Source: Bacteroidales bacterium
GTDB taxonomy: Bacteria > Bacteroidota > Bacteroidia > Bacteroidales > UBA932
Assembly: GCA_016281315.1 (NCBI GenBank)
Contig: JAEEIJ010000051.1
Location: 1-64,000, forward strand
DNA: 64,000 nucleotides
Direction of reading: 5' to 3'
Within the stretch, counting starts at the first letter, position 1; each line of letters begins with the position of its first letter. Below are positions 1-64,000 of this stretch, in pieces. Position numbers and translations under genes: made by a program. Below the pieces are notes generated by a model, which made no database searches, was not told the origin of the DNA, and saw only the letters and a list, made by a program, of their open reading frames with translations.

Positions 1-729
1 GTCCAGTTTCTTGTCCATAAAGAAATAGACGATGGTCATTATGAGGGCGATGCACAGGAGCACCACGACGAAGGCCACGCTGCGGGACACGTCGATGTTG
101 CCGCCCAGCTTGGCGAAGAAGGGCGAGAAGATCATACAGGTAGCGACACCCAGGCGGGCCAGGGCCATCTCGGAGCCCATCGCGAGGGCCATCTCACGGC
201 CCTTGAACCACTTGACGATTCCCCTTGAAACCGTAATGCCGGCCATCTCGCAGCCGCAACCGAAGATCATAAAGCCGCAGGCGGCGAATTTGGCCGATGC
301 CGGCATCCCCCGGTAGAACGGGGACACGCCCAGCTCGTCAAACAGGGGAATGTAGTTGAGGTTGTTGTTGAACCAGGCTTCCAGGCCGCTGCCCATAAAG
401 GCTTCGCTCACGGCGAACCATTTGATGAGGGCGCCCGCCAGCATCACGCTGGCCGAGAGCACGGCCGTAAAGCGCACCCCCATCTTGTCCAGGATGATTC
501 CGGCGAAGATGAGGAAGAACACGAACACGTTCAGGAACACTTCCGAGCCCTGCATCGTGCCAAAAGCCGTGGAATCCCAGCCGCGGGTCTCCTGCATCAG
601 GTCCTTGATGGGCGAAAGGATGTCCATAAAAATATAGCTGCAGAACATCGCCAGTGCCAGCAGCAGCAGGGCGGTCCACCGCATTGCGGCCGAATCCCTG
701 AGAGTCGTCTTGATGGTTTCAGTTGACAT
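1..729 (-). CDS. MFS transporter, partial (C-terminus runs off window edge)
   Basis: Reverse-complement frame open from ATG at 729 to window edge: MSTETIKTTLRDSAAMRWTALLLLALAMFCSYIFMDILSPIKDLMQETRGWDS...; multiple TM segments, MFS-like GxxxDKxGVR motif (ILDKMGVR). Missing from the ORF track because it has no stop inside the window. Confidence 0.8.
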   Translation of the reverse strand, partial: MSTETIKTTLRDSAAMRWTALLLLALAMFCSYIFMDILSPIKDLMQETRGWDSTAFGTMQGSEVFLNVFVFFLIFAGIILDKMGVRFTAVLSASVMLAGALIKWFAVSEAFMGSGLEAWFNNNLNYIPLFDELGVSPFYRGMPASAKFAACGFMIFGCGCEMAGITVSRGIVKWFKGREMALAMGSEMALARLGVATCMIFSPFFAKLGGNIDVSRSVAFVVVLLCIALIMTIVYFFMDKKLD

Positions 730-830
730 AGTCATTATTCTTTTGAACCGCTAAATTAACCATTTTTTCCGGAATCGCCAATTCTGCCGCCCGCATCCGC
801 GCCCCCAGGAGCTCAAAATGTTTTTTTTCG

Positions 831-838
831 TACCTTTG
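831..838 (+). promoter_or_regulatory. Bacteroidota -7 promoter TACCTTTG for U32 peptidase gene
   Basis: TACCTTTG matches TAnnTTTG; lies inside the 5' end of the ORF-track call, arguing for start at 848. Confidence 0.6.
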
Positions 839-847
839 CGGATAGGT

Positions 848-2128
848 ATGGACCGCAAAGAGTTGGAAATAATGGCGCCGGCGGGCGGGTTCGACTGCCT
901 GCTGGCCGCGGCCGAAGGCGGGGCCGATTCCGTTTACTTCGGCGTGGGGAAACTCAATATGCGTTCGCATTCGGCCGGAAACTTCACCAAGGAAGACCTG
1001 CCGGAGGTGATGCGCCTTTGCCGCGCCTACGGGATGAGGGGCTACCTCACGCTGAACATCACCCTTTACGATGAGGAGTTGAATGACGCCCGCGAAACCC
1101 TGAAGATGGCCAAAGCCGCAGGGGTGGACGCCGTCATCGCCTCGGATATGGCGGCCATTCTCGCCGCACGTGCCGAAGGCCTGGAGGTACACATCTCCAC
1201 CCAGCTGAGCATCTCCAACGTCGAAGCGCTGAAATTCTATGCGCAGTGGGCCGATGTAGTGGTCCTGGCCCGCGAACTGAACCTCTCGCAGGTGAAAGCC
1301 ATCCACGAGGCCATCGGCCGCGACCATATTTCGGGCCCCTCCGGCCAGCCCGTAAGGATTGAAATGTTCGCCCACGGGGCTTTCTGTATGGCCGTTTCCG
1401 GGAAATGCTACCTGTCTCTTTCCGCCTATGGAGAGAGCGCCAACCGCGGTGAATGCCTCCAGGCCTGCAGGCGGGGCTATCTCCTCACCGACTACGAAAC
1501 CGGCGACGCCATCCACGTAGACAACAAGTACCTGATGTCCCCGAAGGACCTCTGCACCATCGGCTTCCTGGACAGATTCGTGGAGGCGGGCGTGAAAGTC
1601 TTCAAAATCGAAGGCCGTGCCCGCAGCGCGGATTATGTGAAACTCACCGCGGAAAAGTATAGGAAGGCGGCCGATATGGTAGCCGATGGCACCTACACCC
1701 CGGAGAAGGGAGAGGCGCTGAAAACGGACCTCGCCACGGTGTTCAACCGCGGCTTCTGGGACGGCTATTACCTGGGCGCAAAAATGGGCGAATGGAGTGC
1801 CGTCTATGGCAGCCAGGCCACCCGCCGCAAGATTTACGTGGGCTACGTAACCAACTGGTACGCAAAGATCGATGTTGTGGAGGTGCAGGTGGATGCCGTG
1901 CCCCTGCCCAAGGGGGCGGACCTTTTGTTCATCGGCCACAAGACCGGCCTCCTGGAAGTGAAGGCCGATGACCTCCGCGTGGACCTGGTCCAGGCCGATA
2001 TGGCCCCGCAGGGCTGCCGCTGCTCGATCGCCGTCCCCCCGGAAGCTCAGCCGGAGGATAAGCTCAACCCCGGCGAACGCATCCATCCCCGAAAAGGGGA
2101 CAAGGTCTATATCTGGAGCGCCTTGTGA
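848..2128 (+). CDS. U32 family peptidase / collagenase-like protein
   Basis: MDRKELEIMAPAGGFDCLLAAAEGGADSVYFGVGKLNMR...; U32 signature-like region EMFAHGAFCMAVSGKCYLS. Start moved from 818 to 848 because the promoter is at 831-838. Confidence 0.85.
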   Translation: MDRKELEIMAPAGGFDCLLAAAEGGADSVYFGVGKLNMRSHSAGNFTKEDLPEVMRLCRAYGMRGYLTLNITLYDEELNDARETLKMAKAAGVDAVIASDMAAILAARAEGLEVHISTQLSISNVEALKFYAQWADVVVLARELNLSQVKAIHEAIGRDHISGPSGQPVRIEMFAHGAFCMAVSGKCYLSLSAYGESANRGECLQACRRGYLLTDYETGDAIHVDNKYLMSPKDLCTIGFLDRFVEAGVKVFKIEGRARSADYVKLTAEKYRKAADMVADGTYTPEKGEALKTDLATVFNRGFWDGYYLGAKMGEWSAVYGSQATRRKIYVGYVTNWYAKIDVVEVQVDAVPLPKGADLLFIGHKTGLLEVKADDLRVDLVQADMAPQGCRCSIAVPPEAQPEDKLNPGERIHPRKGDKVYIWSAL

Positions 2129-3699
2129 AGCTGTTCGTCGTAACGCAGACGAACCTTGATGCCGGCTTCCTGGAAGTAATACCGCACCACGATTTCCTCT
2201 TCGATGAAGGGGATGATTTCATCCTTTTTCAGCCGCAGGAAGGTTTCCTTGTCCATTTCCAGTGACTTTTGCAGGGCGTCCAGTTCGGCCTCCATCACCT
2301 CGGTGAGTCCATCCTCTTCGAGGTGCTTTTTCATCTCGTCGAAGAAGGCGCGGGCGCTGGAGCGGTAGTCGAATTTCTTATCGGCCGCGAAGGCGATGAA
2401 GTCGTCATAATCCACAAAGTGGAAGTCCTCCACGGCGGGGATGCTTTCGTGCCCACGCACGTAATTCAGCGCATATTGTTCCACGATGCCGCTGTAAACC
2501 AGCGAATACGTGAGGCGGGAATACTTGTGGGCCTTCACCTCCACGTCCGGGGTGATGCCGCCGCCGTCCTTCACCGTTCGGCCGCCGGCCGTGGTGAAGC
2601 TGTGCGTGAGCGAGTCCGGAATAGCGCCTACGCTGCCGTCCTCGTTGCGGTGGGAGTAGTCGATGGCCTGGACGCATCGGCCCGAAGGCGTATAATACTT
2701 GGCTGTCGTCACTTTGAGCTGGCCGTTATAAGGCAGCGGACGGATGCTCTGGACGAGGCCCTTCCCGAAGGTGCGCGTGCCGGCGATGGTGGCGCGGTCG
2801 TAGTCCTGCAGGGCGCCGGAGACGATCTCCGAGGCCGATGCACTCCCGCTGTCCACGAGCACCAGAATGGGGAGCTCCGTGTCCACGGGATCCGACGTGG
2901 TTTTGTAGGTAGTATTGCTGCCGGCCGACCGGCCTTTAGCGGTAACGACCACCGAACCTTTCGGCACGAAGAGGCTCACGATATTCACCGCTTCGCCCAG
3001 CAGGCCGCCGCCGTTGCCGCGTAAATCCAGCACCAGGCGCTGCATCCCCTGTTTTTTCAGTTTGCCGATGGCGTCCCGGATGCCCTGGCTCACGCCTTCG
3101 GTGAACTTGTCCAGAAGCACGTAGCCGTCTTTGTCGTTGAGCATTCCCACGTAGGAGATGGAGGGCAGCTGGATGCGCTCGCGGGTAACCTTTACTTCCA
3201 CGGGTTCGGCTTGACGCAACTTTTTCACCCGAAACACCACGGTGGTGCCGGGCTTGCCGCGCATTTTTTCCGAACTCTCCTGGCTGGTGAGGCCGTGGGT
3301 GCTCTCGCCGTCGATGGACTCGATCTCATCGCCGCATTTGAGGCCCGCCTTTGCAGCCGGGGAGTTGGCGTAGGGCTCGTTGATGATCACGTTCCCGTCT
3401 TTGTCGGGTTTGTAAATGATGGCGCCGATGCCCCCGTAGGTATTGGACAACATCATCTGGAAATCTTCCTGCTCTTCTTCGGGCACGTATATGGTATAAG
3501 GATCCAGCGATTCCAGCATGGCGTCCACGGCTTCCCGCTGGATGCGGCCCACTTCCAGGGAATCCACATACGAACGGTTCAGCTCCTTCAGGATGGCGTT
3601 ATGCACCTCCACCCATTTCCCCAGGGTGAAGTTTTTGGACTGCGCCGCAGCGCTCAGAGTGACCGCCAGGGCGGCCACGGCAACAAAGAAACGTTTCAT
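2107..3699 (-). CDS. S41 family C-terminal processing peptidase
   Basis: Signal peptide MKRFFVAVAALAVTLSAAAQ, PDZ (GGIGAIIYKPDKDGNVIINEPYANSPAAKAGLKCGDEI), S41 catalytic region (VDSGSASASEIVSGALQDYDRATIAGTRTFGKGLVQ); promoter caaaggta (rc TACCTTTG) at 3707-3714. Confidence 0.9.
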   Translation of the reverse strand: MKRFFVAVAALAVTLSAAAQSKNFTLGKWVEVHNAILKELNRSYVDSLEVGRIQREAVDAMLESLDPYTIYVPEEEQEDFQMMLSNTYGGIGAIIYKPDKDGNVIINEPYANSPAAKAGLKCGDEIESIDGESTHGLTSQESSEKMRGKPGTTVVFRVKKLRQAEPVEVKVTRERIQLPSISYVGMLNDKDGYVLLDKFTEGVSQGIRDAIGKLKKQGMQRLVLDLRGNGGGLLGEAVNIVSLFVPKGSVVVTAKGRSAGSNTTYKTTSDPVDTELPILVLVDSGSASASEIVSGALQDYDRATIAGTRTFGKGLVQSIRPLPYNGQLKVTTAKYYTPSGRCVQAIDYSHRNEDGSVGAIPDSLTHSFTTAGGRTVKDGGGITPDVEVKAHKYSRLTYSLVYSGIVEQYALNYVRGHESIPAVEDFHFVDYDDFIAFAADKKFDYRSSARAFFDEMKKHLEEDGLTEVMEAELDALQKSLEMDKETFLRLKKDEIIPFIEEEIVVRYYFQEAGIKVRLRYDEQLHKALQI

Positions 3700-3739
3700 A
3701 TGCTGACAAAGGTACAAAAAAAGCACCAAACGCTCCCCT

Positions 3740-3841
3740 GGTGGGTGAGTTTCGACAAAATCCCGCCTTTTTGTCCATTTTGAGCCACCGGTGGTGGCCG
3801 CGTTTTGACAAATTGCGGGGTTTTTGTCCATTTTGGGCTCC
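3740..3841. repeat. REP-like tandem palindromic repeat pair (left of RAYT)
   Basis: Two ~50-bp units; unit 1 GGTGGGTGAGTTTCGACAAAATCCCGCCTTTTTGTCCATTTTGAGCCACC has outer GGTGG/CCACC and inner GACAAAA/TTTTGTC inverted repeats; near-identical copy at 4927-5020. Confidence 0.8.
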
Positions 3842-3866
3842 TAGGGCGTGGATGAAGGCGGCATCC

Positions 3867-4781
3867 CTATCGCAATTCTTTTGCGTTCAGCAGTTGCTGC
3901 ACAATCTCCTTCTTAATATAAATGGAGGTAGATATCTGGTAGGGATTCAGGCCGAACTCCCGGTTCAGAATGATGGCCAGTTTCCCCTTTTCCGTATCGG
4001 TCATACTCCTCAACGAGCGGCCTTCGAACCGCTTTTGGAGGGTCTGGGACACAATACTTTCCGTCTCTTCCTTATTGAAACGGGCCAGTTCTCCCAGGCG
4101 GCCCGCAATCTGATACTGCACCTCATAGTCTTTTACCAGCGCCGTCTGCAGGTCTTTGGCGGTGGGAAACAGGTCCAGTACCACGGAAGTATCCACAAAT
4201 GCATCCGGAAGCAGGCCCAGATAAGGGTGAAGACGCCAGTGAGAAGGTATTTCATCGGTGCCGCCAAGCAACTGAATCAATTGGCGCCTCGTGTATTTCC
4301 GGGCAGGATCAGCATTCAGCAGCTCGCAGAAACCCGAATGGTACAGCCATCCGGAGCTCCAGAGATAGCCTCCCACGATGCCCAGGTCTTCTTCCAGCGC
4401 ATTGCGCAGAACATATAGGATTTCACCCCGCATCTTTTCGGGCGTTTCAATCCTTTCCATAGCAAACCAGTAATCCTCCGGAAGCGGCCGGAACCCGTCT
4501 TTTCTAAGGCGGGCCGACAACTTCCGTCTCAGGAAATCGAAGGCCTCGAGACAATCCTCCCCCGTTCCGCTAAGGATAATATGAATGTGGTTGGGCATCA
4601 GCGTAAAAGCATATATCCGCAATGAGTGCCGGAGGCTGATGAGCCCCATCAGGATCATTCCGAAAGCATATTCTGCCGTATTATTGAAAAGTTTTCCGCC
4701 TTTCCAACCGTCCGTACAGAAATGGTAATATCCCTTACCCAGGGCACGCATTGCGAGTCGTTCTTTTTCCCTGTTTGTCAT
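3867..4781 (-). mobile_element. REP-associated tyrosine transposase (RAYT / Y1 HUH transposase), C-terminal HTH-like extension
   Basis: HUH motif PNHIHIIL, then ILYVLRNALEEDLGIVGGYLWSSGWLY (cf. YVxRNPV..G.V..Y.WSS of RAYTs). ORF extends to 4862 but MTNREKERLAMRALGKGYYHFCTDG at 4781 is the likelier start. C-term EKGKLAIILNREFGLNPYQISTSIYIKKEIVQQLL is HTH-like. Confidence 0.8.
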
Positions 4782-4926
4782 ATGGCAAAGGACGGAACAT
4801 TTATCCGTTTCAACAAAAATGAAACGCTTAATTAACAAAATCCCTTCTTGACAACGCTCCACGTTCGTTTTCCCGTTTAAGATAAACCCGTTTCAGCGCC
4901 CAAAACCGTGCCCATCCTGAATCACT

Positions 4927-5020
4927 GGTGGGTGAGTTTCGACAGAATCCCGCCTTTTTGTCCATTTTGGGCCACCGGCGGTGGGTGAGTTTCGACAAAT
5001 TGCGGGGTTTTTGCCAATTT
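4927..5020. repeat. REP-like tandem palindromic repeat pair (right of RAYT, abutting rnr promoter)
   Basis: GGTGGGTGAGTTTCGACAGAATCCCGCCTTTTTGTCCATTTTGGGCCACC followed by GGTGGGTGAGTTTCGACAAATTGCGGGGTTTTTG; same orientation and order as 3740-3841. Confidence 0.8.
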
Positions 5021-5024
5021 TCAC

Positions 5025-5032
5025 TAACTTTG
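5025..5032 (+). promoter_or_regulatory. -7 promoter TAACTTTG for rnr
   Basis: TAnnTTTG match 20 nt upstream of ATG 5052. Confidence 0.65.
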
Positions 5033-5051
5033 TGTCATAAACCACCCCCTT

Positions 5052-7184
5052 ATGTCCAAACGCAAGAACAGCCCCAACCGGAAAAACCATAAGAAGCACC
5101 GTGTGATTCCCGAATATGAGGGAAAGGTCCTGATGTCCCGCGAGGGATACATTTTCGTGCGGGTGGAGGGCCAGGAGGACGACATTTTCGTAAAGGCCTC
5201 CAAAACCCGCGGCGCCCTGCACGGGGATACGGTGCGGGTAGCGGTGACGCAGGAGAAAGTGGGACTGGCCAAGCGGCGCAGCGGCGAGGTGATCGCCGTT
5301 CTGGAGCGCTCCGACAAACCTTTCGTGGGCATCCTCCACATCGTGGGGAAACAGGCCTGGGTGCTGATGTCTTCCAAGACGATGCCCTACGACATCGCCG
5401 TGCCGGTGCCGGAAGGCGGGCAGCGCGGGATGAAGGTGGCGGCCGTGGTGGACGGCTGGGAGCGGGGCGCCGCCGGCCCGTACGGCCACGTGGTGGACGT
5501 GCTGGGAATGCCCGGCGAGAACGAAACCGAGATGCACGCCATCCTGGCGGAATTCGGCCTGCCCTATCGCTTCGAAAAGAACGTGGAGAATGCGGCCGAT
5601 ACCATCCCGGACACCATTACGGACGAGGACAGGGCTCATAGGCGGGATTTCCGGAAGGTGCTCACCTTCACCATCGACCCCACGGACGCCAAGGACTACG
5701 ACGACGCTCTCAGTTTCCGCAAACTCGACAATGGGAATTACGAGGTGGGCGTTCACATTGCCGATGTCACCTGGTACGTGCGTCCGGACACCCCGGTGGA
5801 CCGGGAGGCCCAGGCCCGCGGCACCTCCGTTTACCTGGTGGACCGCACCGTGCCGATGCTGCCGGAGAAACTCTCCAACAAGCTGTGCTCCCTAAGGCCC
5901 CACGAGGAGAAACTCACCTTCAGCGCAGTCTTTGAAATCACGCCCCAGGCCAAGGTCTTCAACCCCTGGTTCGGCCGCACGCATATCATTTCGGACTACC
6001 GATTCGACTACGAACTGGCGCAGCAGATCATCGACGCCGGCCCCAAGGCCCTGGAGCAGGAACTGGGCGAAGGCAGCGAATGCGGGATCGTACCGAACGA
6101 AATAAAAGAAGCCATCCTCACCCTCAACGACCTGGCCCTGAAGCTGCGCAAAAAGCGTTTCGCCGCCGGCGCCGTAAACTTCGAGCGGCCGGAAATGAAG
6201 GTGGAGGTGGACGAGACCGGAAAGCCCGTCTCCGTTCACCAGAAGTTCTCCAAGGAGGCCAACTGGCTCATCGAGGAGTTTATGCTGCTGGCCAACCGGA
6301 ACGTGGCCGAATACGTGGCCACCGACGGCAAGATGAACGGCAAGGGCCAGGCCAAGGCGAAGACCTTCGTCTACCGCGTGCACGACCTCCCGAACCCGGA
6401 CAAGTTGCACGGCCTGAGGGATTTCGTCGGCCACTTCGGCTATAAGATCGGGCCGATGGAAGGCGGCGAGGCGGCCCGGAGCCTGAACGAGCTGATGGCA
6501 TCGGCCGAAGGAAAACCGGAACTCCCCGCCATCCAGATCCTCGCTCTACGGGCGATGGCCAAGGCCTGCTACTCGACGGACAACATCGGCCATTACGGAC
6601 TCGCTTTCGACTTCTACACGCACTTCACCTCGCCCATCCGGCGCTACCCGGATATGATGGTGCACCGCCTGCTGGCCCGCTATCTCAAAGGCGGCGACAG
6701 CGCCAACGCGGATTTCTACGCCCTCCAGTGCAAGCACGCCTCCGAACGGGAGGTGGTGGCCGCCGAGGCCGAACGCGAAAGCATCAAGTACAAGCTGGTG
6801 GAGTTTATGCAGGACAAGATCGGCCAGGAATTTGACGGCCACATCTCCGGCATCACCGAATGGGGCATCTACGTGGAGATCGAGCCCACCAAGATCGAGG
6901 GAATGGTCCCTTACCGCACCATCCGCAGCGACTACTACATCTACGACGAGGAACGCTACCGGGCCGTGGGCCGGCGCACGCACCAAAGCCTGCGGCTGGG
7001 TGATGCAGTGCGCATCCGCGTGAAGGACACTTCCCTGGAGCAGAAACTCCTGGACTACGAACTGGTGGAAGACCTGCCCGCCGCTCCCGCGGAAGCTACG
7101 GAAGAGAATCCCGAGGAAGAAATGGAACGGGCGATGGCCCGGCGGGAACACCGGCCGCGGAAAGCGTCCGGGAAAAAACGCTAA
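5052..7184 (+). CDS. rnr: Ribonuclease R
   Basis: RNB domain (FTIDPTDAKDYDDALSFRKL, HYGLAFDFYTHFTSPIRRYPDMMVHRLL), C-terminal S1 (GHISGITEWGIYVEIEPTKIEGMVPY), basic tail. Confidence 0.95.
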   Translation: MSKRKNSPNRKNHKKHRVIPEYEGKVLMSREGYIFVRVEGQEDDIFVKASKTRGALHGDTVRVAVTQEKVGLAKRRSGEVIAVLERSDKPFVGILHIVGKQAWVLMSSKTMPYDIAVPVPEGGQRGMKVAAVVDGWERGAAGPYGHVVDVLGMPGENETEMHAILAEFGLPYRFEKNVENAADTIPDTITDEDRAHRRDFRKVLTFTIDPTDAKDYDDALSFRKLDNGNYEVGVHIADVTWYVRPDTPVDREAQARGTSVYLVDRTVPMLPEKLSNKLCSLRPHEEKLTFSAVFEITPQAKVFNPWFGRTHIISDYRFDYELAQQIIDAGPKALEQELGEGSECGIVPNEIKEAILTLNDLALKLRKKRFAAGAVNFERPEMKVEVDETGKPVSVHQKFSKEANWLIEEFMLLANRNVAEYVATDGKMNGKGQAKAKTFVYRVHDLPNPDKLHGLRDFVGHFGYKIGPMEGGEAARSLNELMASAEGKPELPAIQILALRAMAKACYSTDNIGHYGLAFDFYTHFTSPIRRYPDMMVHRLLARYLKGGDSANADFYALQCKHASEREVVAAEAERESIKYKLVEFMQDKIGQEFDGHISGITEWGIYVEIEPTKIEGMVPYRTIRSDYYIYDEERYRAVGRRTHQSLRLGDAVRIRVKDTSLEQKLLDYELVEDLPAAPAEATEENPEEEMERAMARREHRPRKASGKKR

Positions 7185-8317
7185 ATCAGCGAAATCAGCA
7201 GATACAGGAAATGGGCGATGACCCCGGCGCAGAGACCTGCGACGGCGTGGGCGCCGATGGCCTTAGAGATGACCTTGCGGTAACCCAGGCTGTCCAGCAT
7301 AGCGGTGTGGGTGGAAAGGAAACCGCTCCAACACATTCCGATGGCGGTGAACACCGCAATGGCGTTGCCGTCCAGGATGCCGGCTCCGTTGAAGGTGGGA
7401 AGCAGGCCCAGGGCCGCGCCCACGGCGCCGAGGGCGGTCATCGGGAAGGCGATGAGGCGCATATCGGAGAAGCCGAAGAGCCATTCGAAGACCCAGTGGA
7501 TTTTGTCGGCCAGCCAGGTGAGGACGGGAACGCCCTGGAAGGCCGATCCGTCATACCCGGAAGGGCCGGCGCCGAAGGTGACCATAATGACGGCGGTGGT
7601 GATAATCAGCACGCCCGGAATGATCTGGAGGCCTAGTTCCACGCCGTTCTTGCCGCCGTCCAGCACCGCATTCAGGAAACGCATAAAGATGCTGTCCTTC
7701 TTCTCGGATTCCTTCGTGATGGGACCCTCGTCTTCGGCCACCTCTTTCAGCACGGGGCTGTCCAGCTCAGGATAGGCCTTGAGGCAGCTGCGCTGCATAA
7801 TGCGGGTGGAGATGATGGAGCCGCAGAAGGCGCCGAACAGGCCCACCAGCGCGCCGGTCACCTGGCCGTAGCCGATCATCGTGACGATGACCACGAACCC
7901 CATTCCGAACGCCGTCCCGAAGTTGGTGAGCGAAATGAGCTGGTATTTCTTGAAATAGCCCGCGAAATTACGGTCCTTGGACAGGGCGATGATGGCCGGG
8001 TTGTCGCTTAAGAAAGTCATCACGGCTCCCAGCGCCGCCACGCCCGGAAGGTTGTAGAGCGGCTTCATCATCGGCCGGAGGAAACGCTCCAGCAGGTTCA
8101 CCACGCCGAACTCCGACATCAGCTTGGACAGCGCGCCCGTGAGCACGGTGATGCCCATCAGGTAGAAGACGGTGTTCAGCAGGAGGTCGTGGGCCGTGTT
8201 CATCACGGTCTTGATCATATTGCCTCCGCCCATCCGCACGCCCAGCAGGACGAAAACGAGGACCAGGACGGAGAGGAAGACCAGGGCTTCCACCGTAGTG
8301 CGACGCGGTTTTCTCAT
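7181..8317 (-). CDS. Nucleoside recognition domain protein (SpmA/SpmB-like)
   Basis: MRKPRRTTVEALVFLSVLVLVFVLLGVRMGGGNMIKTVMNTA...; GATE-like membrane segments; promoter rc TACCTTTG at 8326-8333. Confidence 0.75.
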   Translation of the reverse strand: MRKPRRTTVEALVFLSVLVLVFVLLGVRMGGGNMIKTVMNTAHDLLLNTVFYLMGITVLTGALSKLMSEFGVVNLLERFLRPMMKPLYNLPGVAALGAVMTFLSDNPAIIALSKDRNFAGYFKKYQLISLTNFGTAFGMGFVVIVTMIGYGQVTGALVGLFGAFCGSIISTRIMQRSCLKAYPELDSPVLKEVAEDEGPITKESEKKDSIFMRFLNAVLDGGKNGVELGLQIIPGVLIITTAVIMVTFGAGPSGYDGSAFQGVPVLTWLADKIHWVFEWLFGFSDMRLIAFPMTALGAVGAALGLLPTFNGAGILDGNAIAVFTAIGMCWSGFLSTHTAMLDSLGYRKVISKAIGAHAVAGLCAGVIAHFLYLLISLI

Positions 8318-8338
8318 AGCAACGACAAAGGTACGAAA

Positions 8339-8983
8339 TTATCGGTACAATTCCCGCAGGACGGCGAGGGATTTCACCTGGATGTTTGCGTCGGTGTGGA
8401 AGGAGAGGTATTTCAGGAGCGCCTCGCAGAGGGCGTTCCTGGCGGCTCCGGTGAGCGGGATGAGCATACTGGCCGAGAAATCCGGGCCGATGAATTCCTT
8501 CAGGGCCGGGAACTGATCCCCGGCGAAAGGCGCGATGTCCTCCGCGGACGGGCGGAAACCCAGGGCGCCGGCGAGTTCCACCAGCCAGCGCACGGGGAAA
8601 TTGGCGTAATCGGCCTCCAGGGCGTTCAGGGTGAGGACGCTGCCCACGCACCAGTCGTAGAGGCCGTCCTCCACGGCGCCGTCCCTGACGGTGCGAAGCA
8701 GCACTTCCGAAAGGAAAAGGGTCATTGTATTCTTGCGGAGGTCTCCGCGCACGTTCGTCAGGCCCTCTTTCAGGCTGATGCCGCGCAGGGTCCAGAGCTC
8801 GCTTTTGGGGTTTTCAATGACGTCCGCTTCAAGGATGTTCAGTGGCAGGAACAGCGTGGTGCCGGTCTTCCGGGCGCTGCGCACCAGGAAGCCCTTCCGC
8901 CCCCATTCGCGGGAGAGGGTGTGCACCACCAGGGCGTTGTCGCCCACCTTCGTGGTGGCCAGGACCAGCAGTTCGCTTGTCAT
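8339..8983 (-). CDS. recO: DNA repair protein RecO
   Basis: N-terminal OB-fold pattern LLVLATTKVGDNALVVHTLSREWGRKGFLVRSARK and overall length. Confidence 0.8.
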   Translation of the reverse strand: MTSELLVLATTKVGDNALVVHTLSREWGRKGFLVRSARKTGTTLFLPLNILEADVIENPKSELWTLRGISLKEGLTNVRGDLRKNTMTLFLSEVLLRTVRDGAVEDGLYDWCVGSVLTLNALEADYANFPVRWLVELAGALGFRPSAEDIAPFAGDQFPALKEFIGPDFSASMLIPLTGAARNALCEALLKYLSFHTDANIQVKSLAVLRELYR

Positions 8984-9558
8984 CCTTTAAGGAACTGAGC
9001 CATCTTACGGAGCGCCTTCCCACGGTGGGAAATGGCGTTTTTCACTTCTTCCCCCAGTTCGGCATTGGTCTGGGCGAACCCTTCAGGAATAAAGATGGGA
9101 TCGTAGCCGAAACCGCCCGAACCCGCTTTCTCGTGGCCGATGCGCCCTTCCATCACGCCGTCGAAAAAGTGCGGCTCGCCGCCCAGGATGAGCGTGACGC
9201 AGGTGCGGAAGCGCGCCGAGCGGGGCTCGCCGCCCCGGAGCGCCATTTCGTCGAGGAGTTTGGCGATGTTCTTCGCCGGTTCCTTGGAAGGGCCGGCATA
9301 CCGGGCCGTTTCCACGCCGGGGGCGCCGTCCAGTAAGTCTACTTCCAGGCCGGAATCATCGGCAAAACAGTCCATCCCGGTGCGCTCATAGATGTACTGC
9401 GCCTTCTGGAGGGAGTTTTCTTTCAGCGTGGAGCCCGTTTCGGGGATGTCTTCCGTAACGCCCAGGCTGGCGGCGGTCACGATTTGAATCCCGTCGCCCA
9501 GGATTTCCTGTGCCTCCCGGATTTTCCCGGGATTGCCGGTTGCGAATACCAGTTTCAT
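8980..9558 (-). CDS. rdgB: RdgB/HAM1 family non-canonical purine NTP pyrophosphatase
   Basis: MKLVFATGNPGKIREAQEILG...DDSGLEVDLLDGAPGVETARYAG...GFGYDPIFIPEG; start at 9558 rather than 9621; promoter rc TATCTTTG at 9565-9572. Confidence 0.92.
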   Translation of the reverse strand: MKLVFATGNPGKIREAQEILGDGIQIVTAASLGVTEDIPETGSTLKENSLQKAQYIYERTGMDCFADDSGLEVDLLDGAPGVETARYAGPSKEPAKNIAKLLDEMALRGGEPRSARFRTCVTLILGGEPHFFDGVMEGRIGHEKAGSGGFGYDPIFIPEGFAQTNAELGEEVKNAISHRGKALRKMAQFLKG

Positions 9559-9623
9559 AACGCACAAAGATACAAATTTATTCCGCCATTTTTTGTATAT
9601 TTGCGAAGATATAGAGACCACGA

Positions 9624-10589
9624 ATGATTGCAGACACTATATTGGACCAGGCCGTAAAGGATCTGTTCGACGGCATCCGGTTCCAGGAAGGACCCGAGGG
9701 ACTGTATGACCCGCTGCGGTATATGATCGCCATCGGGGGGAAAAGGATCAGGCCGCGTTTGTGCCTGACCACCTACAGCATCTACAAACAGGCGCTCACG
9801 GAGGAGATCCTGCAGCCTGCGGCCGGCCTGGAAGTATTCCACACCTTCACCCTCATCCACGACGACATTATGGACCACAGTCCCCTGCGGCGGGGAAACC
9901 CCACCGTATGGAAGAAGTGGAGCGAAGACACCGCCATCCTGAGCGGGGACGTGATGAGCATCGATGCCTACAAACGCATCGCACAGGCGCCGGCCAGCAT
10001 TCTGCCCGAAGTACTGCAGCTGTTTTCCAAAACGGCTTCGGAGGTCTGCGACGGCCAGCAGCTGGATATGGACTTTGAAAAAAGAAACATCGTCCGGATG
10101 TCCGAATATATGCAGATGATCGGTCTCAAGACCGGCGTCCTTATCGCCTGCGCCGCCCGGATGGGGGCGCTCATCGGCGGGGCTTCCCGGGAAAGCCAGC
10201 AGCATCTGTACGACTATGGTTATCTCCTGGGCCTCGCCTTCCAGGTGGCCGATGACTACCTGGATGCCTACGGCGACGAGAAAGTGTTCGGCAAGCCCAT
10301 CGGCGGAGACATCCTGAACGGAAAGAAATCCTGGCTCACGGTGCGGGCCGTCGAATTGGGCGCAAAGGGGCTGGAAGAGGCCCTGGCGGACAACACCGCT
10401 GCGCCGGAAGAAAAAATCGCGCTCGTAAAGGCGCTCTATAACAGCGTAGGGGTGGCCGAAGAAGCCCGCAAGACCATCGGCGAACTCTCCGCGCAGGCCA
10501 TCGGCAAAGCCCGGGAGGCCGCCCTTCCCGAGGGCGGGCTGGAAGCCCTCGAACACTTCGCCCACGCCCTGGTGGGCCGCGTCAAATAG
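9624..10589 (+). CDS. Polyprenyl synthetase family protein
   Basis: GGKRIRPRLCLTTYSIYK, first Asp-rich motif LIHDDIMDHSPLRRG, second VADDYLDAYGDE; promoter TATATTTG at 9596-9603. Confidence 0.92.
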   Translation: MIADTILDQAVKDLFDGIRFQEGPEGLYDPLRYMIAIGGKRIRPRLCLTTYSIYKQALTEEILQPAAGLEVFHTFTLIHDDIMDHSPLRRGNPTVWKKWSEDTAILSGDVMSIDAYKRIAQAPASILPEVLQLFSKTASEVCDGQQLDMDFEKRNIVRMSEYMQMIGLKTGVLIACAARMGALIGGASRESQQHLYDYGYLLGLAFQVADDYLDAYGDEKVFGKPIGGDILNGKKSWLTVRAVELGAKGLEEALADNTAAPEEKIALVKALYNSVGVAEEARKTIGELSAQAIGKAREAALPEGGLEALEHFAHALVGRVK

Positions 10590-10603
10590 GAAACATTTTT
10601 TAG

Positions 10604-14603
<4,000 letters not shown>

Positions 14604-14609
14604 TTTCCG

Positions 14610-14617
14610 TATCTTTG
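14610..14617 (+). promoter_or_regulatory. -7 promoter TATCTTTG
   Basis: TAnnTTTG 18-33 nt upstream of the SLBB gene start. Confidence 0.6.
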
Positions 14618-14634
14618 TAGGCTATTTCGAAAAA

Positions 14635-17307
14635 ATGAAAAACTGCAATATGAAGAAAATCATCCTGACTCTTCTGTGCGTACTGCTCTCTGCGGCCGCT
14701 TTCGCCCAGTCTGCGGCCCTCATGAACATGGCACGGGAAGAACTGAACAAGAGAGGCCTTACGGAAGTTGAAGTCCGTGCCCGCCTGCTGCAGGAAGGCA
14801 TTGATGTAGACACCGTACCTCCCAGTGAATATGCCCAGTATCAGCCCCGCATCATGGCCATTCTGGACCAGATGCAGAATGAAAAAGTGGCAGGCGTAGC
14901 CGCGGCCGGCGAGAACATCCTGGTGGAAACCGCGGCCGATGCCCCCGTCACCACTACCGGGGAAGCCGTCGCCGAAGCCGAACTGAAGCAGGAACTGAAA
15001 GAGAACCACGTCTCCACGACCGAAGGAGACCACATCTACGGCCACAGTCTGTTCACGGGCAAGAGCTCGGAGGTGTTCCGCACCACCGACGGCGCCCAGG
15101 CCCCCGAGACCTATGTCCTGGGAGAAGGCGACGAAGTGCACATCTCCATCTTCGGCTCGTCCCAGACGGAAATCCATCAGCGCATCTCCTCCGACGGTTC
15201 CATCCAGCCCGCAGGTTCCTCGAAGATTTTCCTCAAGGGCCTCACCCTGGCCCAGGGCCGCAAACTCATCAAAACCCGGCTGGCCCAGCACTATTCCTTC
15301 CGGGAGGACCAGATTGCCGTCACCCTCAACACGGCCCGCACCCTTACTGTGAACATCTACGGTGAAGTGGGCGTTCAGGGCGGCTTCACCATCAGCGCCC
15401 TCAACACGGCTTTCAATGCCCTGGCGGCCGCCGGCGGTCCCACCGGCAAGGGTTCCATCCGCAACATCCAGCGCTCCCGCGGGGGCAAGACCACCCGCCT
15501 GGACCTGTATAAGTTCATCACCGGCGAAGAACCCGGAGAGGATTACAACCTCCAGAACAACGACATCCTCTTTGTCCCGGTGGCCGACAAAATCGTTCGC
15601 ATCGAAGGTGCCGTAAACCGTCCTATGAGTTATGAAATGGTGGACGGAGAAACCCTCCTGGATCTTCTCACCTATGCAGGCGGTCTCCGGAACGACGCCT
15701 ACCCCGAGTTCGTACAGATCGAGCGCTTCAAGGACGGGGAGAAGATTCTGGTGGAATACAACCTCTCGCAGGTGGTTGCCGGCTACAAACAGGTGGTATT
15801 GGAGGCCGGTGACATCATCCGCGTCAAAGACATCAACAAGCCGATGGAGAACTTCGTGAACATCGCCGGCGATGTCTACTACGGCGGGCAGTACAACTAC
15901 GACAACAACCGGAGCCTCCTGAAACTCCTGGAGGCCGCCCAGCCGCGCCGCACCGTCCGCAAGGAATACGTACTGGTGGAGCGCACCCGCCCGGACGACA
16001 CCGTGGAAGTGCTCTCGGTCCCCTACCCCGGAGAGAACGGCAATCCGGACTTCATCCTTCAGCCGCGCGACCGTGTGACCGTGCTGCGCCTGGCAGACTT
16101 CCGCGACGAAGCCACCATCAGCGTCCACGGCCAGGTGCGGGAGCCTTTCACCCGTGAATTCGGCGTGAACGACCGGATGAGCATCTCTCAGGCCATCGAA
16201 CTGGCCGGCGGCCTGAAGTCCAGCGTCTATCCCGTGGCCTATATCTTCCGGAAGGACCTTACCAACAGCGCCAAGATGGAATACATCCCCGTCAATATCG
16301 AAAGCGAAGGGGACACGCTCCTGCAGCCCGGTGACGAACTTCGCGTCTACGACAACAGCACCTACACCCGGATGGGCGAGGTGCGCGTGAGCGGCGCCAT
16401 CCACAACTCCCTCGCCATCACTTTCGATCCGTCCCTTACGGTTTATGACCTCATCACCATGGCCGGCGGCTTTACCCAGTTCGCCGCCACGGACCACGTG
16501 GAAGTATTCCGCCTGGATCTGAGCGACAAGACCGCCAAGCTGGACTGCATCACACTGCAGGTGGGTGAGGATTTCAAACCCCTGGATCCCAACTTCCAAC
16601 TTCAGCCCTATGACCACATCGTGGTGCGCCAGATTCCCAATATGGGCACGGACCGCATCGTGGAGCTGAACGGCCGCGTGAAGTATCCCGGCGTCTACGT
16701 CCTCAACACCGGACGCACCCAGCTCTCGGAAATTATCAAGATGGCCGGCGGCCTGATGGACGACGCCACGCCTTACTGCCGCCTCTTCCGCACCTACAAG
16801 GGACGCGGCAGCATCGGCCTGAACCTGAAGGAGGCCGAAAAACACAAGAACAGCGAGAAATACGATCCCATCCTGATGGGCGGCGACGTCATTAACATCG
16901 ACCGCGAGGAGAATACGGTGATCATCCGCGAGCACGGAACCCTGATGAGCCAGTATACGCCGCCGGAGTATTCCGTGGACGAGAAACTCATCGTCTATCA
17001 GGGCCCGAAGAGCGCAAAGTGGTACATCAACCACTTCGCCGGCGGATTCCAGAAATACGCGGACCGCAACAGCGTCACCGTCACGATGCCCAACAACCAG
17101 AGCGAAGGCACCAAGCACTTCCTCTTCTGGCGCATCTATCCCAAGGTGCAGCCCGGCGGCGTGATTACGATGCGGATGAACGCGGAGAAGAAGGAAAAGG
17201 ACGAAAAGCCCAAGGAGAAAGTCCACTGGGAGCAGGTGGCCGCGAGTTCGCTCAGCGCCCTCACCAGCATCGTCAGTATGATCCTGCTCGTCGAACGTCT
17301 TAACTAA
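14635..17307 (+). CDS. Polysaccharide export (Wza-like) protein with multiple SLBB domains
   Basis: Signal peptide; YVLGEGDEVHISIFGSSQTEIHQRISSDGSIQPAGSSKIFLKGLTLAQ (Poly_export), repeated SLBB segments, C-terminal TM. Confidence 0.88.
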   Translation: MKNCNMKKIILTLLCVLLSAAAFAQSAALMNMAREELNKRGLTEVEVRARLLQEGIDVDTVPPSEYAQYQPRIMAILDQMQNEKVAGVAAAGENILVETAADAPVTTTGEAVAEAELKQELKENHVSTTEGDHIYGHSLFTGKSSEVFRTTDGAQAPETYVLGEGDEVHISIFGSSQTEIHQRISSDGSIQPAGSSKIFLKGLTLAQGRKLIKTRLAQHYSFREDQIAVTLNTARTLTVNIYGEVGVQGGFTISALNTAFNALAAAGGPTGKGSIRNIQRSRGGKTTRLDLYKFITGEEPGEDYNLQNNDILFVPVADKIVRIEGAVNRPMSYEMVDGETLLDLLTYAGGLRNDAYPEFVQIERFKDGEKILVEYNLSQVVAGYKQVVLEAGDIIRVKDINKPMENFVNIAGDVYYGGQYNYDNNRSLLKLLEAAQPRRTVRKEYVLVERTRPDDTVEVLSVPYPGENGNPDFILQPRDRVTVLRLADFRDEATISVHGQVREPFTREFGVNDRMSISQAIELAGGLKSSVYPVAYIFRKDLTNSAKMEYIPVNIESEGDTLLQPGDELRVYDNSTYTRMGEVRVSGAIHNSLAITFDPSLTVYDLITMAGGFTQFAATDHVEVFRLDLSDKTAKLDCITLQVGEDFKPLDPNFQLQPYDHIVVRQIPNMGTDRIVELNGRVKYPGVYVLNTGRTQLSEIIKMAGGLMDDATPYCRLFRTYKGRGSIGLNLKEAEKHKNSEKYDPILMGGDVINIDREENTVIIREHGTLMSQYTPPEYSVDEKLIVYQGPKSAKWYINHFAGGFQKYADRNSVTVTMPNNQSEGTKHFLFWRIYPKVQPGGVITMRMNAEKKEKDEKPKEKVHWEQVAASSLSALTSIVSMILLVERLN

Positions 17308-17312
17308 GGACT

Positions 17313-18464
17313 ATGGAAGAGAACCGCAACAACGCCCCCCAGGAGGAGGAAGGCATCGACTTTATCGCCCTGGCAAAAAGCCTCTGGGCCGGCCGCAAGA
17401 CCATCATCATCTGCACAGCCGTCTTTATGGCGCTGGGCCTGCTGGCCGCCCTTACGATGAAACGCACCTACACCGTTTCTTCAGTGATGGTGCCTCAGCT
17501 GGGCTCTTCCCGCAGCGCCTCCTCACTCCTGAGCCTGGTGGGCGGAACGGCGTTCGACATCGGCGCCCAGTCCGGCGGCCAGGATCTCTCCCCGCTTGTG
17601 TATCCCCAGATTGTGGGCAGCTCCACCTACCTCCTGGAGCTGGCCAATACGCCCCTGCACTATGCCAAGGCCGATACAGCCGTGAGTATGGCCACCTACG
17701 CCAAGGAGTACAGCAAACCCACAGTGATGGGGACCATTATGAAATACACCATCGGCCTGCCGGGTACGCTCATCGGCCTGCTGAAAAAAGACCAGCCGGA
17801 GCCTTTCGCGGACAGCACCCTTGCGGGCAATGTATTCCCTCTGAAGCCCGTCAAACTCACCAAGGATGAGGCCGCCATCGTGAAGGCAGTTAGCCAGTGC
17901 GTTTCCCTGTCGGTGGACAAGAAGGAGGGCTACCTGGTACTCACCGTAACGGGCTCGGAGCCGCTGCAGACCGCCGAACTGGGCGTGAAAGCCCAGCAGC
18001 TCCTGCAGGACGAGCTAACCCGTTTCCGCACGGAAAAGGCCCAGAAGCAGCTGGAGTATGTAGAAGGCCGATATAAAGAGATTAAGGCGGAAACGGAGTC
18101 CGTCCAGGCCGCCCTGGCCGCCGCTACGGACCGCGCACAGGGGATGACCACCACGCGCGCCCGCATCGAACACGACAGGCTGCAGACCCGATATGTGGTC
18201 CTGAGCTCCATTTATACGGAACTGGCCAAGCAGCTGGAACAGGCCAAGATGCAGGTGAAGCGCGACACCCCGGTGATGGCGGTTGTCCAGCCCATCACGG
18301 TGCCCCGTCAGCCGTCCAACAGCCGTGCCAAGAAACTTATCATCTGGACCTTCTTCGGCATCATCCTGGGCTGCGGCATCGTGCTCGGAAAGAGCTATCT
18401 TCCCAAGGTGAAGGAACTCATCGCTTCCGTGAAGGACGAGAAGAAAGAGGAAGAGGAGGCCTAA
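17313..18464 (+). CDS. Wzz/chain-length determinant family protein
   Basis: Two TM helices flanking a coiled-coil; TYTVSSVMVPQLG..., PITVPRQPSNSRAKKLIIWTFFGIILGCGIVL. Confidence 0.85.
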   Translation: MEENRNNAPQEEEGIDFIALAKSLWAGRKTIIICTAVFMALGLLAALTMKRTYTVSSVMVPQLGSSRSASSLLSLVGGTAFDIGAQSGGQDLSPLVYPQIVGSSTYLLELANTPLHYAKADTAVSMATYAKEYSKPTVMGTIMKYTIGLPGTLIGLLKKDQPEPFADSTLAGNVFPLKPVKLTKDEAAIVKAVSQCVSLSVDKKEGYLVLTVTGSEPLQTAELGVKAQQLLQDELTRFRTEKAQKQLEYVEGRYKEIKAETESVQAALAAATDRAQGMTTTRARIEHDRLQTRYVVLSSIYTELAKQLEQAKMQVKRDTPVMAVVQPITVPRQPSNSRAKKLIIWTFFGIILGCGIVLGKSYLPKVKELIASVKDEKKEEEEA

Positions 18465-19339
18465 TTCAGGCGCTTATAGGTCCGCTCCATAAAATGGAAC
18501 GTATTCTCCCCGGAAATGGTGCAGTTGTCACTTTTCCCGTTCAGGGTTGTGGAGAGCGTATTCCCGTTTAAAGAATAGGTCCCCCGGTCGAAGATCATCT
18601 GCGTGCCGCTGTAAATCTGAACGCGGGAGAAAGAATGGTCTGTATCAAAGAGCATCAGCCCCGGAGAAGTACTGGTCCCCAATGTATAGTACCAAAAAGT
18701 GCCTACGAGGTCCGCGTCGCCTCCAGTGCCCTCCGGTTCAGGGAAGGTAACGTGCCAGCGTTTATCCAGCAGCATAATGTCTGAGAACAGCCAGGCAGTA
18801 TTGTCCCCAACAGTCCAAGTGTATTCCCGGGGCGTGAACTGCACATTTTGCACTTCCCAGGACAGCGGAACGCCTTCCTGATACCCGGTCACAACAAAGG
18901 AAGCCAAGGTGAGATGTTCCTCGTCCGGTAAATAATAGACATAGAGGTCTCCGTCGTTCACCCCCACCCAGACCGACTGCTCACGCTGTGAAGGCTTCTG
19001 TACCGTCAGACGGCCCATATCCTTGTTCTTGCTGTTTTTCAGATTGGAAAAAGTGCGGATGAGATTGAACTCCATCCCGTCCTCACAGGAGATGGTAGCC
19101 CTATGGCCGTCGCAGGTATAGGGCCCATGGTTTTCCTGAATGGCGCCCGTGGCAAGGTCCTTCTGCAGGACGCAGGCCGTGCCGTCCAGGTCGAAGTGAA
19201 TATAGGCCCGCTTGCCGTTCAGTTCATACACCCATTCCGTTCCCGGAAGATGAATGTAAAGAGGTTCCAGGAGTTTGCTGCAGGAGGCAAGCGAGGCGGC
19301 GGCCGCTATTATAATAATAAAGGTAAGGGCTCTTCTCAT
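18461..19339 (-). CDS. Lipoprotein of unknown function
   Basis: MRRALTFIIIIAAAASLASCSKLLEPLYIHLPG lipobox; promoter rc TACTTTTG at 19366-19373. Confidence 0.7.
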   Translation of the reverse strand: MRRALTFIIIIAAAASLASCSKLLEPLYIHLPGTEWVYELNGKRAYIHFDLDGTACVLQKDLATGAIQENHGPYTCDGHRATISCEDGMEFNLIRTFSNLKNSKNKDMGRLTVQKPSQREQSVWVGVNDGDLYVYYLPDEEHLTLASFVVTGYQEGVPLSWEVQNVQFTPREYTWTVGDNTAWLFSDIMLLDKRWHVTFPEPEGTGGDADLVGTFWYYTLGTSTSPGLMLFDTDHSFSRVQIYSGTQMIFDRGTYSLNGNTLSTTLNGKSDNCTISGENTFHFMERTYKRLN

Positions 19340-19410
19340 AGGGGCACGGATCTTGTTCCAAAGCACAAAAGTACGAATTTTTTCGTAATTTTGCCCGACA
19401 AACCCTTGCT

Positions 19411-20403
19411 ATGAGAAGAATCTTCGTCCTTACGCTGGCGCTTTGCGCGGTCCTTTCCGCCCCTGCCCAGACTATCCGCACCAACTACCGCTCCGGCGGC
19501 ATCACCCATATTTCCACCGCCTATGAAAGCCTCTCGCTGGACGGCATTCCGGCCGAAATGCGCGTGGAAAAGGCCGTTTTCCCGGATGGTGGGACCCTTT
19601 ACCTGCTGTACCTGAACCTCTGGCAGAAAACGGCCGTAAACGTCCCTAAAGGCGTTAAAATGGCCGTCAACCTGCAGGGCGGGAAGCTGGTGCGCCTGGA
19701 CCAGATGGGAAGCGACAAAGCCACCAAAAGCCGGATGGATAATGGATTGTATCTGAACCGGCTGAAATATGCGGCGGAGGCGGCCGATATGGAGAAAATG
19801 CTGACGGGCATCAAAAGCGTAGACATCATAACGGGCTGGGATCCGGACGATTATGTGCAGGCCAGTTTTACCGAGGATGAATTCGCCGCCCTGCTCCGTC
19901 GCCACTGCGAAGCCATCCAAAATGCGGCAGACAATACCATCGATCTGAAAGCCAGTCTTGCCGGCTATACGGAAAACCGGAACAGCACCCTTTCCTCTGC
20001 CAATCCGCTGGTAGCTCGCGGCAGCCGATACGACTACAATCTCATCCTCACCCACCTTTATTATAAAGGGACCAACAGCGAAGATCTGGACCTGGCCTTT
20101 GCCATCGGAAGCCCCGGCAACGAACGCTTCCATTTCACCTACGACGCGCCGGTGGTTTTCAAGCTCTGCGACGGGAGCGAACTCCGTCTTTTGCAGACCC
20201 GGGACGATGTGAATTTCGTCTGTGTTTACCCCACCTTGGAAGAGGTCTTCCGGCTGGCAAACGCAGGGGTAAAAAGCATTACGATTACCTGTGAAGACGG
20301 TAGCTTTACAGACGAATTTGCGCCCCGTGAAGACGGAGCGCTGAGCTTCTCGGACGCCGTTAACCAGGAGCTTCAACTGCTGCTTTCCCTCAGCCCCCGG
20401 TAG
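19411..20403 (+). CDS. Exported protein of unknown function
   Basis: Signal peptide MRRIFVLTLALCAVLSAPAQ; promoter TAATTTTG at 19386-19393. Confidence 0.7.
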   Translation: MRRIFVLTLALCAVLSAPAQTIRTNYRSGGITHISTAYESLSLDGIPAEMRVEKAVFPDGGTLYLLYLNLWQKTAVNVPKGVKMAVNLQGGKLVRLDQMGSDKATKSRMDNGLYLNRLKYAAEAADMEKMLTGIKSVDIITGWDPDDYVQASFTEDEFAALLRRHCEAIQNAADNTIDLKASLAGYTENRNSTLSSANPLVARGSRYDYNLILTHLYYKGTNSEDLDLAFAIGSPGNERFHFTYDAPVVFKLCDGSELRLLQTRDDVNFVCVYPTLEEVFRLANAGVKSITITCEDGSFTDEFAPREDGALSFSDAVNQELQLLLSLSPR

Positions 20404-20441
20404 TGGGCTTGTTTCAAAATTTAAATATTAGATTTTGATAC

Positions 20442-21797
20442 TTATCTACCCCCTGTACGCCTGTGGAGCGGATAAGTGAGGGAGCGGGAGAAGAGTCCAC
20501 CCACTCCGAGCTCGGCCGATGCGACCGGCGCCAGAGTCTCCTCTTTTACTTCAAGCGCTGCTTCAATTGGCGCCTCTTGTACCGGCTCAGTCACCGGCTC
20601 AACGGCAGGCTCTTCCTCCTTTACCTCAAGCGTTACTTCAGGTTCCGGTTGCTGCTCAACAACGGGTTCGGACTCGGGTTCGGGCTTCTGTTCAGCGACG
20701 GGTTCGGGCACCGGACCCGGTTCTATCTCCGGTGCCGCTTCTGGCTGCAGCTCCACTTCGGCTTGTTCCGCAGAACCTTCGAAGGAAACATCCACGGCGC
20801 AGAGGAGCGGCATCTGTTCTTTCTTGAGCTTTTGCCAGGTTTTTCCGCCGGCCAGCGCAAGCAGCGCGCGCTTTTTCTCCTGACCGGTCGAATTCTGGTC
20901 TGCGAGAATCTCGAGAACACGCCCTTTGTCGGCCCCGTAGTACGAATTCTCCACTGTGGCGGCGAATCCTTCCCAGTCTATCCCGCCGTTTTCCACCCGG
21001 ATGCGCTCCTGAGGAATCTTCAGCTCCCCTGCCAAATAATCCTGCACGCTACGGGCGCGCGCGAGCGAGAGTTTCTCATTCGCCGCTGCGCTTCCGTCCG
21101 GCGAAGCGTAACCGGTGAGGGTAATCGGCCCGTCGTATCCGCCCGCAAGTTTTTCCTCTACCGCCCGGAGAATCTCCGCATTCCCGGGATCGCCCTTCAC
21201 GAAACTCCGGTAACCGCTACGGAACAGGATCCGGTTGCCCGGCGCAGGGTCTCCTTCCAGCACCACCTGGATTTCGGTGCGGCGGAGACGGGGGAACGCA
21301 TTCTTGAGCAAGTCGTCCCAGGCCTCGCCCACCCAAAGGTCCTGAAGAAGCGGCTTGCGTTTGGCCGATGCACCCTTGACAATCTGGAGGGCTTCCTCCT
21401 TCCACCCTTTTTCGGAGCGAGTCAGATAATTCTCCACGCCCGCCCAGTCTTCCGCCAACGTCTTCACCACAAAAACGGAGTCGGGAAGCGAAGGGTAGCG
21501 CGCCTTCAGGAATTCCACCGCGAGGGAGGCCCGCTCTCCGGCAAGCCGACGGTTCGCGCCCAACGCGCCTTCCGGAGAGGAGACGCCCTTCACCTCGATC
21601 CGGACCACGGAGGCATCGGCCTGCAGGACCTCGTCCAACAGACGCAAGGCCTCGGGATTCCCCCTGAAGCTCTCGCTTACTCCGGTCTTCCCCTGCGGAT
21701 AAGAGAAGCGCGTTCCCACGGTCCGCTCCCGGGACGTCGCGTGCGCACCCAGGCAGGTGAACAGAAGCATCATCGGTATGAGGGTCCTCCACTTCAT
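20442..21797 (-). CDS. OmpA-like two-domain protein with acidic Pro/Glu-rich C-terminal tail
   Basis: Two OmpA-C-like halves (VKGVSSPEGALGANRRLAGERASLAVEFLKARYP; LTGYASPDGSAAANEKLSLARARSVQDYL), then PEPVAEQKPEPESEP... tail; paralogous N-terminal layout to 25979-27727. Confidence 0.75.
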   Translation of the reverse strand: MKWRTLIPMMLLFTCLGAHATSRERTVGTRFSYPQGKTGVSESFRGNPEALRLLDEVLQADASVVRIEVKGVSSPEGALGANRRLAGERASLAVEFLKARYPSLPDSVFVVKTLAEDWAGVENYLTRSEKGWKEEALQIVKGASAKRKPLLQDLWVGEAWDDLLKNAFPRLRRTEIQVVLEGDPAPGNRILFRSGYRSFVKGDPGNAEILRAVEEKLAGGYDGPITLTGYASPDGSAAANEKLSLARARSVQDYLAGELKIPQERIRVENGGIDWEGFAATVENSYYGADKGRVLEILADQNSTGQEKKRALLALAGGKTWQKLKKEQMPLLCAVDVSFEGSAEQAEVELQPEAAPEIEPGPVPEPVAEQKPEPESEPVVEQQPEPEVTLEVKEEEPAVEPVTEPVQEAPIEAALEVKEETLAPVASAELGVGGLFSRSLTYPLHRRTGGR

Positions 21798-22820
21798 CTA
21801 CGCAGGCTGGTTATGCTGAGAGAGGAACTCCGAAGGCGACTGATGGTAATAATCCTTGAAGGCCGTCGAGAAATAGGAGGCCGATGCAAACCCGCAGGCC
21901 TGGGCCACCTCGGCCACCGGCAGCTCCCCTTCCAAAAGGAGCTTCGAAGCGTGATTCATCCGGATGAACTTGAAGACAGCCGAAGGAGAGTAACCAGTCT
22001 CCGCCTTGAGTTTGCGGTTCACGTGGATGCGCGAGAGGTCGAGGTCGCGGGCGACCTCTTCCACACCATAAGCCGAATTGGAAAGATGGTCCACCAACAG
22101 ATCCCAGACCTGGCGGCCGAAGGGGGAACGCTGCAGCGCCTCTTCGATGCTGAGTTCCGGAGAATCTTCCGGAGTCGCAGCGATAACCGGGGCGGGCGCC
22201 GCGACCGGAGCAGGCTTCGGGGCCGGAGCCGGGGCGGCAGGCGCGGGCTTCGCGACGGGAGCCGGAACGACGGGAGCCGTCTTCTTCACCGGAACCACCT
22301 CCGATGATGCCTTCGCGCGCGTACGCATAAATAATAAAGTAGCCCCAACGCCCAGGAGCGCTCCAAGAACCAGCCACAGCCAGCCGGGGAAAGACCGGCC
22401 GCCGGAGGTAACCGGTTCTTCCGGGACAACCGAGACTTCCGGGGTTTCTATTTCGGAAGGTCCGAAAAAGGCCTCGGAAACAGAAACCGGCAGTTCAGCC
22501 TTTGAAACGGGAGTGAAACCATCCGTAGAACTGTAGCGGATAAGCACACCCTCTGCATCCAGCAGATAAAGTACGCCGGATGCATCAAAAGCCAAAGACG
22601 AAATCTGGTTGGAAGAAAGCTGCCCATCTTCCGCCGTATAGCGGATGGAACGGCCGTTACGGCCAAAGCGTAGGAGTCCTTCGGAAGACGTAGTCATCCA
22701 CACGGAACCGTCCACAGGGCTCACGGCAAAGTCATCTGCCAGGCAGGAATCCTGCGCCCAGAAGGTCAGAGAAATCAGTGCGGATATGACCAGTTTCCAA
22801 TTCAAAATCTGTACACCCAA
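21798..22820 (-). CDS. Membrane-anchored AraC-family regulator with propeller-like periplasmic sensor (no kinase/receiver)
   Basis: Signal-like N-term; DDFAVSPVDGSVWMTTSSEGLLRFGRNGRSIRYTAEDGQLSSNQISSLAFDASGVLYLLDAEGVLIRY (Reg_prop-like); TM SFPGWLWLVLGALLGVGATLLFM; Pro/Ala linker; AraC HTH VARDLDLSRIHVNRKLKAETGYSPSAVFKFIRMNHASKLLL...FASASYFSTAFKDYYHQSPSEF. TTG start; promoter rc TAAATTTG at 22832-22839. Confidence 0.75.
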   Translation of the reverse strand: MGVQILNWKLVISALISLTFWAQDSCLADDFAVSPVDGSVWMTTSSEGLLRFGRNGRSIRYTAEDGQLSSNQISSLAFDASGVLYLLDAEGVLIRYSSTDGFTPVSKAELPVSVSEAFFGPSEIETPEVSVVPEEPVTSGGRSFPGWLWLVLGALLGVGATLLFMRTRAKASSEVVPVKKTAPVVPAPVAKPAPAAPAPAPKPAPVAAPAPVIAATPEDSPELSIEEALQRSPFGRQVWDLLVDHLSNSAYGVEEVARDLDLSRIHVNRKLKAETGYSPSAVFKFIRMNHASKLLLEGELPVAEVAQACGFASASYFSTAFKDYYHQSPSEFLSQHNQPA

Positions 22821-23025
22821 TGATGAGCATACAAATTTAAATTAATTTTTGTAACATCGCAATAGTTGCCAGAAAAAAATTACTGGTAAAGGGCTACTGA
22901 GGGGCCAAAATATTTAATTTTGAGGAAAAGACCCATATTGACGGGCTTGGTTGTTGGCATAAGTGACGGAATTCACGGCATCCTCAAACGAGGCGTAACC
23001 CAGGCCCTCCTGTATTATCCGGGAA

Positions 23026-24351
23026 TTACTGGCTGGCCAGCCACATCTTAGGCGTCATTCCCACAACCTTCTTGAAAATATTATTGAAGGACGAAGCGCT
23101 GAGAAATCCGCTTGCTTTTGCAATGTCGTCCTGCCGGGCTTCCCTGTGGGCCAAAAGGTACTCCTGCGCATAATCTATCCTGAGCGCATTCAGGAAGTCC
23201 GGGAAGCTCACGCCATAGGTGTTGTTTACGAGCTTGGAAATGTATGTTTTATTTGTGTGAAGACGGTCGGCCACATCTCCCAGGCTGAGGCTGGGCTGCA
23301 GGAACAGCTTGTCCCGCATCATAAGGGCCTGGAAACGGGCCATCAGGCTGTCGTCCCAGCTTCCCAGGACGGTCCCCTGAAGCTTTCCCTTGACGGTTTC
23401 TATGCTTGTCTGCGGCTTGAAGGAATTGATGCTGAGCGACTCGTCCAGCTTCTTCCTGAGACGGGCTTTCATCCCGAAGTCGCACTCGTCCAGCAACTCT
23501 TCCATCATAATCTCCACAATGGGACCCTTTATACGGTCATTGTAGTTGTAGAACATCACGTGACGGGCCTGGACGTGGGTGATGGTTTTCTTTTCCCCAA
23601 AAAGGCCGCAGTACATAAAACAGAAGTACCACGTTACGACAAGCAGTGACTGCGCCACACCCACCCAGGGATGGGCGTCAAAAATATCCTTGAAGAAGAA
23701 CACCTTTGAGAGGATATAGAGCGCCGCAAGAATCATCGTGGATAGCGAAAGCTCGATAACGCGGGCGCTTTCTCCCCTGCGGAAATACTTCCAAACCTGG
23801 ACTAGGGTGATCTTTTCCTTTACAACAAAATAAATGAAATAGATGAAGCCCACCGCGAACTCCGCGGCAACCACAATACGATATCCGAGCGACGCCCACA
23901 GGAAATAATCCCACTCCCACCGGCCCTTGTACTCCGCGGCAACCCCGGGGCCTTCCGTATACAGGCGCTGAAGGAATTGTGCGACGGATTCCCGTCCCAT
24001 CACGCCGGTGAGGGAAAGGGTGGCAAAAAGCAGGGAGAAGGGAATCAGGACCCAGATAAACTGAACTGGATGAAAGCGCGTGCGCCTGTTAAGCTTATAG
24101 TAATACAGCCAGAACAGCGGAATCACGCAAGGACCTGAAAAAATGGACACGAGGTGGCTGTATACGACTGTATCGGTGGATCTTCCCGGGGACACGTAAA
24201 TGGCGTCTGCGGTAAAATAAAGCATCAGGATGAACGACAGAGTCGTCAACATCCAGAAAGTGCTTGTGCGGCGGGAGATGAAAAAGTTAAGGACAATCCC
24301 CAGAAAGCAAGCCGTAGCAGGTAAGAAAAGCAGCGGTCTCAGGAAGTCCAT
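23026..24351 (-). CDS. Polytopic membrane AraC-family regulator
   Basis: About 6-7 N-terminal TM segments then AraC HTH (SLGDVADRLHTNKTYISKLVNNTYGVSFPDFLNALRIDYAQEYLL...FLSASSFNNIFKKVVGMTPKMW); paralogue of 40728-41984. Confidence 0.85.
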   Translation of the reverse strand: MDFLRPLLFLPATACFLGIVLNFFISRRTSTFWMLTTLSFILMLYFTADAIYVSPGRSTDTVVYSHLVSIFSGPCVIPLFWLYYYKLNRRTRFHPVQFIWVLIPFSLLFATLSLTGVMGRESVAQFLQRLYTEGPGVAAEYKGRWEWDYFLWASLGYRIVVAAEFAVGFIYFIYFVVKEKITLVQVWKYFRRGESARVIELSLSTMILAALYILSKVFFFKDIFDAHPWVGVAQSLLVVTWYFCFMYCGLFGEKKTITHVQARHVMFYNYNDRIKGPIVEIMMEELLDECDFGMKARLRKKLDESLSINSFKPQTSIETVKGKLQGTVLGSWDDSLMARFQALMMRDKLFLQPSLSLGDVADRLHTNKTYISKLVNNTYGVSFPDFLNALRIDYAQEYLLAHREARQDDIAKASGFLSASSFNNIFKKVVGMTPKMWLASQ

Positions 24352-24354
24352 AAC

Positions 24355-25425
24355 CTAGAATTTGTCGTTGTTCTCGAAGATTTTGGTTTCCCATCCGGAA
24401 ACGGACGGCGCAAAAGTGATCTCCGAATAAATGCTGCTCAAATCCAGCCCAAGATGGAAGGTGTACTGACGCCCGTATACAAAGACATTGTCCGGCAAGA
24501 GGCCGTACAGCATATACTTGGCGTGCTGCCACTCCAGCGGCGGATACTCGAAACCGTTCAGCGTGAAGCCTTCCACATCGAAGAAAACCTCTACGAACTG
24601 TTTCCCAACCTCTATTTCATCCGGGATTGAATAGTAACGGTGAGAATGGGCCAGACGGTCTTCCAGGGTATGGTAACCGATGAATTTTTCATTTTCCGAA
24701 CCGACTCCCACAACCGCATCTCCTTCAAAAACAACCACCTTGCGGTAGTAGCCCTGCCTGTGCCAGATGCCGTGGCTCAGGGCAATGTCATTCACAAAGA
24801 CGCCGGCCGAGGCGACATTATGGGCGACAACCTTTCTGAGGTGGATGAGACCCTGCAGATTGGGGTCTGGCGTAACATCACACACACAATAGCCTATGTC
24901 GTTTGTAATGTGCTGAAACTCAAGCGGAACGATATTGAGCTGCGCCACAGCCATCTCTACGGTTTTGGATACCATAGGGCCGGCGGAGGTCTCTTCTACG
25001 GCATAGGGAATGGAATAGGCTTCCAGCCCGTCTTCATATTTGATATCGCGCACGTACGGATAATAGGCACTGAAAGATACGTTCTGCGTGTTGAACTCGT
25101 CCCATACAAGCGCGTCGAAGAACAGATTGTAGTTCCCTCCGGAAGAGTAAACGATCTGATTGTCCACAACAACGGCATTGTGATCATAATCGATGCCCAC
25201 AAGGCCGAAAGGAAGCTCATCGGAATCCACAGAGCCCTTTGTGGCCGGGGACATGCTAGCCTGACGCTCGGGAGGAATGGCCTGGCCTTCGCGCGTAACC
25301 GCGACATCGAAGGAAACCCTCTGGGAAGACTTCACGCCGCCGGGAGACGGGATATTCTCCTTCATACAGGCGGAGCAGAGCGCTAAAACCAGCAGCAGCG
25401 CGTATTTTTGACGATTCAGAAACAT
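24355..25425 (-). CDS. Fimbrillin-family lipoprotein
   Basis: MFLNRQKYALLLVLALCSACMKENIPSP lipobox; ATKGSVDSDELPFGLVGIDYD, FDALVWDEFNTQNVSFSAYYPYV fimbrillin pattern; promoter rc TACCTTTG at 25433-25440. Confidence 0.75.
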   Translation of the reverse strand: MFLNRQKYALLLVLALCSACMKENIPSPGGVKSSQRVSFDVAVTREGQAIPPERQASMSPATKGSVDSDELPFGLVGIDYDHNAVVVDNQIVYSSGGNYNLFFDALVWDEFNTQNVSFSAYYPYVRDIKYEDGLEAYSIPYAVEETSAGPMVSKTVEMAVAQLNIVPLEFQHITNDIGYCVCDVTPDPNLQGLIHLRKVVAHNVASAGVFVNDIALSHGIWHRQGYYRKVVVFEGDAVVGVGSENEKFIGYHTLEDRLAHSHRYYSIPDEIEVGKQFVEVFFDVEGFTLNGFEYPPLEWQHAKYMLYGLLPDNVFVYGRQYTFHLGLDLSSIYSEITFAPSVSGWETKIFENNDKF

Positions 25426-25690
25426 TACGATGCAAAGGTAGTAATTATTTCCGGAACAACAAGAGAAAACGTAAAAATTATAAAAAATCACAAAATCGGG
25501 CTCTCAGCTGCCTACAAGGCCGTTTTTGGCGTCGAGAAAAGGAGGAATTTACAATTGTTAGTAATTTCTCAGTGAAAAAAAGACCCTATTTCTAAAAAAT
25601 TTAACGATTAAACGGTTTGTATTATAAAAGTTTTGAGAAACTTGATTTCTTTTTAAACATTGAAAAATTATTTTGATATCTTTAAAATAC

Positions 25691-25718
25691 GCGCCAGGTG
25701 TTACCAGGAGGCGCTTTT
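25691..25718 (+). terminator. Hairpin + U-tract in long AT-rich intergenic region (terminator-like/attenuator)
   Basis: GCGCCaGGTgttACCaggaGGCGC followed by TTTTT. Confidence 0.4.
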
Positions 25719-25862
25719 TGCTGATTTGACCAAGTTTATATGCATCTCAACAATAGGCATCCCCTTCTGGAGCGCGCTGCGTGGCACTTTTTGCCTCGTT
25801 TCCCTTTAAGCGTAAATCCCACAATATTTTTTTGAAAAACTTACAAAAAAGTGAAATTTTTT

Positions 25863-25892
25863 TTGGAAACTAAAATTTTAGCATTATCTTTG
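25863..25892 (+). promoter_or_regulatory. Promoter of fimbrial operon: TTG -33 element and TATCTTTG -7 element
   Basis: TTG at 25863-25865, 19-bp spacer, TATCTTTG at 25885-25892. Confidence 0.65.
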
Positions 25893-25978
25893 CACGACTT
25901 TTCCGCGTATGCCACACGCACGCGATATTAATTGAATATAAGAAAACAGGGTCAAAGACAGAATTTAACCGGTTGAAA

Positions 25979-27727
25979 ATGAGAACATTAGCTCATATCC
26001 TCAAATCCCTCGCTGCAGCAAGCCCCAAGCTTGCCGTCTGCGGGGTGATGATGGTGGCTTTGAGCGTTTTTTCTTTACGCGCGCAGAATCACGGCGCGAG
26101 CGTAAAGGTTCTCTTCCCCTTCGACAACGCTTCCGTCAATGAAAATTACCTTGACAACGCATCTGCCCTCTCTGAAATTGCCAATCTTCTTGACGGAGAG
26201 ACGAACGCCAGCGTTGTCGTCACCACCTACTCTTCCCCCGAAGGCAACTGGTACTACAACAAAGATCTGTCGGAACGCCGCGCCGCTTCGATGAAGGCCT
26301 GGCTGGAAAACAAGTACCCCGCCGTTTCCGGCAGAATCGTTCTCAATACCGGAATTGAGGCCTGGGACGATCTTGCCGCCAAGGTCCGGGAAGATGCCCG
26401 TCTTTCAGACGCTTCCCGCAACGCGATCCTGGAAATCATCTCCGGTGATGAAGATCCGGACGTCAAAGAACGCAAACTCTCCGCTCAGGCCCAGTACAAG
26501 AGCCTCTACGCCAAATATTTCAGGTCTCTGCGCTTTGCGTCCATTTCGCTGAGAATCGCAAATTCCGCCGAATCTGACCGTTTGCACACGAATTCTGAAA
26601 TCTCGGAAACCGGCAAAACCCCCGCCGTCGTAAGGAAGACCGCAGCAGAAAACGGCCTTCCGGTGGTGTTCTACGCCGTTTCGGAGGATTTCATCCGTCC
26701 CTCCTATATGGGCAATGACGCCGCAATGAAGGAAATCATCCGTCTGATGAAAAGCGGAAAGGTGCGCAGTATGGTCCTGGAGGGCACCGCTTCCCCGGAG
26801 GGGAATGCAAAAGCGAACGAGCGCCTCGCCCAGAGCCGCGCGGAGAACCTCAAAAACTACATCGTGGGAATGTTCCCCGAGATGGAGAAGAACATTACGG
26901 TGGTGAACAAGGGCGTGGTCGAAGGAAGCGAAGAAGAGTATGCTTCGCTCCGTTGCGCACGCATCGCCCGGATGGATGTGGAAGAAGAAATTGACAACGT
27001 CCAGGTTGATACCGTCAAAGTCGATACTACCGTCAAGGTTGATACTACCGCCACGGTTGATACTGCCGCCACGGTGGTGGTGGACACCGTCAAAGTCGTG
27101 AAACCCGTCGAAACCCCTGAGGAGCCCCAGCGGATTCGCAAACCCCTGTTTGCCCTCACCACCAACCTCCTTTATGAAGCGGGCGGGGCCATCGCGACCG
27201 GTTTCCATACCGTGCCCCTCACCGTCGGATACGAAATCCCCATCGGCCGGCACTTCAGCATTCAGTCCAATTACACCGTCACCACTCCCTGGCATGCGTG
27301 GAACAGCAATGCGGAATGCGCGGAGCTCATGCACTGGGATCTGGGAGCCCGGTGGTACCCCGGCGGCAGCTTCAAAAAGCCCTTCACGCCAAAGGCAGGC
27401 AGAAGAGTCCTGGACGGGTGGTACGCTTCCCTCTCGGCCGGCATGGGTTATTACGACTTTGAACACAACGGCAAAGGGTACCAGGGTGAGGAAGCCCTGG
27501 CTTCGGTGGGTTTAGGCTACAGCCTCTGCCTGGACGACCACTGGAGCCTCAACTTCGGCCTGGGTGTGGGTCCCATGTACACCCGCTACCGCTATTACGA
27601 AGGCCGCTCCAACAACGAGCACCTGATGTACCGCTACGGCGGCACCTTCACATACTTTGGCCTCACCGATGCAAAGGTGACGCTCACCTATCTGTTTTAC
27701 TACAACAAGAAGCAGAACAGGAAATAA
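25979..27727 (+). CDS. OmpA-like protein with C-terminal DUF3575-type beta-barrel, first gene of fimbrial operon
   Basis: Two OmpA-C-like repeats (TYSSPEGNWYYNKDLSERRAASMKAWL; EGTASPEGNAKANERLAQSRAENLKNYI), VDT-repeat linker, LFALTTNLLYEAGGAIATGFHTVPLTVGYEIPIGRHFSIQSNYTVTTPWHAW. Start moved from TTG 25973 to ATG 25979. Confidence 0.85.
   Translation: MRTLAHILKSLAAASPKLAVCGVMMVALSVFSLRAQNHGASVKVLFPFDNASVNENYLDNASALSEIANLLDGETNASVVVTTYSSPEGNWYYNKDLSERRAASMKAWLENKYPAVSGRIVLNTGIEAWDDLAAKVREDARLSDASRNAILEIISGDEDPDVKERKLSAQAQYKSLYAKYFRSLRFASISLRIANSAESDRLHTNSEISETGKTPAVVRKTAAENGLPVVFYAVSEDFIRPSYMGNDAAMKEIIRLMKSGKVRSMVLEGTASPEGNAKANERLAQSRAENLKNYIVGMFPEMEKNITVVNKGVVEGSEEEYASLRCARIARMDVEEEIDNVQVDTVKVDTTVKVDTTATVDTAATVVVDTVKVVKPVETPEEPQRIRKPLFALTTNLLYEAGGAIATGFHTVPLTVGYEIPIGRHFSIQSNYTVTTPWHAWNSNAECAELMHWDLGARWYPGGSFKKPFTPKAGRRVLDGWYASLSAGMGYYDFEHNGKGYQGEEALASVGLGYSLCLDDHWSLNFGLGVGPMYTRYRYYEGRSNNEHLMYRYGGTFTYFGLTDAKVTLTYLFYYNKKQNRK
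27005..27102 (+). repeat. In-frame degenerate ~18-bp tandem repeat (VDTTxx linker)
   Basis: gttgataccgtcaaa/gtcgatactaccgtcaag/gttgatactaccgccacg/gttgatactgccgccacg/...gtggacaccgtcaaa. Confidence 0.75.
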
Positions 27728-28756
27728 ATGAGAAGACGGCTTGTCATATTGATCTTTGCAGTGCTTACGATCCTCACGGGTTGCAAGCGCCGTGAGCTTG
27801 AATATGGCAGCGCCAACCTCAACCTCCGCCTCAATCTTAATCTGAACGTACGCGTAAACGGCCAGACGGAAGTTCTTCCCACGCCGGAAATGATGCGCGT
27901 GATGTTTTTCGATCCTGATACATATGATCTTGTAACCGAAAGCTACCTCCCTGCCACTGGCGGCCGTGTATCGCTTCCTCCGGGAAAATACAAGTTCATC
28001 GGTTACAATTTCGATACGGAAGCAACCCTCCTGAGGAACGACAGAAACTACTACTCCATCGAGGCCTACACCAACGAAGTATCCTCCTCGATGAAGGCCA
28101 GCATCCTCAACTCCATCCGTTACGGCCGTTCTGCCACCAAGTCCAATCCGGACGAAGACGCCTGGGAGGTCGCCCTCTCCAAGGTGCAGGAAAGCGCCAT
28201 CATCTATGAGCCGGACCACCTGTTCGTAAGTCACAAGGACATCGAGGTGCTCAACATCGCCGGAGACCAGACCATCGAGGCCGATGCGGAAACCATCATC
28301 GAGACCTGGCAGATCTCCGTCCGCATCAAGAACGAGCAGTATATGGCATCCGCCCGCGCGCTCCTGACCGGCCAGATCGCATCCAACTTCATCGGCCTGC
28401 CCAAGGAAGAGGGCAAGACGGATACCGACGTCACCCTTCTGTTCGATATGAGCGCCGGCTCCGATGCTGAAAACAACGATATCGTCGTGGGTAAATTCAA
28501 CACCTTCGGCAAGAACCCGTCCGTGATGAGCCGCCTGTGGCTCACCATCATCCTCAAGACCGTCGGCGGTGAAACCGTGGAATGGCACCGCGACATCACG
28601 GACGAATTTATGGACGAGGACAATCTGGAAGACCAGACCATTTACATCGAAGAAGAAATTGTAGTTCCCGAACCCCAGGGCGGCGGCAGCGGAGGCGGTG
28701 GCTTCCAGCCCGGCGTAGACGACTGGGAAGAGGAGAACGTACCCATAAACATTTAG
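27728..28756 (+). CDS. DUF5119-type / Mfa2-FimB-like fimbrial lipoprotein
   Basis: MRRRLVILIFAVLTILTGCKRRELEYGSANLNLRLNLNLNVRVNG...; position behind DUF3575 gene in fimbrial operon. Confidence 0.75.
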   Translation: MRRRLVILIFAVLTILTGCKRRELEYGSANLNLRLNLNLNVRVNGQTEVLPTPEMMRVMFFDPDTYDLVTESYLPATGGRVSLPPGKYKFIGYNFDTEATLLRNDRNYYSIEAYTNEVSSSMKASILNSIRYGRSATKSNPDEDAWEVALSKVQESAIIYEPDHLFVSHKDIEVLNIAGDQTIEADAETIIETWQISVRIKNEQYMASARALLTGQIASNFIGLPKEEGKTDTDVTLLFDMSAGSDAENNDIVVGKFNTFGKNPSVMSRLWLTIILKTVGGETVEWHRDITDEFMDEDNLEDQTIYIEEEIVVPEPQGGGSGGGGFQPGVDDWEEENVPINI

Positions 28757-28796
28757 AAATCTTATGTTAAACCTTTTTATAAACAATCAAAACTTT

Positions 28797-29921
28797 ATGA
28801 AAACCAACCAATTGATTCTCGCCGCAGCGCTGGTAGCGCTCGCAGCTTGCAGCAAGGAAAACGTTGTTTCCAACGTCAACCTTGAGTCCAACGAGATCGG
28901 CTTCACCGCCGTTACCCGCAAGGCCACCAAGGCCAACAACGCCATCATCACCGGCACCACCTACGCCACCGACAACACTTTCAATGTTTGGGGCTGGCAG
29001 AGCGAAGCCGCCGACTACTCCGAGTTTGCAGAGGGTGACGCCTCCAACTTCATGTCCGGCATTACCATCTCCTGGACGGGTGGCCGTCTGAACCGCTCCG
29101 AAGCTTGGCGCAACGCCGACAACTACTACTACTGGCCTTTCACCGGAAAGATCAGCTTCCTGGCCGTTCACCCTTCGAGCGTAGCTCCTTCCACCACCGG
29201 TTGGGACGCTACCAATGACAAGCCCAAGGCTACGTTTGCCGATTACACCATCAGCAGCGCCAACAAGACCGTGGACCTGATGCTCGCAAACAACGACGGT
29301 TCCCGCCGTTCCGACGCTCTCCCCATGGTGTTCAACCACGCGCTCGCACAGATTCAGTTCCGCGCACGTACCAATGAGGATTATTCCAACGATGTCACCT
29401 TCACGCTCAAGAGCGTAAAGCTGAACAACATCGACCTCTCCGGCGACCTCGCCTATGCAAACAGCGCTTTCGCCTGGACAGATAACAACACCCAGACCGA
29501 AGAGTGGGCCTACTATACTGCTGATCAGGAGGTTGCCTATGCTGCCACCGATGCTGCCGCCGCCCTTTACGGAGACGCCAATGTGATGATCCCTCAGCCC
29601 GCCTACGTTCACGTAGACGCCGTGGGCGCCCCTGGTGATCCCGGTTATGTCGCCGAGGTTGAAGGCACCACCATCACCATCGGTTACACCATGGAGCAGA
29701 CCGGCAGCGCCCCCATCACCGGCACCGTTACCGTTCCCGCCCCTTGGACCAAGGTGAAGGAAGGTTCCACCGACTATAATCCGGCCGAGGCAATCTCCGC
29801 CTGGGAGCCTGGCAAGAAGTACAACTACACCCTCAACTTCAAGCTCAACGAAATCCTCTTCGATCCCACTGTCACCAACTGGGTGGAGGTTGAGATGTCC
29901 ACCATCAACATCATTGACTAA
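28797..29921 (+). CDS. Fimbrillin family protein
   Basis: Lipobox ALAACSKE; IGFTAVTRKATKANNAIITGTTY; YYYWPFTGKISFLAVHP; FNHALAQIQFRART; WEPGKKYNYTLNF. Start moved to ATG 28797. Confidence 0.88.
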   Translation: MKTNQLILAAALVALAACSKENVVSNVNLESNEIGFTAVTRKATKANNAIITGTTYATDNTFNVWGWQSEAADYSEFAEGDASNFMSGITISWTGGRLNRSEAWRNADNYYYWPFTGKISFLAVHPSSVAPSTTGWDATNDKPKATFADYTISSANKTVDLMLANNDGSRRSDALPMVFNHALAQIQFRARTNEDYSNDVTFTLKSVKLNNIDLSGDLAYANSAFAWTDNNTQTEEWAYYTADQEVAYAATDAAAALYGDANVMIPQPAYVHVDAVGAPGDPGYVAEVEGTTITIGYTMEQTGSAPITGTVTVPAPWTKVKEGSTDYNPAEAISAWEPGKKYNYTLNFKLNEILFDPTVTNWVEVEMSTINIID

Positions 29922-29959
29922 TCACAGAAATATGTAAAACAAAATAACAACAAACCATT

Positions 29960-31078
29960 ATGAAAAAGTTCTTCATCATCGCAGCTGCCGCGGTCGTAGC
30001 ACTCGCCGCCTGCACCAAGGACAACGCCGATAAGACCGCCTATGACAACAGCCGTCTTATCAACTTCAACACCGTAGCCATGAAGGCCACCAAGGCCCCC
30101 ATCGCAGGGACCACCTACGCCTACAATGCCCCCGCTTTCGGTGTATTCGCCTACTATCTGGCCGACGGCAACTGGAACACCTCCGGCGCCAACGCTTCGG
30201 CTGTCTCCTACATGGACGATGTAGAGGTCGCCTTCAATGACACCAAAGACATCTGGGCCCCCAGCGACACCTATTACTGGCCGCTGGAAGGTAAGCTCAC
30301 CTTCATCGCCTACTCTCCCAAGAGCGCAGCTACTGCGACCTTCAGCAACGCCGGTGTCCTGACCCTCACCGGTTTCACCGTGAACACCACCGTGGCCAAC
30401 CAGGTAGACCTGCTTTATTCCGCCATCGCGGCCGACAAAACGCAGAACGAGAGCTACTATACGGATTCCGGCAACTCCAAGAACAGCGAGACCGCCGAAG
30501 GTGACAAGGGCGTGAACATCCAGTTCAAGCACGCGCTTTCCCAGATTATCTTCAAGGCCAAGACCGCAGATGATGTCTATGACTCCGGTCTGAGCTTCAA
30601 GGTGGACGGCATCACCGTCAATGCTGCCAGCACTGCCACCAGCATGACTGTCACCAATCCCACCACCAGCCAGCTCGCTTCCGCCATCACCACCTGGAAC
30701 AGCCCTTCCACCAACGCCAACTTTGCTGTGAGCAGCACGGAATTCCCTGCCGCCGCCAACACCTATCTCACGAAGACCCTCTCCGACGCTATCGGCGATG
30801 CTCTTCTGATGATTCCTGTTACCGCTTTCGCCGGCACCGATCCTACCGTTACCATCAGCTACACCCTTTATCGCATCAGCGACAATCAGGACCTCGGTTC
30901 CAAGGAAGTAACCATCCACTTCGACGATATCGACGACGTGGTCACTGCCTGGGAAGCCGGTAAGAAGTACGAGTACGATCTCACCATCGACCTCCAGAAG
31001 ATTTACTTCACTCCTTCCATCGTCGACTGGGTCGACGGTGGCGCTCAGCCTGTTGACGTTCCCGATGACGCCAGCTAG
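29960..31078 (+). CDS. Fimbrillin family protein
   Basis: ALAACTKD; INFNTVAMKATKAPIAGTTY; YYWPLEGKLTFIAYSPKS; FKHALSQIIFKAKT; WEAGKKYEYDLTIDL. Confidence 0.88.
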   Translation: MKKFFIIAAAAVVALAACTKDNADKTAYDNSRLINFNTVAMKATKAPIAGTTYAYNAPAFGVFAYYLADGNWNTSGANASAVSYMDDVEVAFNDTKDIWAPSDTYYWPLEGKLTFIAYSPKSAATATFSNAGVLTLTGFTVNTTVANQVDLLYSAIAADKTQNESYYTDSGNSKNSETAEGDKGVNIQFKHALSQIIFKAKTADDVYDSGLSFKVDGITVNAASTATSMTVTNPTTSQLASAITTWNSPSTNANFAVSSTEFPAAANTYLTKTLSDAIGDALLMIPVTAFAGTDPTVTISYTLYRISDNQDLGSKEVTIHFDDIDDVVTAWEAGKKYEYDLTIDLQKIYFTPSIVDWVDGGAQPVDVPDDAS

Positions 31079-31112
31079 TTCAAGTTTAATGGTTTAAAAA
31101 TTGAAACATATC

Positions 31113-32201
31113 ATGAAAAAGACTATCGTTATCGCAGTGGCCGTTCTGGCCCTTGCAGCCTGCTCCAAGAGCGTTATCAACAGGCCCGAATCGGCCCCCA
31201 TCAGCTTCGCACCCAACGCCCTTCTCACCAAGGCCCTCATCCTCCCGGACAGCGATGCCCCCGAGCAGCTGGCTTTCCCTACCAGCGAGTCCTTCAACGT
31301 GTTCGCATACGCCGACCTTAACGACGGTAACGGCACCAACTATGCGACGCCCCTGATGAACGACGTGAACATCTCCTACCAGGGCGGTGACTGGAAAGCC
31401 ACTACCGGTACCTACCTCTGGCCCGCCACCGGCACGGTGGACTTCTATGCCTACTATCCCGGCAGCCTCACCGCCGAATTCAAGAGCGCAGAGAACCCCA
31501 AGGTCCTCGAGCTCACCGGCATCGAGCTCGGCACCTCCATCGGTAACCAGATCGACCCGCTCATCGGCTACACGCTGAGCCAGATCTCCAGCAACAAGCC
31601 CACGGTGAACCTGGTGTTCAAGCACATCACCAGCCAGATCGCCGTAACCGCCTACGACGCCACCAGCACCGTCTCCCTGCAGAACAAGATCTCCATCGAG
31701 AAGGTCGTGTTCAACAACATGAAGACCAGCGGTGACTACAAGGACGGCACCACCTCCGGCAAGGGTACTTGGAGCAACATCAACACCAATACCAACTTCA
31801 CTTCCTTCTCCGGTAGCGAAGTCCTCTCCACCACCGAGAGCTACCTCTCCTCCGGTTCCTTCATCGCTGCCATTGACAACAGCGCTGCATTCGTAGTGGT
31901 TCCCGACAACATCGTCACCGGCACCCCCGCCGATCAGAGCGTGGACGTCACCTACAGCATCGCCGCCTACTCCATCAACGGCTTCGATTATCCCGCTACG
32001 CCCAGCCAGACCGTTTCCATCCCCCTCTATGGCCGGATCAACGGCAACAAGCTCCAGAACGGCAAGCGCTATGTGTTCCATCTGGGCATCTCCCTGGACG
32101 GCGCCAACAACGAGATCATGTTCTCGCCTGTTGTCGAAGGCTGGGAAACCGTGGATGTGGACAACATCGTAGTTGACGCTGTCAACGCCACCCTGCTGTA
32201 A
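31113..32201 (+). CDS. Fimbrillin family protein
   Basis: ALAACSKS; ISFAPNALLTKALILP; YLWPATGTVDFYAYYPGS; FKHITSQIAVTAYD; LQNGKRYVFHLGISL. Start moved from TTG 31101 to ATG 31113. Confidence 0.85.
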   Translation: MKKTIVIAVAVLALAACSKSVINRPESAPISFAPNALLTKALILPDSDAPEQLAFPTSESFNVFAYADLNDGNGTNYATPLMNDVNISYQGGDWKATTGTYLWPATGTVDFYAYYPGSLTAEFKSAENPKVLELTGIELGTSIGNQIDPLIGYTLSQISSNKPTVNLVFKHITSQIAVTAYDATSTVSLQNKISIEKVVFNNMKTSGDYKDGTTSGKGTWSNINTNTNFTSFSGSEVLSTTESYLSSGSFIAAIDNSAAFVVVPDNIVTGTPADQSVDVTYSIAAYSINGFDYPATPSQTVSIPLYGRINGNKLQNGKRYVFHLGISLDGANNEIMFSPVVEGWETVDVDNIVVDAVNATLL

Positions 32202-32238
32202 TGGCTTCGGGAATCGATTGTTTATAATATTTCTCCAT

Positions 32239-32266
32239 CCGGGCGCGGCAACCCGGCCGCGCCCGG
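32239..32266 (+). promoter_or_regulatory. GC-rich 10-bp stem hairpin between fimbrillin genes 3 and 4 (intra-operon RNA processing/attenuation candidate)
   Basis: CCGGGCGCGG caacccgg CCGCGCCCGG, no following U-tract. Confidence 0.6.
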
Positions 32267-32289
32267 GGAAGAGAAAGATTAGCGATTGA

Positions 32290-33333
32290 ATGAATAGCAG
32301 ACTGTTGAAATATTTACTCCTTGCAATGGTGCTCAGCTCCTGCGCCAAGAATGTCATTAATTCCGTTGACCCGGATCCCATGGTGTTCTCGGCCCTTGCG
32401 TCGCACTCTACCAAGGGTATCATAACAACCACAAGTTACCCGCTTGACGAGCCATTTGTGGTAAAGGCAGTCCACTATCCAAAGGGATTGGAAACGGCCG
32501 AGAGCACTGTTCTGATCAATCAGAAGACCGTACAATACGACTTTGACAACGGCCTCTGGAAAACCGACGACAATTATCTCTGGCCCTTACGCGGAAACGT
32601 CCGGTTCTTTGCCGGATCCCCCGTCATCCCGGAAATCCAGATCAGCGAACAAAACGGCGTTGTGGCCGATTGGACCATCGAGACCTATGACCAGACACAG
32701 ACAGACCTCTGCTTCGCGGAAGTGGATGAAAATTGCAGCATCCACTCGGCACTGGTTCCCATTGTGTTCAGTCACGCGCTCAGTCAGGTGTGTTTCAAGG
32801 CACGTACACTAAAGCAATACTCCTATTCCCGTGTAGACAACAACCTCATCCAGTCCAATATCATCTCCGTGGTACTGGATTCCATAAAGATAGGAGGCAT
32901 TGTCTCCAGGGGTCACTTCACCCAGAAGCCCCGGAAATGGGAATATGATCCCGGCCAAACTACCGAGTATGTCGTGTTCAAAAGCGACGAAGGCCTGGAA
33001 CTCAAGTGCGACCGCTACGACAGTCCAATCCTCACAAAACTTAACAACATGCTCCTTATCCCCCAGACTATCGGCTCAGGGGCCTATATCCGGGAGTGGC
33101 ATCACATGGTTGTCCGTACCAGCATCACAGACAAGACCACCGGAACAATCATTTCGGATATGACGTACAACATACCCAAAGACAAGATTATTCCGCTTGC
33201 CCTCTACGGCCGCGAATGGGAAACAGACTATAAATACACCTACCGCATAGCCGTAGGTTATGAAGAGCCGGAAGTGGCCATGGCCATCACCGACTGGACG
33301 GAGACCAAGGAGATAATTATTGGCGACGAATGA
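32290..33333 (+). CDS. Fimbrillin family lipoprotein (minor subunit?)
   Basis: LSSCAKNVINS; HSTKGIITTTSYPLDEPFVVKAV; NYLWPLRGNVRFFAGSP; FSHALSQVCFKART. Confidence 0.8.
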   Translation: MNSRLLKYLLLAMVLSSCAKNVINSVDPDPMVFSALASHSTKGIITTTSYPLDEPFVVKAVHYPKGLETAESTVLINQKTVQYDFDNGLWKTDDNYLWPLRGNVRFFAGSPVIPEIQISEQNGVVADWTIETYDQTQTDLCFAEVDENCSIHSALVPIVFSHALSQVCFKARTLKQYSYSRVDNNLIQSNIISVVLDSIKIGGIVSRGHFTQKPRKWEYDPGQTTEYVVFKSDEGLELKCDRYDSPILTKLNNMLLIPQTIGSGAYIREWHHMVVRTSITDKTTGTIISDMTYNIPKDKIIPLALYGREWETDYKYTYRIAVGYEEPEVAMAITDWTETKEIIIGDE

Positions 33334-34292
33334 GAAATAGAGTCATCATATTCATATTGGGAGTTGCCCTGGGAGCCGCCTGCACGAAGTCCACGATAGA
33401 CTTCAAAGACAGGTCCATCTCCTTCGCGCCCGTTGCCTCCAAGACCACTAAGGCCATCATCGAGGGAACAAGCTATCCTACTACGGAATCCTTTAAGGTA
33501 AGCGCCTACCTTAACGGAAGCGACGTCTATTTCCAGAATCAAACCGCCGGATACTCTTCAGCATTAAACCTTTGGGAAACCCAGGAAAGCCAGTACTGGC
33601 CGCTCGAGGGCTCCCTTTCCTTCTACGCATATAGCCCTGCATCGGCCAGCGGCGTTTCCATGTCGGCCGATGGCTTCAGCGCAACGGACTATACCATACA
33701 GACCAACACGCAGATGACGACAGACCTCTGCTATGCATCTGCAACTGTGGCCGACTGCTCCGCCCATCCGGAGTCAGTGCCCCTGCAATTCACGCACGCC
33801 CTTGCGCAGGTCGTATTCCGCGTAAAGGCTGCCGGCTATTACAGCACGGCGCAAAACGCCGTTGCCCTCTCTTTGACATCGCTCTCCCTGAACGGGATCT
33901 ATTCCGTGGGGGATTTTGCGGGCGGTGCCTGGGAAAACCTGGAATCGGAGCATACATACACGCTCTCGAATTCCACCACCCAATTAACTTACGACCAGAG
34001 CAACAACCCCGAGACAACGGTTGTATGCTCCTATCTGTTCCTCCCTCAGGAGTTTGATTCGCATGCCACCCTCACTGTGGGTTACAGCGTCACACAAACC
34101 GTTTCAGGGACAGACGACACACTTGTAAATCCTCCGGTTTCCATTCCGCTGAGCGGTACCATTAGCCGATGGGAACCTGGCAAAAAATATATTTACACCC
34201 TTAATATCGGGATAAATAACGTCATCACTTTCACCGCATCGGCCGTGGGCTGGCAGGATGAAAGTCAAAACATAATAGTGGAGGAAAACTAG
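33330..34292 (+). CDS. Fimbrillin family lipoprotein
   Basis: GAACTKST; ISFAPVASKTTKAIIEGTSYPTTESFKVSAY; QYWPLEGSLSFYAYSPAS; FTHALAQVVFRVKA; WEPGKKYIYTLNIGI; 4-bp ATGA overlap with upstream gene. Confidence 0.85.
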   Translation: MRNRVIIFILGVALGAACTKSTIDFKDRSISFAPVASKTTKAIIEGTSYPTTESFKVSAYLNGSDVYFQNQTAGYSSALNLWETQESQYWPLEGSLSFYAYSPASASGVSMSADGFSATDYTIQTNTQMTTDLCYASATVADCSAHPESVPLQFTHALAQVVFRVKAAGYYSTAQNAVALSLTSLSLNGIYSVGDFAGGAWENLESEHTYTLSNSTTQLTYDQSNNPETTVVCSYLFLPQEFDSHATLTVGYSVTQTVSGTDDTLVNPPVSIPLSGTISRWEPGKKYIYTLNIGINNVITFTASAVGWQDESQNIIVEEN

Positions 34293-34293
34293 T

Positions 34294-35766
34294 ATGAGAA
34301 AAGCTTTCCTTTATATATTGCTCATTTTTGCTGCGGCCGTTTCCTGCCGCAGACAGGATCCGCCGCACCAGGAGGGAGAGGCCATCCGCTTTGTCGCGGA
34401 GGAAGGCATCGCTCCTCAGGTGGCGGGTGCGCCTTCCAAGGCCATCCTCACGGACGGAACGCTTAAGACCAACGGGAACCGCATCCACGTCCTGGATGTG
34501 CTGTCCGGTTTTACCGGTGACGCATCCTGGATGGACGAAAACCTTTATATCGACGACGAAATCGTTTACAGCGGTGCAACCGTTTGGGGTTACTATTCCC
34601 AGCGCCTGTACCCCTGGACCACGGACGGTGTGCACCAATTCTTCTCCTGGCTCAGCTACGACACCGCGATGAATATGACGGCCGATACTTTCTTCGGCTC
34701 TTCCGTTGCGGCAGGCTTTGACGCCACCCAGCGCACGCTCACCCTTCCCGCCAAAGAACTGAATACGGAGTCGGCCCAGTTCGATTTCCTCTACGCCAAT
34801 ACGGCCAACTACATCATGCCGCGCACGGAGACTGCGCCGGTCCCGCTGGCCATGCAGCATCTGTTCAGTGCCGTAGGCATTCTCCTGCGAAATGAATCGC
34901 AGGATCAGATTCTGGTGCACAACGTCTCCATCGACGGCTTAAAGAACAAGAAAAGCGCCACCATCTCCTTTGTGGGAGACCCCACCACCACCAACCAGAC
35001 GGCCAGCGCCAGTTTTATCGACAACGCCCTTTACGCAGCACTGCCGGCAGCAACGCGTACGCTTGGCAACGGCAGCACCTATGACCTGCTGGCCCGCCGC
35101 TCGGGCGTGGAAGTCCCCGAATACCGCATCATCTGGCCCCAGACCGCCGCGGATCTGGCGCCCGCCGACGCAGAGAACTTCCTCACCTATCCCATCACGG
35201 TCCAGTACGAATACCTCAACGACGAAGAACACATCCAGCATACGGCCCATCTCCGTTTCCCCGAAGGCACCACCTTCAAAAGCGGATACCGCTATGCCTA
35301 TACCCTGCTCTTCACCCAGCGGCACATCCAGCTGAACTTTGTGGTGAACCCCTGGAACTACGACCTCAATGAGTGGTCCTTCACGGAGCAGTCCATCTCC
35401 GAGGTTACGGAACTGGATTTCAAGGGCAACGAAGGCTACGACAAGCCTAACAAGACTTGCCGCATCGTGGGCGGCAACTCCGTCAAAGGGACCTTCAGTA
35501 TCGTGAACCCGTCGGGCGCCGTCTGGTCCATCGAGCCTGTGGGAGATGTGGAATACTTCACCATCAGTCCCAACCAGGGAATCGTCGACAGCGATAATCC
35601 GGACTATGAGTTCAATGTTATACCCAACCTGGACCCGGCGCTGGACCGCTCTACGGACAAGAAGCTGAAATTCCGCTTCTACGTCCGCTTCACCGATGGC
35701 AGCGTCCACGACGCCAACACGGAAATCAACCGCGACAACTGGACCGTAATCCTTCCGAAGAACTAG
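34294..35766 (+). CDS. Fimbrillin-like lipoprotein with additional C-terminal domain
   Basis: AVSCRRQDPP; APSKAILTDG; RLYPWTTDGVHQFFSWLSYD; MQHLFSAVGILLRNES; FKSGYRYAYTLLFTQRHIQL, then ~125-aa extra domain. Confidence 0.78.
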   Translation: MRKAFLYILLIFAAAVSCRRQDPPHQEGEAIRFVAEEGIAPQVAGAPSKAILTDGTLKTNGNRIHVLDVLSGFTGDASWMDENLYIDDEIVYSGATVWGYYSQRLYPWTTDGVHQFFSWLSYDTAMNMTADTFFGSSVAAGFDATQRTLTLPAKELNTESAQFDFLYANTANYIMPRTETAPVPLAMQHLFSAVGILLRNESQDQILVHNVSIDGLKNKKSATISFVGDPTTTNQTASASFIDNALYAALPAATRTLGNGSTYDLLARRSGVEVPEYRIIWPQTAADLAPADAENFLTYPITVQYEYLNDEEHIQHTAHLRFPEGTTFKSGYRYAYTLLFTQRHIQLNFVVNPWNYDLNEWSFTEQSISEVTELDFKGNEGYDKPNKTCRIVGGNSVKGTFSIVNPSGAVWSIEPVGDVEYFTISPNQGIVDSDNPDYEFNVIPNLDPALDRSTDKKLKFRFYVRFTDGSVHDANTEINRDNWTVILPKN

Positions 35767-35767
35767 T

Positions 35768-37915
35768 ATGAGAAAGAGACTGTTTACATATAGTGCGCTG
35801 GCCATCCTGATGATGGCTGCCTCCTGCCAGAAGGAAGTCTTTTCCGGGACTCCCGAGCTGGAAGGCGGCGGCGTGAAGCTCAATTTCATCTGCAATGTCC
35901 AGAATGCCAAAGCCACGATGGCGGGGGACGACAACTACAACGAGAACGCCCTCACCACCATCGACTATTTCCTCTATCCGGAAGGACAGACGGGCCGCAA
36001 CGCCTATCTCCACGGGCGCGTTACGATGAACGGCCGTACCAACTACAACGTCCTGGTGAACACCAGCCAGCTCAGCGCCCTGTTCAGCGGCGCGGCGGCC
36101 GGCAACCACTGCGACGTCTATGCCATCGCCAACTATCCCACGGAGATTTCATCGGCCGCAACGGACACCACCACCCTGCGCAACCTGGCGATGACCAATC
36201 ACTTCAACGGGTCCACCGTTCCCACGAATTTCGTGATGTGCGGCCATACCAAAGCCACCGTCATCAACAAGAACAAGACAAAGGCGGCCGAAGGAACCGT
36301 CACCCTTACCCGGGCCGCCTCCAAAGTCACCTTCGAGTGCCGGATTGCCGATCACGTGGATATCACCAATACCATCTCTTCCGGCGGAGAGGAGCTGACG
36401 CAGACCATCCGGTGGGTGCCCATCCTCTCCCAGATGAACGCCTACCTGGTAAACAGCCACTGCAGCGGCAAGGTTTCCGGGGAAGAAGTCACGGTGAACG
36501 ACGGGAACCTGGACCGCTATTCCCAGCGCCTGCTCACCGACGGCGACAGCGACGGGTGGTACACCTGCGCCCCGTTCTATTCCTATTCGCAGAGCTGGAA
36601 CGCCGGCGACGAACGCGAGCCCTTCATCAAGCTCGTCGTCCCGTGGGCCTATCTGAACCAGCAGGGACAACAGGCCGGCCAGAAGCAGTTCTATTACAAA
36701 GTCCCCTGCCCGGGCCTCGATATGAAAGCCAACTACTGGTACCATATCAAGTTGGACGTGGCCATCCTGGGCGGTGACGACTTCGAGGCCATGCTCACCG
36801 TCAGCGGCCAGTACTACGTGATGGACTGGAACACCCAGACCATCGTGCAGGCCGATGCCGAAATCAAGGATGCGCGCTACATCAGCGTGCCTTCCAACAC
36901 CTACACGATGTACAACACCACCCGTATGGATGCGCTCATCACCTCGTCGCACGATGCGGAAATCAATCTGAAGTCCGTCACCTACTACGACTATGTGAAC
37001 AAACGGAACACGGATTATACGGCCACGGCACGTACCAACCAGTGGATTACGTATGACGATGAAACGCGTCTTTTCACCATCAACCATACGCTGAACAACG
37101 ACGTCACCACCACCGGTTTCGACTCATCCCCGTACGTATTCACCTTTGAGATCCGCCACGCCGACGACAACACCTACACCACCGGGGATATCGTGGTCAC
37201 GCAGTATCCTGCCATGTACATCGAGGAACTGCAGTCCAACAAATATGTCTTCGTCAACAGTTATACCAACGGCAATACCGCCTACGACGACAGCCGCAAT
37301 TCCCTGGGATCCATCGCGAACCGCAGCGAAATCAACGACAGCGGAGACAACACGAACTCCCATATGTACCGCATCCACGTAACTTCCGTCGCCGGATTGG
37401 ATTACGTAATCGGAGATACACGGCTTTGGGGAAGCAGCAGTATTACCACCCTCAACAATCTGGGGAATGATTATATGCCCACAGCCAGCGTCAACGAGGA
37501 TATGATCGCTCCTGTGTTTATGGTAGCGTCCTCGGCCGGAAAGACCAGCGCCCTTTCTTATCAAATGGCCGAAACACGTTGCGCCGCCTATCAGGAAAAC
37601 GGCTTCCCCGCCGGGAGGTGGCGTCTGCCCACCAAGGCGGAGATCCTGTTCCTGATCCAACTTTCGGAGAAAGACAAGATCCCCACGCTGTTCACGCCCG
37701 ACTCCTCCTTGAGCGGCGGCGGTTACTGGTGCTCGTCCGGCGTTGTGTACCCCCTCACAAACGGGACGGTTACCTATCTTGATTTTAACGCCGCACAAGG
37801 ATATCACAGCAACACCAACTGGCCCCGCTGCATTTATGACACCTGGTATTGGGGAGACAATAATTACTCCCAGTATCTTACCACCTGGAGCGGCTACCAG
37901 ACAAGTGCCAATTAA
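35768..37915 (+). CDS. Fimbrial (DUF4906-like) lipoprotein with C-terminal C-type-lectin/DUF1566-like domain; candidate tip adhesin
   Basis: AASCQKEVF; DUF4906-like repeats; C-term FPAGRWRLPTKAEILFLIQLSEKDKIPTLFTPDSSLSGGGYWCSSGVVYPL...NWPRCIYDTWYWGDNNYSQYL. Confidence 0.65.
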   Translation: MRKRLFTYSALAILMMAASCQKEVFSGTPELEGGGVKLNFICNVQNAKATMAGDDNYNENALTTIDYFLYPEGQTGRNAYLHGRVTMNGRTNYNVLVNTSQLSALFSGAAAGNHCDVYAIANYPTEISSAATDTTTLRNLAMTNHFNGSTVPTNFVMCGHTKATVINKNKTKAAEGTVTLTRAASKVTFECRIADHVDITNTISSGGEELTQTIRWVPILSQMNAYLVNSHCSGKVSGEEVTVNDGNLDRYSQRLLTDGDSDGWYTCAPFYSYSQSWNAGDEREPFIKLVVPWAYLNQQGQQAGQKQFYYKVPCPGLDMKANYWYHIKLDVAILGGDDFEAMLTVSGQYYVMDWNTQTIVQADAEIKDARYISVPSNTYTMYNTTRMDALITSSHDAEINLKSVTYYDYVNKRNTDYTATARTNQWITYDDETRLFTINHTLNNDVTTTGFDSSPYVFTFEIRHADDNTYTTGDIVVTQYPAMYIEELQSNKYVFVNSYTNGNTAYDDSRNSLGSIANRSEINDSGDNTNSHMYRIHVTSVAGLDYVIGDTRLWGSSSITTLNNLGNDYMPTASVNEDMIAPVFMVASSAGKTSALSYQMAETRCAAYQENGFPAGRWRLPTKAEILFLIQLSEKDKIPTLFTPDSSLSGGGYWCSSGVVYPLTNGTVTYLDFNAAQGYHSNTNWPRCIYDTWYWGDNNYSQYLTTWSGYQTSAN

Positions 37916-37926
37916 CCCTGAACGCT

Positions 37927-40728
37927 ATGAAAAGGATATTTTACATCATATTTGCATTGCTTGCCTTTTCCTGCGTAAAGGAACAGGATCCAGCCCGGCG
38001 TCCCGCAGTGGATTACGAGGGCCGGGAGGTGATGGTGTACTTCGGCGTGGAAATGCCGGAACCGCAGACCAAGGCAATGGGGGAGAATCCCGCCATCACA
38101 TCCCTTCACGTGGCCGTTTTCGGTAGTTCCGGTTATCTGAAGGAATACAAGCTGGCAGAGCCCGTGGACGGCTATGTATCTCAGGAGGGCGTTGCCAACG
38201 CCAAGGGATACCGTGTGTCGCTGTCCATCACCTCTTCGAAAGTCCGCGTGCACCTGATTGCCAACGGCCCGGCTTCGATGGACTTCGACTATGAGTCCAC
38301 CGTGATGGCCAAACTGTCCACTACCGGCGGGCAGGACGCCTACTGGCAGCGCATCCTGCTGGATCACGGCATCTATGCCGATACGGAGGCAGAGGGTTAC
38401 TACGACATACCTCCCGTCCTCACGATAGATCCGGACTTTGACCTGGATACGGATGGGACCACGCACAAGATGGCCCTCATCCCTCTTATTCGCAACTTTG
38501 CCAAACTGACTGTAGTGGCACTTCCGGTTGCGGAGTCCAACTTTACCGTCAATTCCTTCTGCGTGGTCAATGTGCCGGACAGAGGCTCCATCGCCCCCTA
38601 TAACAAGCTGGACGGCAGCTTCATTATGAATTATGAGGATTACCCCACGCTTGCTTCCTTATCGGCCATCTATCCCGGCAACCTGCCGGCCGAAGCCCAT
38701 ATCGACAAATCCTATCCGGACGAATCCGATTTTGCGAATCTTCAAAACGGCGTAGTCGCTGCCGGCAGCGCCGTCTATATGTACGAAAGGCCCGTGCCGG
38801 TGAGCGACGCTACCGTCCTTATCGTCAACGGCACCTATACAGACCCCGACAACGGAAATCAGTATACCGGTTACTACAAGATTGACCTGATGGACGGTGG
38901 AGACTATCTTCCCATCCTCAGGAATTTCCGTTACCAAATCAATATCCAGAAGGTGAACCGAAAGGGAAAATCGACCGTCTCCGGTGCCATCAACGGTGCA
39001 GGATCGGCGGATATATCGGCCGATATCAGCACGGCGTCGCAGACGGGTATCTCCGACGGTAAATCCTCCATCTCCGTCTCCTTCACCGAAGAGACGCTCC
39101 CTATCGGCGGAACCTACACGCTGGGCGTCACCTTCGTTCCGAACGTGAACGACGGCATCGTGGACAACTCCCTGGTCACCTGGCAGCTGCTGGAGCCGGA
39201 GGGAACTGCCGGCGCCGTGATCGCGAGTGAGGACGACATTTCCTTCGACCCCGCCACGGGAACCCTGACTTTCACGACGACAGAGGTGGATCCCTCTCAT
39301 ATGAAGAGCCAGAAGATCCGCGTCATCGGCACATCATCCTCCTCACGTCTCTACCGCGAGGTCACCATCCGCCTCCTGCCCCAGCAGATAATGACCGTCA
39401 GCTGTACCCCCATCATCGAGGCGGAACCGGGAACGGAGCAGACCATCACCATCACCATTCCCAAGGACCTTCCGCAGTCCATTTTCCCGCTGCAGTTCAA
39501 GGTGGAAATCGCCAATAAGACCCTTACGCCCAACGCCGGAGACCTCCCCGTGGAGCCCGGCGAGACCATCGTGGAAGGCGAAACCGGACAGTCTTTCCAG
39601 TTTGTGAAGACCGTTTCCTATTCCGACTACACGTCCCATTACTCCGGCAACTATTCCACCTTTACCTGCGAATTCAAGAGCATTATCGGGGTCAGCGACA
39701 GCGATGTCTATGTCGCCAATAAATACTTCGCAACAGGTTCCACGCACTTCAGCACCTTTGTGAAGCGCTATTTCTCCCAGCTCAGTTTCAACACGGCAGG
39801 AGCCATCAACGAGGATGATCCCGTTCAGTTCACCTTCGTGATGGACGCCGAGCACGAAACCGGAAAACTGATTCCGGAGACCGTGGATGTCTATCTCACC
39901 GGCCTCATCCCGGATTATGACAATCCGCTCTTCGACCCGGAAGTGCTTCAGAACGTGAGCGGCAACCATTATGTCTATGATGTTCCCAGCCCCGGCACCG
40001 GCACCCAGCGCCTGTACCTGCTCTCAACGGGAGAAACGGCCCAATATGCCGTTGCGCTCCACGCGGAGTACTATGAGGACAACAGCAAGACCAATGTACC
40101 TATGTCGTTCACCGGCCTTAATTTCAGCAGTACGGTGTATTACGGACTCGACTGGCCCACCAAGTTCCAGTTCACCATCCCGAACACCTATGAGATTCCG
40201 GCCGTGGGTTATATTGACATCGAACTCAATCTGACCAACCTGGTCCCTGGCACCGACTCCAATATTGTAACGAGCGGCGGTAAGTACTACTACCGGGCCA
40301 CCTCCACGGGCACGAAGACGATGAACCTCAAGACCGCCGGTTCCCAGACCGCCAGCGTGAGTGTAGAACTTATTCATGGAGACTTCCTCCCGGCTTCTGC
40401 CGCGCAGACCACCAGGTCGTACGTGAGTATCGCAGCTCAAAACATCACTTTCACGGGGAACAGAGCATCCGGATTCTATAACACAACTGTAAACTGCTAC
40501 TCAAACAGCAATTATTCGACACAGATCGGCAGTTTCAGCGGAACAAGGACTGGTTTCATCACCTATACTTATTACAACGGCGCATTTACATTTACCGGCA
40601 TAATCGATGCCACGGCTACCATATACATGCGGGCGCAGGATAACACGTACAATTATACAGCTTCCACTACCGCACTTAACATGTACAACGGAAACGTGTC
40701 GTGTGCCGTGTCAAGAGCAAGACGATAA
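37927..40728 (+). CDS. Large fimbrial DUF4906-like lipoprotein
   Basis: ALLAFSCVKEQDPARR; VMVYFGVEMPEPQTKAMGENPAITSLHVAVFGSSGYLKEYKL; operon position after fimbrillins. Confidence 0.65.
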   Translation: MKRIFYIIFALLAFSCVKEQDPARRPAVDYEGREVMVYFGVEMPEPQTKAMGENPAITSLHVAVFGSSGYLKEYKLAEPVDGYVSQEGVANAKGYRVSLSITSSKVRVHLIANGPASMDFDYESTVMAKLSTTGGQDAYWQRILLDHGIYADTEAEGYYDIPPVLTIDPDFDLDTDGTTHKMALIPLIRNFAKLTVVALPVAESNFTVNSFCVVNVPDRGSIAPYNKLDGSFIMNYEDYPTLASLSAIYPGNLPAEAHIDKSYPDESDFANLQNGVVAAGSAVYMYERPVPVSDATVLIVNGTYTDPDNGNQYTGYYKIDLMDGGDYLPILRNFRYQINIQKVNRKGKSTVSGAINGAGSADISADISTASQTGISDGKSSISVSFTEETLPIGGTYTLGVTFVPNVNDGIVDNSLVTWQLLEPEGTAGAVIASEDDISFDPATGTLTFTTTEVDPSHMKSQKIRVIGTSSSSRLYREVTIRLLPQQIMTVSCTPIIEAEPGTEQTITITIPKDLPQSIFPLQFKVEIANKTLTPNAGDLPVEPGETIVEGETGQSFQFVKTVSYSDYTSHYSGNYSTFTCEFKSIIGVSDSDVYVANKYFATGSTHFSTFVKRYFSQLSFNTAGAINEDDPVQFTFVMDAEHETGKLIPETVDVYLTGLIPDYDNPLFDPEVLQNVSGNHYVYDVPSPGTGTQRLYLLSTGETAQYAVALHAEYYEDNSKTNVPMSFTGLNFSSTVYYGLDWPTKFQFTIPNTYEIPAVGYIDIELNLTNLVPGTDSNIVTSGGKYYYRATSTGTKTMNLKTAGSQTASVSVELIHGDFLPASAAQTTRSYVSIAAQNITFTGNRASGFYNTTVNCYSNSNYSTQIGSFSGTRTGFITYTYYNGAFTFTGIIDATATIYMRAQDNTYNYTASTTALNMYNGNVSCAVSRARR

Positions 40729-41984
40729 TGCCTATGAACTCATACTTATCCCCCATATACATGGCCGTGCCGGTGGTTTGCCTCACGTGGATCATCGTGC
40801 ATTGCCTTATTGCATCACGGGTTAAGACATTCCCGGCCTTTATGGCCGTGCTCCTCGTGATCCTGGGGGTGAGTTTTGCCGATGAAATCCTGGGCAATGT
40901 TTATACGAGCCCGGCTGTCAGCATCGTCGTCCTGCGAACCTTGTCGCCCCTGCTCATCCCGTCGGCCTGCATTTACCTGCATCGCCTGAAAGCCGGCGTC
41001 GAGCGCAGTCTGCGGCATGATCTCCTCCTCCTTTTCCCCATCGGCCTCGTTACCGCCGGCATAGTCGTTACCAAGATGATGGGACTGGATATGGCCGACA
41101 CACTCTACAGCATTGTCCTGCTGACAGAGATCCTGTTTTTCTTCGGATACTGCACCCACACCTGGGCGACCCAGCACCTCAGCTTTAAGCGGGTATGGGC
41201 TTTCTGCACAAAGGGACAAGAGGCAAAACTGATCGAGATTCAGACGATGATTGCGCTTAACGGCACCACAGTCATCACCATCAAGGCCATCCTGCAGGAG
41301 TTTACTCCCTATGCCGCGGCTCCCTGGTTCCCGGTGCTTCTGGCCGGACTGTATGCCCTCATTGTCAACTTCTGGGCGTTCTTCGCCCTCTTCGGGACCA
41401 AGGAGTTCGTGGGCCGGAAAGACGTACGCACCGCCTTCAGGTTCAACTATTCGGACCATGACAAATCGGCCACGTCCGAACATATGATCCTGGACATGTC
41501 CCAAAACCTCAACGCACAGGATATGTCAAACGTGCTTGGACGCATCGGCACCCAGGGAGACATCGCCACGCTCAAGGAAGCCGGCAGACTGTCAGGCACT
41601 CCTTCGCTTGCATCCACCCTGTTCACCGCCGTATCCAACTCCTGGAAAGACCAGAGCCTGGTTTCCCGCTTTCAGCACATAATGATTGACGAGCAGGCCT
41701 TCCTGCAGCCCGGTCTCTCCATCGGAGACATCGCAGAACGGCTGCACACCAACAAGAACTACATCTCACGCATGGTGAACCAGACCTACAATATGGGTTT
41801 CCCGGAAGTGCTGAACATCCTCAGGATAGACTATGCCGAGCAGTTCATCGTCAACCACAAGGACATGAATCAGGATGAGATAGCTAAGGCCTGTGGCTTT
41901 GTGAGCGCCACCTACTTCAACAGCACCTTCAAGCGCATCACAGGATACACCCCTAAAGTCTGGGCGTCCAAGGGAACGAATTAA
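40728..41984 (+). CDS. Polytopic membrane AraC-family regulator
   Basis: Multiple TM segments then AraC HTH SIGDIAERLHTNKNYISRMVNQTYNMGFPEVLNILRIDYAEQFIV...FVSATYFNSTFKRITGYTPKVWASK. ATG at 40728 (TAATG overlap) preferred over GTG 40701. Confidence 0.85.
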   Translation: MPMNSYLSPIYMAVPVVCLTWIIVHCLIASRVKTFPAFMAVLLVILGVSFADEILGNVYTSPAVSIVVLRTLSPLLIPSACIYLHRLKAGVERSLRHDLLLLFPIGLVTAGIVVTKMMGLDMADTLYSIVLLTEILFFFGYCTHTWATQHLSFKRVWAFCTKGQEAKLIEIQTMIALNGTTVITIKAILQEFTPYAAAPWFPVLLAGLYALIVNFWAFFALFGTKEFVGRKDVRTAFRFNYSDHDKSATSEHMILDMSQNLNAQDMSNVLGRIGTQGDIATLKEAGRLSGTPSLASTLFTAVSNSWKDQSLVSRFQHIMIDEQAFLQPGLSIGDIAERLHTNKNYISRMVNQTYNMGFPEVLNILRIDYAEQFIVNHKDMNQDEIAKACGFVSATYFNSTFKRITGYTPKVWASKGTN

Positions 41985-41996
41985 AGAAAGGTCCCT

Positions 41997-43598
41997 TTAG
42001 AATGCCAAGAAGGGACGGACTTTCATAGGGAAGGCTTCCTTCCAGGTCCAGGTACTGACCTTGCTCTCCTTGTTGATTTTAATGGTAGTATAGTAAATAC
42101 TCCCCTTTTTCTCGACACTGCCGAAATTCAAACGGATGGCATTACTGGCATCATACTCTGAACTGCTCCAGTAGTTGTCGGAGAAATCGCTACCGACAGT
42201 CATTCCAAAGGAGTCATACGCACAGCCAAAATCGGTCTTAAGCACTTCCAGGCGGTCGTTCAGGGATTTAACCAGCAGGTTCTCGTTTGTGCTCCCGCTC
42301 TTTACGTAGATCAGGGAATTCCCGATGGAGCCACTGGTCGTCCATTGGGTATTACCGGAATTTTTCCATTGATCTACGGGATCCGCACCACCGAAACCAT
42401 GTTCACTGATGGCATAGGCCCATTGGCCGATGGAAGGAAGGAACCAGCCACTGTCATTCTGGTGGACGTCGTTTTCATTATTGCGGTAGTTCCGGGCATA
42501 ATTCGCAGCCGCGACATTCGTTTCCAGTTCCGTCGTATTGTTATAGCCGCTTACATTTGTCGTGGCGATAACCTGACTGGCCCGGGTAATACTTTCGGTA
42601 TGGAGCGTTTTCTCGCCCCACGCCACACCTTCGGCCGCATTGTGCAGTGCCATTACCAGGGCATGACCATAGCCGTAGCTATACTCTGTCAGCGCACGAG
42701 AGTCCTCGGTATCATCGTTGTTCACATACACTATAATGCCGACAACCTCCACTCCAGGGCGGTGTGAAATGCGTCCATAGGTGCCGTCGCTCCAGTAAGG
42801 ATCCCCCAGCTCGGGCTTGAAATCGTGCGAGCGGTTCATCGTGTAACGTTTATTGGCAACAAGGGTGACGGCCGATGCGCCTGCGTCACGCAGGGGCACA
42901 TCGCGGTCGCAAATCTCTATATAGTCGCTGTCCGTAATCGTGGTACTGCCGGGCAGCGCTATGAAGAAATGCGCCTTGTAATCGGCGGGCTCTCCCGAAG
43001 CCGCCACATTCTGCAGATTGGCCATACCGGAGGCAACGATGTCGCCGCCAATAATCACGTCCACAGGAGTTTCACCCGTTGGCATACTGCTGATCCCCAC
43101 CAAAGTGAAGGACACCGTAGTCTCCACAAAAGTAGCCTGCTGATACAGGGTAACAGGGGTCATGTCGCCATAAATGAGGCTGCCCGTGAGCAGACTCAGC
43201 CTTTCCGCGGCATCCTTCAGCGTGCTCACGCTCATCAACCCGTGGCCGTAGGTAGACTCGTCGTCATTATCCGCGTGAACGAGCGTAACCGTAAGGGCGG
43301 TAACGCCCTCCACCGGCTCGCCTTCCGATTCCAGATAACGGAGATTTCCCGTCCACTTGCCTTCACCGCTGTCGTAATCCAACACACCCGAGATGTCTTC
43401 CCGGGTGGCACCGCGAACGCTCAGTTTATCGCCGTCCTTACGGCTGTAGCCGGCATCATAGGAGACTTTCGTCACCTCAGCCTTTACACTGAAGGGGATC
43501 TCCACCCACACGGGTTCCTTCTCTTCCGGGCCCGTCTTCTGGCAGGAAACGAGGGCTGCCAGAGCAGCGGTCAAAATGAAGAATAAATGCTTTTTCAT
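41997..43598 (-). CDS. Fimbrillin-like lipoprotein with C-terminal DUF1566-like domain
   Basis: AALVSCQKTGPEEKEP; GIIVYVNNDDTEDSRALTEYSYGYGHALVMALHNA; GWFLPSIGQWAYAISEHGF...NYWSSSEYDASNAIRLNFG...KVRPFLAF. Confidence 0.72.
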   Translation of the reverse strand: MKKHLFFILTAALAALVSCQKTGPEEKEPVWVEIPFSVKAEVTKVSYDAGYSRKDGDKLSVRGATREDISGVLDYDSGEGKWTGNLRYLESEGEPVEGVTALTVTLVHADNDDESTYGHGLMSVSTLKDAAERLSLLTGSLIYGDMTPVTLYQQATFVETTVSFTLVGISSMPTGETPVDVIIGGDIVASGMANLQNVAASGEPADYKAHFFIALPGSTTITDSDYIEICDRDVPLRDAGASAVTLVANKRYTMNRSHDFKPELGDPYWSDGTYGRISHRPGVEVVGIIVYVNNDDTEDSRALTEYSYGYGHALVMALHNAAEGVAWGEKTLHTESITRASQVIATTNVSGYNNTTELETNVAAANYARNYRNNENDVHQNDSGWFLPSIGQWAYAISEHGFGGADPVDQWKNSGNTQWTTSGSIGNSLIYVKSGSTNENLLVKSLNDRLEVLKTDFGCAYDSFGMTVGSDFSDNYWSSSEYDASNAIRLNFGSVEKKGSIYYTTIKINKESKVSTWTWKEAFPMKVRPFLAF

Positions 43599-43610
43599 AA
43601 AACGCTCCTC

Positions 43611-43766
43611 CTATAATTCGCCACCATCTTCGATGGCACCGTCACCAAAATCAATCAATGAAATGGTCAATGCCGTTGAGGTGGGACTCCCGCTCAACAA
43701 GCTGTATGTTGTATCGAAAGATAACGGTTCGCACGAGGGCGAATGATAAAAATCCTTGGCAAACAT
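43611..43766 (-). CDS. Small peptide (51 aa), unlisted; upstream of the 41997-43598 lipoprotein gene
   Basis: ATG at 43766 to TAG at 43611: MFAKDFYHSPSCEPLSFDTTYSLLSGSPTSTALTISLIDFGDGAIEDGGEL; preceded by rc TATATTTG (43793-43800) and followed 12 bp later by the lipoprotein ATG. Confidence 0.6.
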   Translation of the reverse strand: MFAKDFYHSPSCEPLSFDTTYSLLSGSPTSTALTISLIDFGDGAIEDGGEL

Positions 43767-43792
43767 CACTCTAACCAATTTTTTTCGGGCCG

Positions 43793-43800
43793 CAAATATA
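43793..43800 (-). promoter_or_regulatory. -7 promoter TATATTTG for peptide-lipoprotein bicistron
   Basis: caaatata on + strand; 26 nt upstream of small ORF start. Confidence 0.6.
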
Positions 43801-43860
43801 CGACTTTTTTAAAAAACGGGAAATATTTTTCAACTATTATGCCATTTGAGAAATCTTCAC

Positions 43861-43868
43861 TAACTTTG
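43861..43868 (+). promoter_or_regulatory. -7 promoter TAACTTTG for tRNA-Arg
   Basis: TAnnTTTG 17 nt upstream of tRNA 5' end. Confidence 0.65.
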
Positions 43869-43885
43869 CATTCCCCATTGAGGAT

Positions 43886-43959
43886 GGTTCCGTAGCTCAG
43901 CTGGATAGAGCAACAGCCTTCTAAGCTGTGGGTCTCGGGTTCGAATCCCGACGGAATCA
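43886..43959 (+). tRNA. tRNA-Arg (anticodon TCT)
   Basis: GGTTCCGTAGCTCAGCTGGATAGAGCAACAGCCTTCTAAGCTGTGGGTCTCGGGTTCGAATCCCGACGGAATCA; acceptor stem GGTTCCG/CGGAATC, anticodon loop CTTCTAA, T-loop TTCGAAT. Confidence 0.95.
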
Positions 43960-43991
43960 CAAGAAAAGAGACCTTCCGGTCTCTTTTCTTG
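43960..43991 (+). terminator. Intrinsic terminator after tRNA-Arg
   Basis: Perfect 14-bp stem CAAGAAAAGAGACC-TTCC-GGTCTCTTTTCTTG. Confidence 0.85.
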
Positions 43992-44024
43992 TAGATGGCC
44001 CGTGGCAGGGTCGGGGATTTGCAA

Positions 44025-44041
44025 AATCCCGACGGAATCAC
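44025..44041 (+). repeat. Direct duplication of tRNA-Arg 3' end (att-like)
   Basis: AATCCCGACGGAATCAC identical to 43944-43960. Confidence 0.75.
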
Positions 44042-44049
44042 GAAAGGCA

Positions 44050-44080
44050 CGGACGCCACGGTCGAAGACTGTGGCGTCCG
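44050..44080. terminator. Hairpin between tRNA region and dcu gene (bidirectional terminator candidate)
   Basis: CGGACGCCAC ggtcgaagact GTGGCGTCCG, 10-bp perfect stem. Confidence 0.6.
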
Positions 44081-44119
44081 TTGTGCAAAGGGGGCTCCTC
44101 CCCGCCTGCGAACAACCCC

Positions 44120-45496
44120 TTACTGGATAAAACTCGCGAAATACCCCGGGAACAGCACGTTGGTGATGAGATAGCCCACCACGGTGGCCACCCATACGCT
44201 GATGAGGCCCGGCATCATAAAGCTGTGATTCAGGAGATATTTGCCGATGACTGTGGTGCCGCTGCGGTCGAAGTTCACCGTGGCGATGTCTGACGGGTAG
44301 TTCGGGATGAAGAAGTAGCCGTACACGCTGGGAAGCACGCCCAGCAGCACCGGTCCCGCAATGCCCAGTTTATAGGCGAGCGGCAGCATCGCCACCACCA
44401 CGGCGCCCTGGGAATTGATGAGCACCGAGACCAGGAAGAACACGAAGGCGATGGTCCAGGGGGCGCGGGCCACGAGGTCCGACAGCATTGCCTCCATTTC
44501 CTCGATATAGTTGCTGAAGTAGGTATCGGCCAGCCAGGCGATGCCGTAGATGGCGATGACGGCCACCATTCCCGATTTCCATACCGAGCCGGAGACGCAG
44601 TTCTTCAGGTCTACCTTACACAGCATAATGTTCAGCGCCGCCGCCACCAGCATAATAATCTGGATGCAGAGGTTCATCTTGGGAAGGTTGATGGCCTGGG
44701 CCACCGTGCGTCCGTCCGCGACGTGGAACATCTGGCAGAAGGCGAAGCCTACGATGACAAGAAGCGCCGTCAGGAAAATGTACACCGAGAGTTTGGCCGA
44801 TTTGGAAATCTCAAGATCCAGCGTGGTGGTCTTGTTCACGTACATATATTTGTAGATCTTCGGATCCGCCTTCCGCGCCTGGAATTCGGGGTCGTCGTCC
44901 AGGTCCTTGCCGCGTTTGTAGGAGGCCAGCGAAGCACACATCAGGCCGATGACGCAGGCCGGGATGGTGACCATCAGCACCTGCGGAATGCTCACCATAT
45001 AGCCGTTGGCGTTGGAAATGGTGACGAAGGCCACCACCGCCGCGGCGATGGGCGAGCAGGTGATGCCCACCTGCGAGGCCACCGAAGCCACGCCGCAGGG
45101 CCGCTCCGGACGGATGTTCTTCTTGAGGGCGATGTCGCAGATGATGGGCATAATGGTGTAAACCACGTGGCCGGTTCCCACCAGCACGGTGAGGAAGAAA
45201 GTCACCAGCGGGCCCAGGAAGGTGATGTGCTCGGGGTGTTTGCGAAGCAGCTTTTCCGCAATCTGGATCATCCAGTCCATACCGCCGGAAGCCTGCAGCG
45301 TACCGGCGCAGGTGACGGCGGCGATGATGATGTAGATGACGTCCGTGGGGGGCGTACCGGGCTTGAGGCCGAAGCCGAAGACCAGGATGGCCAGGCCGAT
45401 ACCGCTGATGGCGCCGAGCGCCAGGGAACCGTAACGGGAACCTACGTAAAGGGCTGCCAACACGATGAGCAGCTCGATGATCATAACGAAAGACAT
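44120..45496 (-). CDS. Anaerobic C4-dicarboxylate transporter DcuA/DcuB family
   Basis: LLIVLAALYVGSRYGSLALGAISGIGLAILVFGFGLKPGTPPTDVIYIIIAAVTCAGTLQASGGMDWMIQIAEKLLRKHPEHITFLGP. Confidence 0.92.
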   Translation of the reverse strand: MSFVMIIELLIVLAALYVGSRYGSLALGAISGIGLAILVFGFGLKPGTPPTDVIYIIIAAVTCAGTLQASGGMDWMIQIAEKLLRKHPEHITFLGPLVTFFLTVLVGTGHVVYTIMPIICDIALKKNIRPERPCGVASVASQVGITCSPIAAAVVAFVTISNANGYMVSIPQVLMVTIPACVIGLMCASLASYKRGKDLDDDPEFQARKADPKIYKYMYVNKTTTLDLEISKSAKLSVYIFLTALLVIVGFAFCQMFHVADGRTVAQAINLPKMNLCIQIIMLVAAALNIMLCKVDLKNCVSGSVWKSGMVAVIAIYGIAWLADTYFSNYIEEMEAMLSDLVARAPWTIAFVFFLVSVLINSQGAVVVAMLPLAYKLGIAGPVLLGVLPSVYGYFFIPNYPSDIATVNFDRSGTTVIGKYLLNHSFMMPGLISVWVATVVGYLITNVLFPGYFASFIQ

Positions 45497-45552
45497 AGCG
45501 AAACTACGTGGTTAGTCATACAAATATAGCATTTTTTCGTAACTTCGCGGCT

Positions 45553-46989
45553 ATGAAAACGAACTGGAAAAGGATGCTGCTGGCACTTATCCCCCTCGTA
45601 GTGCTGGTACTGATGCTCTCCCTGGACATCTCCATTTTCGGGGCCGATTCCATCCTGGGCGCCTCCCAGGTGGCCCTGCTCGCGGCGGCCGGCATCGCCG
45701 TCGCCATCGGAATGTGGCTCTACAAGATTCCCTGGGAACGGTACGAGAAGGAACTGGGATCCAATATCGGCGGAGTGACATCGGCCATCGTCATCCTGCT
45801 CCTGATTGGCGCCATCTCCGGCACCTGGACGGTGAGCGGCGTGGTGCCCACCTTCATCTGCTACGGCCTCAAAATCATTCACCCGAAGGTGTTCCTCCTC
45901 ACCGCCTGCGTACTCTGCGCCCTGGTTTCGCTGATGACGGGATCCTCCTGGACCACCATCGCTACGGTGGGCGTCGCGCTCATCGGCATCGGCCGGGCCG
46001 AAGGTTTCTCAGACGCGATGACGGCCGGCGCCATCATTTCCGGCGCCTACTTCGGCGATAAGATTTCCCCGCTCTCGGACACCACCGTGCTGGCTTCGTC
46101 GGTGAACAAGGTGCCGCTTTTCGAGCACATCCATTATATGTATTATACCACGGTGCCGTCGTTCGCCCTCACGCTCATCGCGTTCACGGTGCTGGGGCTC
46201 ACCCACGGCGGCGCGCCCGCCCTGCCAGAGGAGCTGTATTCGGAGACGCTGCGCGCCAGCTTCCACATTTCACCCTGGCTGCTGCTGGTGCCGGCTTTTA
46301 CGGTTTTCCTGATCTGGCGGAAACTCCCGGCCATCGTGGTGCTGGCCCTCTCGGCCCTCTCGGCCGTGGTGGCGGCGGTTATCGCCCAGCCGGAACTCGT
46401 GCGTTCCATCGGCGCGGGCGTCACCTCAGGGTCTCCTTTCCGCGTGTATTTCGCCGGCGTGGTGGAGAGCATCTACAATTCCCTGCCCCTGGATACGGGT
46501 GTGGCCGAAGTGAACAAACTGGTGGCCACCCGCGGGATGCTGGGAATGCTCAACACGATATTCCTGATTATCTGCGCGATGTGCTTCGGCGCCACGATGC
46601 AGGCCTCCGGAATGATCCGGGACCTGTCCCTCATCCTGCAGCCGCTCACGCGTACGCGCACGGGCCTGGTGAGTTCTACGGTGGTCACCGGCACGGCCCT
46701 CAACGGCATCGTCTCGGACCAGTACCTGTCCATCCTTCTTACCTCTAATATTTATAAGGATACCTACGAGTCTCAGGGCTACGAAGGACGGCTACTGAGC
46801 CGCAGCGCGGAGGATTCGGCCACGGTCACTTCACCGCTTTTCCCCTGGTCCAGCTGCGGCATGACGCAGGCCACCATCCTCAGCGTTCCTACGCTGGTTT
46901 ATGCGCCCTTCTGTTTCTTCTGCCTCATCTCCCCGCTGATGTCCATCCTGGTGGCGGCCATCGGCTGGAAGATTGTCCGGCGTCCGTAG
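45553..46989 (+). CDS. nhaC: Na+/H+ antiporter NhaC family
   Basis: GGVTSAIVILLLIGAISGTWTVSGVVPTFICYGLKIIHPKVF, SLMTGSSWTTIATVGVALIGIG, GAYFGDKISPLSDTTVLASS; start moved to 45553. Confidence 0.9.
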   Translation: MKTNWKRMLLALIPLVVLVLMLSLDISIFGADSILGASQVALLAAAGIAVAIGMWLYKIPWERYEKELGSNIGGVTSAIVILLLIGAISGTWTVSGVVPTFICYGLKIIHPKVFLLTACVLCALVSLMTGSSWTTIATVGVALIGIGRAEGFSDAMTAGAIISGAYFGDKISPLSDTTVLASSVNKVPLFEHIHYMYYTTVPSFALTLIAFTVLGLTHGGAPALPEELYSETLRASFHISPWLLLVPAFTVFLIWRKLPAIVVLALSALSAVVAAVIAQPELVRSIGAGVTSGSPFRVYFAGVVESIYNSLPLDTGVAEVNKLVATRGMLGMLNTIFLIICAMCFGATMQASGMIRDLSLILQPLTRTRTGLVSSTVVTGTALNGIVSDQYLSILLTSNIYKDTYESQGYEGRLLSRSAEDSATVTSPLFPWSSCGMTQATILSVPTLVYAPFCFFCLISPLMSILVAAIGWKIVRRP

Positions 46990-47002
46990 GCCTGAGGCAG
47001 CC

Positions 47003-47599
47003 TTACTTCACCATCCCGCTGAAGCCCATAAAGGCCAGCGCCAGGATTCCCACGCTGATGATGGCGATGGGAACGCCCTTGAACGCCTTGGGGACGTCGC
47101 AGAGGGCGAGGTGCTCGCGGATGCCCGCGAAGATGACCATCGCGAGGCCGTAGCCCAGCGAAGTGGCGAAGGCATAGACGAGGGACTGTCCCAGGTTCAG
47201 CATTCCGCCCGCGAAGGGGAATTCCTTGGTGACCACGTTGATCGCGACGCCCAGCACCGCGCAGTTGGTGGTAATCAGGGGCAGGAAGATGCCCAGGGCC
47301 TGATACAGCGACGGGGAAACCTTCTTCAGCACGATCTCCACCATCTGCACCAGTGCCGCAATCACCAGGATGAAGGCGATGGTCTGGAGGAACGTGAGGC
47401 CGAAGGGAACCAGCAGGTACTGGTTCACGAGATAGGTCACCAGCGTCGCAAGGGTGATCACGAAGCACACGGCCATGCTCATCCCCGTGGCGGTGGAAAG
47501 CCGGCTGGAGACTCCCAGGAAGGGGCAGATTCCCAGGAACTGGGCCAGGACGATGTTATTGACGAAAATCGCCGAAATGATGATCAGAAAGTATTCCAT
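47003..47599 (-). CDS. rnfA: RNF/Rsx complex subunit A
   Basis: [40 protein letters not shown]. Confidence 0.95.
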
Positions 47600-47602
47600 A
47601 GC

Positions 47603-48190
47603 CTAGTTCTTTTTCACGAATTTGTTAAACAGGACCATCAGGTAGCCCAGGCACAGGAAGGCGCCGGGAGCCATCACGAAGGCCAGCATCCCGTCGTTTC
47701 CGCCGATGAAGTTCCAGCCGAAGGCGCTGCCGCTGCCCAGAATCTCGCGGACGAGACCCAGCACGGTGAGCGAGGCGGTGAAGCCCAGGCCCACGCCGAT
47801 GCCGTCCAGGGCGCTTTCGCCAACGGAATGTTTGTTGGCGAAGGCTTCGGCCCGGCCCAGGACGATGCAGTTCACCACGATGAGCGGGATGAAGAGGCCC
47901 AGGGTCTCGTACATCGCCGGCGTATAGGCCTGCATCAGCAGCTGCAGCAGCGTCACGAAGGTGGCGATGACCACGATATAGACGGGGATGTGCACCTTGT
48001 CCGGCACGATGGGCGCGATGGCCGATATGGCCATATTGCTGAGCACCAGCACGAAGAGCGTCGCCAGGCCCATCGACAGGCCGTTGATGGCCGATGTGGT
48101 GGTGGCCAGCGTGGGGCACATACCCAGCAGGAGCACGAACGTGGGGTTGTTCTTGACAAGCCCGTCGGTAAGGAGTTTCAGTTTACTCAT
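47603..48190 (-). CDS. rnfE: RNF/Rsx complex subunit E
   Basis: DGLVKNNPTFVLLLGMCPTLATTTSAINGLSMGLATLFVL. Confidence 0.95.
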   Translation of the reverse strand: MSKLKLLTDGLVKNNPTFVLLLGMCPTLATTTSAINGLSMGLATLFVLVLSNMAISAIAPIVPDKVHIPVYIVVIATFVTLLQLLMQAYTPAMYETLGLFIPLIVVNCIVLGRAEAFANKHSVGESALDGIGVGLGFTASLTVLGLVREILGSGSAFGWNFIGGNDGMLAFVMAPGAFLCLGYLMVLFNKFVKKN

Positions 48191-48725
48191 GGCTCAGCGT
48201 TTTAAAAGTGTTCAGCGCATTCTCTACGGCCATCGCATACGCGCGGGAGGTGATGGTGGAAGCGGTGATGGCATCTACGTCGCCGCCGTCCTTCTTGACG
48301 GAGAGTTTCTTCACGGAAGGATCGAAGCCCCTCCACTGGTCCATAAACTTCATATCCGTGGTGCATTTGGCGCCCAGGCCGGGCGTTTCCGCGTGCGAGA
48401 GGACGGAGGTATTGTAGACCACGCCGTCCGGGGTGACGCCCACCATCAGGGACAGGGGGCCGCCGAAGCCCACCACGGTGGACTCGATGGCGTAACCTAC
48501 CAGGTTTTCGCCGTCCAGGGCGGTGTAATAGTGTCCCTCGGCATCATAGGAAGCCTCGGTGAAATGCGGCAGCACCCGGGCGATGGCCTGCTGCGTTTTT
48601 GCAGCCGCAGCGGCCTCGATGGGCTCTTTGGTGAGGACGTAGGCGCCGCCCAGCAGGCCGGCGCACACGAGGCAGGTGAGCCCCAGCACGGCCACCATAT
48701 TGACAAGATTGGATTTTACGGCCAT
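48183..48725 (-). CDS. rnfG: RNF complex subunit G (FMN-binding)
   Basis: TM N-term; ETPGLGAKCTTDMKFMDQWRGFDP and DAITASTITSRAYAMAVENAL FMN-attachment (S/TxAT-like) region. Confidence 0.92.
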   Translation of the reverse strand: MAVKSNLVNMVAVLGLTCLVCAGLLGGAYVLTKEPIEAAAAAKTQQAIARVLPHFTEASYDAEGHYYTALDGENLVGYAIESTVVGFGGPLSLMVGVTPDGVVYNTSVLSHAETPGLGAKCTTDMKFMDQWRGFDPSVKKLSVKKDGGDVDAITASTITSRAYAMAVENALNTFKTLSHE

Positions 48726-48727
48726 AG

Positions 48728-49705
48728 CTATTTCCTCCCGAATTTAGGCTGGTGGAACCAGCGGTTGAGCAGCGGCACCACCGAATTCATAATGAGGATG
48801 GCGAAGGAGACGCCCTCCGGATAGGAGCCGAAGTAACGGATCATCATCGTAAGGAAGCCGATTCCCACGCCGAAAATCACGCCGCCCCAGAGGGACATCG
48901 GCGAAGTGACGTAATCTGTCGCCATAAAGCAGGCGCCGAGGACCAGACCACCGGTGAGCAGGTTGAAGAGCGGGCCGGTGAAGCGGGAAGGATCGGCCAG
49001 GTTGAACACCAGGGCGGTGAGGGCCACCGTTGCGAAGATGCTCAGGGTAATCCACGGCTTGATGACCTTCCGGCAGCACAGGTACACGAATCCGGCGAGG
49101 AGCGCCAGGGCGCACACTTCACCGGCGCTGCCGCCCAGGTTCGCAAACAGCAGGTCCTTATAGTTGTAGGCCGATGTCAACTCCTGCACGGAACTGCCCT
49201 GCAGCAGGCCTTCCGCAATGGTGCCGAGAGGCGTTGCGCCGGAAACGGCATCCACGCCGAAGAGGCCCTGAGGGGCGCTCCAGCTGGTCATATAGGTAGG
49301 GAACGACACCAGCAGGAACACGCGGCCCACGAGGGCAGGGTTCCAGATGTTCTGGCCGATGCCGCCGAAGCTGAGCTTCGCGACCCCGATAGCGACGACT
49401 GCTCCGATGAATACCACCCACCAGGGCGTGGTGTAGGGCAGGTTCAGCGCCAGCAGGATACCCGTAATGACGGCGGAAAGGTCTCCGACGGTGGAGGGCG
49501 CTTTCATCCAGTATTTGGTGACGGCCCATTCCAGCAATACGCAGGAGGCCACGCTCACGCCCAGCACCAGCAGTTCCCGCCAGCCGTAGAAGACCACGGA
49601 GCAGATGACCGCCGGGATGAGGGCGATGATCACATCCAGCATCAGGGACCGGGTGGAGTCCTTGGAATGGATGTGGGGCGAAGGGGATATGATCAGGTTA
49701 CTCAT
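48728..49705 (-). CDS. rnfD: RNF complex subunit D
   Basis: SPSPHIHSKDSTRSLMLDVIIALIPA..., VSGATPLGT, GACFMATDYVTSPMSLWGGVIFGVGIGFLTMMIRYFGSYPEGVSFAILIMN. Confidence 0.95.
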   Translation of the reverse strand: MSNLIISPSPHIHSKDSTRSLMLDVIIALIPAVICSVVFYGWRELLVLGVSVASCVLLEWAVTKYWMKAPSTVGDLSAVITGILLALNLPYTTPWWVVFIGAVVAIGVAKLSFGGIGQNIWNPALVGRVFLLVSFPTYMTSWSAPQGLFGVDAVSGATPLGTIAEGLLQGSSVQELTSAYNYKDLLFANLGGSAGEVCALALLAGFVYLCCRKVIKPWITLSIFATVALTALVFNLADPSRFTGPLFNLLTGGLVLGACFMATDYVTSPMSLWGGVIFGVGIGFLTMMIRYFGSYPEGVSFAILIMNSVVPLLNRWFHQPKFGRK

Positions 49706-49707
49706 AA

Positions 49708-51084
49708 TCAGTTGTTTTTAGCAGCTTCGGCGGCCGCTTTCGCGGCGGCGGCACGGGCCCGGATGGCCCCCAGGACGGCGCCTTTCCCCTGCCGGATGAT
49801 ATCCAGCAGCGGAATGTGCGCGGGACAGGAATACAGGCAGCAGCCGCATTCGATGCAGTCCTGCGCCGCATTGGCTTCCAACGCCTCCAGGTCCATATTC
49901 CGGGAAAGTTTGTTCAGCAGGAAGGGTTCCAGGCCCATCGGGCAGGCATCCGCGCACTTGCCGCAGCGGATGCAGTGGCTTTCAGGGGCGCGGCGCGTCT
50001 GGGCCGCCGTAAGGAAGAGCAGGGCGCCCGTTCCCTTCACGGTGGCGGCGTCCAGGTTCGCTACCGCACGGCCCATCATCGGCCCGCCGCTGATGATCTT
50101 GGCGGCATCGGCCGGTACACCGCCCAGATAGTCCACGATGTAGCGCAGGGGCGTTCCCACGCGCACCAGGAGGTTGGCCTGGCGGGGGAAGCACTCGCCC
50201 GTGACGGTGACCGAGTTGTCCACGATGGGCTTGTTCTTCTGGACGGCGTCGTACACGGCCAGGGCTGTGGCGACGTTCTGCACCACGGCGCCCACGCTGA
50301 TGGGAAGGGCGCCGGAGCCCACCTGGCGGTGCATCACCGCGTCGATGAGCTGCTTTTCGCCGCCCTGCGGGTAGCGCATTTTCATCGGCATCACCTCGAT
50401 ACCCTCATAGCCCAGTCGGGCGATGACTTCCTTGATGTGGGCGATGGCCTCGGGCTTGTTTTCCTCGATGGCGACGGTGCATGGGACGTTCCCCATCACC
50501 TGCTTCAGGATGGCGGCGCCGACGACCACCTGCTCGCCCTTTTCCAGCAGGGTGCGGAAATCGGAGGTGAGATAGGGCTCGCATTCGCAGCCGTTGATGA
50601 TGACGCGCTCGCACTTCGAGCCCGGAGGCGGGCTCAGTTTCACGTGCGTGGGGAAGGTGGCGCCGCCCAGACCGACGACACCGCCCTGGCGGATTTTCTC
50701 AATGATGGCCTTGTTGTCTTCGGGAATCTTCGTGACAAGCGTATCGCCGGTGTCGATTCCCTCCAGCCACTCGTCGCCCTCCACCTCGATCTCGATGTGG
50801 GTGGCGGGACGGCCGGCTAAATCGGCCCTGGGGCCGATGGATTTCACGGTTCCGCTCACGGAGGAATGGATGAAGGCGCTCACGAAGCCGCCCGGCTCCG
50901 CAATCACCTGTCCCACCTTCACTTTGTCTCCCACCTGCACGCAGGGCACGCTGGGCGCGCCGATGTGCTGGGCTACGGAGATGTAAACGACGGGCGCAAG
51001 GGGCAGCGGCTCGATGGCGCACCCTCTGGAAATCTTGCTGTCGTGGGGATGAACGCCCCCGATGGAGAATGTATGCTTACCCAT
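49708..51084 (-). CDS. rnfC: RNF complex subunit C
   Basis: GGVHPHDSK, VVGLGGATFPTHVKLSPP, two 4Fe-4S motifs CIRCGKCADACPMGLEP / CIECGCCLYSCPAHIPL. Confidence 0.95.
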   Translation of the reverse strand: MGKHTFSIGGVHPHDSKISRGCAIEPLPLAPVVYISVAQHIGAPSVPCVQVGDKVKVGQVIAEPGGFVSAFIHSSVSGTVKSIGPRADLAGRPATHIEIEVEGDEWLEGIDTGDTLVTKIPEDNKAIIEKIRQGGVVGLGGATFPTHVKLSPPPGSKCERVIINGCECEPYLTSDFRTLLEKGEQVVVGAAILKQVMGNVPCTVAIEENKPEAIAHIKEVIARLGYEGIEVMPMKMRYPQGGEKQLIDAVMHRQVGSGALPISVGAVVQNVATALAVYDAVQKNKPIVDNSVTVTGECFPRQANLLVRVGTPLRYIVDYLGGVPADAAKIISGGPMMGRAVANLDAATVKGTGALLFLTAAQTRRAPESHCIRCGKCADACPMGLEPFLLNKLSRNMDLEALEANAAQDCIECGCCLYSCPAHIPLLDIIRQGKGAVLGAIRARAAAAKAAAEAAKNN

Positions 51085-51949
51085 TTTGACGAGCCTTTAT
51101 ACGTTCTTTGATTGCTTCCTTGTCCAGGGCCTTCGGGAAGTTGACCCCGTGGATTGCGCCGGTGGGGCACATCGCCTCACACTCGCGGCAGAGCTTGCAC
51201 TTCGACGCGTCGATATAGGCCAGGTTGCCTTCCACGGTGATGGCTTCGTGCGTGCAGGTCTTCGCGCAGATGTTGCAGCCGATGCACGCGTTCGCGCAGG
51301 CCTTGCGGGCCACGGGGCCCTTATCCTTGTTCACGCAGGAGACGAACACCTTCATCCCGCGGGGGCCTTTGGGCCGGAGCTCGATGATTTTCTTCGGGCA
51401 GGCCTTCACACAGGCGCCGCAGGCGGTGCACTTTTCCTCGTCCACGACCGGAAGTCCGGTGACGGGATCCATCGTCAGGGCGCCGAACTGGCAGGCCGCG
51501 GCGCAGTCGCCGCAACCCAGGCAGCCGAAAGCGCAGCCGGTGTCTCCGGTGTAGAGGGCGGCTTTCACGGCGCAGGAGGCCATTCCGTCGTAGTCGCTCG
51601 TGCGGGGACGGGCCTCGCAGGTGCCGTTGCACCGGACCACGGCCACTTCCGGGGCCTTGGCTTTCAGCTCATAGCCCAGGATGGCCGCCACTTGGGCCAT
51701 CACTTCATTGCCGCCCACCGGGCAGAAATGGTTGTCCAGGTTGGGGGCCTTGACGGCCGATTCGGCGAAAGCGCGGCAGCCGGCGAAGCCGCAGCCGCCG
51801 CAGTTGGCGCCGGGCATCGCCTTTTCCACTTCGTCGATCCGCGGATCCTCCTCCACCTTGAACTTCTGCGCCACCAGGTACAGGACCAGGGCGAGCAGCA
51901 GGCCCAGGGCGGTAATTACCGCGACGGTTAAGAGTATCGTTTTAACCAT
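51077..51949 (-). CDS. rnfB: RNF complex subunit B
   Basis: MPGANCGGCGFAGCRAFAE, repeated ferredoxin motifs CTACGACVKACPKKIIEL etc. Confidence 0.95.
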   Translation of the reverse strand: MVKTILLTVAVITALGLLLALVLYLVAQKFKVEEDPRIDEVEKAMPGANCGGCGFAGCRAFAESAVKAPNLDNHFCPVGGNEVMAQVAAILGYELKAKAPEVAVVRCNGTCEARPRTSDYDGMASCAVKAALYTGDTGCAFGCLGCGDCAAACQFGALTMDPVTGLPVVDEEKCTACGACVKACPKKIIELRPKGPRGMKVFVSCVNKDKGPVARKACANACIGCNICAKTCTHEAITVEGNLAYIDASKCKLCRECEAMCPTGAIHGVNFPKALDKEAIKERIKARQNG

Positions 51950-52362
51950 TATCGTTTGATTGTAAAGATATATTCATTCTGAAGTTTCCCGCGGAAAAGC
52001 CACAGCAGAAAATAATAGAGCGCCACGGCGCCGATACCGGCGAGCGCGGCGGCCACTTCCCCGACGCCCAGGGCCAAAAGGCCCAGGATAGCGGCGAGGA
52101 CCAGGAGGACCGGGATGAAATAGGCCAGCCATACGGCCTTGAATCCCATCGAGGCTTTCAGAAGCACCTCCACCTCATCCCCCACGGCATAATGCGCATA
52201 CGGGTCCGGGGCCACCTCAACGGTCTTTTCGGCCAGATCGGCCACCCCGCACAGGCCCGCCGCGTGACACTGCCCGCAGGCCGATGAAGATAAAATGACC
52301 ACCGTAGTTGCCTGCGGGGTCATTTTAATCACTTTTCCTTTATGGGATACGCTGCCTTTCAT
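51949..52362 (-). CDS. rseC: SoxR-reducing system protein RseC family
   Basis: SSSACGQCHAAGLCGVADLAEKTVEVAPDPYAHYAVGDEVEV..., two TM helices; heads rnf operon. Confidence 0.85.
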   Translation of the reverse strand: MKGSVSHKGKVIKMTPQATTVVILSSSACGQCHAAGLCGVADLAEKTVEVAPDPYAHYAVGDEVEVLLKASMGFKAVWLAYFIPVLLVLAAILGLLALGVGEVAAALAGIGAVALYYFLLWLFRGKLQNEYIFTIKR

Positions 52363-53147
52363 TTACCTTCCTCCCAGTTCTTGAGCCAGCCCCACATCGT
52401 CCCCATCTTCAGGGGGACCATTACGGCGAGGGGCACGTGGTTGTCATCGGCCGAGAACCAGACCTGCATTTCCTGGTCCCCTTCGAAAAGGGCGCCGGCC
52501 ACCACCGTACAGGAGAAACGGATGGCGTTTTTCTTGCCGAGTTTGCGCACCTTGAAGACTTCCGGGCCGAAATAGGTGACGCTTAGTTCCGACACGGCGT
52601 CGTCGATGGCGAAGGGCACCGTGTAGGTCTTCCCCACCTCGGCGGCCTTCCAATCTACGTTGCGGAGGTGATAGATGAGCGAGACGATGTCATAGGACAT
52701 CCCCTTCATCTTCAGGTCCTTCTGCTGAGGCTCGCGGCCGTCGAAGCAGACATCGGCCTTGATCACCTTGTTGTTCCAGTCGTAGACGTAGTGATTGGTG
52801 GCGGTGTAGCTGTTCTGGATGGTGTTCCGGCGCGCCTCCAGGGGCCTGTGCTCATCCAGGGTGAACCAGGTCTGGAAATTCTCCCGCATCTTGTAGAAGA
52901 CGTCGAAGAAGGAGGCCGATTTCACCGCGCACACGGCGTGATGGACGGAGTCCTGCTGATAGGGGACGGTCTCCAGCTTGAGCGAAGCCTGGGCCACTTC
53001 CGTATTCACCGCGCCCCATTTGAACATAATACCCATACTGATGCGCTCCCCTGCCTTGAAGGGCGCTTCCTGGCAAAGGGGCAGTCCCTGCGCCCCGAGG
53101 GCCAGGGAAAGGAGCAGCGTGCATCCTGTCAGAAAAAGTTTGCGCAT
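52359..53147 (-). CDS. DUF3108-like exported protein
   Basis: MRKLFLTGCTLLLSLALGAQGLPLCQEAPFKAGERISMGIMFKWGAVNTEVAQASLKLE; start moved to 53147. Confidence 0.72.
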   Translation of the reverse strand: MRKLFLTGCTLLLSLALGAQGLPLCQEAPFKAGERISMGIMFKWGAVNTEVAQASLKLETVPYQQDSVHHAVCAVKSASFFDVFYKMRENFQTWFTLDEHRPLEARRNTIQNSYTATNHYVYDWNNKVIKADVCFDGREPQQKDLKMKGMSYDIVSLIYHLRNVDWKAAEVGKTYTVPFAIDDAVSELSVTYFGPEVFKVRKLGKKNAIRFSCTVVAGALFEGDQEMQVWFSADDNHVPLAVMVPLKMGTMWGWLKNWEEGK

Positions 53148-53151
53148 ATCT

Positions 53152-54633
53152 TTAGAATCCGTTTTGGCTGTCGAAGTCTTCGTTCTGTCCCGGCGCGGCG
53201 GGCTCGTTGGCCCCGCTGGCCACCGGACCCTGGCTGGCATACATATCCAGGCTCTGGTCCGGCTGGACGAACTTGACTTGTCCGGCTTTATACTTCATCT
53301 CTATATCACAAACCTCGCCATTGCGGTGTTTTGCGATGACAATATATGCTTTTTCTTTGTCTTCGGGGTTTTCGCCCAGGCCCACGAAGTCCGGACGATG
53401 GATGAAAATGACCATATCGGCATCCTGCTCGATGGAGCCGGATTCACGCAGGTCGCTCAGCTGGGGCTTGCCCGTTCCGCCCGTGCGCTGGACCGCGTTG
53501 CGGCTCAGCTGCGACAGGGCGATGATGGGGATGTTGAGTTCCTTGGCGGTGGCCTTGAGGGTGCGGGAGATAGCCGCCACTTCCTGCTCGCGCAGGCCGC
53601 GGAGTTCCACCGGACCCTGCATCAGCTGCAGGTAGTCCACCACGATGAGGCGCACGCCCTTCTGCTTAACGAGGCGCTTCGCCTTGGTGCGGAATTCCAT
53701 AATGGGAATGCCGGGGGTGTCGTCGATGTAGAGCGGGGCCTTGGCAAGGCGCTTGAGGGTATTCTCCAGCTGCACCCACTCGTACTGCTCCAGTTTCACG
53801 CCGCCCTTGATTTTCTCGCCGGACAGTCCGCTTTCCGTGGTGATGAGGCGCTTGCCCAGCTGGTCTGCGCTCATTTCCAGGGAGAACACGGCGACGGGCA
53901 TATTGGCGTCCACGGCCGCGTTGCGGGCGATGTTGAGGGCGAAGGCGGTCTTACCCACCGACGGACGGGCCGCCAGGATGATAAGGTCGCTCTTCTGCCA
54001 GCCCTGGGTGATGCGGTCGATGTTCGGGTAGCCGGAAGGCACGCCGGACAGGCCGGTCTGCCCCTGCAGTTCCTGAAGGTTGTCCAGGACGGAGTTGATG
54101 ATGGAACCGATGTCCTGGACGTCGCGCTTGACGTTGTTCTGGATGGCGGCGAAGACCTTGGTCTGGGCGTTGTCGATGAGGTCGTCCACGTTGGTGGATT
54201 CGTCGAAGGACTGCTTCAGAATCTCATACGAGGCCGTGATGAGGTCCCGCTGGATGGTCTTCTGCTTGAGGATCTTGATGTAGTACTCGATGTGGGCCGC
54301 GGCGCCGATGTTCTGCGACAGGGACGCCAGCACCACCGGACCGCCGATGGCTTCGAGGTTCCCCTGCTGGCGCAGCTTTTCGCTCACCGTGACGAGGTCG
54401 ATGTTCGCGTGCTCGTTCACGAGGGCCGACATCGCCTCGAAGATCATCTTGTGCCGGGGCTCATAGAAGCACGACGGGGAGAGTTCCTCCATCGATTCGT
54501 CGATGGTGGCGGGCTCCACGAGCATCGCGCCCAGAACGGCCTCCTCCACATCCGGAGCCTGCGGGGGCTTGTTGCCCATCAGGGTCTCCAGATTGAGGGG
54601 CGCCTGCGTTTTCTTTCCTCTGGGCTCCGCCAT
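53152..54633 (-). CDS. dnaB: Replicative DNA helicase DnaB
   Basis: PQAPDVEEAVLGAMLVEPATIDESME, LIILAARPSVGKTAFALNIARNAA, LIVVDYLQLMQGP, SDLRESGSIEQDADMVIFIHRPD. Confidence 0.95.
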   Translation of the reverse strand: MAEPRGKKTQAPLNLETLMGNKPPQAPDVEEAVLGAMLVEPATIDESMEELSPSCFYEPRHKMIFEAMSALVNEHANIDLVTVSEKLRQQGNLEAIGGPVVLASLSQNIGAAAHIEYYIKILKQKTIQRDLITASYEILKQSFDESTNVDDLIDNAQTKVFAAIQNNVKRDVQDIGSIINSVLDNLQELQGQTGLSGVPSGYPNIDRITQGWQKSDLIILAARPSVGKTAFALNIARNAAVDANMPVAVFSLEMSADQLGKRLITTESGLSGEKIKGGVKLEQYEWVQLENTLKRLAKAPLYIDDTPGIPIMEFRTKAKRLVKQKGVRLIVVDYLQLMQGPVELRGLREQEVAAISRTLKATAKELNIPIIALSQLSRNAVQRTGGTGKPQLSDLRESGSIEQDADMVIFIHRPDFVGLGENPEDKEKAYIVIAKHRNGEVCDIEMKYKAGQVKFVQPDQSLDMYASQGPVASGANEPAAPGQNEDFDSQNGF

Positions 54634-54639
54634 AAACGT

Positions 54640-55461
54640 TTACTCCTGGAAGTCCGGGTTGATGATGATGCGGCCGCAGTGCTCGCAGATGATGAGCTTG
54701 TGGTTGGAAGCAATCTCCATCCGGCGCTGGGGCGTGATGGTGTTGAAGCACCCGCCGCAGGAGTCTCCGTTGTAGATGCCCACCACGGCCAGGTGGTTGT
54801 TCACGCTGGCGCGGATGCGCTCATAGGCGCTCATCGTGCGCTCGTCGATCTTGGCGGCGCAGGCTTCGCGGCGCTCACGCAGGGCGGCCTCTTCCTTGGC
54901 GGTCTCCTCCACGATGTTCTCCAGCTCTTCCTTCTTGGCTTTGAGGTCTTCCTGACGGATGGTCAGGCGGTCCTTCAGTTCGTCCAGTTCGGCCTTCTTG
55001 GCACCTATCTCGAAACGGGTGTCGTTGATGGTCTTTTCCGCGATCTGGCGTAGCAACTCCTGGTTCTCGATTTCCTTGCTCAGGGAATCATACTCGCGGG
55101 AATTGGAGATATTCTCGCGCTGATGCTGGTATTTCTCGATGATGCCTGCGTGCTCCGCGATGGAGAGCTTGGCGTCCGCGATATTGCGGTTGAACTGGTC
55201 CAGGATGGCGGCGATGGAAGCGCTGCGCTCCTTCAGGCCGGCGATTTCCTCTTCCAGGGCCTCCACCTCCGCGGGAAGTTCACCGCGCAACTGGATGATT
55301 TTGTCGATTTCTGAATCCGCGGCCTGGAGCTGGTACAGCGTACGCAGTTTCTCATCTACGGGCATATCGGAATCCGCGAAACTCTTCTGGAGGGAAACGA
55401 AAGTCTCGTGCTGGTCGATAGGGGCCTGCTTGGGGGCGGCGGGAGTTTTCTTAGTTGCCAT
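54640..55461 (-). CDS. C4-type zinc-ribbon coiled-coil protein
   Basis: Long coiled coil then CGGCFNTITPQRRMEIASNHKLIICEHCGRIIINPDF. Confidence 0.85.
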   Translation of the reverse strand: MATKKTPAAPKQAPIDQHETFVSLQKSFADSDMPVDEKLRTLYQLQAADSEIDKIIQLRGELPAEVEALEEEIAGLKERSASIAAILDQFNRNIADAKLSIAEHAGIIEKYQHQRENISNSREYDSLSKEIENQELLRQIAEKTINDTRFEIGAKKAELDELKDRLTIRQEDLKAKKEELENIVEETAKEEAALRERREACAAKIDERTMSAYERIRASVNNHLAVVGIYNGDSCGGCFNTITPQRRMEIASNHKLIICEHCGRIIINPDFQE

Positions 55462-55481
55462 ATAATTTTTGCTTGTATTTT

Positions 55482-56270
55482 TTAGACTACGAAGTAGTGG
55501 ACCGGATTGCTCCTGTCCAGCGCGCTGCTTTTGTAGCTTGCAAAGGTAGGAAATTTTTTCCGTATCTGAGCAACGAAAATGTCCACAATCTCCACTTCGC
55601 TTTCAAAATGGCCCACGTCCATCACCATAAAGCCTTCCGGGGTGAAGAAATTGTGGTAGGAAATATCGGCCGTGATGAACAGCTGCGCGCCTTTGGCCTG
55701 CGCCTGCGGGATCTCTCCCCCGCCGCTGCCGCCCAGGAGGGCCACCTTCCTGAAGGGCTTTTTGAGGGGCTTGGAGGAGCGGATGACCTTGAGGCCGAAC
55801 TTTTCCTGCACGTACTTCAGCGCTTCCTCGCCGGTCATCGGGGTGGGGAGGTCCCCCATACAGCCCAGGCCCACGGTTCCATCGGCCTCCGGAACCAGAA
55901 TGGAGACGTTCCTGAGCTCCAGCCGGCGGGCCATCGCCCCGCTTACGCCGGTGATCACTTTGTCCGCCGTGGTGTGGGCGGCATACACCGCCACGCCGCT
56001 GCGGATGGCCAGCATAATGGCCGCGCCCACCGGGTCCTTGCTGTCGATGCGGCGGATGCCTTTGAAGATGAGCGGATGGTGCGTCACCACCATATCGCAG
56101 CCCTTCCGGACGGCTTCCTCGATGAGGGCCGACGTGCAGTCGAACCCTACCATCACCCCGTGGACTTCATCCTCCGGACTGCCGATGATGAGCCCGCTGT
56201 TGTCCCAGCTTTCCTGTATGTAGAGCGGCGCAAACTCTTCCAGCACCGCCGTGATGTCACCGACTTTCAT
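55482..56270 (-). CDS. Nif3-like dinuclear metal center hexameric protein
   Basis: QESWDNSGLIIGSPEDEVHGVMVGFDCTSALIEEAVRKGCDMVVTHHPLIFKG; GHFESEVEIVD; promoter rc TAACTTTG at 56291-56298. Confidence 0.88.
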   Translation of the reverse strand: MKVGDITAVLEEFAPLYIQESWDNSGLIIGSPEDEVHGVMVGFDCTSALIEEAVRKGCDMVVTHHPLIFKGIRRIDSKDPVGAAIMLAIRSGVAVYAAHTTADKVITGVSGAMARRLELRNVSILVPEADGTVGLGCMGDLPTPMTGEEALKYVQEKFGLKVIRSSKPLKKPFRKVALLGGSGGGEIPQAQAKGAQLFITADISYHNFFTPEGFMVMDVGHFESEVEIVDIFVAQIRKKFPTFASYKSSALDRSNPVHYFVV

Positions 56271-56310
56271 AGGCTAGAAGCATATCTATGCAAAGTTAAC
56301 ATTTTTTTGT

Positions 56311-56318
56311 TACCTTTG
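56311..56318 (+). promoter_or_regulatory. -7 promoter TACCTTTG for MerR gene (divergent from Nif3 promoter at 56291-56298)
   Basis: TAnnTTTG match 8 nt upstream of ATG 56326. Confidence 0.6.
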
Positions 56319-56325
56319 TATCACT

Positions 56326-56643
56326 ATGGGAAAACTGCTTTATACGATGGGCGAAGTGGCGCAGGAGTTGGGCGAAAATGCCTCGGCCGTGCGCTACTGG
56401 AGCAACTATTTCGAAAAGTTCATCAAGCCCCAGCGCAACGCAAAGGGCAACCGGCTTTATCACCCGGAGGATATCGAAACCCTTCGGCAAATCCAGTATC
56501 TGATCAAGAACCAGGGGCTCACGCTTGAAGGCGTGGCGCACCGCCTGGGAGAAGACCGCCGCAGCGTGGAAAAGAGCGTGAAGGCCCTGGACCTGCTGAA
56601 AGGCATCCGCGAAGACCTGATCCAAGTCAAGAAAGCGCTATGA
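56326..56643 (+). CDS. MerR family transcriptional regulator
   Basis: LLYTMGEVAQELGENASAVRYWSNYFEKFIKPQRNAKGNRLYHPEDIETLRQIQYLIKNQGLTLEGVAHRL. Confidence 0.9.
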   Translation: MGKLLYTMGEVAQELGENASAVRYWSNYFEKFIKPQRNAKGNRLYHPEDIETLRQIQYLIKNQGLTLEGVAHRLGEDRRSVEKSVKALDLLKGIREDLIQVKKAL

Positions 56644-57323
56644 AAAGAATCCTCCTGATCGTGGCCTCGCTGGCCCTTACCCTGAGCGCCGCAGCGCAGC
56701 AGCGCGAAGGCGTTTTCCTTGCCGAGTATTCCACGAAAGACATTGTGGCCACCTACGGCTGGTTTTTTCCCATCCGCACCAGTGAACGGGAGACGCCTGC
56801 GCTCCAGTACGCTTCCCTGGGCTACACCGCCAATTTCTGGCGGAACTTCGCCTGGAAGGCAGGGGTGCAGGTAAACACATTTAACACCTACAAATACGGC
56901 GTGGGCATCCCGCTGGGCATCGCCTGGCGGCCGGGTGTCCGCACCTGGGAAGAGAGCATCGCCGTGGGCCTGGAAAGCGGCCTCTCAAGTGCCGTCTACG
57001 ACGGAATCAACGGCCGCACCGACTGGCTCAAGGAGGACCTCGCCACCAGCCTTATCGCGATGCTGTTCCGCCGGACGGAGTTTTACGCAAGCCTCACTCC
57101 CGGCTACTGCCTCGGCCCTTACGAGTATGCCGGTTTTGAAGAGGAACGGCGGTTCTATCTCTTCGGCGACGTAGGGATGGTGCTGTCCATCCCCATCTGG
57201 CACATTACCGCGAATCTCGCCTTTGCCTATCACTATAATTTCATGCATAACGACCGAGGCCCCGCAGCGGGGGATCAGTTCCACTACTTTTCCATAGGCA
57301 TCGGCCTGGGCTGGCTGTTCTAA
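56640..57323 (+). CDS. Exported beta-barrel-like protein, unknown function
   Basis: MKRILLIVASLALTLSAAAQ signal; alternating aromatic/strand pattern; ends GIGLGWLF. Confidence 0.65.
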   Translation: MKRILLIVASLALTLSAAAQQREGVFLAEYSTKDIVATYGWFFPIRTSERETPALQYASLGYTANFWRNFAWKAGVQVNTFNTYKYGVGIPLGIAWRPGVRTWEESIAVGLESGLSSAVYDGINGRTDWLKEDLATSLIAMLFRRTEFYASLTPGYCLGPYEYAGFEEERRFYLFGDVGMVLSIPIWHITANLAFAYHYNFMHNDRGPAAGDQFHYFSIGIGLGWLF

Positions 57324-57329
57324 GGATAT

Positions 57330-58118
57330 ATGAAAAAAGCATTAATAATCATCGCTCTGCTGGCTATTAGCTGTGGCCTGGCAGGCGCACAAGACTTGAT
57401 TACCAAGAATGACGGGACAGACATCAAGGCAAAAGTTCTGGAAGTATCTCCTACGGAGGTGAGGTACAAGATGTGGGATAACCAAGAGGGGCCCGTATTT
57501 GTGTTGAATGCGGCCGATATCCTCCTTATCCGCTTCGAGAATGGGGAGAATTACGTAATCGAGAAAAAAGAGGCGGCAAAAGCGGACGATCATCCCTTAT
57601 TTTTTACATCCGATGTATCCATTCTGGAGCAAAGCGGGCTCAAATACGAACAGTTAAAGGAAGTATACAATTCCGACGACTATGACCAACTCTATCGCCC
57701 CCGTTACAAACTGGGATATCCCTGGCTGAATCTGCTATTCCCCGGACTGGCCCAGTACTGTATGAGTGAACCCGGACTGGGAACCAGGTTTGTGCTGATA
57801 TACTTGGGTGGCGTCATCTTGAGTAATATCGGAAGTTCTATGTTGGGCTCCTACACAACCGACGGCCATTACGTAAGAAGCCCTTCTTACGGAGTGGGTA
57901 CCGCACTTGCACTCACTGGATGTGCGATTTTCGTCGGCACGGAAATCTGGTCCATCATCAATGCCTATGATGTGGCCAAAGTAAAGAGCCTCTACGTAGA
58001 AGATATACGAAATTATAACCGGAGCTATTCGTTCACGCTGGCTCCCACTGTAGTCTATTCTACAACGCCCGCGGGCATACGCCCCGCTCCGGGAATCGGG
58101 CTAAGGGTCACGTTCTGA
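57330..58118 (+). CDS. Exported/membrane protein, unknown function
   Basis: MKKALIIIALLAISCGLAGAQDLITKNDGTDIKAKVLEVSPTEVRYKMWDNQEGPVFVLNAADILLIRFENG (repeatedly seen N-terminal pattern in Bacteroidota exported proteins), then TM/barrel segment. Confidence 0.65.
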   Translation: MKKALIIIALLAISCGLAGAQDLITKNDGTDIKAKVLEVSPTEVRYKMWDNQEGPVFVLNAADILLIRFENGENYVIEKKEAAKADDHPLFFTSDVSILEQSGLKYEQLKEVYNSDDYDQLYRPRYKLGYPWLNLLFPGLAQYCMSEPGLGTRFVLIYLGGVILSNIGSSMLGSYTTDGHYVRSPSYGVGTALALTGCAIFVGTEIWSIINAYDVAKVKSLYVEDIRNYNRSYSFTLAPTVVYSTTPAGIRPAPGIGLRVTF

Positions 58119-59040
58119 TTCCTTTCGAGGGCTGGTGAGAGAAACTGCGGCGGGGGCCTTCGGCCTCCAGCCAATACTCGTGGTCAAAGGCATCGCCGGG
58201 GTAGCGGTACGCGCCCTCGTGGCCGATGCCGAACGCCATATAGGTAATGGGCAGCCCCATCTCCAGAAACATCTTTTCGTAGAAGGTCTGGACCTCGGTA
58301 ACCGCACTTAAGTCCATCGGGAGGGCACACTCATCCCCAAATCGCCTTCGCTTCGCTTCGGCCCCTCCCACTGCGCCTTCGGCTTGTGGGCCCCTCCCTC
58401 TTACGTGGCCGAGGGTGGCCACGGATTTGGGGACGAGTGTGCCCTCCCGATAGACATCCGTGCTACAGATGTATACCGGCAACCCATTGACCTTACAAAC
58501 CGCCTGGGTGTATTCGTAGAGATAGCGGGAATCGGTTTTTAGATGAATCAGGCCCTCCGGCTTCAGGAACTTGCGGTAGCGCTCCAGAAAAAGAGGCGAG
58601 GAGAGGCGGGCGTTCTCGCTGCCGCGAAGCTGCGGATCCGAGAAGGTGAGCCAGATTTCCGAGACCTCGGAAGGGCCGAAGAAGGCTTCGATGAACTCGA
58701 TGCGGGTGCGCAGGAAAGCCACGTTCGGGAGAGCGTTCTCGGTGGCATACTTCGCCCCTTTCCAGAGCCGGGCGCCCTTGATGTCCACGCCGATGTAATT
58801 GATTTCCGGATGCCTTAACGCCAGGGCGATGGTGTAATCCCCTTTCCCACAGCCCAGTTCCAGCACGATGGGATGGTCGTTACCGAACATCTCGCGGCCC
58901 CATCGGCCTTTGATGGCGTGGTCCCGCACCCGGAGCGCCTTGCTGCCGGGCTCCTTGTCCAGGATGGCTTCGGCCGATGGCTGCAGCAGACAGCGGAAGG
59001 TCTCGTTCTCCGCGAATTTCTTCAGCTTGCCGTGTCCCAT
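58108..59040 (-). CDS. trmB: tRNA (guanine-N7-)-methyltransferase TrmB, carrying ~46-codon in-frame insertion
   Basis: IVLELGCGKGDYTIALALRHPEINYIGVDIKGARLWKGAKYA, EIWLTFSDPQLRG, LKTDSRYLYEYTQ; insertion between STDVY and DLSAVTEVQTFYEKMFLEMG. Confidence 0.9.
   Translation of the reverse strand: MGHGKLKKFAENETFRCLLQPSAEAILDKEPGSKALRVRDHAIKGRWGREMFGNDHPIVLELGCGKGDYTIALALRHPEINYIGVDIKGARLWKGAKYATENALPNVAFLRTRIEFIEAFFGPSEVSEIWLTFSDPQLRGSENARLSSPLFLERYRKFLKPEGLIHLKTDSRYLYEYTQAVCKVNGLPVYICSTDVYREGTLVPKSVATLGHVRGRGPQAEGAVGGAEAKRRRFGDECALPMDLSAVTEVQTFYEKMFLEMGLPITYMAFGIGHEGAYRYPGDAFDHEYWLEAEGPRRSFSHQPSKGIRT
58316..58451. mobile_element. 136-bp palindromic/MITE-like element with 28-bp terminal inverted repeats, inside trmB
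   Basis: ATCGGGAGGGCACACTCATCCCCAAATC (58316-58343) vs GATTTGGGGACGAGTGTGCCCTCCCGAT (58424-58451), 27/28 complementary; internal nested hairpins. Confidence 0.82.
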
Positions 59041-59042
59041 AA

Positions 59043-59447
59043 CTATTGCCTCTTCGTTACAACACCTACCCCCCGAAGCCCTGTCGGCGGCTCCACCGGG
59101 GTGACCGTGAGGGCCCAGACGCCGCGCTCGGAAGGCGCCACGCCGGAGCGGTACGGCACGCAGGCTTCGTGGGAGAAGAAAGAGGTCCCGGCCTGCAAAA
59201 GAAGATACACCGTTTCCGTAAAAACGGCCTCCGAGGGGGCTGTCCAGGTGACGTCCAGCGCCAGTTCCGCAGGCGCATCAAGGGCGTCTACGCGGCTGAA
59301 GAGGCTGATATCCCACACTGCCGTGCTGTCGCTCAGGTCGAGCGCAAAGGCGTACGGACCGGGAGCCGCGATGAACTGCTCCACCGAAGCGGGCTGCCGG
59401 CAGGCAAAGGCCAGAAAGACCAAAGTTATTAGGGGGAACCGTTTCAC
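59043..59447 (-). CDS. gldH: GldH-like lipoprotein
   Basis: MKRFPLITLVFLAFACRQPASVEQFIAAPGPYAFALDLSDSTAVWDISLFSRVDA; position next to ricT and holB as in other Bacteroidota. Confidence 0.65.
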   Translation of the reverse strand: MKRFPLITLVFLAFACRQPASVEQFIAAPGPYAFALDLSDSTAVWDISLFSRVDALDAPAELALDVTWTAPSEAVFTETVYLLLQAGTSFFSHEACVPYRSGVAPSERGVWALTVTPVEPPTGLRGVGVVTKRQ

Positions 59448-60577
59448 TGTTTCTTCTTGCGCCGACGGTTCTTCCTGCGCTTTTCCGGATCGAAGCGGTT
59501 GATGGCGTCTTCGCCCTGGCCGGTGATGAACTCCGGCGTAGCCACCACTTCCTGCTTGAGCGTGGCGGGCTTTTCCCCGCGGCGGTTCATCGCCTGGATC
59601 TGACGCACTTCATCGGCCGACAAAGGGAACACCTGCGTCAGGGACCCTTTTTCGTAGGAGAAGTAGAGGGTTTCGGCCAGGATGTCGGTCTTGACGAGCC
59701 AGGCCTGTCCGTCCCCGAATTCCAGCGGCTCGCTCACCCGCGGAATGCGCGACTGGGCATCGAGATATGCCTCCACCTCATAGTTGAGGCAGCATTTGAG
59801 CTTGCCGCACTGCCCCGCCAGTTTCTGCGGGTTCAGCGACAGGTCCTGCGCCCGGGCGGCCGCCGTGGAGATGGACTTGAACTCCGTCACGTAGTTGGCG
59901 CAGCACAGTTCCCGGCCGCAGACGCCCAGGCCGCCGATGAGGCCGGCCTCCTGGCGCGCGCCAATCTGCTTCATCTCCACGCGGATGTGGAATTCCTCCG
60001 CGAAGTCCTTGATGAGCTGGCGGAAGTCCACGCGGCCATCGGCAATATAATAGAAGATGGCCTTGGTGCCGTCGCCCTGGAACTCCACGTCGCCGATTTT
60101 CATCTCCAGCCCCAGATTGGCGGCCAGGACGCGGGCGCGAATCATCGTTTCCTGCTCGCGGGCGATGGCTTCCTGCCAGCGCTGGATGTCGAAGGGACGG
60201 GCCTTGCGGTAGATCTTGCGCAGTTCCTGCTTCTCGGGGTCCACGCCCTTGCACTTCATCTGCCGGCCCACCACGGGACCTTCCAGGGTGACGATGCCCA
60301 GGTCGTGGCCGCTCGCGGCCTCCACCACCACCAGGTCCCCGGTCTTGATGCTCTGGCCGCTGGCGTTGATGTAAATTCCCTTGCGGGTGTTCTTGAAGCG
60401 GACTTCGTAGTAGTCGTTGAACTGCTCCTGGGCGATGCCCTTGAGCGTATCGTATACCTCCAGTTTGCAGCAGCCGTGCCGGTAGCGGATATCCTGCGCG
60501 CCGGTTTCCTCGTCCGTGGCTACCGAGCAGCCGCGGAAGCAGTCGAACTGGATGGATTCGTTGGAATAATCTGTCAT
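59444..60577 (-). CDS. ricT: PSP1/RicT domain protein
   Basis: DGRVDFRQLIKDFAEEFHIRVEMKQIGARQEAGLIGGLGVCGRELCCANYV...SLNPQKLAGQCGKLKCCLNYE. Confidence 0.92.
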   Translation of the reverse strand: MTDYSNESIQFDCFRGCSVATDEETGAQDIRYRHGCCKLEVYDTLKGIAQEQFNDYYEVRFKNTRKGIYINASGQSIKTGDLVVVEAASGHDLGIVTLEGPVVGRQMKCKGVDPEKQELRKIYRKARPFDIQRWQEAIAREQETMIRARVLAANLGLEMKIGDVEFQGDGTKAIFYYIADGRVDFRQLIKDFAEEFHIRVEMKQIGARQEAGLIGGLGVCGRELCCANYVTEFKSISTAAARAQDLSLNPQKLAGQCGKLKCCLNYEVEAYLDAQSRIPRVSEPLEFGDGQAWLVKTDILAETLYFSYEKGSLTQVFPLSADEVRQIQAMNRRGEKPATLKQEVVATPEFITGQGEDAINRFDPEKRRKNRRRKKKQ

Positions 60578-61557
60578 TGATTCTGGAATGTATATAATTG
60601 ATTCACCAGGTTGGTGAAGAGGATTTTCTGACTTACGTTGCGCTCGATCAGGAGCTGGGCGCGGTCCAGGGCGGCAAGGGCCTTCCGGGGGAAGGTGGGT
60701 TTCAAAGCCTGCGCCAGGGGCCGGTAATACCCTTCCGTCCCCTCCGGCATCCGGGCCAGGGACGGGTCTTTCTGCAGCATAAAGATGCGCCGGAGGTCCT
60801 CCCCGGCCAGTTTGCAGAACTGTTTCTGCTGTTCACGCACCTTCAGGTCCGCCAGGGCTTCGGCCGTTTCGAGGGCCTTCAGGAGATCCCTGGCCAGCAC
60901 GGCGTCCAGCACGTCGTGGAAGAGGTCCGAGAGGACCACGTTCCCCGCGGCTTCGGCGCTGTGGACGGCGGCATCGGCCTCCGGGGAAAGCGGCTGCACG
61001 CGGATGTGAAGGCAGCGCGAGGCGATGGTCACGAGCACCTTTTCCGGCGCGTGGGTGATGAGGAGGAAGAGCGTCTGCTGCGGGGGCTCCTCCACCATTT
61101 TCAGAAGGGCGTTCGCGGCTTGCGGATTCATCTTCTCCGGGAGATAGAGCACCACGGTGCGCCACCCGCCTTCCACGGCCGAAAGGGACAGCCGTTCCAG
61201 GATGCTGCGGGCCTCGTTAACGGAAATGTTGCTCTGCTTCCCTTCGATGCCGATGGCCGTGTAAAGCTCGTTTTCGAAGAAATAGGGATTCTCCAGGAGG
61301 AGTTCCCGGAAAGGGCCGATGAACTGGAGCGAGACGGGTTTGTCCGGCCCGGCCACCGGGAAGATGAAATGGATGTCCGGGTGGATGAGCTTCCCTACGC
61401 GGGGATTGCCGCCGTAGAGCTGCTCCAGGAAGTCGATGGCAATGGGGAAAGCCCCGCCGCCGTCGTCCTCGTGCAGGAGGATGGCGTGGGGCACGTGACC
61501 GCTCTGAGCCATCTGGTGGAAGGCCTTCACGATTTCCGTATTGCCGTAAATCTGCAT
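60574..61557 (-). CDS. holB: DNA polymerase III subunit delta'
   Basis: HAILLHEDDGGGAFPIAIDFLEQL..., PEKMNPQAANALLKMVEEPPQQTLFLLITHAPEKVLVTIASRCLHIRV. Confidence 0.85.
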   Translation of the reverse strand: MQIYGNTEIVKAFHQMAQSGHVPHAILLHEDDGGGAFPIAIDFLEQLYGGNPRVGKLIHPDIHFIFPVAGPDKPVSLQFIGPFRELLLENPYFFENELYTAIGIEGKQSNISVNEARSILERLSLSAVEGGWRTVVLYLPEKMNPQAANALLKMVEEPPQQTLFLLITHAPEKVLVTIASRCLHIRVQPLSPEADAAVHSAEAAGNVVLSDLFHDVLDAVLARDLLKALETAEALADLKVREQQKQFCKLAGEDLRRIFMLQKDPSLARMPEGTEGYYRPLAQALKPTFPRKALAALDRAQLLIERNVSQKILFTNLVNQLYTFQNQ

Positions 61558-62532
61558 TTATCTGTCTCTCTGCCGTACGAAGGCGGCAAGTTCTGCAAGA
61601 TACGATTTTTCTTTGGATTCCGGAAGGGGTTCCAGACAGGAAACCGCCTTTTGCAGCCAGAAATCCATCTTTCCTATCGCGAGGGCCACGCCGTCCTTGG
61701 CCGCCACGAAGGCGCGGACCTCTTCCGCATTGCCGGGATTGGCCGCCATTCCGGCCACCAGGGAGCGGATGTGCGCAGCTTCATCAGCCGATGCCTTTTC
61801 CAGCGCACACAATAGCGGCTGGGTGATTTTCCCTTCCAGGAGATCGATGCCCACGGGCTTGCCGATTTCCTCGCCGGCGTAGTCCAGGATGTCGTCGGAG
61901 ATCTGGTAGGCGATGCCCATCGCCCGGGCGTACGGGCCCAGGGCCGATTCCGCCTCCTTCGAGCCGTTCACCGAAATGACCGCCGCCAGCGCCGCCGCCT
62001 CAAAGAGGGACGCCGTCTTGCAGAAGATGATGCGGAGGTAGTCCTCCTCGGTGGTATCGGCCGTGGAAGCCTTCTCCATCTGGAGCATCTCCCCTTCCGC
62101 GAGGTGACCCAGCGTCTCGGCCATAATGCGGAGAACCCGGTTCACGTCCGAATCCGATCCCAGCACCAGCTGCAGGCACTGGACCACCCAGTAGTCGCCG
62201 ATGAGCACCGACGCACTGCCGCTCAGCAGGGACGCCACCGTGGGGAGGCCGCGGCGTTCGGCCGCCCCGTCCACCACGTCGTCGTGCAGGAGGGTGGCAT
62301 TGTGGAGGAGTTCCGTGGCCGATGCATAGCGGACGGTGTCCTCCGTGGGTTTCCCGGCCGCGCCGGCGCAGAGAAGGCCCAGCATCGGGCGCAGCATCTT
62401 CCCGGGATGTTCCCGGAGCATCCGGTTCGTGCGGTCCAGGAGCGGGATATCGCTCGCAAGGACGCGCGCGATGCACGCGTCCACCTGTTCCAGCCCGGGG
62501 GCCAGATAGGCTTTGATCTCGTTCAGGTCCAT
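61558..62532 (-). CDS. Polyprenyl synthetase family protein (octaprenyl/heptaprenyl-type)
   Basis: GKMLRPMLGLLCAG, TLLHDDVVDGAAERRGLPT, ISDDILDYAGEE. Confidence 0.92.
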   Translation of the reverse strand: MDLNEIKAYLAPGLEQVDACIARVLASDIPLLDRTNRMLREHPGKMLRPMLGLLCAGAAGKPTEDTVRYASATELLHNATLLHDDVVDGAAERRGLPTVASLLSGSASVLIGDYWVVQCLQLVLGSDSDVNRVLRIMAETLGHLAEGEMLQMEKASTADTTEEDYLRIIFCKTASLFEAAALAAVISVNGSKEAESALGPYARAMGIAYQISDDILDYAGEEIGKPVGIDLLEGKITQPLLCALEKASADEAAHIRSLVAGMAANPGNAEEVRAFVAAKDGVALAIGKMDFWLQKAVSCLEPLPESKEKSYLAELAAFVRQRDR

Positions 62533-63063
62533 TCAGTCAAAACAGGCGATGAGTTCCGCCACCGTGCGGGGGAAGAACACCAGGTCCCGGTCTTCCGGCT
62601 CCAGCATCCCCTCCTGCACCAGATGGTCCAGCAGGGCGATGAAAGGGTCGAAGAAGCCCTCATAGTTGAAGGCGAAAAGCTTCCCCTCGTAGCGGTGGAG
62701 CTTGACCAGCGTGTGGGTTTCGATGAGTTCGTCCAGCGTGCCGATTCCGCCCGGCAGGGCGATGGCGGCGCAGGTTCCTTCACGCATATATTCCTTGCGG
62801 GTGGACATACTCTCCGTAAAGACCACCTCCGTCACGTCGGGATTTTCCAGCCCCTTCATAAAGGAAGGAAGCACGCCGATGTGCCGGCCGCCGCAGCGCA
62901 CCGATTCGTCGGTGATGGCGCCCATCAGCCCCACCTTTCCGCCGCCGGAAAGGATGGTGTAATTTAAAGCGTGCAGCGCGCGAACTACTTCACGCGCTGC
63001 CGCATTGTACTTTTCGTCCACTTTCGTGCTCGCGGCACAAAAGATGGCTACCTTTTTATCCAT
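62533..63063 (-). CDS. LOG family protein (TIGR00730-type Rossmann fold)
   Basis: MDKKVAIFCAASTKVDEKY..., LSGGGKVGLMGAITD, ALPGGIGTLDELIE; start at 63063. Confidence 0.88.
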   Translation of the reverse strand: MDKKVAIFCAASTKVDEKYNAAAREVVRALHALNYTILSGGGKVGLMGAITDESVRCGGRHIGVLPSFMKGLENPDVTEVVFTESMSTRKEYMREGTCAAIALPGGIGTLDELIETHTLVKLHRYEGKLFAFNYEGFFDPFIALLDHLVQEGMLEPEDRDLVFFPRTVAELIACFD

Positions 63064-63656
63064 TAAAAGAAGAAGCCGACAGAGATCTTGATACCCTGAT
63101 AGTTGCCGTTCTTGATGGTTTCCTGAACGCCGTCCAGCGCCGTTGCATCGGCCGTGGCGAGGGCTCCCATATTCTTGAACCACTGGATCTTCACCTGGAA
63201 ATTCTGCAGGAAATCCACGCCGGCACCCACGCCGAAGCCATATTCCAGCTTATTCAGGACATCCTGGCGATTCTCCCAAGTTTCGTTACCGTATACCTGA
63301 TAGCCGATGAAAGGTTCGGCCACCACGAACGGGCGGGCGACCATCAGGTCCAGACCCAGCTGCAGGCCCACGGAGGCCTCTACGTAACCGGTCCTGTATT
63401 CGAGGGAATTGATGCCTTCCTTGTCCCAGACATTCGTGCCCTTCATATTGTAGGCCACGGCGGGCTGAACGGTGAGGGGACCGAAATCCATCTTATAAGC
63501 GACACCGGCGTGCCAGAGGCTGGCGGTCTTTACGTCTTCGATGGCACCCTGGGCGTTGGTAGCCGAGGAGGTGTAACCGGCAAAGATACCGATCTGGGCG
63601 TGGGCCATCGTGGCGGACACGACGACCGCGGCCAGTACAGTTAAAAGTTTTTTCAT
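63063..63656 (-). CDS. Outer-membrane beta-barrel (PorT-like) protein
   Basis: MKKLLTVLAAVVVSATMAHAQIGIFAGYTSSATNAQ...GIKISVGFFF. Confidence 0.78.
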   Translation of the reverse strand: MKKLLTVLAAVVVSATMAHAQIGIFAGYTSSATNAQGAIEDVKTASLWHAGVAYKMDFGPLTVQPAVAYNMKGTNVWDKEGINSLEYRTGYVEASVGLQLGLDLMVARPFVVAEPFIGYQVYGNETWENRQDVLNKLEYGFGVGAGVDFLQNFQVKIQWFKNMGALATADATALDGVQETIKNGNYQGIKISVGFFF

Positions 63657-63669
63657 AATGTGATTGGGT

Positions 63670-63984
63670 TTATAAGTTAGCGTTAATCTTATCGACGAGA
63701 ACGTTCTTGGGCATCGCGCCCACGGTTTTGTCCACCAGTTCGCCGTTCTTGAAGAACAGCAGCGTGGGAATGCTCATAATGCGGTACTGGGCGGCGATTT
63801 CATCGGCGTCGTCCACGTTCACTTTCACCACCTGGATTTCATCCGGCATTTCTTCCTCTACCTCATCCAGAATGGGCGTGAGCATACGACACGGGCCGCA
63901 CCACGTGGCCCAGAAATCTACAATGACGAGTTTCTCGCTTTCGAGAAGCTCCGCGAAATTATCGTTGGATGCTACTTTTGCCAT
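63670..63984 (-). CDS. trxA: Thioredoxin
   Basis: VIVDFWATWCGPCRMLTPILDEV, SIPTLLFFKNGELVDKTVGAMPKNVL. Confidence 0.96.
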   Translation of the reverse strand: MAKVASNDNFAELLESEKLVIVDFWATWCGPCRMLTPILDEVEEEMPDEIQVVKVNVDDADEIAAQYRIMSIPTLLFFKNGELVDKTVGAMPKNVLVDKINANL

Positions 63985-64000
63985 TATTTCAATGTATTAG

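Follow-up and report, generated by a model that had tools for sequence, protein, structure and literature searches.

A palindromic element with a conserved pseudoknotted core and site-specific arms lies in frame in conserved genes of a Bacteroidales genus

A palindromic element is embedded in frame in the tRNA (guanine-N7)-methyltransferase gene trmB of the window, by which we mean the whole stretch of DNA analysed here (64,000 nucleotides, positions 1 to 64,000 of contig JAEEIJ010000051.1), and the best explanation of it and its relatives is probably a mobile element that is non-autonomous and belongs to a single Bacteroidales genus, with in-frame survivors that are translated and a palindrome that is remade with each insertion. 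Beyond what the first-pass annotation of this DNA had described, we found that the arms of the palindrome differ from site to site, being apparently built from the target, and that the part common to the copies is a conserved pseudoknotted core. The gene and the components of its insert are as follows, in window coordinates:

58108 to 59040, (-) strand: trmB ORF of 310 aa, bearing the insert; intact tRNA (guanine-N7)-methyltransferase, Methyltransf_4
58303 to 58449, (-) strand: insert segment of 147 nt (49 codons), from Tyr197 to Val247, delimited by orthologue alignments
58424 to 58463, (-) strand: upstream arm (gene sense), with a tight 32-nt part at 58424-58455; encodes ..VYREGTLVPK
58404 to 58423, (-) strand: core hairpin P2, CGTGGCC-ACCCTC-GGCCACG, from fold and covariation
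58396 to 58400, (-) strand: GAGGG, pseudoknot partner (by complementarity) of the P2 loop CCCTC (58411-58415)
58367 to 58390, (-) strand: core hairpin P3, CCCAC...GTGGG with a variable loop, from the fold, with three pairs changed on both sides
58344 to 58361, (-) strand: core P4 region (CCGAAGCGAAGCGAAGGC), a hairpin in most copies
58304 to 58343, (-) strand: downstream arm (gene sense), with a tight 32-nt part at 58312-58343; encodes ..DECALPMDL

The 310-aa ORF matches Methyltransf_4 with an E value of 4.2e-24, and the insert is read through in frame and without a stop, core (58344-58423) included, just as the first-pass annotation had proposed. The palindrome is real, since the element region folds at -104.8 kcal/mol compared with -60.9 ± 4.5 for shuffled sequences (z -9.8) and its arm motif has 0.00 expected occurrences in shuffled window sequence, but the bounds first assigned to it (58316-58451) are too narrow. 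The inverted repeat, initially described as 28-bp termini matching at 27 of 28 positions, extends further, to arms of 40 nt each that are 88% complementary across an intervening 80 nt, the tightest portion being 32 nt with 30 of 32 positions paired (58312-58343 with 58424-58455). The outermost bases of these arms are conserved TrmB sequence, and the upstream arm was matched, by eye, to the native start of the loop (HEG or QEG in sister species). Same-genus TrmB orthologues (55-84% identical to the window protein) supplied the empty site: in thirteen orthologues without a large insert the same loop mostly spans 9-16 residues (median 9), or 27-48 nt (most commonly 27), as against 49 residues here. 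Most relatives lack the segment, and the idea of an ancestral TrmB domain fails accordingly. Other repeats are also read in frame in sister-species TrmB (L058, L062), in truA of genome G117 (L128) and in murB of genome G409 (L150), with peptides that include CHSERSEESL and VISSEAEGGVEKS, indicating that proteins of this genus are lengthened by at least two kinds of small repeat; the TrmB of genome G023 (L073) has a tandem repeat with SAHGEVVSDGAGGK near its C-terminal end, away from the insert site.

The core is present in about 28 copies in the 2.1-Mb genome of the window, 15 of them inside genes, so that the sought-for in-ORF and intergenic copies exist and the trmB insert is far from unique. 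A 160-base query returned 39 BLAST matches in this genome and the core pattern 27, one of which (L049) is not an element. Of 61 genomes sampled from the same genus, 36 contain the exact core pattern, and it is absent from all 40 genomes that represent other genera of the order; the genus, possibly GTDB Cryptobacteroides, is large, 400 of its genomes being a draw from a larger group. A scan of named genomes yielded at least 119 stretches with the core, nearly all in rumen and gut Bacteroidales assemblies from different groups, which argues against an assembly artefact; a match in Thermoanaerobaculum, of another phylum (L211), was discarded as a chance match to the core pattern. Altogether, 167 element copies were collected. 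No Rfam family matched the element, the sole significant match being a TPP riboswitch (65 bits) that starts just downstream of one intergenic copy (L032:1581-1679). We found no report in the literature of the element in this genus, the precedents found being those of Rickettsia and the enterobacteria.

The collected copies have in common P2 with a six-base loop, a run complementary to this loop just 3' of it, P3 and, mostly, P4, and fold and covariation thereby substantiate the hairpin-rich core (GTGGCC..GGCCAC; CCCAC..GTGGG) noted at the outset, giving P2 and P3. The pseudoknot is complementary in 111 of 111 distinct cores (39 of 39 in the alignment), with the P2 loop and its partner occurring as ACCCTC/GAGGGA (86 cores), ACCCCC/GGGGGA (24) or GCCCTC/GAGGGA (1); in all 111, the first P2 pair that varies is one of the canonical pairs GC, TA and CG. 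When 39 cores were aligned, 92.6% of the cells were standard pairs, and cells changed on both sides numbered 104, compared with 34 ± 5 after shuffling and much lower numbers in controls with a slid partner, relatedness being retained by the slid control and not removed by the shuffle control. This comparative evidence suggests that folding of the core, whether as RNA or as single-stranded DNA, is under selective pressure. A tuning of the element to be free of stops was considered and set aside, as 3.0 of its six frames are open versus 2.0 in shuffled sequence, a modest excess only.

Each of the 15 in-gene copies of the window genome, about half of the total, keeps the frame and lacks stops; five have a sense core and ten an antisense one. 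The remaining copies lie outside such genes. The hosts are trmB, murE, murB, ksgA, truA, truB, tilS and a trmH-like gene, together with tyrA, an nrnA-like gene, folP, mtaB, ribF and the genes for a YgiQ-like radical SAM protein and an M20 peptidase; most of these names are readings of the sequence, several of the families being Pfam-confirmed in other species. For frame alone, the chance expectation over 15 copies is (1/3)^15, about 7e-8. From arm to arm, the length is often not divisible by three, and the frame is regained over the whole insert, as would be expected if selection acts on its translation. Ten near genomes have orthologues with short empty sites and with additional inserts at matching positions (in six species at mtaB, in three at the radical SAM gene), all of these inserts being in frame. 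Of 102 copies in other species, 48 are spanned by an ORF of 180 aa or more, though some of these ORFs may be spurious, and the Pfam-confirmed hosts there include RNase R, DnaX, RsmH, MurB, MtaB and RibF, among more. No broken host gene was seen at ten copies that lack a spanning ORF and have ORFs abutting on both sides: most of these lie between two different protein families (two without a Pfam match on one side), and one lies between tandem paralogues that each start at the first position of the family. The element, as its sequence reads, decays into ordinary-looking loops. By eye, decayed in-frame pieces of the core were observed in short loops of mtaB (L133, L149) and folP (L176).

This in-frame retention argues for translation of the insert and against its removal at the RNA level. 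A self-splicing RNA or a translational bypass that discards the insert before or during translation could draw on the very stable stem joining the insert ends and on the conserved pseudoknot, but such removal needs neither frame nor freedom from stops, and all in-gene copies have both despite the irregular spans. Moreover, cores reside in genes in both orientations, and the frame-blind insertion of such systems was not what we observed, as the in-gene copies and the filled orthologous sites all preserve frame, leaving removal highly improbable. We give just as little credence to the segment having been co-opted as a useful TrmB domain instead of being a selfish insert. Several species do have extra sequence at the same TrmB position, yet relatives carry different inserts there or none, and an AlphaFold model (26 sequences) that scores most of TrmB above a pLDDT of 85 falls below 50 at insert residues 207-238, consistent with a disordered loop in the predicted structure. 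In addition, the trmB insert of genome G269 (L118) has different arms and the opposite core orientation: about ten arm positions differ from the window copy, six of them changed on both arms with pairing kept, and by sequence comparison the two look like independent insertions.

The arms are specific to each site. Within each copy the two arms pair, though arms are unrelated between copies: for copies whose cores are at least 94% identical, median arm identities are 0.44-0.53, compared with 0.44 for random pairs. Exceptions with similar arms amount to about five pairs; the arm-sharing pairs are mostly taken to be one locus in sister genomes, and two copies of the window genome (L021 and L026) lie at different loci and have most of their arms in common. 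Sister copies at the same locus show few arm differences, mostly uncompensated, implying that the pairing dates from birth and is not actively maintained. Over 30 sites, filled loops are longer than empty ones by a median of 1.12 arm lengths (sd 0.96), in a length account that is noisy and rests on empty loops that themselves vary; this excess of about one arm is near that of one native plus one new arm, not zero or two. Much the same total would result if both arms were half native, an arrangement excluded, by eye, only at argE, murE and murB. At these three sites, where the comparison with an empty site is clearest, a native arm is accompanied by an inverted copy of itself: in argE, the native APVFPEDT is encoded by the left arm, the right arm is the reverse complement of the left, and the native ITGRGS comes directly after it; in murE, the left arm is native (by eye); and in murB, the native LTPQ lies in the right arm and is copied by the left arm (by eye). 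Only about five innermost arm positions are conserved across copies, and a weak pattern (pyrimidine-rich at 7-14 and purine-rich at 17-26 from the core, with nothing beyond about 27) is in our reading a preference for certain targets combined with a short stretch carried by the element, to which part of the inner arm may belong. The proposal that each arm is a fold-back hairpin of its own was rejected, with 4.51 within-arm matches versus 4.50 across copies. At folP, the copy of the window genome (L051) and that of genome G117 (L177) have similar arms and opposite core orientations, as if the core had flipped between inverted arms or had been inserted twice.

An ordinary MITE with terminal inverted repeats of its own, in which the arms evolve fast and their pairing is kept by selection or palindrome correction, would account for the weak pattern common to the arms and for the arms that L021 and L026 share, and palindromes are prone to templated correction. 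Such an element would not be expected to have arms at chance identity beside nearly identical cores, nor arms that change so little, and mostly without compensation, between sister genomes; under correction the flank would also be replaced, whereas the sites are longer by about one arm, and we judge this explanation unlikely. Much less likely again is that the core inserts into pre-existing palindromes in the target, for example terminators, and that the arms are the two halves of a split target. Although the many intergenic copies and the site-specific arms would suit it, the empty coding orthologues are short loops without a palindrome of such length, the empty sites of argE, murE and murB were seen to lack one, and filled sites are longer than empty ones by about one arm.

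According to the preferred reading, a mobile element that remakes its palindrome, a structured core of ~60-110 nt (P2 with its loop-3' pseudoknot, P3 and P4) would insert within and between genes, entering beside a preferred purine-rich (GGAGG-like) stretch, and ~20-30 nt of adjacent target would be copied inverted on the other side, resulting in the order flank, core, inverted flank and downstream sequence. This copying would be of the fold-back (snap-back) type, primed by self-complementary core ends (AATC/GATT, AACC/GGTT, GGGGGCT/AGTCCCCC), and, since compensating changes have preserved the core fold, it is probably as a folded single strand that the element moves. Insertions that keep the frame would survive as extra, probably disordered surface loops, whose presence in the protein we infer from the observed frame statistics. 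That the element travels without arms, its folded core inserting single-stranded and generating, with every insertion, a new and perfect inverted copy of the flanking target, is advanced tentatively, at somewhat less than an even chance. To our knowledge, insertion by fold-back copying of the target is known for no bacterial MITE. Fold-back synthesis from single-stranded hairpins is reported for yeast inversions (PMC7467729), a precedent that makes the mechanism plausible and is no test of this element.

A Y1 (HUH) transposase is the best candidate for the mobiliser, albeit unproven. Y1 genes were found in 13 of 14 element-rich versus 6 of 14 element-poor genomes, but eight Y1 genes, including both of the window genome, have no core copy in the flanks that were read and have other repeats beside them, and the enzyme is thus a candidate only. 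The Y1 genes at L340, L341, L342 and L345 are followed by repeated palindromes of their own, such as AGCCAGGTGGT..ACCACCTGGC, which are unlike the element studied here. A reverse transcriptase is not favoured, RVT_1 being found in six of 14 element-rich and six of 14 element-poor genomes and not in that of the window. Within the Y1 and reverse transcriptase families of these 28 genomes, no autonomous copy or partner with the same ends was recognised.

The closest precedent is that of the Rickettsia palindromic elements (RPEs), which, as summarised in a review of MITEs (Ogata et al. 2000, 2002, via PMC10969869), are ~150 bp long and lie in frame in unrelated genes, giving fusion peptides. On that summary (PMC10969869), our element is likewise a palindrome of ~100-150 bp dispersed within and between genes, with in-frame insertion into unrelated protein genes (15 of 15 in-gene copies here) plus intergenic copies. 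The analogy to Rickettsia elements drawn in the first pass hence holds for an in-frame, protein-embedded palindrome, whereas membership in the Rickettsia families is unsupported, the arms not being common to the copies. RPE copies have one full-length consensus that includes their ends; no such common consensus was found here, with arms at chance identity between near-identical cores. The element also differs from RPEs in phylum (Bacteroidales), in its site-specific arms, in a core with a covarying pseudoknot and in the use of both orientations and several frames. This comparison is by description, and the lack of an Rfam match says little, as Rfam may not include RPEs. The mark of a classic MITE, a set of terminal inverted repeats that every copy has, was not found either, and reading the sites by eye revealed no direct target site duplication but a reverse-oriented copy of the flanking sequence. 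Because its arms are not common to the copies, we file the element neither as an RPE nor as a classic MITE.

Like the enterobacterial RU-1, RU-2 and RU-3 (units of 127, 168 and 103 bp) and ERIC, it is a small MITE-like repeat inside annotated genes with the repeat reading frame kept (PMC2759123), but here the arms vary per site and conserved genes hold about half of the copies in the window genome. With REP/BIME sequences, which TnpA_REP/RAYT Y1 transposases mobilise, it has in common a hairpin repeat without a gene of its own and the occurrence of Y1 genes in most element-rich genomes. REPs, however, are 20-40 bp long and mostly outside genes (PMC3733652), the Y1 genes inspected here adjoin other repeats, no GTAG or CGTC tag was recognised at the core end, and none of the eight Y1 genes is flanked by the element in the manner of a cognate RAYT gene.

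What we judge to be new is the host group, the pseudoknotted core and arms that appear to be rebuilt at every site. Protein-embedded palindromes have been reported as a peculiarity of Rickettsia, and the same outcome is seen here in gut and rumen Bacteroidales. The affected genes are conserved ones for tRNA and rRNA modification and cell-wall synthesis, some of them essential, and a selfish repeat appears to lengthen their proteins without breaking them. With empty, filled and decayed sites across many genomes, the entry of a selfish repeat into conserved proteins becomes testable, and the same series of sites makes testable the acquisition of a new palindrome with each insertion. A caution also follows, in that loops in proteins of gut bacteria can be mobile DNA and not domains. 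If true, an element that travels without arms would continually supply a large gut genus with in-frame protein loops.
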